DNA from: Candidatus Coprenecus stercoravium
GTDB taxonomy: Bacteria > Bacteroidota > Bacteroidia > Bacteroidales > UBA932
DNA: 42,954 bases
NCBI GenBank assembly: GCA_019116865.1
Contig: DXAW01000082.1
Location: 1 to 42,954, forward strand
Reading direction: 5' to 3'
Positions 1-42,954 of this stretch are shown in pieces. The notes beneath the pieces were generated by a model. That model saw only the letters and a list, made by a program, of their open reading frames with translations. It had not been told where the DNA came from and did not search any database. A program made the translations under genes and the position numbers. Positions within the stretch are counted from its first letter, which is position 1. Each line of letters begins with the position of its first letter.

Positions 1-715
1 CACTTAGTACGATGATACCGATAACCCAGTACGGAATGAGCTTGCCGACGATGAAGGTAAGCTTCGGGACGGGGGTGACGTTGATCTGCTCGATGGTGCC
101 GGCCTCCTTCTCACCGACGATGTTCATAGCCGGGAGGAAACCGGTGATAAGGGCCACTACGAGCATGATCAGGGCCGGAATCATGGGTATCTTATAGTCC
201 ATCGTGGGATTGAACCAGTAGTAGGGGTCCACGGCTATGCCGCCGGGAGACGTCAGCGTCACGGCCCCGCGCTCCAGGTTCACCTCTTCGGCGAAGTCCA
301 TCACTATGACGTCGAGGTAGGACGTGCCGAGGCTGGCCTTGGTCCCGTTGACTGCATTGGCCTCTATCAGAAGAGAGCTGCCGCCCTCCGAGAGCAGGTC
401 CTGCTCAAATCCGTAGGGCACCTCGAGGATGATGTCCGCATCCCCGAACTCCACCTGCTCCATAGCATCGTCCGAGCGCATGAAGACCCCGGTGATGTCG
501 AAATATTCGGTAGAGGCTATCTTCTCAGTCAGCAGCCGGGAGAGGTCCGAGCGGTCGTTGTCCACCACGGCCACGTTGACGTTCTTTATCTCCATGGTGG
601 TGGCCCAGGGGAAGACCAGCATCACCAGTACGGGCAGGGCTATGACGATGAAGAGGATGAAGGGGTCTCTCGCCATCTGCTTGAATTCCTTTTCTATGAG
701 ATATTTGAGTATCAT
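1..715 (-). CDS. ABC-2 type transporter permease, N-terminal part (runs off window start)
   Basis: Minus-strand reading from ATG at 715: MILKYLIEKEFKQMARDPFILFIVIALPVLVMLVFPWATTMEIKNVNVAVVDNDRS..., the same architecture as the neighbouring permease; no stop before window edge. Confidence 0.85.
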   Translation of the reverse strand, partial: MILKYLIEKEFKQMARDPFILFIVIALPVLVMLVFPWATTMEIKNVNVAVVDNDRSDLSRLLTEKIASTEYFDITGVFMRSDDAMEQVEFGDADIILEVPYGFEQDLLSEGGSSLLIEANAVNGTKASLGTSYLDVIVMDFAEEVNLERGAVTLTSPGGIAVDPYYWFNPTMDYKIPMIPALIMLVVALITGFLPAMNIVGEKEAGTIEQINVTPVPKLTFIVGKLIPYWVIGIIVLS

Positions 716-1878
716 AGCCTGTCCTTGAATTTAAATACGCTCAGTCCGGTGATCACCGTCAGGAAGCCGCACAGAATCAGCACTGCGTCGAGGCAGTAGC
801 GGATGCCGAGGCCCTGAATCATCATCACCTTAATAGAGTCAATATACCATTTGGCCGGTACACAGTAGGATATCCACTGCAGCACCTTCGGCATGCTCTC
901 GATGGGGAAAAGCATGCCGGAGAGCAGCATCGTAGGGAGCATCAGCACCATGCCGGAGATAAGTATCGCCACCTCCTGCTTGGCCACGAGGGTCGATATC
1001 AGGATGCCTATCGACAGCGATACGAGAATGAACAGCAGCGACACCAGCACCACCCACATCAGGCTGCCCGATATCGGCACCTTTATCAGGAACACCGAAA
1101 GGCAGAGCACTATCAGCAGGATGAAGGCCGAGACCACGAAGTAGGGTATAGCCTTGGCCAGTATCACCGAGAAGGGCTTCACGGGCGAGACCAGCAGCAC
1201 CTCCATCGTCCCCCTCTCCTTCTCGCGGACGATGGATACCGAGGTCATCATCGCGCACACAAGCATGAGGATCATACCCATCACTCCGGGTACGAAGTTG
1301 AAAGCACTCTTCATCTGAGGATTGTACATCATGCGGGTAGAGGTGCGTATCTGTACGGGCGAGACTGCCTCCGCTGAAGAAGAGCCGCCGGCCGCAGCCT
1401 GGTTGAGAGCTGCCTCCTGAGCCAGTTCCTTCTGAAATGAGGAGACTATGCTGCTGACGTAGAATACAGCCATCGAGCCGATATTGGTGTTGGAGCCGTC
1501 CACGATTACCTGCAGGCGGCCGTCGGAGTCATGGACGGCGCGGTGGTAGAAATTGTCCTCGAAGACCAGGGCGATGTCCGCCGAGTTGGAGCGGAAGGCC
1601 TCCAGTACCCCGTCCTCCCCGTCCAGAAAAGCAGTTACCGTGAAATATTCACTGGCGTCTATCTGGCTGATGAGCCGCGATGTGGCCGCATCCCGCGAGG
1701 GATCGTAGACAGCCACCTTGACATCCTTGATCTCCGTGGAGAGTGCGAAGCCGAAGAGCACAATCATCACAACCGGCATCACGATGAGCACCATGAGGGC
1801 CCTCGTATCCCGGAGAATGTGGTTGAACTCCTTGCCCACAAAGGACATGAACCGTTTAAAATCCTGCATCCTTCCCAT
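712..1878 (-). CDS. ABC-2 type transporter permease (YhhJ/YbhR-like)
   Basis: 388 aa; N-terminal TM, large extracytoplasmic domain, then TM cluster with VREKERGTMEVLLVSPVKP motif typical of ABC-2 permeases. Confidence 0.9.
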   Translation of the reverse strand: MGRMQDFKRFMSFVGKEFNHILRDTRALMVLIVMPVVMIVLFGFALSTEIKDVKVAVYDPSRDAATSRLISQIDASEYFTVTAFLDGEDGVLEAFRSNSADIALVFEDNFYHRAVHDSDGRLQVIVDGSNTNIGSMAVFYVSSIVSSFQKELAQEAALNQAAAGGSSSAEAVSPVQIRTSTRMMYNPQMKSAFNFVPGVMGMILMLVCAMMTSVSIVREKERGTMEVLLVSPVKPFSVILAKAIPYFVVSAFILLIVLCLSVFLIKVPISGSLMWVVLVSLLFILVSLSIGILISTLVAKQEVAILISGMVLMLPTMLLSGMLFPIESMPKVLQWISYCVPAKWYIDSIKVMMIQGLGIRYCLDAVLILCGFLTVITGLSVFKFKDRL

Positions 1879-1882
1879 AGCG

Positions 1883-2689
1883 TCATTCCTCCCTTTTGGC
1901 CCGCCCGGCGAGCATTCTGAATACTTCGTCCATACCCGAGGCCCCGTACCGCTGCTTGAGAGCCGCCGGTGAGTCCAGCGCCTCTATCCTGCCGTCCACC
2001 ATGATGGAGACGCGGTTGCAGTACTCAGCCTCATCCATGTAGTGGGTCGTGACAAACACTGTGATGCCCCTCTCTGCGGCATCGTAGATCATCTCCCAGA
2101 ACCCGCGGCGGGTAGCGGGATCCACACCTCCGGTAGGTTCGTCCAGGAACACCACTTTGGGCTCGTGGAATATGGCCACTGAGAATGCAAGCCTCTGTTT
2201 CCATCCCAGCGGCAGGTCCCGTACCATGCGGTTCCTCTGCTCTGTCAGGTCGAGCCGCTGCAGCAGTTCCTCGGTCTTCTCCGCTATATCCCTGTCCTTC
2301 ATCCCGTAGATGCCTCCGAAGAGCCGGATATTCTCCCACACCCTGAGATTCTCGTAGAGGGAGAACTTCTGGCTCATGTAGCCGATTACCTTTTTGAGCC
2401 GCTTCACGTCGCTGTTGAAATGCAGGTCGTAGCCGGCTACCACAGCTCTGCCTTCAGTGGGCTTGCTCAGGCCGCAGAGAATCTTCATGGCCGTGGTCTT
2501 GCCGGCACCGTTGGCGCCCAGAAAACCGAATATCTCGCCCTGACGCACGGAAAAAGATATGTGGTCCACGGCGGTGAAGTCGCCGAAGCGCTTTGTCAGC
2601 CCTTCCGTGCGGATGACCTCGCCTTCCTGGAGAAACGGTTTCTCCTCGTGGCCTAGGAATTCCATTATGCGTTCTCTGGTCGTGCTCAT
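1883..2689 (-). CDS. ABC transporter ATP-binding protein
   Basis: Walker A GANGAGKTT, Walker B VVFLDEPTGGVDP; variant signature LPLGWKQRL. Confidence 0.93.
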   Translation of the reverse strand: MSTTRERIMEFLGHEEKPFLQEGEVIRTEGLTKRFGDFTAVDHISFSVRQGEIFGFLGANGAGKTTAMKILCGLSKPTEGRAVVAGYDLHFNSDVKRLKKVIGYMSQKFSLYENLRVWENIRLFGGIYGMKDRDIAEKTEELLQRLDLTEQRNRMVRDLPLGWKQRLAFSVAIFHEPKVVFLDEPTGGVDPATRRGFWEMIYDAAERGITVFVTTHYMDEAEYCNRVSIMVDGRIEALDSPAALKQRYGASGMDEVFRMLAGRAKREE

Positions 2690-3618
2690 GAGTGCTCCTC
2701 CAAGGTATCAAGGTACATGTAACAGTCTTCTATGTTGGGGCTGATGCGTTGTATGCTGAAGTCGCTGTGCCCCTGTGCGTGGAGTGCGGTGCTAAGAGTG
2801 TCGGTGAGCGCCTCGTCCGAAAGGCCGTCGGTGCGCATGACTACGTGGTGGGTGTCGCCGAAAGCGAAGCAACTGAACACCTGCGGTATGCGGCGTATGT
2901 CTCTTAGCAGCGACGGCATTTGCGGTCCGCTTACTGCCAGCAGCGGCAGAGTGAATTTGGAGATGATACCCGAGGGGGTGTCGGTGTCCAGAAAACGTCC
3001 TTTCTGTATCAGTGCTATCCGGTCGCACAGTGTGGCTTCGTCCATGTACGGAGTGGATACGACTATCGAGAGCCCCTGCTGCTTGAGTCTGGTAAGCATG
3101 TTCCAGAACTCTTTTCGGGAGACCGGATCCACGCCTGTGGTCGGCTCGTCGAGGAAAAGTACGTCCGGCTTGTGTATCAGGGCGCAGGACAGGGCCAGTT
3201 TCTGTTTCATGCCGCCTGACAGTGCTCCGGCCTTACGTTTCTTGAAAGGCTCCAGATAGGAGTATATATCCTTGACCAGATCGTAGTTCTCTTCGAGAGT
3301 CGTGCCGAAAAGGGTGGCGAAGAAGCGGATATTCTCCTCTACGCTCAGATCCTGGTAGAGGGAAAAGCGTCCGGGCATGTAGCCTACTTTGTTTCTTATC
3401 TCGTGGTAGTCTCTGACCACATCCAGCCCCAGTACCCTGGCTTCTCCTCCGTCGGGCAGGATGAGTGTGGTGAGGATGCGGAAAATCGATGTCTTGCCTG
3501 CGCCGTCGGGGCCGATGATGCCGAAAATCTCGCCTTCGCCTACATGAAACGACACTCCGCGGAGAGCCTCGTTGCTTCCGTAGTGCTTTCTGAGATTATC
3601 TGCCTCGACGCTGTACAT
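2686..3618 (-). CDS. ABC transporter ATP-binding protein
   Basis: Walker A GPDGAGKTS, signature LSGGMKQKL, Walker B VLFLDEPTTGVDP. Confidence 0.93.
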   Translation of the reverse strand: MYSVEADNLRKHYGSNEALRGVSFHVGEGEIFGIIGPDGAGKTSIFRILTTLILPDGGEARVLGLDVVRDYHEIRNKVGYMPGRFSLYQDLSVEENIRFFATLFGTTLEENYDLVKDIYSYLEPFKKRKAGALSGGMKQKLALSCALIHKPDVLFLDEPTTGVDPVSRKEFWNMLTRLKQQGLSIVVSTPYMDEATLCDRIALIQKGRFLDTDTPSGIISKFTLPLLAVSGPQMPSLLRDIRRIPQVFSCFAFGDTHHVVMRTDGLSDEALTDTLSTALHAQGHSDFSIQRISPNIEDCYMYLDTLEEHS

Positions 3619-3627
3619 GGGTGTTGA

Positions 3628-4545
3628 TTATATGAATTTCAGGTCTCCGTACATGCCTATCTTGACGTAGCCGTCGTTGATGAATGACACCTTGATGGCG
3701 TAGACCAGATTGGCCCGTTCGTCCCTGGTCTGGATGGTCTTGGGCGTGAATTCGGCCTGATCAGATATCCAGGATACTGTGCCCTCGTACTCCCTTGTGC
3801 CTTTCTCGCCCGAGTCGGCCAGTACTCTTACTTTCTGACCCAGCTTGATGCCTGTCAGCTGTGAGGCTGTGATGTAGGCCCTGAGGTGGAGGTGAGTCAT
3901 GTCGGCCACTTTGAACAGGGGCTTGCCTGCGGCGGTCAATTCCCCGGCCTCGGCATATTTGACAAGAACAGTGCCGTCAATAGGGGATACGATACGGCAG
4001 CGGCGCAGGGACTCCTCCACCTGGGCTATCTGGGCCCGGTAGGAGGCTGCCTCGGCTTCGGCGATAGTATTGTTCTGCGTGATGTCGGCCTCGGTGGCAG
4101 TCAGCTGTGTCTCCAGCAGTTTGATGGATGAGTTCAGGTCGTCCAGCTGTTTGGTGTTGGCTGCGTCGGCCTCGATGAGCTTGCTGACCCTGGCTGCCTC
4201 ACGGCGGTTGACATCTATCTGCTCCCTGATGTAGGCTGTCTGGGTCCCGATGTCCCTTTTACGGCTGAGGGCCGCGCTTACTCCGGCTTCAAGCTGTAGT
4301 TTCTGCAGGTGGAGCTGAACAGTGTCCACCATGCCGCATGTCTGGCCGGCGGAAAGGGCGCCTCCTTCCATTACATCCAGGCTGATCAGGCGTCCCGATG
4401 CCTCGGCTGATACGACCACTTCGGTAGCCTCGAAAGTGCCGGAGGCGTCATGGCCGGAGGTATCGTCCTTGCACGATGTGAGCGCTGCCAGCATCAGTCC
4501 CGCCGCTGCCGGCAGTATGTATGTCCATTTGATAAGTGTATTCAT
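3628..4545 (-). CDS. HlyD-family membrane fusion (periplasmic adaptor) lipoprotein
   Basis: Lipobox LTSC after signal peptide; biotinyl-lipoyl-like halves flanking a coiled coil (EATEVVVSAEASGRL / RCRIVSPIDGTVLVKYAEAGE). Confidence 0.9.
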   Translation of the reverse strand: MNTLIKWTYILPAAAGLMLAALTSCKDDTSGHDASGTFEATEVVVSAEASGRLISLDVMEGGALSAGQTCGMVDTVQLHLQKLQLEAGVSAALSRKRDIGTQTAYIREQIDVNRREAARVSKLIEADAANTKQLDDLNSSIKLLETQLTATEADITQNNTIAEAEAASYRAQIAQVEESLRRCRIVSPIDGTVLVKYAEAGELTAAGKPLFKVADMTHLHLRAYITASQLTGIKLGQKVRVLADSGEKGTREYEGTVSWISDQAEFTPKTIQTRDERANLVYAIKVSFINDGYVKIGMYGDLKFI

Positions 4546-4556
4546 ATCGGTATAGT

Positions 4557-5894
4557 TTAGCTGTTTTTAATCGTTTTCAGTTCGTAGATGGCTTTCATCA
4601 TTTCTATCTGGTGCATGATGAGCTGTTTGCGGGCCGCATTCTCCTTGTTTATCTCGGACACCAGGTCGGATGCGTTCTTGGTGCCGTTCTCTACTCCGGC
4701 CTCTGTGGACTTGCGGATATTCTCCCTGAGCTCCACTATCTTCTCATCATCCTCCACTATCTTGAAATATCTGCGTATCTCTGCCACCTGCTCCTCCACC
4801 TGGAGGTTGGTGTTGAACAGAAATGTCTCACGCACCGTATTGATCTGATCTTTCGAGTAGTTGACTATTTTCTTGCCGTAGCCAAGACTGTACAGCTGGC
4901 TGATGTTCCACACCAGACGGATGCCTCCTATGGCGAAAGGCTGGAAAGAGTTGTCCATCATGTTGAGGCCCGGCCGTCCGTAGCCGCCCCGTATGAAGAG
5001 ACTGAACTGCGGCAGTCCGCCGGCCGTCCAGTAGTCGAGCTGTGTGTCTATCTCCAGCTCCTGGGCCTTGTACAGGCTAAGCTCGGGCCGGCGTATCTCG
5101 GCCTCTATCAGGGCTGTCAGCATGGCCTCCCTGTCTATTCCGTCAGGCACCGGTATGACCAGGCAGCGGCTGTCGTCTATTTTCACTCCTGTCATGATAG
5201 TCAGTACCCGCAGGTAGGCGTCGAGCATCGAGCGCAGGCTTTCCCTGTTCTGGTTCTGAGTGATGCGCTCCACTTCTATCAGGTCCAGGTCGGAGAGGTT
5301 GGCCACACCGTTGGCGATACAGTTCTCTATCCTTTTGCGCTCTCTTTCAAGATCCGACATGAGTATGTCCACCTGCCTTATCTGCTGGTCGAGGTACAGT
5401 GCTCCGAAATACAGGTCGTTGACCTTCTCTCTGAGCGAATACATGTTGATGTCCTGCTGCGCCATGTCGACATCGGCCTTTGCCCTGATGTTGGCCCTGT
5501 TGGCGGCGATCATTCCTCCGTCCCACAGCACCTGCGACAGTTCGACGATGACGGCGTACTGGTCCTTGCTGAACGTGGGCATCTCTATTCCGTATGGACT
5601 GAGGTCGAAGGGAAACTCCAGCACGTCGGTCTGATACGAGGCGGAACCCTGCAGGGATATCTGGGGGAAATAGTTCATGTAGGCATTCTTGAGGGTGAAT
5701 TCCTCAGTGAGGTCCAGCAATTTGTAACGCTCGACCAGAGGATAGTTCTCCTCGACCAGTTCATAGCATCGTTCGATGGTGTATACTGCGGACGAGTCTG
5801 TGGCCGTAGCCGCCGGTGTCTGCTGGGCATAGGCTGTCACAGCGCCTGTCATCAGCGCGGCCGCTCCTATGATATATGTCTTTAGTGTATTCAT
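4557..5894 (-). CDS. TolC-family outer membrane efflux protein
   Basis: 445 aa, signal peptide, ERCYELVEENYPLVERYKLLDL start typical of OEP proteins; position in efflux operon. Confidence 0.88.
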   Translation of the reverse strand: MNTLKTYIIGAAALMTGAVTAYAQQTPAATATDSSAVYTIERCYELVEENYPLVERYKLLDLTEEFTLKNAYMNYFPQISLQGSASYQTDVLEFPFDLSPYGIEMPTFSKDQYAVIVELSQVLWDGGMIAANRANIRAKADVDMAQQDINMYSLREKVNDLYFGALYLDQQIRQVDILMSDLERERKRIENCIANGVANLSDLDLIEVERITQNQNRESLRSMLDAYLRVLTIMTGVKIDDSRCLVIPVPDGIDREAMLTALIEAEIRRPELSLYKAQELEIDTQLDYWTAGGLPQFSLFIRGGYGRPGLNMMDNSFQPFAIGGIRLVWNISQLYSLGYGKKIVNYSKDQINTVRETFLFNTNLQVEEQVAEIRRYFKIVEDDEKIVELRENIRKSTEAGVENGTKNASDLVSEINKENAARKQLIMHQIEMMKAIYELKTIKNS

Positions 5895-6523
5895 GGTCTG
5901 AGACTTGCGATAATAGTTCTGATTATTTCCTGTTTACGGCCGGCGATGAACTCTTCCCGGTTGGCGTCGGTGACAAGGCCGACTTCCTCCAGGAACGGCA
6001 GGACGACGAAGAATGTGACGACAAGGGAGAACATATTGAGAGTGATGTCCATAGTGCAGGTAGAGCGGATGCGTCCGCTTTCCATTTCCTCTCTAATCTT
6101 GGCCTCCAGCCTGGACGTGGCTTCTGTACACAGACTTACTATATTGTCCTTCAGGTTGATTCTTTGGTCCGGATTGATGATGAACTCACTGAGGAACATA
6201 AACGGCAGCCGCTCATTGGCCGCCATAAGATCGAAAAGCCTGGATGTGCGTACCTCGATCAGTTTCCCGAACGGAAGGGACTCGTCCTCCTGCTTTACGA
6301 TGCAGTCGATGAACTGCTGGAACTTTCCCTCGAATATTTTCGAGAAAAGGTTCTCCTTAGTCCTGAAGTAGTAGTGTACGAGGGCCTGGGTGCAGCCGGC
6401 CTCCTTGGCTATCTCCGTCATACTTGTCAGGTTATAGCCCTTGTTGAGGAAAAGTCTCTCCGCACATGCGAGGATTCGGCTTTCCATGCCTTCGTTTCCG
6501 CTATTGTCCTCCTTGTCTTTCAT
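5891..6523 (-). CDS. TetR/AcrR-family transcriptional regulator
   Basis: N-terminal HTH SRILACAERLFLNKGYNLTSMTEIAKEAGCTQALVHYYFRTKENLF; first gene of the efflux operon. Confidence 0.93.
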   Translation of the reverse strand: MKDKEDNSGNEGMESRILACAERLFLNKGYNLTSMTEIAKEAGCTQALVHYYFRTKENLFSKIFEGKFQQFIDCIVKQEDESLPFGKLIEVRTSRLFDLMAANERLPFMFLSEFIINPDQRINLKDNIVSLCTEATSRLEAKIREEMESGRIRSTCTMDITLNMFSLVVTFFVVLPFLEEVGLVTDANREEFIAGRKQEIIRTIIASLRP

Positions 6524-6527
6524 CGCT

Positions 6528-6546
6528 ATTTAATAATCAATTAAAT
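6528..6546. promoter_or_regulatory. Candidate TetR operator (7-5-7 inverted repeat ATTTAAT-AATCA-ATTAAAT)
   Basis: Perfect 7-bp arms between the tetR -7 box and the tetR start codon; AT-rich, so chance is possible. Confidence 0.35.
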
Positions 6547-6559
6547 ATTTTATTAATTA

Positions 6560-6567
6560 CAAATATA
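6560..6567 (-). promoter_or_regulatory. Bacteroidota -7 box (TATATTTG) for tetR-efflux operon
   Basis: Reverse complement of CAAATATA; matches TAnnTTTG; no clear -33 box. Confidence 0.5.
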
Positions 6568-6592
6568 ATACCATTTGCGGGATTTCCGACAT

Positions 6593-6623
6593 TTTGTGCC
6601 GGAAAAAGTTTTTGCTACTTTTG
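6593..6623 (+). promoter_or_regulatory. Bacteroidota sigma-ABfr-type promoter for MATE gene
   Basis: TTTG (6593-6596), 19-nt spacer, TACTTTTG (6616-6623). Confidence 0.7.
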
Positions 6624-6642
6624 CGGCCTTTTCGAGCAGAAT

Positions 6643-8046
6643 ATGACTTTAAGGGAATACATACCTTTTTATAGGAGAAATCTGAAAGTGGCGCTGCCGG
6701 TGATGGTGACTCAGGCCGGGCAGGTGCTGGTGCAGCTGGCAGACAATATCATGGTGGGACATCTGGGAGCCGCGGAGCTGGCGGGTGTATCGTTCGCCAA
6801 TGCCATCATCATGATAGGACTTGTGTTTGCAATCGGTTTCGCACAGGGAGTCACCCCTGTAGTGGGGCAGCATTTCGGCAAGGGCGACGGGAAGGCTGTG
6901 GCTGTGGCATTGAGCAATTCGGCGGTGCTCAACACCATTATGGCCGTTGTTCTTACGACAGTGATGCTGCTTGTGGGTGTGTTCATGGACAGGATGGGAC
7001 AGGACCCGGAGGTACTTGTCCATGCGAGGGATTACTATTTTATAATAGTGGCGGGCTTCATTCCGATGATAGCGTTTTTCAATGTCCGCTTCTTCTCGGA
7101 GGGTATCGGAAACACCCGCAACGAGATGTGGATAACTATCTGGACCAACCTGCTCAATATATTCCTGAACTGGGTGCTTATCTACGGTAATCTGGGAGCA
7201 CCGAGGCTAGGAGTGGCGGGTGCTGCCTGGGCCACGCTTATCTCCAGGGTGATAGGGGCCGTGGCCTTTCTGGTCATACTTTTCCGTGTGGAGGAGTACA
7301 GGCGCTTTGTCAGACTCACTCCGCGACGTCCCGTATCTCTGTCGGGAATGTACCGCCAGCTGAAGCTCTCGCTGCCTGTCTCATTGCAGAATCTGCTGGA
7401 GGTCACGGCATTCAGTTTTGCCGCCATCATGGTGGGGTGGATGGGTAAATACGACCTGGCCGCACATCAGATAGCGCAGAATCTCAGTTCTCTGTCTTTT
7501 ATGATAGCAACAGGTATCGGTGCGGCCGCTACTATCCGTGTATCGCACCAGTTCGGAGCCGGACGCAGGGAGGATGCGTATCATGCCGGCAAGGCGGCTG
7601 TGCATATGGCGGTGGCGATAATGCTGCTGTTCGGTGTGCTGTTCATCTCCATGCACCGGGTGATACCTTTTATATATACCGACGATCCTGCCGTGATACC
7701 CATAGCGGGCAGGCTTATCATCATTCTGGCTCTGTATCAGATTTTCGATGCGGTCCAGCTGGCAAGCCGTTCGTCGCTCCTGGGCCTTAAGGATATCAAT
7801 ATTCCGTTGATTTTCTCAGCCATATCCTATTATGTGGTCTGCCTGCCGAGCGCCTACTTCCTGGGATTTGTAATGGATTTGGGACCTGAGGGTGTATGGA
7901 TAGGCCTGTTGCTGGGTCTGGCTGTGGCCGCACTGCTGTTCTGTACCCGTTTCGTCCGTATCAGCCGGCGCTATATCCGCTCAGCCGGTGGATGTGACTA
8001 CAGAGAGAAGTCGCGCCAGGCCTCGCCGTCCCATTCGGAGGAGTAG
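6643..8046 (+). CDS. MATE-family multidrug efflux transporter
   Basis: LPVMVTQAGQVLVQLADNIMVGHLGAAELAGVSFANA and repeated 6-TM halves; start placed at 6643 (MTLREYIPF) because the promoter -7 box lies at 6616-6623, downstream of the listed ORF start. Confidence 0.93.
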   Translation: MTLREYIPFYRRNLKVALPVMVTQAGQVLVQLADNIMVGHLGAAELAGVSFANAIIMIGLVFAIGFAQGVTPVVGQHFGKGDGKAVAVALSNSAVLNTIMAVVLTTVMLLVGVFMDRMGQDPEVLVHARDYYFIIVAGFIPMIAFFNVRFFSEGIGNTRNEMWITIWTNLLNIFLNWVLIYGNLGAPRLGVAGAAWATLISRVIGAVAFLVILFRVEEYRRFVRLTPRRPVSLSGMYRQLKLSLPVSLQNLLEVTAFSFAAIMVGWMGKYDLAAHQIAQNLSSLSFMIATGIGAAATIRVSHQFGAGRREDAYHAGKAAVHMAVAIMLLFGVLFISMHRVIPFIYTDDPAVIPIAGRLIIILALYQIFDAVQLASRSSLLGLKDINIPLIFSAISYYVVCLPSAYFLGFVMDLGPEGVWIGLLLGLAVAALLFCTRFVRISRRYIRSAGGCDYREKSRQASPSHSEE

Positions 8047-9956
8047 ACCTCGGGTCTCTGCTCTTCTCCGTACAGACTTTCTGAAGTCTGCCTTACGTTT
8101 GCGTTAATGTAGTCGAAGAGGGCGCCGTAGGATATCTCGGGATTGTTCTGAAGGGCTTTCAGCAGAAAATATGTGAACAGACCGTGTCTCTTTTGGGGAT
8201 AGGGATAGGCTCCGCTGGTCTCGTCCGCTCCGTAGAATACCACCATTCTTTCCTCCGGCTGAAGTTCGGATATGCCGGGAGCGGTGTTGTTGAACAAATC
8301 AGAGCGCATTCCGTCTCTTCCTGTTTCACCATATGAGGCGTCTATCAGGAACAGTGCGTTGTCCATGGCCGAATGCAGCAGGGATGTATAGAGCCTGCGG
8401 AGGCTGATTCCGCCTTGAACGCCACCCGTGGAGTAATCTACGGGCAGCAGATAAGGTTCTTTAAGTCCGTCGTCCTCATCACATAGCCCGGCAAAGTAGA
8501 CTATGACTCTGGAGTCCACGCTGAACAGACGGGAGGTCCGCTCCAGCCAGCTCTCGATGGAGCGCATATCGGAGGATGCGGCGTCAATAACCATTTTGAT
8601 ATTGTCTCTCGGTATGCCCAGACGTCTGAGGCAGTACTGGTAGAATGTATTTCCGTCATTGGCCGCATAGGGGACGGTCTCTCCTGTGCGGTATTGTCCG
8701 TTGGCGATAATTATTGCGTATGTGTCTTTATTGCGGCCTTTTGCCTGAGGGATACCATAGTCAGTGTCCACTGCGGCGGAATCTCCTTCACAGCTCCGCA
8801 TCTGCCTGTATATTTTACCGGGGATGCTGAAATCCATATTCTCCAAGTTGTAGTCCAGAAGGAGTCCGTGTCTGCCGGTATCCCTGGCATTGAGCCATGT
8901 ATAGACTCTCTTCCCGGGAAGAGTGAATACGGCTTCCGCTATGGAGGCCCTGTCCCTGTCCACGAAATACCTCAGTCTGGCTTTTGCTCTCTTCCAGACT
9001 GTGCTTACCGTAGCTGTGTCCTGAACCGGTACAGGCAGGTCTATGTGGAAGCTGCGGCCTGTGACGTCGCTGACGGTTACGTTGAATGCGGCTGCGGCAG
9101 TGTCGTAAGTGCCCAGAGTGTACTGCGGAGCCTCAAGTTGGTTGGCTGCCAGATATTCGGCTTCGGACCTCATCTCAAGTCCCTCAAGTCTGGCCATGAA
9201 AGTCTCCTCGTTGACTCTTGCCTCCCAGTCGGCCACTGTCTCGTCGCTCTGCCGTCTCTGCCATTCGTTCATCAGGTTCATCATCTTGTCCTTGGCGTAG
9301 ATGGAGAACGGAATGCCTCTTATCCAGTCCAAAGCCCTGTCCTTGTTGGCATACCAGTCTCCGTTGCGGAATACGAAACCGGATGAGTCGGCCTTGGTCA
9401 CGGCTGCGAATCCGTCTGTTCCGAAACTGCCCGCCACATCATAGATGCAGGGCACGGTCTCCTGTCCTCCTGTGTCGATGTACCCCCATTGCTGACTGCG
9501 GCGTACGGCTGCGTATCCGTTGACGAAGTCCTTTACCTCATCGTATTTGTAGTTGACAAGAGTGTCCCCGTAGTGGTCTATGAATCCCCACTTGTTTCCT
9601 GACATTACGGCGGCATATCCTTCCGAGAACCGGTTGGCTATGTCAAAGCGGCAGGGAATCACTATGATTCCGGAAGTGTCGATGTAGCCCCATTTCAGTG
9701 TGGGGGACAGAGTTCCGAAGACGCCTCCTTCGCCGATGATGTCACCTCCCCTGGACAGTACCGGCGCATAGCCTTCGGAGAACGCCTTGACATCATCGAA
9801 GCGGCATTCTATGACTATGTTGCCTACGCTGTCTGTAAAACCGTAGCTTCCGAACCAGTCCCGGTATGGCATCAGGCTCTGTGCATTGGCGGTCATGACT
9901 GCCGCAGTCATTATCAGTGCAGTGACGGCTGCTTGTCTGAAATTTCTCATAAACAT
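7998..9956 (-). CDS. Exported WG-repeat protein with C-terminal caspase-fold (C14) domain; catalytic dyad apparently lost
   Basis: Signal peptide ...TANAQS; 4-5 WG-type repeats (WGYIDTSGIIVIPCRFDIANRFSEGYAAV etc.); caspase-like core DTYAIIIANGQY / VIVYFAGLCDEDDG / ALFLIDASYGETGR. Confidence 0.8.
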   Translation of the reverse strand: MFMRNFRQAAVTALIMTAAVMTANAQSLMPYRDWFGSYGFTDSVGNIVIECRFDDVKAFSEGYAPVLSRGGDIIGEGGVFGTLSPTLKWGYIDTSGIIVIPCRFDIANRFSEGYAAVMSGNKWGFIDHYGDTLVNYKYDEVKDFVNGYAAVRRSQQWGYIDTGGQETVPCIYDVAGSFGTDGFAAVTKADSSGFVFRNGDWYANKDRALDWIRGIPFSIYAKDKMMNLMNEWQRRQSDETVADWEARVNEETFMARLEGLEMRSEAEYLAANQLEAPQYTLGTYDTAAAAFNVTVSDVTGRSFHIDLPVPVQDTATVSTVWKRAKARLRYFVDRDRASIAEAVFTLPGKRVYTWLNARDTGRHGLLLDYNLENMDFSIPGKIYRQMRSCEGDSAAVDTDYGIPQAKGRNKDTYAIIIANGQYRTGETVPYAANDGNTFYQYCLRRLGIPRDNIKMVIDAASSDMRSIESWLERTSRLFSVDSRVIVYFAGLCDEDDGLKEPYLLPVDYSTGGVQGGISLRRLYTSLLHSAMDNALFLIDASYGETGRDGMRSDLFNNTAPGISELQPEERMVVFYGADETSGAYPYPQKRHGLFTYFLLKALQNNPEISYGALFDYINANVRQTSESLYGEEQRPEVYSSEWDGEAWRDFSL

Positions 9957-9996
9957 GCCTTGGTTTATCGCAAAGCCCGTGCCGTGGTCTCCGGGT

Positions 9997-10797
9997 TTAC
10001 ATCATTTTTATGTTGAACATATATCTGTCGTTTCCGCTTCCCTCCTCGTCATATACGCCAGTAACCAGGATTATCCCGATTACGGACAGGTCCGTACCTA
10101 TCATGATTACGTCACCTGTCTCTATGTCATTGACGCTCTCCGCTTTCAAGGCATTGGAATACAAAGCCCACAGTCGGTTTCTGGTGATGGTCGGATAGTC
10201 TACACCGGTCATTTTCGCAAATTTCAGCCCTGACTTGGATTTCCATTTGTCGCTGAGCTGCCCGGGGTCAGATGATTCGGGCACGCAGATGTCTGCGTCG
10301 CTGTCCTCCGTGGAGGATGCGTACACCGGCTGCAATGTGAGTAATGAGAATCCGTCCGGTTTTCCGGACGCAGGCGAATATATGGTGACGGAAGTAGCTG
10401 CCTCGCTGAGGACGGCGTCCTTGCTTACAATATGTACAAATGTGGTCACCTTTTGAGAGTGAGCCTGATTGTCATATGCAGTGAAGGAGAGTTCGACCGT
10501 AAGACTGTCAGACTCCGACTCCGGGACCTTGTAAAAATATTCCACAGTCTGCCGTTTGTCGCTAAGAGCCAGAGTGTCCAGGTCTGTTTTCCCTCTCTCG
10601 CTGTCGTAAGAGGAGATTTCTATCCTGTCCATGCGGTCGTGGATAGTCCATGTCTCTATCTCGAACCGCACGGTCTCGCCTTCCGATGCTGTGTAAGCCG
10701 ACTGGTCTATAAGCAGAATAACATCGGATGCGTCCTTTTCAGAGACGCATCCGAATATTATGATTGAAGCCAATATGGCGGTCAGTGTCCGTTTCAT
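9997..10797 (-). CDS. Putative lipoprotein, unknown function
   Basis: Lipobox IIIFGC; beta-rich N-terminal segment resembling an Ig-like domain; C-terminal domain not recognised. Confidence 0.7.
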   Translation of the reverse strand: MKRTLTAILASIIIFGCVSEKDASDVILLIDQSAYTASEGETVRFEIETWTIHDRMDRIEISSYDSERGKTDLDTLALSDKRQTVEYFYKVPESESDSLTVELSFTAYDNQAHSQKVTTFVHIVSKDAVLSEAATSVTIYSPASGKPDGFSLLTLQPVYASSTEDSDADICVPESSDPGQLSDKWKSKSGLKFAKMTGVDYPTITRNRLWALYSNALKAESVNDIETGDVIMIGTDLSVIGIILVTGVYDEEGSGNDRYMFNIKMM

Positions 10798-11243
10798 TCA
10801 ACTGTTCTGTTGTTGAATTTGTATGCCTTGATTCTGGCTTTTACTGAAATGTCGCTGCCCAGAAAAAGTCTTGTGATGGATTTGTTCTGTGAGACCACGA
10901 TGAAGTAATCGGCCTCGGGGAATTCCTCTACAAGCTTGTATGCGGCGCGGTTAAGATAGCGGTACAGTCCTTCTGGTACATTCCCCACCTCGACAGTCTT
11001 TCTTTGTGCCCTGTCGTAGACTTCACCGTTGAGCGAGTCGAGGGCGGATATGAAGCCGATATATTTTCTGTAGTCGGCACTTATCTCCGTCTCGCCGATA
11101 TACACAAGATCATCCATGGATACATTGAGCCTGGTGTCGTTCATGGAGTATGACCTGTATCTCGTCACGCTGCAAGAGGACAGACTGACAAGAAGAACTA
11201 CCGGCAGCAGGTATTTATAAAATGATTTCATGGCTGGCTGCAT
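10794..11243 (-). CDS. Small putative lipoprotein, unknown function
   Basis: 149 aa; signal peptide plus lipobox-like SLSSC; 4-nt overlap with the next gene. Confidence 0.7.
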   Translation of the reverse strand: MQPAMKSFYKYLLPVVLLVSLSSCSVTRYRSYSMNDTRLNVSMDDLVYIGETEISADYRKYIGFISALDSLNGEVYDRAQRKTVEVGNVPEGLYRYLNRAAYKLVEEFPEADYFIVVSQNKSITRLFLGSDISVKARIKAYKFNNRTVE

Positions 11244-11245
11244 TA

Positions 11246-12100
11246 TTATTTGAAGTAATATGTGAGTGTCACACGCGCCTCTCCTGTGATGTCTCCTGTC
11301 CTGGCTTTCAGGGAACTGTAATTCAGGGACTCTTCTTCACTCAAGGCGGATGTGTACCAGGTCTGGGTCTCTCCTGTCTCGGAGCCGGTCACTACGTGCT
11401 TGTACTTCAGTCCGGCGTCAAGTCTGGAGCTGATGCCGAGCTCGACACCCAATGCCAGAGGCAGGTCGGCTATGTATGCCTGAAGTCCGATAAATGCTCC
11501 GAGTCCGATGACGAATGATCTCTTCGTGACTTTGTTTGTTGAGATAATTCTGTTGTAGCCGGTGATACCTTCAGTAATATTGTCGGGGTCGAATACTGGT
11601 TCGAGAGTTCCTGTCTCCGAATATTCGGTACTGCTGTCCCAGCCGATGGGCAGCTCCGCTCCGACGTATACATCGAGAATGTTCCGGCTGGAGAAGTGCC
11701 AGGCAAATCCGGGATAGAACATGGCGTTGGAGCTGGAGCTTTTGTTTATGGCCGGGAGGATGTGCGAATTATTCTCAATCTTCTGAGTCACCTCTCCGTT
11801 GAGTCTGGAGGATGTCTTATAAAGCTCCAGGCCCAGTCTCCATTCCGCCTGGTCTGTCATCATATATTTGAGATTGATAAGCGGAAGTGCGGACAGTTTG
11901 GTCTCACCGTCAACCCAGTTTCCGATCATCGTGCTGGTAACACCCAGATAGAGACCGAAATCTCCGGCCTCAGCCCTGTTTCCGGTCCTGATGACCTTGG
12001 ACGAAGGCTCTCCGGTGGTAATCTGGGCATACGCCGGAACAGACACAAATCCCATTATGCCTGCCGCGAGAAGAAGCGTTGCTAATACAGTTTTTTGCAT
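11246..12100 (-). CDS. Outer membrane beta-barrel protein
   Basis: Signal peptide (AYAQ), alternating amphipathic strands, ends in aromatic ...RVTLTYYFK typical of OM barrels. Confidence 0.75.
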   Translation of the reverse strand: MQKTVLATLLLAAGIMGFVSVPAYAQITTGEPSSKVIRTGNRAEAGDFGLYLGVTSTMIGNWVDGETKLSALPLINLKYMMTDQAEWRLGLELYKTSSRLNGEVTQKIENNSHILPAINKSSSSNAMFYPGFAWHFSSRNILDVYVGAELPIGWDSSTEYSETGTLEPVFDPDNITEGITGYNRIISTNKVTKRSFVIGLGAFIGLQAYIADLPLALGVELGISSRLDAGLKYKHVVTGSETGETQTWYTSALSEEESLNYSSLKARTGDITGEARVTLTYYFK

Positions 12101-12191
12101 TGTCGTATAAGTTTAAATTAATGAATAGGATTGTCGTTACAAATATAGGTATTTTAAACTGATTGTCGGACGGATTTTGCAAAAGGGTATG

Positions 12192-12220
12192 AAAAAAGCC
12201 GTCAGAGCAAGCTCTGCGGC
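12192..12220 (-). terminator. Rho-independent terminator downstream of tRNA-Ser
   Basis: Minus strand GCCGCAGAG CTTG CTCTGaCGGC followed by TTTTTT. Confidence 0.8.
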
Positions 12221-12236
12221 CTCTTTGTACCTTTTG

Positions 12237-12324
12237 CGGTGAGGGGGGGATTCGAACCCCCGGTACGGTTAACCCGTACGGCAGTTTAGCAAACTGCTGG
12301 TTTAAGCCACTCACCCACCTCACC
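12237..12324 (-). tRNA. tRNA-Ser (GCU anticodon)
   Basis: Minus strand GGTGAGG...CAGTTTGCTAAACTG anticodon arm, long variable arm GTACGG-GTTAA-CCGTAC, T-arm GGGGGTTCGAATCCCCC, acceptor CCTCACC-G; CCA not encoded. Confidence 0.95.
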
Positions 12325-12368
12325 ATTCGGGGTGACAAAAGTATAGTATTTTTGTTAAAATGCAAAAT

Positions 12369-13076
12369 TTATCCACGGAAAATGGAATGTGTGGAGAGAA
12401 AGTCCAGGAAAGCCTGACGGTATGAGTCCGATACCGGGATGTGTTTTTTGTCGAAAACCACACGTCCTCGCTCGATATATGACATCTTGGACGGCTGGAT
12501 GATAAACGAGCGGTGAATCCTTATGAACCGGTCGGACGGCAGGGATTCCTCAAGGGCTTTCATGCTCATGAGCGTTAGTACAGGCTCGGTTTTCCCGCAT
12601 AGATGGATCCTGACGTAGTCTTTCAGACCTTCTATATAGAGTATGTCGTTCAGCTCTATCCTCATAATGCGGTATTCGGTCTTGACAAAGATGGCGGACA
12701 CATCGGAGCTGCAGGTGGCTTCGAACCATTTGAGCGCCTTGTCGGTTGCTTCGAGGAAGTCGTTGTAGCTGATGGGCTTCAGGAGATAGTCCAGGGCATT
12801 TACCCGGAATCCTTCTACGGCATACGAGCTGAATGCCGTGGTCATAACGACCTTGGTCCTTTCAGGCAGCATCCTGGCCAGTTCCATTCCGCTCAGTTCC
12901 GGCATCTGTATGTCGCAGAAGACCAAATCCACAGGGCTGCGTTTTATGGCCTCGAAAGCGGATGAGGCGCTGTAATACGAGCCTTGTAGTTTCAGGAACG
13001 GTGTCTTGTTGACGTATCCCTCAAGTAGTTCCACGGCCAGCGGCTCGTCGTCTATGATTATGCAGGTGAGTCTCAT
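12369..13076 (-). CDS. LytTR-family response regulator
   Basis: Receiver domain (CIIIDDEPLAVELL, FCDIQMPELSG, LLKPI) plus LytTR DNA-binding domain (IEGLKDYVRIHL ... RIHRSFII). Confidence 0.94.
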   Translation of the reverse strand: MRLTCIIIDDEPLAVELLEGYVNKTPFLKLQGSYYSASSAFEAIKRSPVDLVFCDIQMPELSGMELARMLPERTKVVMTTAFSSYAVEGFRVNALDYLLKPISYNDFLEATDKALKWFEATCSSDVSAIFVKTEYRIMRIELNDILYIEGLKDYVRIHLCGKTEPVLTLMSMKALEESLPSDRFIRIHRSFIIQPSKMSYIERGRVVFDKKHIPVSDSYRQAFLDFLSTHSIFRG

Positions 13077-13082
13077 ATGGCG

Positions 13083-14126
13083 TTATTGGATTAGACGTAT
13101 GTTCAGCCGGGCGTTGAACGTATTGCCCTCCGGACCGTATTGCAGCAGGTAGCGGCCTGGATACAGCATTTCCAGGCGTCTGTGCAGATTGTCAAGTCCT
13201 ATGCCCGTACCTTCCCGGGCCGGACTTTCTGTCTTGTGGCAGATGCTGTTGGAGACCGTGCAGTCAACGCAGTCATTGCCGATGCTGACGGTTATGTGTA
13301 CGAAGGACGGTTTGTCGTTGCTTATGCCGTGCTTGAACGCATTTTCCACCAGCGGGATGAATAGAAGCGGGGCAATCATGATTCCTGACGGGCCGGGAAG
13401 GGATACCGTCACGTCCACATTGTGCGGAAGCCTCAGCCTCATGAGGTCCACATATTCCTGGATAAAATGAATCTCGTCGTCCACAGGCACGGCCGGTCTG
13501 TTGCCTCCGTACAGGACATAGCGCAGCAGATGACTAAGGTTGTGAACGGCAGTCTGCGCTCTGACCGAGTCTATCTGGATGAGCGAATAGATGTTGTTGA
13601 GGGTATTGAAAAGGAAATGCGGGTTGACCTGGCTTCTGAGGTTCTGTAGCTCGGCTTCGGCCTGGCGGTGCTCCAGTTCCTTGCGGGCAGCCTCGGCCCT
13701 GTACCATCCTCCTGTCATTCTTACGGCCACACTGGCACCTGTGACCAGAAAATACATGAGTGCGTTGCGCATAAAGAATACAAGAGCGTCCATGAAGGGC
13801 CTGACTCTAGGCGGCCTGTGCATGTCGGGCGGCAGCACATATCTGAACACCAGATGTACTATGGTCATTATCAAAGCCGTCAGCACTATGTTCGCTATTA
13901 TGAATGCGACCATGCGGTGTCGGACAAGCAGCCGGTTAATCAGGATGAAGTAGTTGATATAGAATACAATCATGAAGGACAGCGGAATGATGAGGAAGCG
14001 CAGATATTCCTGTCCGTTCATCAGCGGTCTGTCCGGGGACGTGCTGAACAGGGGCATGGATAATACCACTGTCCAGACGAGTATGTGAATCAACCGGCCG
14101 GTATATGTGGATTGACTGGAAGTCAT
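13083..14126 (-). CDS. LytS/YehU-type sensor histidine kinase
   Basis: About 4 TM segments then LRSQVNPHFLFNTLNNIYSLI (His_kinase family) and ATPase motif PLLFIPLVENAFKHGIS. Confidence 0.94.
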   Translation of the reverse strand: MTSSQSTYTGRLIHILVWTVVLSMPLFSTSPDRPLMNGQEYLRFLIIPLSFMIVFYINYFILINRLLVRHRMVAFIIANIVLTALIMTIVHLVFRYVLPPDMHRPPRVRPFMDALVFFMRNALMYFLVTGASVAVRMTGGWYRAEAARKELEHRQAEAELQNLRSQVNPHFLFNTLNNIYSLIQIDSVRAQTAVHNLSHLLRYVLYGGNRPAVPVDDEIHFIQEYVDLMRLRLPHNVDVTVSLPGPSGIMIAPLLFIPLVENAFKHGISNDKPSFVHITVSIGNDCVDCTVSNSICHKTESPAREGTGIGLDNLHRRLEMLYPGRYLLQYGPEGNTFNARLNIRLIQ

Positions 14127-14154
14127 GACAGTGCAAAAATAAGCAATTCCGGCG

Positions 14155-15375
14155 TTATTCGTATCTGATGGCCTCGATGGGATCCAGGCTTGCGGCTTTG
14201 CGTGCCGGATACCAGCCGAAGAAGATGCCGGTGACGGTGCAGACGGCGAATGACAGAATCACGCTCCAGGGCTGTATGTAGATGGGATATGCGGCCAGGA
14301 TATTGACCAGCAGGGCGGAGCCTATGCCAAGCACCACTCCGATAAGGCCGCCGGTCACGCTGAGCAGTATCGACTCGATGAGGAACTGGGCCAGGATGTC
14401 AATGCCTTTTGCTCCTATGGACATTCTCAGGCCTATCTCTCTTGTACGCTCCGTGACAGATACGTACATTATGTTCATGATTCCGATGCCTCCCACCAGC
14501 AGCGATATGCCTGCGACAGCGGCCAGCAGGACAGTCATCATGTCTGTGGTGGATGTCATCATGGAGGACAGTTCCTGCTGTGAGCGGATGGAAAAGTCGT
14601 CCTCATCGGAGTCTTTGAGGCGGTGATTTGCCCGGAGTATGGATGAGATTTCTTCTATGGCCATGTCCGTATATTCCTCGGCAAGGGCTGAGCATACTAT
14701 TTCCTGAAGATGGGTGATGGCCAGAATGCGTTTCTGTACAGTAGTGTAGGGGGCGATTATCAGGTCGTCCTGGTCCATTCCCATACTGTTGTAGCCTTTG
14801 CTTTCAAGTACTCCTATGACACGCATGGGGATGCTGCCGAACCGGATTACCTTTCCGACCGGATTCTGTCCGTCAGGGAAAAGCTCGTCGGCAACCGACT
14901 TGCCTATCAGGCATACTTTTGCGGCTGTACGTATGTCCTGCTCGGTGAACATTTCGCCGTCTTCTACACGATAACGCCTGATATCCAGATAATCGCGGTT
15001 TATGCCGTATACCGAGGTAGGTGTGTTCTCGGCTCCGTATATAGCCTGTCCGGAACTGTTGACGACCGGCGATACATATGTGACGAAAGCGGTCTGGCTC
15101 TGAATGTCCTCCAGATCTTCTATTTTCAGCGACTCCATGTCATCGGCGCTGAGACGCACTCCGCCGCGCCGCTCTCCGCCCGGATGTATCATGATCATGT
15201 TCGAGCCCATTTCGCTGATCTGGGCCTGGATACTCCTCTTCGAACCTTGACCTATGGCCAGCATGGTGATGACCGCAGCTACTCCGATGATTATGCCCAG
15301 CATGGTTAGAAAGCATCGGAACTTATTGTTGCCAAGGGCTTTGACTGCTATTCTGAATAGATTGGCTAGATTCAT
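14155..15375 (-). CDS. MacB/FtsX-like ABC transporter permease
   Basis: MacB periplasmic core plus 4 TMs; LTMLGIIIGVAAVITMLAIGQGSK and TREIGLRMSIGAKGIDILAQFLIES motifs. Confidence 0.93.
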   Translation of the reverse strand: MNLANLFRIAVKALGNNKFRCFLTMLGIIIGVAAVITMLAIGQGSKRSIQAQISEMGSNMIMIHPGGERRGGVRLSADDMESLKIEDLEDIQSQTAFVTYVSPVVNSSGQAIYGAENTPTSVYGINRDYLDIRRYRVEDGEMFTEQDIRTAAKVCLIGKSVADELFPDGQNPVGKVIRFGSIPMRVIGVLESKGYNSMGMDQDDLIIAPYTTVQKRILAITHLQEIVCSALAEEYTDMAIEEISSILRANHRLKDSDEDDFSIRSQQELSSMMTSTTDMMTVLLAAVAGISLLVGGIGIMNIMYVSVTERTREIGLRMSIGAKGIDILAQFLIESILLSVTGGLIGVVLGIGSALLVNILAAYPIYIQPWSVILSFAVCTVTGIFFGWYPARKAASLDPIEAIRYE

Positions 15376-16118
15376 GACTGTTCCTCCTCTACGGGCATGG
15401 CGGCCAAGGTGCGTGCCGCATCAAGTATTTCCGTGTTTGTCGTGTCGGAAGTTATTTTCCCGTCACGGAGAGTGATGTTCCGGCTGCTGTATCTGGCTAT
15501 TTCCGGATTGTGGGTTACGAAAATTATAGTGCGCCCCTCCTTGTGGAGTTTCTGGAAGAGGACCAGTACCTCGAAGCTGGTACGGGTGTCGAGATTACCG
15601 GTGGCTTCGTCGGCCAGAATCACAGCCGGATCATTGACCAGGGCACGGGCAATGGCCACTCTCTGCATCTGGCCGCCTGACATCTGGTTGCTTTTGTGCA
15701 GAAGTCTGTCTCCCAGTCCCACTGCCTCCAGTGCGGCTACGGCCTTTTGTCTTCTCCGGGATGCGGAGTATGCCGGGTTGTACATCAGGGGCAGCTCGAC
15801 GTTCTCCACGGCCGTGGTCTTTGGAAGCAGGTTGTAATTCTGGAAGACGAAACCGATTTTCCGGTTTCTGAGTCTTGCCCTTTGATTCTTGTCCATGCTG
15901 CGGACTGATACTCCGTCCAGGAAATATTCTCCTGACGTAGGGGTGTCGAGGCAGCCGAGAGTGTTCAGCAAAGTGGATTTTCCAGAGCCGGAAGAGCCCA
16001 TGATGGTGACGAACTCTCCTTCCGAGACTGAAAAGCTCACTCCGCGGAGGGCATGGACGGTCTCTTCGCCCACGATGAAATCCCTTCTGATATCGTCCAA
16101 TCTTATAATTTCTCTCAT
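15372..16118 (-). CDS. MacB/LolD-like ABC transporter ATPase
   Basis: Walker A GSSGSGKST, signature MSGGQMQRVAIARAL, VILADEATGNLD. Confidence 0.94.
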   Translation of the reverse strand: MREIIRLDDIRRDFIVGEETVHALRGVSFSVSEGEFVTIMGSSGSGKSTLLNTLGCLDTPTSGEYFLDGVSVRSMDKNQRARLRNRKIGFVFQNYNLLPKTTAVENVELPLMYNPAYSASRRRQKAVAALEAVGLGDRLLHKSNQMSGGQMQRVAIARALVNDPAVILADEATGNLDTRTSFEVLVLFQKLHKEGRTIIFVTHNPEIARYSSRNITLRDGKITSDTTNTEILDAARTLAAMPVEEEQS

Positions 16119-16125
16119 CTTTGTT

Positions 16126-17313
16126 CTACTTCGGAGGGCCCGGCATGAACGGACTCCGCTCCATCTCCGGTCCTTTGACTTCCGGAGCCGCTATTCTCAG
16201 ACCTGATATTACTGTTTCTCCTTCTCCCAGTCCGGAAATGATTTCCGTCATATCTCCGTCGGTGGCGCCGATGGACACTGTCCGGGGTATAATATCCGTA
16301 CCACGGAGTGTCCAAACCGTCCTGCCTGCGGTCTGCCCCTGTGCGGAGGCGGAAACCTTAAAACCCACTTTAGAGAAAATCTCCGGATCGGGAACAAACC
16401 GCAGAGCTTTGGACGGCACTGCACACACGTTCCGGCGGTCAAGCGTATATATCGTGACGTTGGCCGTCAGACCAGGTTTTAATTTCAATTCAGGATTGGC
16501 CGCGCTGATGACCACCTCATAGGTCACTACGCTGGATTCCGTAGTGGCTTCGAGACGTACTTGCAGCACTTGACCTGAGAAAATGTCGTCAGGGTATGCG
16601 TCTACCGTGAACTCTACCCTTTGTCCTTCCTTCACATAGCCTATGTCGGCCTCGTCCACATCAGCGACCACCTGCATGTCGGTCAGGTCATTGGCTATGG
16701 TGAACAGGGTAGGTGTCTCGAATCCGGCGGCTACTGTCTGACCCTCTTCCACGGCCCTGCTGATAATTACTCCGTCTATGGGAGAGGTGATGGTGGCGTA
16801 GCCCAGGTTGCGCCGTACCCCTATTATCGAGGCCTGATTGAGAGCATAGGTGTTCTTTGCGGATTCGTAAAGGTAAAGGGCCTCGTCGTATTCCGAGTCG
16901 CTTATCAGCTCTTTTTGATGAAGCTGCTCCTTTCTCAGGTACTCCTTCATTCTGTATTCGTATTCGGTCTTGCTGGCTGCGAGCTGGGCTTCGGCCTGCT
17001 CAAGCTCTGACTCCAGAGTGACCTTGTCCATCTCCGCTATGAGCTGGCCGGCTTTTACATGGTCGTTGTAGTCTACATACAGCCTGTCTATTATGCCGGA
17101 CACCTGCGTGCCGACTTCGACCAGAGTGACAGGCTCGACCGTGCCCGTCGCCGTTACGGAATTGTGGATGTCCGTGCGGATTACCGGGGCCGTTTCCAGA
17201 CCTATGCCGCTTTTCCCGGCCGGCTTTGCAGTCAGCCAGATGATTACTGCTGCGGCCAGAACGGCTGCGGCTATGCTCCAGATGAGCGCTTTTTTAAGTT
17301 TAGTATTCTCCAT
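16126..17313 (-). CDS. MacA-like periplasmic adaptor (HlyD/RND family)
   Basis: GTVEPVTLVEVGTQVSGIIDRLYVDYNDHVKAGQLIAEMD, coiled coil, ITSPIDGVIISRAVEEGQTV. Confidence 0.93.
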   Translation of the reverse strand: MENTKLKKALIWSIAAAVLAAAVIIWLTAKPAGKSGIGLETAPVIRTDIHNSVTATGTVEPVTLVEVGTQVSGIIDRLYVDYNDHVKAGQLIAEMDKVTLESELEQAEAQLAASKTEYEYRMKEYLRKEQLHQKELISDSEYDEALYLYESAKNTYALNQASIIGVRRNLGYATITSPIDGVIISRAVEEGQTVAAGFETPTLFTIANDLTDMQVVADVDEADIGYVKEGQRVEFTVDAYPDDIFSGQVLQVRLEATTESSVVTYEVVISAANPELKLKPGLTANVTIYTLDRRNVCAVPSKALRFVPDPEIFSKVGFKVSASAQGQTAGRTVWTLRGTDIIPRTVSIGATDGDMTEIISGLGEGETVISGLRIAAPEVKGPEMERSPFMPGPPK

Positions 17314-18649
17314 ATATACCTTTTCCTTGATAGATGTTGAGCAGTTCCAGATTGAGCAGGGTCATATACTTGGCCTGAAGAGTCTCAAGTCTGGCTGTTG
17401 TCAGTTCGTTTTTCGCAGTCAGCAGTTCCACAGTGTTTTTCACACCCAGTGCGAACTGTTCGCTGGTGAGTTCATAGCTCTCCTCGGCGTATTCCTCCTG
17501 TTTCAGAGCGGATACGAACCGGGACTGGTTGGACAGGACATTGAGGTAAGCCGTCTCCACCTCCTGCAGCAGATTTTTTTCTATGCTGCGTTGCTCAAGC
17601 ATGCTGTTGTCCGCCTCGATTCTGGCTTTGTTCACGGCCGTGCGGGTCTGCCTGTTGGAATATATCGGGATGTTCAGCGACAGGCCGATGTTCTCATTGA
17701 AATTGTTCCAATATTGATTGCCGGTATTGTAGCCTGGAGTAGAACCTGTAGCCGTGCCGGCTCCTGTGGCTGTCATATAGCCGGTACCTACGCCGGCACT
17801 GAGAGTAATGGAAGGGTAGTACCCTGAGCGGGCCTGGCGTATGCCCATCTCGGCAGCCTGGACGGACAGACGGCCGCGTTTGATCTCTGGCATGGCCTCC
17901 AGGGCCGCAAGATATATGTCGGACTTGGGAGGCAGTACTGTCAGAATCTGCTCTGCCGGCACATCCGGCCCTACGGGGTTGATCTCTTCGGTTATATCCA
18001 GCTCCAGAAGCTGCTTCAACTGAAGCCTGTAGTCATCCAGTGTGGTCCGGGCGGTCACGGCCTGATACTCGTCACTCATCCACTGGCTTTCGAGCTGGGC
18101 GAAGTCCACCTTGCTGATGGAGCCTGCTGCCCACATCTGCTCGGCTCTGTCTCTCTGAGCTTTGGACGCATCAGCCGTGCTTCTGGCCACATTGACTGAC
18201 TCTGCCGCATAAAGACATTGCATATAAGCCTGAATTATGGCGGTGACGATGTCGTTTGCGGTCTCCTCTACGGTGAGCAGGTCTATCTCGTTCTGCATTT
18301 TCTGCTGTTTGAGAGCTATGTTGAGACTGCCGCCTTTGAAAAGAGTCACACCGGCGTTGATGCCGTATGTCCCGGTGTACATATTGTTGTCGGTCACGTC
18401 TTTGGACGGATAGTTGGAGAGACTTTGGGAAGTGGACGCCGATAGAGACGGAAACATGGCTGCTCTGGCCTGTTTGGTGTCCTCCATGCCGGAAAGATAG
18501 CTGTTACGGCTTTGTTTCAGCTGTATGTTGTTTTCAAGGGCATAGTCCACGCAGGCTTTCAGGGTCCATGTTTTTACGGAATCCGCATCTTGGGCGGACA
18601 CTGTCCCCGCAATACCGGCTAAACATATTATCCACAGCAGTTTCCTCAT
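17300..18649 (-). CDS. TolC-family outer membrane efflux protein
   Basis: Signal peptide from internal Met (MRKLLWIICLAGIAGTVSAQ), LKACVDYALENNIQLKQSRNSYL; start moved to 18649 because a -7 box (TATTTTTG) overlaps the listed start. Confidence 0.88.
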   Translation of the reverse strand: MRKLLWIICLAGIAGTVSAQDADSVKTWTLKACVDYALENNIQLKQSRNSYLSGMEDTKQARAAMFPSLSASTSQSLSNYPSKDVTDNNMYTGTYGINAGVTLFKGGSLNIALKQQKMQNEIDLLTVEETANDIVTAIIQAYMQCLYAAESVNVARSTADASKAQRDRAEQMWAAGSISKVDFAQLESQWMSDEYQAVTARTTLDDYRLQLKQLLELDITEEINPVGPDVPAEQILTVLPPKSDIYLAALEAMPEIKRGRLSVQAAEMGIRQARSGYYPSITLSAGVGTGYMTATGAGTATGSTPGYNTGNQYWNNFNENIGLSLNIPIYSNRQTRTAVNKARIEADNSMLEQRSIEKNLLQEVETAYLNVLSNQSRFVSALKQEEYAEESYELTSEQFALGVKNTVELLTAKNELTTARLETLQAKYMTLLNLELLNIYQGKGIYGEY

Positions 18650-18669
18650 ATTCACTGTCGAATTTTCCA

Positions 18670-18677
18670 CAAAAATA
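18670..18677 (-). promoter_or_regulatory. Bacteroidota -7 box (TATTTTTG) for tolC-macAB operon
   Basis: Reverse complement of CAAAAATA; matches TAnnTTTG; no perfect -33 box seen. Confidence 0.45.
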
Positions 18678-18736
18678 TCCTATGTATATACGAAAGGGAA
18701 AAATAATCGACGGAATGGCGGATTTTGTCGGCCGGA

Positions 18737-18768
18737 TTTGTATTTTAAAGTTTTATTACATATGTTTG
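18737..18768 (+). promoter_or_regulatory. Bacteroidota promoter for BACON lipoprotein gene
   Basis: TTTG (18737-18740), 20-nt spacer, TATGTTTG (18761-18768), 31 nt before the start codon. Confidence 0.7.
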
Positions 18769-18799
18769 CTAAGTTTTACAGATTATAATTTATGCTACT

Positions 18800-20557
18800 A
18801 TGAAGAAATGTTTGACTATCTTAATGACTGTTCTTGCATTCGGTATGATGTCCGGATGCAAAAGCGGCAACGGCCCTGACACACCGCAGAATGCTCCCAG
18901 AATTAATCTGGGCGTACAGGGCAACATCACCGTAGATGCCAAGGGAGGTGAGGCCAAGATTCCTTACACTATCGTTAATCCGGCCAAGGGAGGAGAGGTA
19001 AAGGCGTCTTCATCTCAGGACTGGGTATCTGTTACAAGCTACACTGATTCAACGATAATACTGGATGTGGAGACCTATACTGAGGAAGAAAACAGGAACT
19101 CCATCATTACCATAGAATACTCCTATGACGGCGGAAATGCGACTCCGGTACAGGCCAATCTGGTGCAGAGAGGAGCCAGGACATATGACCATGAGCTCAC
19201 AGCTGAGGTATTCACCGGTACATATGAGGAGATTAACGGCCATCACTGCTTTACCGTGAATCTTTCCAATCTGGGCTATGATGCTGACGGATACGGCAAG
19301 CCGGAAGGAATGTATTATTCGATAATCTTCTTTTCGGAAGAGCCTGCGGATTTGGAGAATCCTCTTCCGGCAGTCGGAAAATACGAGGTCAGCGACAATG
19401 CGGGAGACTCTACCGTAATGGTCATTTCGCCCGCTTCGTCTGTTCTCAGCTATGACGAGAACGGAGACAGAGACCTCGATGCGGCTCTGGATTTCGGAAC
19501 CATGGATATCAGCCGTGAGGGCAATGTATTTACATTCGACGCCGAGCTTGAGGATGATAACGGAGAGACACACCATGTCATATACAGCGGAGAGATAGAG
19601 CTCAATGTTATTTACAATGGTATGCAGGTGATTACCAGTGATGTGGATCTTAAGGCCACTCAGGTGACACCTCAGTATATGACAGATGACTACGGGGTGA
19701 TGCAGGTATATCTGCATATGACCGATATGAAAATCAACAATGGAAAATATGAGGCTCCCGGTTCGCTGCTCCGTGTGCATACATTCATGCCTTATGACAG
19801 GAACGGAAACATAGCAGCCGGACATTATGTGGTGGAGGAGACGCTTAGGGAAAACAGTATCCTGGCCGGATATCTGAGTGGGGAAACTCCTTACGGAACA
19901 TTCGTGGACGTGGTTGACGAGATGGAGAACGAGTTCTTCGGTCTTGTGACATCCGGTACTATGGAAGTGGAGAAGAGCGGCAGCACCTACAATATCACGT
20001 GCAATTTCACCACCTCGGACGACTACACCGTGACAGCCTCTTTCAACGGCAGTCTTGAAGACATGATAGACAAGCCGGAGCCTTTCTCTACATTTGAGGG
20101 CAACAGAATACTGGCTCTTTCCGAACCGTTCAAACAGACTGAAGCAGTATGCTACGGTTCTGACTTCTACCTCACCGGGGATGCTGGCAGCAGATGGGTG
20201 ATCACCATACGCTCCGGTTTCAGTCAGGTGGAGGACGGCGTAGCTTTGGATATCGTAAGCTCTGGTACATTTGAAAGCGGTATTGCTACAGGAACATATA
20301 CGCCGGCGGTAGGATTCCCCCGGACAGGAGAATATCTGCCCGGCAGCATGGTTGAGGGTGGTATCTACGGTTCCAATTACATCGGAGCCTTCTTGAACGG
20401 TATGCCTTCCAAATATGCTCCCGCTGTCAGCGGTAATCTGGATATTACCAATAAAGGCAATGATAATTACGACATAAAGTTTAGCTTTGTGGATGATTTG
20501 GGCTATACATGGGAAGGTGAATACAGCGGCAAACTGACAGTATCCGAGGGGAAATAG
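18800..20557 (+). CDS. BACON-domain-containing lipoprotein with three degenerate C-terminal repeats
   Basis: Lipobox MSGC; VDAKGGEAKIPYTI...WVSVTSYTDSTIILDVETYTEEENRNSIITIEYSYDG... QANLVQRG is BACON-like; repeat modules end in YSGEIEL / FNGSLED / YSGKLTV. Confidence 0.82.
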   Translation: MKKCLTILMTVLAFGMMSGCKSGNGPDTPQNAPRINLGVQGNITVDAKGGEAKIPYTIVNPAKGGEVKASSSQDWVSVTSYTDSTIILDVETYTEEENRNSIITIEYSYDGGNATPVQANLVQRGARTYDHELTAEVFTGTYEEINGHHCFTVNLSNLGYDADGYGKPEGMYYSIIFFSEEPADLENPLPAVGKYEVSDNAGDSTVMVISPASSVLSYDENGDRDLDAALDFGTMDISREGNVFTFDAELEDDNGETHHVIYSGEIELNVIYNGMQVITSDVDLKATQVTPQYMTDDYGVMQVYLHMTDMKINNGKYEAPGSLLRVHTFMPYDRNGNIAAGHYVVEETLRENSILAGYLSGETPYGTFVDVVDEMENEFFGLVTSGTMEVEKSGSTYNITCNFTTSDDYTVTASFNGSLEDMIDKPEPFSTFEGNRILALSEPFKQTEAVCYGSDFYLTGDAGSRWVITIRSGFSQVEDGVALDIVSSGTFESGIATGTYTPAVGFPRTGEYLPGSMVEGGIYGSNYIGAFLNGMPSKYAPAVSGNLDITNKGNDNYDIKFSFVDDLGYTWEGEYSGKLTVSEGK

Positions 20558-20578
20558 TCCCTTTGGAATATAGAGACA

Positions 20579-20614
20579 AGCCGGTCAATCATAAAATGAT
20601 GACCGGCTTTTTTT
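20579..20614 (+). terminator. Rho-independent terminator after BACON lipoprotein gene
   Basis: AGCCGGTCaATCAT-AAA-ATGATGACCGGCT followed by T-run. Confidence 0.88.
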
Positions 20615-20631
20615 GTGCTATGGCTTGTCTT

Positions 20632-21273
20632 TCAGAGTACGGGGATGCTCATTAGTCTGGTTTCAGGCCAGTCACGGGCGAGCACGCCGCGGATGTAGTC
20701 TTCCGTGTCGCGGCTGATGGTCTTGTCGTCTTCTTCCGGAAAGAGATTGTAGGCCACGGTGTGCAGGCGGATGCCTCTGGCACGTATTGCTTCCAGTCCA
20801 AGCAGGAAATGATTGATGCTTCCCAGGCGGCCGGATGTCACGTAGATGAGCGGATAGCCTTGCCGGGCTATGTAGTCTATGGTGAGCAGTCTGCGTGTCA
20901 GCGGCACCATAAGTCCGCCGGCGCCTTCGAGCAGTACGGCGTCGTATCGGCCGGAGAGTTCTTCGGTGGCCTTCTGAATCTTTATGAAATCAATCGGCCG
21001 GCCGTCTATCTCGGCGGCCAGATGGGGGGAGCACGGGTAGGAAAATATCTCGGGCATGGTCAGTCCCTCACGGTCCTCGGGCAGCAGGCCGCATCCCATG
21101 ATTCTGCGGTGCAGCTCTATGTCCTCCGACATGCCTGTGTTCCCTGTCTGAATGAGTTTCTGGGTGACGGTGCGCCTGTCCTCTGAATTCCAGATGCGGG
21201 CTATGTATCCTGTGGCGTAGCTTTTCCCGACATTGGTGTCGATTCCGCTTACGAAGTATACGTTGTTTTTCAT
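20632..21273 (-). CDS. bioD: Dethiobiotin synthase
   Basis: VSGIDTNVGKSYATGYIAR P-loop, LLEGAGGLMVPL; end of biotin operon. Confidence 0.94.
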   Translation of the reverse strand: MKNNVYFVSGIDTNVGKSYATGYIARIWNSEDRRTVTQKLIQTGNTGMSEDIELHRRIMGCGLLPEDREGLTMPEIFSYPCSPHLAAEIDGRPIDFIKIQKATEELSGRYDAVLLEGAGGLMVPLTRRLLTIDYIARQGYPLIYVTSGRLGSINHFLLGLEAIRARGIRLHTVAYNLFPEEDDKTISRDTEDYIRGVLARDWPETRLMSIPVL

Positions 21274-22019
21274 TTTTTTGCTATTAGATAGATGGGATGA
21301 TATGTAAGCGGCACGCTTCCGTCACCGGCTCCATATCCGGATAAATATTCTGCGGAGAACTCAGCCAGACGTCCCTTGGTCCATGAGGTGCGGGTGACGC
21401 CGGTGACTCCGGTGTGCTTGAGATGGCGCAGGACTTCGGTCGGGGAGGGGAAATGCAGGGTAAGGTGCTCCTCCTCCGTCAGGACCGTCCTCAGCCCCGC
21501 TTCGGTGAGCAGGTCATGCAGCCGGTTCATGGTAAGGTAGTTCAGTCCGGTACCGGTGACAGCGGTGACCTCATGCAGGTTGTCCGGCCCGAAGGTGGTC
21601 AGGGCCAGGCAGCCACCCCCGCGCATCAGCGTCCGGCATCGGGTGATGAAGGCTCCGGGGGCCTCGAACCACTGCAGGACGGAGCAGGAGACTATCAGGT
21701 CCCGGTCATCGGGCAGGGCACACGTTTCTGCATCTCCAGGGGTAAAATGGACTTGAGGCGTGAGCAGATCGGCAAGTGTGCCCTTGACTTCCGGGCAGAT
21801 ATCGTTGAGGGCCATCTCCTCCGGTCGGAACCGCTTCAGGAACTGTCGGGTGAATGTCCCTGTGCCGCATCCGATTTCCAGCACCTTGTGCGGTTCTTCC
21901 GTAAGTACGCCTGAAAGCAGACTGCACAGTCTTGATGCGATGACAGTCTGGGCCTGGGCATATTCCGCATAGCTCCTTATGGACCTGGCGAAGCGGGTGC
22001 GTATCAGTTGTTTGTCCAT
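21270..22019 (-). CDS. bioC: Malonyl-ACP O-methyltransferase
   Basis: SAM motif VLEIGCGTGTFTRQFL; RTRFARSIRSYAEYAQAQ N-terminus typical of BioC; operon context. Confidence 0.92.
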   Translation of the reverse strand: MDKQLIRTRFARSIRSYAEYAQAQTVIASRLCSLLSGVLTEEPHKVLEIGCGTGTFTRQFLKRFRPEEMALNDICPEVKGTLADLLTPQVHFTPGDAETCALPDDRDLIVSCSVLQWFEAPGAFITRCRTLMRGGGCLALTTFGPDNLHEVTAVTGTGLNYLTMNRLHDLLTEAGLRTVLTEEEHLTLHFPSPTEVLRHLKHTGVTGVTRTSWTKGRLAEFSAEYLSGYGAGDGSVPLTYHPIYLIAKK

Positions 22020-22690
22020 GAACTGCCTGAGAAGATAAGTTTTCTGAAAGTTTCCGGGTGCCAGTGCGGTATGTCGAGTATGCTGACCGGGACTCCGGCC
22101 CTGGTCCAGGCTGTTTTCTGATTAGCGGCCGGGAATATCATGTCCTCCGTCCCGATTACCGCATGACTCCATGCAAAATTTCCGGAGGTAGATTCCCGGA
22201 CGGCCTGTCCTAGGGCGGCAAGCTCCTCCCGCAGCTCTTCCAGAGTTCTGGACAGGGGAAGGTCCGTCAGTCTCTCAAAGGCTTCGGCTGAGCCGCACAT
22301 CCGCCTGCGGAACTTACTCAGGTCCCTTTCGGACAGAGACGCCAGCGTACCGTCGAACACAGCCTCGGGTATGCCCATGCTGTCGTGAATCGGAAAAGGC
22401 GTGCCGTTGACCGCCACCCGGTAGCCCGGTGCCATATCCAGTCCGGACAGCACCCGACCGGCAGCCCAGACGCCCATCGACCATGCCAGTACCCTCGTGG
22501 TGCTGTAGCCTTCGAGCATTCCGGCATTGAAGCGGAGATCCCGGTAGTCCCAGCACATCATCACATCGCCGGTCCCGCTTCCGTCTGTCATCTCTCCGTA
22601 TTCGAACATACACGGTTCGGCTCCCCATCCTGCGAAGAACAGCAGCAGGTCGGATGCCCCGTCAACCTTTCTCAGAAAAGCCTGTTTCAT
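22004..22690 (-). CDS. bioG: BioG-type (DUF452) pimeloyl-ACP methyl ester esterase
   Basis: LLLFFAGWGAEPCMFE N-terminus, nucleophile-elbow-like LAWSMGVWAA; located between bioF and bioC. Confidence 0.88.
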   Translation of the reverse strand: MKQAFLRKVDGASDLLLFFAGWGAEPCMFEYGEMTDGSGTGDVMMCWDYRDLRFNAGMLEGYSTTRVLAWSMGVWAAGRVLSGLDMAPGYRVAVNGTPFPIHDSMGIPEAVFDGTLASLSERDLSKFRRRMCGSAEAFERLTDLPLSRTLEELREELAALGQAVRESTSGNFAWSHAVIGTEDMIFPAANQKTAWTRAGVPVSILDIPHWHPETFRKLIFSGSSWTNN

Positions 22691-23877
22691 ATATTGTCAA
22701 TTAACCTCGTAATGTCTTCCTCCTCCAGGGCGGCAGTCAGCGAGAACCTCAGCCTCGAAGTCCCCTCCGGTACTGTAGGAGGACGGATGGGCAGCACATA
22801 GAATCCGTGCCGCTGCATGTCTTCGGCCCGCAGCACCGCATCGGTGCTGGAACCTATGATCATCGGTATGATATGGCTCCCGGAGGGCATCTGCATCCCG
22901 CTCTTGATGAATGCTTCCCTGAGTCTGGAAGAGATTCTGTCCAGATGTTCCCTGCGTCCTCCGAACCGCTGCAGCCGCTCCATGATGAAGAGGCTCCATG
23001 CGACATTGACCGGAGGCAGGGCGGTGGTGAAAATCAGGGTGCGCATCTTATTGACCAGATATTCCTTGAGCACCCGGTCGCAGACCACGTATGCCCCTAC
23101 TGAGGCAAGGGCCTTGCCGAAGGTGCCGCAGAGCAGGTCGATGTCCCCGATGCAGCCGCATTCCTCCGCAAGGCCGAGCCCGTTGGCCCCGCGTACTCCC
23201 ACGGCGTGGGCCTCGTCCACGTAGAGCATCACTGACGGCCACCTCCGCTTGATCTCCACAAGCCGCTGCAGAGGGGCGAGGTCTCCGTCCATGCTGAAGA
23301 TGCTCTCGGTGACGATAAATATGCGCTCGTACGCTCCGGACTCTTTTTCCAGGATGCTTTCCACCTGGGCGTAATCCTGATGCCGGAACCGTATGCAGCG
23401 GCCTTCGCACAGGCGGATGCCGTCGATGAGGCTCGCATGTACCAGCTTGTCCGCTAAGATGAGGGTCTTCCGGTCGCAGAGGGCCGGCAGCAGTCCGCTG
23501 TTCATGTGGTAGCCGCTGCTCAGCACCAGAGCGCTCTCCCGGCCGTACATGGCGGCCAGACGTTCTTCCAGTGCCCCGTATGCCTCATGGTTGCCGGTCA
23601 GCAGCCGGGACGAGGAAGACGACAAGGGAAGCCATCCTCCTCCGGATGGAGAAGAATGCAGGCTGTCCGCAAATTCCTCCGCCAGACTCCGCTCCGAGGC
23701 CAGGCCGAGATAATCGTTGGAGGAGAGATTGAGCATCCTCCGGCCGTCACGGCTGATCCACCGGCCCCGGCTCTCTGCCTGCGGCAGCACTCTCAGGCTT
23801 CCGACAGCTTTAAGCCGTTCCAGCTCAGCGGCATAACTCCCGTAAACGGCTCTGTTTTTTTCCATGGTCTGCTGCAT
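22687..23877 (-). CDS. bioF: 8-amino-7-oxononanoate synthase
   Basis: LNLSSNDYLGLA, VDEAHAVGVRGANGLGLAEE, GTFGKALASVGAYV. Confidence 0.95.
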   Translation of the reverse strand: MQQTMEKNRAVYGSYAAELERLKAVGSLRVLPQAESRGRWISRDGRRMLNLSSNDYLGLASERSLAEEFADSLHSSPSGGGWLPLSSSSSRLLTGNHEAYGALEERLAAMYGRESALVLSSGYHMNSGLLPALCDRKTLILADKLVHASLIDGIRLCEGRCIRFRHQDYAQVESILEKESGAYERIFIVTESIFSMDGDLAPLQRLVEIKRRWPSVMLYVDEAHAVGVRGANGLGLAEECGCIGDIDLLCGTFGKALASVGAYVVCDRVLKEYLVNKMRTLIFTTALPPVNVAWSLFIMERLQRFGGRREHLDRISSRLREAFIKSGMQMPSGSHIIPMIIGSSTDAVLRAEDMQRHGFYVLPIRPPTVPEGTSRLRFSLTAALEEEDITRLIDNI

Positions 23878-23883
23878 TATGTG

Positions 23884-25185
23884 TTATCCGTGTATTTCGC
23901 TTACTATTTTCAACATCCGGGAGGTAAGTACGGACAGTTCCCCGGGTTCTATGATAAAGGGCGGCATGGTGTACACCAGCTTTCCGAAGGGCCTGAGCCA
24001 GATGCCTTCCTCTACGAAGCGCTTCTGCATCCAGGCCATGTCAACCGGCTGCTTCATTTCAAGTACTCCTATGGCTCCGAGCACCCTCACATCCGCTACT
24101 GACGGTATCCGGCGTGCCGGAGCCAGCTCTTCCATCAGCTGCGCCTCTATCCTGCGCACCTTCTCCTGCCAGCCGCTCTCAAGCAGCAGGCGGGTGGATG
24201 CTATGGCGACGGAGCAGGCCAGCGGATTGCCCATGAAGGTGGGTCCGTGCATGAAGACTCTCGGGTCGTGCGAGGAGATGGTATCCGCCACCAGGTCATT
24301 GGCCAGTACGGCCGAGAAAGTCATGTAACCTCCGGTGAGGGCCTTGCCCACGCACATGATGTCCGGCTCCACCCCGGCGTGTTCCCAGGCGAAGAGCTTC
24401 CCGGTGCGGCCGAATCCGGTGGCTATCTCGTCGAATATCAGCAGCAGCCCGTGCTCCCGGCAGAGGGCGGCCGCCTCCCTCAGGTACTGGGGATGGTAGA
24501 ACCGCATACCCCCGGCTCCCTGCACTATCGGTTCGAGGATAAGGGCCGCTATGTCCTTTCCGTGCTTTTCTATGATCTCCCGCAGCGGGTCTGTGTCGTG
24601 AGGGTCCCAGTCCCCGTCGAAACGGCTGCGGGGCGAGGGTGCGAAGTACCTCACCGGCAGGGCGGCTCCGAAGAGGGAGTGCATCCCGGTGACAGGGTCG
24701 CATACCGACATGGCGTTCCAGGTGTCGCCGTGGTAGCCGGTGCGTATGGTCACGAAATTGGTCCTGTCGGGATGTCCGGCGGCCACTTGGTACTGCACGG
24801 CCATCTTCATGGCCACCTCCACGGCCACCGAACCGCTGTCGGCATAGAAGATGTGGCTCATCGAGGGCGGAGCGATGCTCAGCAGCAGCTTGCCCAGTTC
24901 TATGGCCGGCTCATGGGTCAGCCCTCCGAACATGACGTGGGCCATGCTGTCCAGCTGCCGGCGGACGGCCTCGTTGAGTACCGGATGGTTGTAGCCGTGT
25001 ACGGCGCACCACCATGAGGACATGCCTTCGATGAGTTCCGTGCCGTCCTCAAGGGTTATCCGGCAGCCCTGTGCGCCGCGTACCTTGTAGGTGGGCAGGG
25101 GGTTGATGGTGGAGGTATAGGGATGCCACAGATGGTCGTGGTCAAATGTGTCGAAGTTGGGGCTGGCAGGGGTCTCAGAGTTCAT
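23884..25185 (-). CDS. bioA: Adenosylmethionine-8-amino-7-oxononanoate aminotransferase
   Basis: [58 protein letters not shown]. Confidence 0.96.
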
Positions 25186-26131
25186 ATCCGGCTTGCTTGA
25201 TAAGTTCTTGGTCCTCGGCTACTTTCGAACCTACTGTGGTAAGCAGGTCTCCGGCGATGGCCGAATTGACGCCTATGCGCATGGCCTCCAGCACCGTCTG
25301 ACGGGAGAGTCTGGCGCGTCCGCCCGCAAAGCGCAGCCAGGCTGTGGGGTGAATGAGGCGGAAAAGGGCAATGCACCGTAGAATTTCCTCCTCCGATATG
25401 GGCGCTACGTTCTCCAGCGGTGTTCCCGGAATAGGGGAGAGGATGTTCAGTGGAATGGACTGCACCTCCAGACCCTTCAGGGTAAATGCCAGCTCAATCC
25501 TCTGCTCCTCGCTCTCGCCCATGCCTATGATGCCGCCCGAGCAGATATCCATCCCGACACGGCGGGCGGCTTCGAGGGTCTGTATCTTCTGCTGCTGGGT
25601 GTGGGTGGTGCAGAGGGTAGGGAAAAATGAGGGAGCGGCCTCTAAGTTGCAGTGGTATCGGGTGACGCCTGCCTCATAGAGCTTCCGCAGACTTTCTTCG
25701 GAGAGCAGTCCGAGAGATGCGCAGAAGCGGAGTCCGCATTTTCTGCGCAGGAAACGGACCCGTGAGCAGACTTCGTCCACCTCCCTGTCGGATAGCTTGC
25801 GTCCGCTGGTCACTATGGAGAAACGGCCGATGCCAGCGGCCTCGTTGGCGGAAGCGTGGCGCAGGCATTCCTCCTCTGATACTAACGGATAGATTTCCGC
25901 ACCTGTCCTGTAGTGTGCCGACTGGGCGCACCATTTGCAGTCTTCGGGACACCGTCCGGATTTGGCGTTGATTATCGAGCAAAGGTCGAACTGCCCGGAT
26001 GCGTATTTGAGTGTGATTCCGTGCGCAGCCCTGCACAGCTCCTCCGTTCCGGTATTTCCGGCCGCATACAGAACTTCATCGGGAAGCAGTTCCTTGCCGG
26101 AGGATATTTTTTCTAAGAGTTTTTCTATCAT
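25175..26131 (-). CDS. bioB: Biotin synthase
   Basis: Radical [11 protein letters not shown] motif, [19 protein letters not shown]; start placed at internal Met ([12 protein letters not shown]) because the -7 box overlaps the listed ORF start at 26152. Confidence 0.95.
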
Positions 26132-26149
26132 TTTCGCTGTTATGGCTGA

Positions 26150-26175
26150 CAAATATAAAATATTTCTTATATTTG
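26150..26175. promoter_or_regulatory. Overlapping divergent -7 boxes forming palindrome CAAATATA-N10-TATATTTG
   Basis: Perfect 8-bp inverted arms; each arm matches TAnnTTTG toward bioB (minus) and the 26205 gene (plus). Confidence 0.6.
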
Positions 26176-26204
26176 CATATATTCATTTTAAACTTAAACT
26201 TCTT

Positions 26205-26651
26205 ATGGTACAAATTGACAAGATTAAAGAACTGAGTCTTCTCGAAGGAGAGAATGTTATCGACTGCATTGAAGGCAATGCCTGGAATGACAATCCTAAT
26301 CCTCTGATGCGTCTTTGGATGCTGATAGTCAGGATTTTCTGGCTGATTTTCGGTGTCAGGATCCGTACCTATCTGGTGGTAACCAACTTCAGGGCGGTGG
26401 AGATTGACCGCAAGACGATTCTCTGGGGACTGCTCAAGGGTAGTTTCGTAGTGATGACTCTCAACCGTCATTCAATTTCGTCCGTAGGTTACGGTATGGA
26501 TTCCAGCTGGTTCATCTCCCGCAAGTACTATTTTGCAATGGCCAATGCCAGCGGAGACATCAAGATGACATTCAAGGGCAACAAGGAAGACCTCTTCAGG
26601 TTCTGTGCCAATATGGACCGTCTGATTGCTACGTCTGCCAAATCTGTGTAA
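26205..26651 (+). CDS. Hypothetical protein with PH-like fold and one hydrophobic segment
   Basis: 148 aa from MVQIDKIKELSLLEGENVIDCIEGN; YLVVTNFRAVEIDRKTILWG resembles bacterial PH-like domains; start chosen after the -7 box at 26168-26175. Confidence 0.6.
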   Translation: MVQIDKIKELSLLEGENVIDCIEGNAWNDNPNPLMRLWMLIVRIFWLIFGVRIRTYLVVTNFRAVEIDRKTILWGLLKGSFVVMTLNRHSISSVGYGMDSSWFISRKYYFAMANASGDIKMTFKGNKEDLFRFCANMDRLIATSAKSV

Positions 26652-26681
26652 TGCAGAGACATGACGGATTAAGATTTAGAG

Positions 26682-26710
26682 GGTGACCTTTTTTGGTCGC
26701 CCTTTTTTTA
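26682..26710 (+). terminator. Rho-independent terminator
   Basis: GGGTGACC-TTTTTT-GGTCGCCC followed by TTTTTTT. Confidence 0.85.
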
Positions 26711-27307
26711 TCCGCGGATGTATTTTTCTATTACTTCCGGATATGCCCTTTCAAGCTGGTGTACTTTTTCAAAAAGGGTCTCGGGAGTGTCCTCCGGTGA
26801 GACAGGACATTTGGCCTGGTACAGGATACGGCCGTGATCATATTGGTTGTCGACAAGGTGAATCGTTATGCCGGACTCTTTTTCTCCGGCTGCGATTACG
26901 GCCTTGTGGACGTACTCTCCGTACATGCCTTTTCCGCCGTAGGAAGGAAGCAGCGCCGGATGTATGTTCAGAATCCGCTCAGGATAGGACTCCAGCAGGT
27001 AACCCGGGACTTTAAGCAGGAAGCCGGCCAGTATAATATAGTCGGTCTCCAGTTCCGACAATACATCGGTGAGAGTACGCTGGACACCGTTATAGATAAT
27101 GGAGTTGTCACGGAACCCGGCAGGGGAGAATGTGAAATGCGGCACTCCTAGTCTCTCGGCTCTGGTATGTACAAATGCGTCCTTGCGGTTGCAGAATACG
27201 GCCGTTACCCGGTAGCAGTTTCTTTCTTTTGACCAGTTGATTATGTTCTCGGCATTAGAGCCTGAGCCTGAGGCGAATATGACGATGTTGGGAATCTTTG
27301 CGTTCAT
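26708..27307 (-). CDS. purN: Phosphoribosylglycinamide formyltransferase
   Basis: IVIFASGSGSNAENII, ILAGFLLKVP, ILNIHPALLPSYGGKGMYG. Confidence 0.96.
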   Translation of the reverse strand: MNAKIPNIVIFASGSGSNAENIINWSKERNCYRVTAVFCNRKDAFVHTRAERLGVPHFTFSPAGFRDNSIIYNGVQRTLTDVLSELETDYIILAGFLLKVPGYLLESYPERILNIHPALLPSYGGKGMYGEYVHKAVIAAGEKESGITIHLVDNQYDHGRILYQAKCPVSPEDTPETLFEKVHQLERAYPEVIEKYIRG

Positions 27308-27427
27308 TTATGAGTCATCTGGGATTCTCGCAAAGTTCATAAAAATTTCATTATTCCAAAAATTATTCGTTAGTTTGCATCAAAATTTAAAATTATTTTC
27401 ACTTAATTATTAACTAAAATTTAGACC

Positions 27428-27664
27428 ATGGCAGATATTGTTTCAGATGTAAAAGCCATCATCGTCAACAAACTTGGTGTTGATGAGAGCGAAGTTACCC
27501 CCGCTGCAAGTTTCACAAATGATTTAGGTGCTGATTCCCTTGATACAGTGGAACTGATTATGGAATTCGAGAAGAAGTTCAATATCGAGATTCCCGACGA
27601 TGCCGCTGAGAAGATCGCTACTGTAGGTGATGCTATCAGCTATATCGAGGAGCATACCAAATAA
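27428..27664 (+). CDS. acpP: Acyl carrier protein
   Basis: 78 aa; phosphopantetheine site [13 protein letters not shown]. Confidence 0.98.
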
Positions 27665-27672
27665 ATTTGTGC

Positions 27673-28935
27673 ATGGGGCTTAAAAGAGTTGTAGTTACAG
27701 GACTCGGAACGATAAACCCTTTAGGAAATACAGTCGAGGAGTTTTTCTCAAGTCTGGACAAAGGGGTAAGCGGAGCGGAACTGATAACATCATTTGATAC
27801 ATCTCTTTTCAAGACCAAGTTTGCCTGCACGGTTAAAAATTTTGATCCTTCGGAGCACGGCATCGAGCGTAAGGAGCTGAGGCGTATCGACCGTTTCGCT
27901 CAATTTGCGATGGCTGCGGCCGCCCAGGCTGTCAAGGACAGCGGACTCGATCTGGAAAAGATTGACCATGACAGGGCCGGTGTTATATTAGGCTCGGGGA
28001 TCGGAGGCATAGACAGCCTCACAGAAGGGATAATGGACTATTGCGACGGTGGATGTATACCGCGCTTTAGTCCATTTCTTATTACCAAGATGATATCGGA
28101 TATGGCTCCCGGTCTGATATCGATACGTTATGGTTTCGCGGGGCCGAACTACACCACCACTTCTGCCTGTGCGTCTTCGTCCCATGCTATGGGTGACGCC
28201 CTTAATCTGATAAGGCTCGGTAAGGCGGATATCATACTTACCGGTGGAGCGGAGGCTCCGATATCCATTCCATCCATAGGCGGATTTGACGCATCCAAGG
28301 CATTGTCCACCAACAATGATGAGTACAGGACTGCTTCCCGTCCGTTTGACGCCACCCGTGACGGCTTCGTGATGGGAGAGGGTTCTGCCGTACTGGTATT
28401 CGAGGAGAGGGAACATGCTCTCCGCCGTGGGGCCAGGATCTATGCCGAAGTGGCTGGAGCCGGAATGAGTGCTGACGCTTATCATATCACCGCACCTCTC
28501 CCTGACGGCAGCGGGGCTATGAAGGTCATGCGTCTGGCTCTGCAGGATGCCTCTCTGGCGCTTGAGGATGTGGACTACATAAATGTCCACGGAACCTCAA
28601 CCCCTCTTGGGGACGTGGCTGAGCTTAAAGGAGTGAAGGCTCTTTTCGGAGAACATGCCTACAATCTCAGCATCAGCTCCACCAAATCGATGCACGGTCA
28701 TCTGCTGGGTGCTGCCGGAGCCGTAGAGGCACTGGCCTGCATCCACGCCATAAGGGACGGTATCGTACCTCCCACCATCAATTTCAGTCATGAGGATCCG
28801 GATATAGATTACAAGCTGGATCTGACTCTCAATAAGGCTGTAAGAAAGGAAGTCAGGGCCGCACTGAACAACACTTTCGGTTTCGGCGGTCACAACTCCT
28901 GCCTTGTGTTTATTTCTCCATCAGTCCGTAAGTAA
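27673..28935 (+). CDS. fabF: 3-oxoacyl-[acyl-carrier-protein] synthase II
   Basis: RVVVTGLGTINPLGNTVEEF, TTTSACASSSHAMGDA, NVHGTSTPLGD, KSMHGHLLGAAGAVE; ATG at 27673 preferred over TTG at 27667. Confidence 0.97.
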   Translation: MGLKRVVVTGLGTINPLGNTVEEFFSSLDKGVSGAELITSFDTSLFKTKFACTVKNFDPSEHGIERKELRRIDRFAQFAMAAAAQAVKDSGLDLEKIDHDRAGVILGSGIGGIDSLTEGIMDYCDGGCIPRFSPFLITKMISDMAPGLISIRYGFAGPNYTTTSACASSSHAMGDALNLIRLGKADIILTGGAEAPISIPSIGGFDASKALSTNNDEYRTASRPFDATRDGFVMGEGSAVLVFEEREHALRRGARIYAEVAGAGMSADAYHITAPLPDGSGAMKVMRLALQDASLALEDVDYINVHGTSTPLGDVAELKGVKALFGEHAYNLSISSTKSMHGHLLGAAGAVEALACIHAIRDGIVPPTINFSHEDPDIDYKLDLTLNKAVRKEVRAALNNTFGFGGHNSCLVFISPSVRK

Positions 28936-30283
28936 CGGTAAGAGTCGGCTTTCTGTCGGCTGAGGGTCCGTTAAGAATGGCCCTGCTGTAGTTGTAATTG
29001 TCTATTTCGTATCTTACCTCATCCGCCTGGTTGGTCCTGTAAGTCAGAGGGGCAATCCACAGGTCAAGGGATTCGTTCATGTCTTCCTTGCCGCTGGTTA
29101 TCAGCTTCTGGACGTAGCTTGTGATATCCAGACTGTATTCTCTGAGGGCCCGGTTCATCTCGCCTCTGTTGTTGACAGTGTATATGTCGTCAAGCGGCAT
29201 GTAGTAGCTGTCTGTACCGCCGGCGTACGGGTCTCTGGTGAATGCATATATGAATGAAGGGAACTCTCTGTTGAACCGCTCGTAGTCAGCAGGCATCTCG
29301 TAGGGGAATTTGAGTTCAGCCCTGGAGACGATAACGGTGTAGTCCTCGAGGGCGTCTTCGGTAATCCAGTTGTCAATCATGTCCTTGAGGACGGAGGCCT
29401 TGATATGGGGCTTGACTCCGGATAATCCTTCAAGATAAAGGGTGTCTCCGGGATTCTCATCGGCGAGGCCGTCTGACCCGGTGGAGAAGTAATTGAACGC
29501 CGAACTGTATCCAAAGGCAAATGACTCAGTGGTGTCGAGATCTGTGAAGCCTCTGTCCGGGTCGTTGAGGATATAGTTGACGTAGATTACGGACTTGTCC
29601 AGATTGAGGTAGTTCATCCTGCCTCCTCCGTCATGTCCTATCGGAGGCTCCAGCTCGATGTAGAGTCCTGGAATCTTGTCGAGGAAAAGCTCCACGTCCT
29701 CGAACTCCTCCGGAGTGATGCTCAGCAGCTCCTGTGCGAAGGATTCAGTGAGGTCGATTCTTATTTCGCCCTCGCCGTAGATTACGGGGTCGCTGACAGT
29801 GACGGGCTCAGTGCTGTAATCATCCGATGTCAAGGAGTTGCACAGTCCGATGGTGCTGTCCAGCGGGGAGGTGAGTCTATAGATGTGGATTCTCTGATGC
29901 ATTCCTTTCCGGTCGTTGTCGATATATGATATGGAGTCTACTGACAGGACCATGTATGCCGATGTGAGCCTTGGATTGTCTCCGAAATCGGTGGAGTCTG
30001 AGTAGGGCAGCACGTATGTCGCGGCGTTTGATACGGCCGTGCCGAATACCGGGTCGCTCATCGAGCCTACGAGCATGGTGACGGTGTTTCCGGCCTGTAA
30101 CGAGTCGCTTATGCGGTTGGATACGGGGATGTCGAATGTCTTCACACCCACAGTGAGCAGGGATTCTTCAGAAAGGAGATCGCCTCCAAGGGCTCTGTCG
30201 TTCTCCACGCATGACAGAAATGCCAGTACGGAGGTAAGGGAGAGCAGACACGAGATAAACAGCGTCTTAGCTTGCATCTTCAT
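28910..30283 (-). CDS. DUF4270-family lipoprotein
   Basis: Start near MKMQAKTLFISCLLSLTSVLAFLSC; VENDRALGGDLLSEESLLTVGVKTFDIPV; position next to the GT5-only protein. Confidence 0.78.
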   Translation of the reverse strand: MKMQAKTLFISCLLSLTSVLAFLSCVENDRALGGDLLSEESLLTVGVKTFDIPVSNRISDSLQAGNTVTMLVGSMSDPVFGTAVSNAATYVLPYSDSTDFGDNPRLTSAYMVLSVDSISYIDNDRKGMHQRIHIYRLTSPLDSTIGLCNSLTSDDYSTEPVTVSDPVIYGEGEIRIDLTESFAQELLSITPEEFEDVELFLDKIPGLYIELEPPIGHDGGGRMNYLNLDKSVIYVNYILNDPDRGFTDLDTTESFAFGYSSAFNYFSTGSDGLADENPGDTLYLEGLSGVKPHIKASVLKDMIDNWITEDALEDYTVIVSRAELKFPYEMPADYERFNREFPSFIYAFTRDPYAGGTDSYYMPLDDIYTVNNRGEMNRALREYSLDITSYVQKLITSGKEDMNESLDLWIAPLTYRTNQADEVRYEIDNYNYSRAILNGPSADRKPTLTVTYGLMEK

Positions 30284-31100
30284 CCAGTAATTTGTCGTAA
30301 AATTCGTTGTATTGCTGTATGTAGGTGCCTTCCGGATGGTCAATGGGAGTGTACGGGAGAACCGGGATTCCGCACTTGCCGACAAAGCCGGAAAGCTCTT
30401 CCCTGATATTCTCGGAGCCTATAATGACCGCATCTGCATACTGGACTGCGAGTTTTGCAAGATTTATGCCAGTGGGGGACTTTAAGATGTCCACGTCCTT
30501 GGCCTTTATGCCCGTTACCGGAATCTTGGATTTCATATCATTGTCGAAGGCACTGTCCATGTATTCATCGTAGAGAGACAGCACGACCTTAGCATCGGAG
30601 AAGATAGGGTCGTTCCTGTATGCCTTTTTAAGATATATAGGGACCAGATGCGATATCCAGCCCGAGCAGTGTACTATGTCCGGTTTCCATCTGAGTTTCT
30701 TGACGGTCTCAAGTATGCCGCGGGCGAAAAAGACTGCCCGCTCGTCATTGTCTTCCAGAAAATGCCCGTCGGCGTCTTCGTAAATCGCTTTCTTATGGAA
30801 GTAGTCGTCATTGTCGATGAAGTACACCTGCATCCTTGCGGAGGAGATGGACGCTACCTTTATTACCAGAGGCCTGTCTATGTCGTTGATGACCATATTC
30901 ATTCCAGAGAGCCTGATGACTTCGTGAAGCTGGTTGCGTCTTTCGTTGATACATCCGTAGCGCGGCATGAACGTACGGATTTCCTTTCCCGATTCCTGTA
31001 TTCCCTGAGGCAGGTATCTGCCTACTATGGAGATGGTGGTCTCCGGCAGATACGGATATATTTCGGAATTGACGAATAAAACTCTTCTGGAATCTTTCAT
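30267..31100 (-). CDS. Glycogen/starch synthase-like protein consisting of the GT5 N-terminal domain only
   Basis: RVLFVNSEIYPYLPETTISIVGRYLPQGIQESGKEIRTFMPRYGCINERRNQLHEVIRLSG; 277 aa, so no room for a C-terminal glycosyltransferase domain. Confidence 0.82.
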   Translation of the reverse strand: MKDSRRVLFVNSEIYPYLPETTISIVGRYLPQGIQESGKEIRTFMPRYGCINERRNQLHEVIRLSGMNMVINDIDRPLVIKVASISSARMQVYFIDNDDYFHKKAIYEDADGHFLEDNDERAVFFARGILETVKKLRWKPDIVHCSGWISHLVPIYLKKAYRNDPIFSDAKVVLSLYDEYMDSAFDNDMKSKIPVTGIKAKDVDILKSPTGINLAKLAVQYADAVIIGSENIREELSGFVGKCGIPVLPYTPIDHPEGTYIQQYNEFYDKLLDEDAS

Positions 31101-31116
31101 TTTAGATACTTTTTTG

Positions 31117-31124
31117 CAAATATA
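31117..31124 (-). promoter_or_regulatory. -7 box (TATATTTG) for the starch-synthase-like gene
   Basis: CAAATATA on plus strand, 17 nt before the start codon. Confidence 0.5.
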
Positions 31125-31158
31125 ATAATAAAAAGTCTAAAATAACCATCATTTTATT

Positions 31159-31166
31159 TATCTTTG
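31159..31166 (+). promoter_or_regulatory. -7 box (TATCTTTG) for ftsX operon
   Basis: Matches TAnnTTTG, 23 nt before the ftsX start. Confidence 0.5.
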
Positions 31167-31189
31167 AGGGTTTTATCAGATATAGGCGC

Positions 31190-32068
31190 ATGGCGGGAAA
31201 CGAAAGCAATATCCTGTATAGAAGACTCCTGAGGTCTTATTTTTCCTCGGTGATAAGCATCAGTCTGGTGCTATTCATCGTAGGCATGACCGGGGTTCTG
31301 ATTGCAAATGCCCGCTCCGTCTCCAACTATTTCAGGGAGAACATAACCGTGTCGGCGGTCCTCAATGTCGAGGCCGACGAGGCGGATGCGTCTGCTCTTG
31401 CCGATGAGCTGGAGCAGGGCGGCTATGTCAGGGATATACGCATAGTCACCAAAGAGGAGGGGGTGGAGGAGATGAAGCAGATTCTCGGAGAGGATTTCAT
31501 GGATGTATTCGAGGTCAATCCGATACCGGTGTCTCTGGATATCCAGGTGGCGGCTGACTATATCAATACGGACAGTCTGCTTGTCATAGAGAAAGCCATC
31601 CGGGACTATCCTGTAGTGGAGGACGTGGTGTATCAGCAGTCGCTTGTCGAGCTTCTCAATGCCAATATCGAGCGTATAGGCATTATCGCCGGAGTATTTG
31701 TCCTGCTTCTGTTGTTCATATCAGTGGTGCTGATCAACAATACCGTGAGACTTAATGTGTATGCGAAGAGATTCACCATACACACCATGCGTCTGGTAGG
31801 GGCGACTAAGGGTTTTATAGTAAGGCCGTTCGTGGGGCAGGCGTTCTTTCAGGGACTTATTTCAGGAGCTGTGGCCGACGTGCTGATTCTCGGAGCGCTG
31901 TATATGATACGTAACGAGTTCTACCAGTTGTTCTCGCTTTTCGATGCCGTCCTGCTGGGGGCCGTAATGGCGGGAGTGGTGCTGCTCGGTATCGTGATAT
32001 GTATTCTGTCCACTATATCAGGGGTCAGAAGTCAGATATCGCTTACAAAGAATGAACTTTATTATTAA
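31190..32068 (+). CDS. ftsX: Cell division protein FtsX-like permease
   Basis: Four-TM FtsX layout; ENITVSAVLNVEADE extracytoplasmic loop, IHTMRLVGATKGFIVRPFVGQAF. Confidence 0.92.
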   Translation: MAGNESNILYRRLLRSYFSSVISISLVLFIVGMTGVLIANARSVSNYFRENITVSAVLNVEADEADASALADELEQGGYVRDIRIVTKEEGVEEMKQILGEDFMDVFEVNPIPVSLDIQVAADYINTDSLLVIEKAIRDYPVVEDVVYQQSLVELLNANIERIGIIAGVFVLLLLFISVVLINNTVRLNVYAKRFTIHTMRLVGATKGFIVRPFVGQAFFQGLISGAVADVLILGALYMIRNEFYQLFSLFDAVLLGAVMAGVVLLGIVICILSTISGVRSQISLTKNELYY

Positions 32069-32086
32069 TCGATTATAAGAAATCAA

Positions 32087-32347
32087 ATGAATATGGACAG
32101 TAAATTCGCCATTCCCAAGGAGAACGTGGTCTATCTTATCGCGGGTCTCTGTATTATGATTCTGGGCTACCTCCTGCTTATGGGCGGAGGCGCCGACAAT
32201 CCGGAGGAGTTCAACTATGCCCTTTTCAGCTTTTCCCGTATGTACATTGCGCCGCTGCTCATTCTGGCCGGTTTTGTAGTGGAGATTGTCGTGCTCCTCA
32301 GGCGCAGGCCGATACGGCTGTTCAACCGTAAGGACGATAAACGATAG
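32087..32347 (+). CDS. DUF3098 small membrane protein
   Basis: 86 aa, two TMs, between ftsX and uppP as commonly seen in Bacteroidota. Confidence 0.8.
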
Positions 32348-32352
32348 CGGAT

Positions 32353-33186
32353 ATGGAGTGGTTTCAAGCTGTGGTCCTGGGCCTGGTTCAGGGCCTTACC
32401 GAGTTCCTGCCTGTGAGCAGCAGCGGTCATCTTACCATATTCAAGGCCATATTCGGAGTGGATGCGGACAATCTCAGTTTCGAAGTGGCCGTTCATGCGG
32501 CGACAGTACTCAGTACCATTGTTGCTTTCCGCAAGGAGATATGGGATATTGTCCGCGGAGTGTTCAGATTTGAATACAATGACCAGACGCAGTATTTCCT
32601 GAAAATCTGCGTTTCTATGATACCTGTGGCCGTGGTCGGCTTCTTTTTCAAAGATCAGGTGGAGGCTGTGTTCGGCTCCGGGCTTATAGTGGTGGGCTTT
32701 ATGCTTCTGCTTACGGCGTTCCTGCTTTTCCTGTCGGAGACACTTTCCAACAGGCAGGCCCGTAAGGCTGTGGCTCAAGGAAAGGAGCCTGGAAAGGAAG
32801 TCGGATACAAGGAGGCGTTTATCATAGGTCTTTCGCAGGCATTGGCGGTGTTGCCCGGTCTGTCCCGTTCCGGCACCACCATATCCACCGGTCTGATGCT
32901 CGGAGTCAGGAAAAGTTCCATGGCCCAGTTCTCATTCCTCATGGTGCTCATTCCTATTTTAGGAGAGGCGTTCCTTCAGCTCGTGGGAGGGGATTTCTCA
33001 GCGGAGGCCTCAGGCATATCTACGCTTTCCCTGATTCTCGGCTCTCTGACGGCTTTCGTCTCAGGATATGTCGCATGCCGTTGGATGATAAGGATAGTGC
33101 AGAAAGCCCGCCTGCGTTACTTCTCGATTTACTGCTGCGCCGCAGCCGCATTCTGCTTTATTTTTGAGTTAGTCCAGCGTGGCTAA
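32353..33186 (+). CDS. uppP: Undecaprenyl-diphosphatase
   Basis: [20 protein letters not shown] and [18 protein letters not shown]. Confidence 0.96.
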
Positions 33187-33970
33187 GACTTATTTCATAT
33201 CGGATGTGCATCTCGGTGCGGCTTTTTGCGACCGTGATGCGCTGGAGAGCAGATTTGTCGCTTTGCTCGACGCTATGAGAGAGGAGAAGGCCGGGGCGGT
33301 CTATCTTCTCGGTGATATATTTGATTTCTGGTACGAGTACCGTTATGTGATTCCAAGGGGATGCACAAGGACTCTTGGTGCGCTGGCCCGTCTTTGCGAC
33401 AGCGGAACCAGGGTCTTCTTCATGCGTGGCAATCACGATGTGTGGGTTTACGACTATTTCGAGAAGGAGATAGGCATGAAGGTGCTGGAGCAGCCTTATG
33501 TAACGGAGATTGACGGCCGGCTGTTCTGTCTGGGACACGGTGACGGTCTAGGACGTACGGATACGGTGTTCCGCATTATCAGATGGGCTTTTCACAACCG
33601 TTTCCTACAGGTTCTCTTCAGTGCGCTGCATCCAAGATGGGCATTCGGTCTGGGATATGCCTGGGCCGGGCATTCCCGGAAAATGAAAAACAACCCTCAG
33701 AATACGGGCAAATATGTGTTCCGTGGGGATAAGGAGCCGCTGTATCATTATGCGGAGGCTTTCGGCAGGGACTATGCGGAGAATCACGGAGGACGCCGGG
33801 TGGATTATTATATTTTCGGTCATTATCACACTCCGGGCAGCATTGACATCCCGTCAGGCGGGCGGATGTTCATACTCGGCTGCTGGGTGGACGGCGGAGA
33901 ATACGCCGTGTTTGAGGACGGCCGGCTTGATATTATTTCTGCCGCACTTCCAGACGGGAATGTACGATAG
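33179..33970 (+). CDS. lpxH: UDP-2,3-diacylglucosamine diphosphatase-like metallophosphatase
   Basis: GTG start; [49 protein letters not shown]. Confidence 0.87.
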
Positions 33971-34592
33971 GCTCGGGTGGATTTTTCCCGAAAATCGAGC
34001 GGTAGGTCTTGTTGAACTCACCTTTATTATATAGCTCTACCAGCTCTTCGGTCTGTTTGTCCTCTCCCTGCGGGTCATAGGGCTTTTTCATGTCGGAGCC
34101 GAATATCCTGGCTATGCCCTGCCAGAATCCGGCGGCCGCTTTCCCTTTGTAGTCTTTGATAATCTCGTAGGACGTGATGCCTGTCTGACGGTCTATCAGC
34201 CGCAGCAGGAGCTTCCCCTGGCTGATAGTCAGATTCTTCAAAGGCTTCTCGAATGTGTCGAAAAGTTCTTTTTGCAGGATATTGATGTATCTGTTCTTTT
34301 CCCTCCTGTTGAATGCTCCTGCCGTGATGGTGGAGTCGGCCTCATGGAGTTTCTCCTCGGCCAGAAGGGCGTATGGATAGGCTTTGGCGAAATTATGAAC
34401 AAGGCGGTAGTACTTTCTCCACTGCTTGCCCTTGCGCCGCGCCACTTTATATACCGGATCGAGGTCGGCCATGAATATCGTGTCGCCGCTCTCGTCCACG
34501 AAATAATGCATGATCATCCCGTCCTTATCCTGGCAGTGAAGCGCCGGAACGCTCATTGCCAGGATACATATTATCAGGACGAGGTGTCTCAT
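33933..34592 (-). CDS. DUF4294-family protein
   Basis: Signal peptide; DESGDTIFMADLDPVYKVARRKGKQWRKYYRLVHNFAKAYPYALLA. Confidence 0.82.
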   Translation of the reverse strand: MRHLVLIICILAMSVPALHCQDKDGMIMHYFVDESGDTIFMADLDPVYKVARRKGKQWRKYYRLVHNFAKAYPYALLAEEKLHEADSTITAGAFNRREKNRYINILQKELFDTFEKPLKNLTISQGKLLLRLIDRQTGITSYEIIKDYKGKAAAGFWQGIARIFGSDMKKPYDPQGEDKQTEELVELYNKGEFNKTYRSIFGKNPPEPIVHSRLEVRQK

Positions 34593-36907
34593 CAGATGCT
34601 GGTCATTGATTTCTGCAACTCACGTGCGGACTTGAGGAATTCTTCGGCAGTCATTTCCTTGAAGAAAAGCAGTCCGTGTGTGGTCCTCAGTCTGGGACTG
34701 GCGTTCTGGTAGAAGAACGGCTTGCCGAGCACGTGCTGTACCTTAGCAAGCTGGTCCACCCAGATTTTCTTGGCCAGGTCGCTGAATTTGCCGTCCAGCA
34801 TGTAGCTGGGGAAGTCGGCGTGTACCTGTGATGCGTAGCAGTTGCAGAAGGCATTGTCGAACACGCTCATGGCGTTGAGCGACACAGGTACGATGTGGGA
34901 TGCCTCTGAAGGCAGGAACCTGTACCATACGTTGCGGTAGCCCCATATGCGGAGATTGCTCAGATCTGTCTCCTTGCCCCATTCACGTATGGCCTCAGCT
35001 ATGGCCTGCAGTACCTTGTAGTGAGTGTCGGGACCGCTGCCCTCGGGGTCGTAGGCGATGCTGATGACAGTGGGCTTGATGGTGCGCAGCTCCTGGAGGA
35101 TAGGCTCGACGTCCCTCTCACGGTTGGGCTGCTCGGTGAAGATGTCTCCGGTATAGAATCCGAGGCGGAGATGGTGTACGTCTTCGCTGCGGATTCCGAA
35201 GAAGCTCCATACAAGCTCTTCCTCGAACTCACGGATCATTCCTTTCAGAAGTCTGATGTCGGCGGACATCTTCTGCCCGTCGTAGCTGTGCCTGGTCTCG
35301 TCAATCACGTCGAGTATCTTCCCGCGCAGCTCTTCTTTGTTCTTTACGCCGAATATCTCGATGAAGTCCCTGACAATTCTGTGCGAGCGGCCTCTCTTGC
35401 GCTCTTCCTCGTTGCCCGAGGCCACGTTGATGAGGAAATGATAGATGTCCTTTTCTCTCTTCTCTTTCCATCCGGAAGTGAAGAAGTCGGGATAGTGTAT
35501 CATCTCGATGCGGTCCTCGTCGAGGAATTTCAGAGTCTCCTCAAGTGCGTTGATGAGGAATTTGTTGGTGACTGCGTTGAATCCGGATGTCATGATGGAG
35601 AAATGTGACTCATTGGTCTCATTTCTTGACACTCTGTGTATATGCGGCAGCAGTCCGAGCAATATGTCGTCGTGATGGGGACCGGTGTAGTAGAACACCT
35701 CGTTGCTCCATGTCGATGTTCCGTGCTCAATCTTTTTGCGGAGAGAGTCGATGACGCTCTGGACAGTATTCTCGCTCAGGTCGGGAATCATGCTGCAATA
35801 CTCGTCGGCCTTGAGGTCCTCCAGAGTAATCTTGTCGCCGTATTTGTTGATGCGGTTGCAGCAGTCTATTACGGCGCGGTCGGTCTTCTCCTGAGACCAG
35901 GGAGTGTCAGTATAATAATGGTATATCGACTCATGCAGCATGGATGCGGCTCCGGTGGTCAGATAGAAACGCGCGTTGGGCAGTTTTGAGAGCACGGATG
36001 CGGGATAGAGGTTGCAAGGAGTCTTCTCCAGTGCGTCGGCCACTACAGGGGCCTTGGCTTCTCCTGCCGCGAATATTATCGCTACTGCGTCGGGGTTGTG
36101 TGTGATGGTGTCCAGACCTATAGTAATAACGGGCTTGATTCTGGATATCTCGATGCCTCCGAGATCGCTGGCCGCGGCGGCCTGAGTCTCGTAGTTGGTG
36201 TGGGTCAGGCGTGTGGTCGAGTGAGGATCGCTTCCCCTGACGTTGAATGCGATATGTCCGTCGGGGCCGATACCGCCCAGGAAGAATCCGATGCCGCCCA
36301 GATCTCTGACTTTCTGGTCGTATTCGGCGCACCAGTTGTCTATCATGAAAATGGAGCGCTGCTGCATCTTCTCTGCGGCGGATTTGGCGTCGCGGTAGCG
36401 CAGGCTCAGGTCGATGACTCCGTCAGGGAATACCTCGGTGAAGTGTCTGCCGTCAGCCAGTGGTATGCGGTCGCAGTTGATGAATACGCCCTTGGATGCG
36501 TCAAGTCCGAAGTCCTCGACGTAATATTTCTGGACGTAGTTGTAGAAGCTGTTGTGCTGTCCGGGATCGATGGGATAGAACTCGTCGATCTGGACGAAGT
36601 GAAGCCCGCGCAGGTCAGGTTTCCTGGTAAGGTGAAGTCCGTTCTCCTCCAGAAGAGCGGTGTTCTCCTTGGTGCCCCACTCGGTCAGTATTCGTTTTAC
36701 CCATGCGATGAAATACTCGGGAGTCTTGCCTGTAGGCAGGCTGATTACTCCGTCAGGATGCTCTGCCGCCCATTCCAGAAAACGTAGGGCGGTAAGCTTT
36801 CCCAGTTTCGGGAAGTTCTCAACAGTGATGTAAGGGATGTTGGTCGGGAACCTGTGCTGGACAGAGCCTATGAAGGTCTTCTCGACATTGGTGAAGTTTG
36901 TACACAT
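34592..36907 (-). CDS. NagB-like glucosamine-6-phosphate deaminase fused to a C-terminal PIG-L/LmbE-like domain
   Basis: LPTGKTPEYFIAWV, VQIDEFYPIDPGQHNSF, GGIGPDGHIAFN (NagB); C-terminal YYTGPHHDDILLGLLPHIHR resembles the PIG-L metal-binding motif. Confidence 0.88.
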   Translation of the reverse strand: MCTNFTNVEKTFIGSVQHRFPTNIPYITVENFPKLGKLTALRFLEWAAEHPDGVISLPTGKTPEYFIAWVKRILTEWGTKENTALLEENGLHLTRKPDLRGLHFVQIDEFYPIDPGQHNSFYNYVQKYYVEDFGLDASKGVFINCDRIPLADGRHFTEVFPDGVIDLSLRYRDAKSAAEKMQQRSIFMIDNWCAEYDQKVRDLGGIGFFLGGIGPDGHIAFNVRGSDPHSTTRLTHTNYETQAAAASDLGGIEISRIKPVITIGLDTITHNPDAVAIIFAAGEAKAPVVADALEKTPCNLYPASVLSKLPNARFYLTTGAASMLHESIYHYYTDTPWSQEKTDRAVIDCCNRINKYGDKITLEDLKADEYCSMIPDLSENTVQSVIDSLRKKIEHGTSTWSNEVFYYTGPHHDDILLGLLPHIHRVSRNETNESHFSIMTSGFNAVTNKFLINALEETLKFLDEDRIEMIHYPDFFTSGWKEKREKDIYHFLINVASGNEEERKRGRSHRIVRDFIEIFGVKNKEELRGKILDVIDETRHSYDGQKMSADIRLLKGMIREFEEELVWSFFGIRSEDVHHLRLGFYTGDIFTEQPNRERDVEPILQELRTIKPTVISIAYDPEGSGPDTHYKVLQAIAEAIREWGKETDLSNLRIWGYRNVWYRFLPSEASHIVPVSLNAMSVFDNAFCNCYASQVHADFPSYMLDGKFSDLAKKIWVDQLAKVQHVLGKPFFYQNASPRLRTTHGLLFFKEMTAEEFLKSARELQKSMTSI

Positions 36908-37076
36908 AATACGACTTTATTTAATCGGACTGCAAAAATACAAAAAATATTCCAATAGTATTCCGTCGGCATTCTGTGTCGAAACTGTACGCCGAGGATT
37001 TTTTTTGATTTCCATAAGTGTCTGAGCACGCAAGATTTGACCTGCAAATTTTTCGGTCGAAAATATCATAAAAAAT

Positions 37077-37107
37077 TTTGGTGATAAAATATTTTGTCCT
37101 ATATTTG
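37077..37107 (+). promoter_or_regulatory. Bacteroidota promoter upstream of rplP
   Basis: TTTG (37077-37080), 19-nt spacer, TATATTTG (37100-37107). Confidence 0.8.
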
Positions 37108-37175
37108 CAGCCCCAATTAATGGGGAGATTGTATTTATTTGTTTGAAAATAATAGACTTACAAAAAGTATAGACA

Positions 37176-37598
37176 ATGTTACAACCAAAGAAAACCAAGT
37201 TCAGAAGGCAGCAGAAAGGCCGCATGAAAGGGAACGCTCATCGTGGAACTGAGCTTTCTTTCGGATCTTTCGGCATCAAGACCCTGGAGTCGGCATGGCT
37301 CACAGGTCAGCAGATAGAGGCTGCCCGTCAGGCTGTAGTGCGTTACATGAAACGTGAAGGTAAGATTTGGATTCGCGTTTTCCCTGACAAACCTTACACT
37401 AAGAAGCCCGCAGAGGTACGTATGGGTAAAGGTAAAGGTAATCCCGAGGGATTCGTGGCTCCCATCACTCCCGGCCGTATGCTTATAGAGGCAGAGGGCG
37501 TGCCCTTGGAGGTGGCTAAGGAGGCTCTCCGTCTCGGCGCACAGAAGCTTCCTGTGACTACCAAGTTCGTAGTCCGCAGAGATTATGTAGAACAATAA
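37176..37598 (+). CDS. rplP: 50S ribosomal protein L16
   Basis: [24 protein letters not shown] ... [35 protein letters not shown]. Confidence 0.99.
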
Positions 37599-37615
37599 TT
37601 AATGGAGGAGAAGAT

Positions 37616-37822
37616 ATGAAACCCAAAGAAATCAGAGAAATGTCAATCAAGGACCTTCGCGAGCGCATCGAGACCGAGAAGGCCAATCTGGCACAGATGA
37701 AACTGAATCATGCCGTCTCTCCCATTGAGGATACTTCAAAGATCAGAAAGGCGGGAAAGGATATCGCACGTATGCTTACCATCCTGACTGAAAAGGAAAA
37801 TCAGGCAAAATCAGAAGAGTAA
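37616..37822 (+). CDS. rpmC: 50S ribosomal protein L29
   Basis: 68 aa [57 protein letters not shown]. Confidence 0.97.
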
Positions 37823-37826
37823 TCGT

Positions 37827-38081
37827 ATGGAAAGGAATTTACGTAAGGAAAGAATCGGAGTGGTGGTAAGCAACAAGATGGACAAATCCATAATCGTTGC
37901 TGTAAGAGTAAAGGAGAAACATCCTGTTTACGGCAAGTTCGTGAACAAGACCACCAAGTTCGTCGCTCATGACGAGAAGAACGTGTGCGACGAGGGCGAT
38001 ACGGTCCGCATAATGGAGACACGTCCGTTGAGCAAGACCAAACGCTGGAGATTAGTAGAAATCGTAGAAAAAGTGAAGTAA
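37827..38081 (+). CDS. rpsQ: 30S ribosomal protein S17
   Basis: [45 protein letters not shown]. Confidence 0.98.
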
Positions 38082-38082
38082 A

Positions 38083-38448
38083 ATGATACAACAGGAATCA
38101 CGTTTAATGGTAGCTGACAACAGCGGTGCTAAAGAGGTGCTCTGTATCCGTGTTCTCGGAGGTACCCGCCGCCGTTATGCAAGCGTGGGCGACAAGATCG
38201 TTGTCGCTGTCAAGAGCGCTATCCCCGGCGGTGACGCCAAGAAGGGATCGGTCTCCAAGGCCGTTGTGGTGCGCACTAAGAAAGAAATCCGTCGTCCTGA
38301 CGGCTCATATATCCGTTTCGATGACAATGCCTGCGTGCTTTTGAACAATCAGGGTGAGGTTCGCGGAACCCGTATCTTCGGCCCTGTTGCCCGTGAGCTC
38401 CGCGACAATTACATGAAGATTGTCTCTCTTGCACCTGAGGTACTATAA
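38083..38448 (+). CDS. rplN: 50S ribosomal protein L14
   Basis: [37 protein letters not shown]. Confidence 0.99.
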
Positions 38449-38466
38449 TATATAGGAGGTACAGAC

Positions 38467-38790
38467 ATGAATAAGAAATTACATATCAAGAAAGGCGACA
38501 TGGTCTACGTGAATGCCGGAAATGACAAGGGCAAGACCGGAAAGGTTCTCGAGATCATCACCAAGAAAGACCGCGCCATCGTAGAGGGTGTCAACATGGT
38601 GAGCAAGCACACCAAACCCAATGCCAAGCATCCCCAGGGCGGTATTATCAAACAGGAAGCCGGAGTACATATTTCCAACCTCCAGGTAGTGGATCCCGCC
38701 AAGGGAGGTCCTACCAGGATCGGCCGCCGTATGGGCGAGAATGGAAAGTTGGTCCGTTATGCTAAAAAATCAGGAGAGGAGATTAAGTAA
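38467..38790 (+). CDS. rplX: 50S ribosomal protein L24
   Basis: [46 protein letters not shown]. Confidence 0.98.
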
Positions 38791-39392
38791 TGGCAAAGAA
38801 AAAAGTAGAAGAGACCAAGCAGGAGAATGTAAGCTTGGCAGGATACGTTCCTAATCTTCAGAAGAAATACAAGGAGGAGATTGTGGGCAGGCTCCAGAAG
38901 GAGTTCGGTTTCGCAACTGTGATGCAGGTGCCCAAGCTGGTGAAGATCACCCTCAACCAGGGTATCGGCGATGCTACGGGAGACAAGAAGCTCGTGGAGG
39001 TCGCTCAGCAGGAGCTTACGGCTATCGCAGGTCAGAAGGCCGTGACCACATATTCCCGCAAGGATATATCCAACTTCAAGCTCCGCCGCGGACAGGCTAT
39101 CGGAGTTAAAGTGACACTCAGGGGTGCCCGTATGTACGAGTTCCTTGAGAGGCTTATCGCCGTGTCCCTTCCCCGTATCCGTGACTTCAACGGTATCAAC
39201 GAGAAATTCGACGGCCGCGGTAACTATACCCTCGGTATTAAGGAGCAGATTATCTTCCCTGAGATAGATATCGACAAGATATCCAAGATTTTCGGACTGG
39301 AGATTACCTTCGTGACATCTACAGACAAGGATGAGGAGGCTTATGCTCTTCTCCGTGAGTTCGGACTGCCTTTTAAGAATAAAAAATCGTAA
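38790..39392 (+). CDS. rplE: 50S ribosomal protein L5
   Basis: [56 protein letters not shown]. Confidence 0.98.
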
Positions 39393-39401
39393 ATAGAAGA
39401 T

Positions 39402-39671
39402 ATGGCAAAAGAATCAATGAAAGCCCGCGAGGTGAAACGTGCCAGACTGTGCGCTAAATACGCGGAGAAACGTAAAGCATTAAAGGAAGCCGGAGACTGG
39501 GCTGCTCTCGACAAACTCCCCAAGAACTCAAGTCCCTGCCGTCAGCACAACCGCTGCTCCATTACAGGACGTCCTAAAGGCTATATGCGCGTATTCGGCA
39601 TCAGCCGTATTCAGTTCCGCGAGATGGCCAGCAAGGGTTTAATACCTGGAGTAAGAAAAGCATCATGGTAG
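39402..39671 (+). CDS. rpsN: 30S ribosomal protein S14
   Basis: [23 protein letters not shown] ... [40 protein letters not shown]. Confidence 0.98.
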
Positions 39672-39692
39672 GCGGCTGCACTTTCTTCGAAC

Positions 39693-39777
39693 GATTTTCT
39701 GCGTTTTGCTCACTCGGCGATATCCTCATTTACGACAGTAAACTCCGGTGTCTCCTCGCTCGCAGGCCTTGAAAATC
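39693..39777. repeat. Nested palindromic element between rpsN and rpsH
   Basis: Approximately concentric inverted arms: GATTTTC/GAAAATC, CTGCG/CGCAG, TTTAC-GACA-GTAAA. Confidence 0.55.
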
Positions 39778-39887
39778 GCCCGAATAAAGCACAGCAGTTG
39801 TAAAAAAGAAAATTAACTAAATTATTTATAAACCATTGGATATCGGGCGCTGAAAGGCGTCGAACCACTGAAACAAAACTAATTAAA

Positions 39888-40283
39888 ATGACTGATCCAA
39901 TAGCAGACTATCTGACAAGAGTCAGAAACGCGTATCTCGCAAAACACAGAATCGTCGAGGTTCCCTCCTCGAAAATGAAACTGGAGATAACCCGAATCCT
40001 TCATGAGAAAGGTTATATCCTCAGCTACAAGGTAGTGGAAGGAACTCCCTACAACACCATCAAGATGGCTCTCAAGTATCATCCTGAGACCAAGCAGGCC
40101 GCAATCAAGAAGATTCAGAGAGTATCCACTCCCGGTCTGAGACGTTATACGGGAGTAGAGGACATGCCCAGAGTACTCAACGGCATGGGTATCGCCATCC
40201 TCTCCACATCCAAGGGCATCATCACCGACAAGGAGGCCAAGGAAATGAATGTCGGCGGCGAGGTGCTGTGCTATGTTTATTAA
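39888..40283 (+). CDS. rpsH: 30S ribosomal protein S8
   Basis: MTDPIADYLTRVRNAYLAKHRIVEVPSSKMK ... VLNGMGIAILSTSKGIITDKEA. Confidence 0.98.
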   Translation: MTDPIADYLTRVRNAYLAKHRIVEVPSSKMKLEITRILHEKGYILSYKVVEGTPYNTIKMALKYHPETKQAAIKKIQRVSTPGLRRYTGVEDMPRVLNGMGIAILSTSKGIITDKEAKEMNVGGEVLCYVY

Positions 40284-40303
40284 TTTAAAAAAGTAAGAAT
40301 ACA

Positions 40304-40864
40304 ATGTCAAGAATTGGAAAATTGCCTGTACACCTGCCGCAGGGCGTGACCGCAACGGTCGGCGCCGATAATGTGGTACTGGTTAAAGGACCGCTCGGAC
40401 AACTGAGTCAGAAAGTTGATCCTGACATCAAAGTATCCGTTGAAGGGAATACAATTACGGTCAGCCGTCCTACGGACCAACCCCGTCACCGTTCCCTGCA
40501 CGGACTCTACCGCGCACTCATTCACAACATGGTGACCGGAGTATCGACCGGATTCTCCGTAAAACAGGAGCTGATAGGTGTGGGTTACCGCGTTGAGGTC
40601 AAGGGCCAGATCCTTGAGCTCTCACTCGGATATTCACACGATATTCATTTCCAGCTCCCCTCAGAGATTAAAGCTGAGGCCGAGCCTGTGAAGAAGGGAC
40701 AGAACCCTGTTCTTGTTCTCAAGAGCTGCGACAAACAACTGCTCGGCCAGGTAGCCGCCAAGATCCGCTCGATGCGTGCTCCCGAGCCTTATAAGGGTAA
40801 AGGTATTAAGTTTGTTGGCGAACAGCTTCGCCGCAAGGCCGGTAAGTCAGCCGGAGCTAAATAA
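40304..40864 (+). CDS. rplF: 50S ribosomal protein L6
   Basis: MSRIGKLPVHLPQGV ... EPYKGKGIKFVGEQLRRKAGKSAGAK. Confidence 0.98.
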   Translation: MSRIGKLPVHLPQGVTATVGADNVVLVKGPLGQLSQKVDPDIKVSVEGNTITVSRPTDQPRHRSLHGLYRALIHNMVTGVSTGFSVKQELIGVGYRVEVKGQILELSLGYSHDIHFQLPSEIKAEAEPVKKGQNPVLVLKSCDKQLLGQVAAKIRSMRAPEPYKGKGIKFVGEQLRRKAGKSAGAK

Positions 40865-40879
40865 TAGGAGGATAGGAAT

Positions 40880-41242
40880 ATGGCAATGACTAAAATACAG
40901 AGAAGACAGAGAATACGTTACCGCATCCGCAAAGTGGTGAGCGGTACTCCTGAGAGACCCAGGATGTCGGTATTCAGAAGCAACAAGCAGATATATGTTC
41001 AGGTTATCGATGACACCAAGGGAGTGACCCTTGCGTCAGCCGGCTCTACTGACAAGTCTCTCGCAGAGACAGTCAAGGGCAAGACAGCTACCGAGGTGGC
41101 TGCACTGGTCGGTAAGCTCATCGCTGAGCGCGCTGCTGAAAAGGGAATCTCCACCGTGTCTTTCGACAGGGGAGGCTACCTCTATCACGGAAGAGTTAAA
41201 AGTTTGGCAGACGCAGCCCGTGAGGGCGGTCTTAAATTCTAA
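40880..41242 (+). CDS. rplR: 50S ribosomal protein L18
   Basis: [38 protein letters not shown] ... [26 protein letters not shown]. Confidence 0.98.
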
Positions 41243-41248
41243 GAGACT

Positions 41249-41767
41249 ATGGCAGATATCAATGTAAAGAAAGTGAAAACCACCGATCTGGAGCTCAAGG
41301 ACAGATTGGTAGCAGTACAGAGGGTTACCAAGGTAACCAAGGGCGGCCGCCACTTCAGCTTCGCTGCTATCGTAGTAGTAGGCGATGAGAGGGGTGTCGT
41401 AGGTTATGGTCTCGGAAAGGCCAACGAAGTCACCACCGCTATCTCCAAGGGGATAGAGGACGCTAAGAAGAATCTCGTAAAGGTTCCTCTTAACAAGAGG
41501 ACCATTCCTCACGAACAGGAGGCTAAGTTCGGTGGCGCCAGGGTATTTATGAAACCCGCCGCTCCCGGTACCGGTGTGAAGGCCGGAGGTGCTATGCGTG
41601 CCGTGTTCGAGTCAGTAGGTGTTCAGGACGTGCTGGCGAAGTCCAAGGGCTCGTCCAACCCTCACAATCTGGTTAAAGCCACCATCGCAGCCCTCGTTGA
41701 GCTCCGTGACGCCTACACTGTGGCAGGTGTCCGCGGTATTCCCATGCAAAGAGTATTTAAAGGATAA
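41249..41767 (+). CDS. rpsE: 30S ribosomal protein S5
   Basis: [46 protein letters not shown]. Confidence 0.98.
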
Positions 41768-41779
41768 GGAGGTAAGAAG

Positions 41780-41962
41780 ATGGCAAAAGTTAAAGTAACT
41801 CAGATTAAGAGTAAAAACGGATCCACCAAAAGGCAGAGGGCCAATCTCGAGTCTCTCGGACTGCGCCGTATGCACCAGTCGGTGGAAATCGAGCTTACTC
41901 CCGTAACCAACGGAATGATACAGAAAGTTCTGCATCTTGTGAAAGTTGAGGAAATAAACTAA
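41780..41962 (+). CDS. rpmD: 50S ribosomal protein L30
   Basis: 60 aa KVKVTQIKSKNGSTKRQRANLESLGLRRMHQSVEIE. Confidence 0.97.
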   Translation: MAKVKVTQIKSKNGSTKRQRANLESLGLRRMHQSVEIELTPVTNGMIQKVLHLVKVEEIN

Positions 41963-41977
41963 TTCAAGGTAAAAGAG

Positions 41978-42424
41978 ATGAAACTACATAATTTAAAACC
42001 TGCAGAAGGTTCCACCAAGAGAGTAAAGCGGGTCGGAAGAGGAGAAGGCTCAGGACATGGCGGACAGTCGACACGCGGTATGAACGGTGCAAAGTCCCGT
42101 TCCGGTTACCGTCATAAGATCGGATTCGAGGGAGGTCAGATGCCTATTCAGAGACGCCTTCCCAAATTCGGATTCACCAATCCCACCAGAGTCGAGTACA
42201 AGGCGGTCAATCTTTCCGCTCTCCAGACCCTGAGTGAGAAGAGGAATATCACGGTAATTGATTTCGACACACTTGTGTCAGCCGGTCTGGTGTCCAAGAA
42301 CGACAAGGTGAAGATTCTCGGCAACGGAGAGCTGAAAGCGAAGCTTGAGGTTACCGCCGACGCTTTCTCCAAGTCAGCCAAGGAGAAGATTGAGGCTCTT
42401 GACGGAAAGGCTATCGTACTTTAA
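41978..42424 (+). CDS. rplO: 50S ribosomal protein L15
   Basis: MKLHNLKPAEGSTKRVKRVGRGEGSGHGGQSTRGMNGAKSRSGYRHKIGFEGGQMPIQRRLPKFGF. Confidence 0.98.
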   Translation: MKLHNLKPAEGSTKRVKRVGRGEGSGHGGQSTRGMNGAKSRSGYRHKIGFEGGQMPIQRRLPKFGFTNPTRVEYKAVNLSALQTLSEKRNITVIDFDTLVSAGLVSKNDKVKILGNGELKAKLEVTADAFSKSAKEKIEALDGKAIVL

Positions 42425-42438
42425 AACAGTAGCGGCCG

Positions 42439-42954
42439 ATGAAAAGATTTTTTCAGACAATCAAGAATATCTTCAAGATTGAAGAGCTGAGGAAGAGGTT
42501 GGGTTACACCTTCCTCCTCCTGCTCGTCTATCGTCTGGGAAGTTTCATAGTCGTGCCGGGTATCGACCCGACGCAGCTTGCGAACCTCGAAGCCCAGGCG
42601 TCTACGGGCCTCCTCAGTCTGTTGGATATGTTCTCCGGCGGCGCTTTCGGCAACGCTTCCATCTTCGCGCTGGGAGTTATGCCGTATATCTCCGCTTCCA
42701 TCGTCATCCAGCTTCTGGGTGTGATGGTCCCCTATTTCCAGAAAATGCAGAGAGAAGGGGAGAGCGGACGTAGAAAAATGAACCAGTGGACACGCTATCT
42801 GACAATTGTAATCCTTCTGCTTCAAGGACCTGCGTACATTACCAACCTTCACGCACAATTGCCCGCAGATGCGTTCTTAGTACAGGGTTTCGGATTCAAC
42901 ATCTTCGCTACTATCGTGCTGATGGCAGGTACGATGTTCGTGATGTGGCTCGGC
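42439..42954 (+). CDS. secY: Preprotein translocase subunit SecY (partial, runs off window end)
   Basis: Read directly from ATG 42439: MKRFFQTIKNIFKIEELRKRLGYTFLLLLVYRLGSFIVVPGIDP...LLDMFSGGAFGNASIFALGVMPYISASIVIQLLGV; no stop before edge. Confidence 0.97.
   Translation, partial: MKRFFQTIKNIFKIEELRKRLGYTFLLLLVYRLGSFIVVPGIDPTQLANLEAQASTGLLSLLDMFSGGAFGNASIFALGVMPYISASIVIQLLGVMVPYFQKMQREGESGRRKMNQWTRYLTIVILLLQGPAYITNLHAQLPADAFLVQGFGFNIFATIVLMAGTMFVMWLG

Follow-up and report, generated by a model that had tools for sequence, protein, structure and literature searches.

A caspase fold without its catalytic residues in a predicted exported WG-repeat protein conserved in Candidatus Coprenecus

We analyzed a 42,954-nucleotide stretch of DNA (the window) from a 1.83-Mb MAG of Candidatus Coprenecus (Bacteroidales, Rikenellaceae; 82% complete, labeled G000 here), whose nearest named relatives are species of that genus from the bird gut. 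On its minus strand, at 7998-9956, lies an ORF that is intact over 652 codons, as had originally been read, and that encodes a putatively exported WG-repeat pseudo-caspase. The gene, its parts and the genes upstream of it are the following.

7998-9956, minus strand: pseudo-caspase gene, 652 aa, with orthologs in 14 other genomes of the genus, one of them a fragment
9882-9956, minus strand: signal peptide, residues 1-25, putative cleavage between Ala25 and Gln26 (Q-rule), read from the sequence
9357-9872, minus strand: WG-repeat region, residues 29-200, four Pfam copies (PF14903) and one divergent copy
8733-9356, minus strand: linker region, residues 201-408, placed by alignment; a helix-strand region in the model
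8001-8732, minus strand: caspase-fold domain, residues 409-652, placed by AlphaFold2, Foldseek and orthologs matching PF00656
8655-8657, minus strand: Asp434 codon, invariant; putative S1-pocket Asp, equivalent to MALT1 D365
8484-8486, minus strand: Leu491 codon at the catalytic His position, by alignment
8481-8483, minus strand: Cys492 codon, invariant in the pseudo-caspase clade; every active homolog tested has Gly
8340-8342, minus strand: Asp539 codon, invariant; putative S1-pocket Asp, equivalent to MALT1 D462
8334-8336, minus strand: Ser541 codon at the catalytic Cys position, by alignment
9997-12100, minus strand: optional upstream trio, same strand, gaps of 40 bp or less
9997-10797, minus strand: putative lipoprotein, trio
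10794-11243, minus strand: putative lipoprotein, trio
11246-12100, minus strand: putative exported protein, trio, no Pfam or NCBIfam match

A MATE transporter gene adjoins the pseudo-caspase gene convergently in every ortholog, and in the window the two ORFs share 49 bp at their 3' ends (7998-8046). The upstream trio is absent beside other orthologs and is thus not an essential part; its first and last genes occur only in G000, G006 and G012, where the trio lies directly upstream, and this distribution (3 of 19 genus genomes) speaks against an operon with 9997-12100. The trio adjoins a tRNA-Ser gene (12236-12324, minus strand) and looks like an optional cassette. The flanks hold an OMP/HlyD-type/ABC set with a TetR gene (712-6523) and MacB/ABC/HlyD genes with a LytS-type kinase and a LytTR-type regulator (12369-18670).

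The signal peptide named in the original prediction holds when read by eye: it ends in TANA followed by QS, and the Gln after the putative cleavage site matches the Q-rule for Bacteroidetes signal peptidase I substrates (PMC5837995). A Gln follows the putative cleavage site in 13 of 14 orthologs, likewise read by eye, and a hydrophobic core is present in every one. In the ortholog of G010 (L021, 1408-1470), LASCC replaces the Q-rule site, and this protein may be a lipoprotein. The envelope location that had been proposed is suggested by the signal peptide, its one line of evidence. PF14903 (WG_beta_rep) matches the protein in four stretches (E 8e-41, 138 bits, above the Pfam cut-off), with a divergent copy (YGFTD..., from residue 38) ahead of them, so that the earlier count of four to five WG repeats was fair; the region shows beta strands in the predicted model. 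The linker is partly common to two active paralogs, C65 and C36, in the alignment, and residues 276-405 are the most variable stretch.

In a Pfam search the window protein alone falls under the PF00656 threshold, and four orthologs (L010, L017, L018 and L021) reach the family, scoring 36-53 bits where the cut-off is 21.4. A phmmer search of the PDB with the single protein gave no match, whereas a profile built from 62 homologous domains matched MALT1 (E 9e-17), metacaspases and caspases. When the full-length protein was modeled with 14 close orthologs, its caspase domain came out poorly (overall pLDDT 60), and the domain was therefore refolded with the 62 diverse sequences, giving a mean pLDDT of 90.2 and a pTM of 0.90. 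Foldseek placed this AlphaFold2 model closest to MALT1 (E 2.8e-13, probability 1.00), with caspase-7 and Arabidopsis metacaspase 9 also matched. Model, Foldseek and the orthologs above the cut-off thus agree on the Peptidase C14/orthocaspase fold claimed for the C terminus, and the prospect that structure prediction would return no such fold did not materialize. The His-Cys dyad of that family is absent from the window protein and from all of its orthologs.

The motifs at the catalytic His and Cys sites of the window protein read VIVYFAGLCDEDDG and LFLIDASYGETGR. Aligned with 61 homologs, Leu491 (nt 8486-8484) occupies the catalytic His column and Ser541 (nt 8336-8334) the catalytic Cys column, in agreement with the substitutions first read from the sequence. 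Misalignment of the dyad is ruled out, as different sequence sets agree and the flanking motifs VPYA.ND, HGLFTY and LLPVD line up. A conserved His/Cys pair elsewhere in the domain, which would have undone the original assignment, was looked for and none was found. Nor does any ortholog retain either residue, among the 14 full-length sequences and the fragment: the His site is Gln, Lys, Arg or Leu, and the Cys site is Ser, once Thr. The expectation of a conserved Leu/Ser pair consequently fails for the pair itself, given the variable His site, and holds for a fixed loss of the His, a fixed Cys-to-Ser/Thr change and a Gly-to-Cys change at position 492.

Full-length orthologs of the pseudo-caspase were found in 14 of 19 genus genomes (the window genome and 13 others), a 15th being cut by a contig end; the 13 other full-length orthologs have 54 to 68% identity. 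When 62 domains were placed in a tree with the dyad columns removed, the pseudo domains grouped as a single clade with support 100/100, so that the loss amounts to one change of state, and the 49 homologs that keep His-Cys include five paralogs in the window genome. A single loss of the dyad, placed in an ancestor inside Candidatus Coprenecus, was followed by purifying selection on the domain. Where dS was usable, most ortholog pairs gave a dN/dS of about 0.06 to 0.22 for the caspase domain, with values up to 0.28, and about 0.02 to 0.15 for the WG region.

These data bear directly on whether the domain is decaying, with constraint lost after activity was lost. Pseudo domains are 51 to 82% identical, compared with 73 to 93% for active caspase domains from the same genome pairs, a divergence that decay would produce. 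Faster divergence is, however, expected under relaxed as well as retuned function, and the frames of the full-length orthologs are all intact at saturated synonymous distance, dN/dS is well below 1 and the clade has invariant residues of its own. Decay is hardly credible on this evidence, and decay confined to a single strain is ruled out by the 14 full-length orthologs, the dN/dS values and the tree. The pseudo domain is under constraint with retuning, and the original statement that this is not simple decay stands, with purifying selection, for which dN/dS had been named as a check, found in the dN/dS values. A caspase fold without both catalytic residues, carrying an export signal and kept under purifying selection, is well supported.

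The changes at the active site extend beyond the dyad. In a comparison of 13 pseudo and 38 active domains, the His-Gly pair has become x-Cys in the pseudo clade, Cys492 being present in 13/13 pseudo and 0/38 active domains, and the Cys-x-Ser-Gly loop reads Ser-Tyr-Gly-Lys/Arg in most pseudo domains; both G492C and S543G are fixed in the clade. These changes leave room for a repurposed enzyme, in which Ser541 or Cys492 would serve as nucleophile with another general base, since position 541 is always Ser/Thr and Cys492 occurs in 14/14 full-length orthologs where active homologs have Gly. Such an enzyme is very improbable because no base is conserved: the partner position is free (Gln, Lys, Arg or Leu), and the domain has no new conserved His, its only invariant one, H591, being common to most active homologs. 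Moreover, the changes from Gly and Ser to Cys and Gly alter the catalytic loops themselves.

Two acidic residues have been kept throughout. Asp434 and Asp539 are invariant in 13/13 pseudo and 38/38 active domains, and in MALT1 their equivalents by sequence, D365 and D462, line the Arg-binding S1 pocket (PMC4357240). Cyanobacterial pseudo-orthocaspases likewise retain the S1 Asp pair (PMC6426788). The cleft for a basic residue has thus probably been preserved while the dyad is gone, although the conserved Asp residues could alternatively have been retained for folding. With a p20-type domain, replaced dyad residues conserved across a single clade with 14 full-length members and an acidic S1 pocket apparently retained by the MALT1 mapping, the protein matches pseudo-orthocaspases in these features.

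The window genome also encodes C65, a full-length active paralog of the same build (WG repeats, linker, C14) with an intact His-Cys dyad and 32% identity to the pseudo-caspase, together with four further active C14 proteins; all active C14 proteins of the genus that were read, including these five, keep His and Cys. In another active paralog, L003 (G000:C36), a pseudo-caspase-like linker is present and TPR repeats replace the WG repeats ahead of the caspase domain. Outside the genus, a single dyad-less homolog was found among 200 family genomes, a WG pseudo-caspase of another Rikenellaceae genome (G141) with YYSGQG and DAGFNG at the two sites (His to Gln, Cys to Gly). Its gene overlaps that of an active WG-caspase by 25 bp, in tandem, at the following locus.

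L189 (G141:C266) 777-4141, minus strand: tandem pair of pseudo-caspase and active WG-caspase genes, with a gene for a weakly DUF4384-like exported protein upstream

The active neighbor is the closest relative of the G141 pseudo gene among the genomes searched (52%), and the loss there was therefore independent of that in Coprenecus. Apart from the pseudo cases, the best 30 loci across 395 class-level genomes all keep His and Cys; the number of dyad losses is a minimum, weaker matches having been read in part.

The G141 pair hints at a pairing of pseudo and active caspases, and with it at a regulator like FLIP, in which the inactive domain would pair with active exported WG-caspases or shield substrates from them. 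A partner could be C65, which has the same architecture and an intact dyad, or one of the other four active C14 paralogs encoded by the window genome, and FLIP(L), itself an inactive caspase paralog, regulates caspase-8 (PMC7586951), which offers an analogy. Against this, no active C14 gene lies near the pseudo gene within the neighborhoods examined in Coprenecus, and no active paralog type is present in every genome with the pseudo gene. Consistent co-occurrence with one active paralog was not found, G005 and G009 having the pseudo gene with no active C14 detected in assemblies that are 81% and 87% complete. The G141 pair itself was seen in one MAG only, with no ortholog seen in 12 other genomes of its genus. 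We regard a FLIP-like role as possible and rather doubtful. The broader proposal that inactive WG-caspases, having arisen at least twice (in the Coprenecus clade and in G141), regulate active WG-caspases, or shield them, in the envelope of gut Bacteroidales is more speculative still, and we consider it unlikely.

We lean instead toward an exported pseudo-orthocaspase that binds Arg/Lys segments without cutting them and has a binding or scaffolding role in the envelope, with no dedicated active caspase needed. After export by Sec and SPI, the protein would be unable to hydrolyze peptides by the clan CD mechanism, and an acidic S1-type cleft, with Cys492 and Ser541 at the center of a remodeled catalytic floor, would bind Arg/Lys-containing segments uncut. 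The WG repeats may provide a second interaction surface, and the whole would serve in binding or scaffolding in the envelope without a dedicated active caspase. Binding or scaffolding had been proposed from the outset, and the proposal is sharpened by the S1 Asp pair, which is invariant even with the dyad gone. Four genomes of the genus without the gene (G001, G004, G008 and G011, of which G004 is 99% complete) count against this binding role. Overall, the preserved pseudo-caspase suggests a protein that works by binding and not by cutting. Given active paralogs that share its architecture and the overlapping pair of G141, the role of an inactive bacterial caspase becomes directly testable.

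Pseudo-caspases have been described in animals, plants and photosynthetic bacteria but scarcely in Bacteroidetes. In a published survey, 8.6% of the orthocaspases of bacteria were pseudo-orthocaspases; Alphaproteobacteria and Cyanobacteria contributed 90% of these, and 10 of 1078 Bacteroidetes sequences were of this kind (PMC6426788, Klemencic et al. 2019). Pseudo-orthocaspases themselves have thus already been described; what is new here is one that is predicted to be exported, fused to WG repeats and genus-specific. The literature searched describes no exported, WG-linked, genus-conserved pseudo-caspase clade with such replacements and contains nothing relevant on WG repeats with a caspase.

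The protein resembles bacterial pseudo-orthocaspases (PMC6426788), among them SyOC, whose deletion raised oxidative-stress tolerance in Synechocystis (PMC7889975), in its p20 domain without His-Cys, its fold predicted to be unchanged, its conserved S1 Asp pair and its occurrence as a conserved clade. The known members are mostly from Alphaproteobacteria and Cyanobacteria and have Tyr-Ser, Tyr-Ala, Phe-Ser or Tyr-Asn dyads, whereas here Gln, Lys, Arg or Leu is combined with Ser or Thr, and the Gly-to-Cys change, the WG repeats and the Q-rule signal peptide also set the Coprenecus protein apart. The active exported WG-caspases of Rikenellaceae (such as G000:C65 and L002) are built in the same way, with a signal peptide and WG repeats ahead of the linker and the C14 domain, and have 32% full-length identity to it, but the C65 type keeps YYAGHG and DACFSG. 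Like human FLIP(L) (PMC7586951), it is an inactive paralog alongside active caspases in one genome; unlike FLIP(L), it is bacterial, of independent origin, putatively exported and without death-effector domains, and its partner is only putative. The closest solved fold and sequence, with the S1 Asp positions in common, is that of the MALT1 paracaspase (PDB 3uo8, 7paw), which, unlike the pseudo-caspase, is an active Arg-specific eukaryotic protease with His, Cys and Ig domains.
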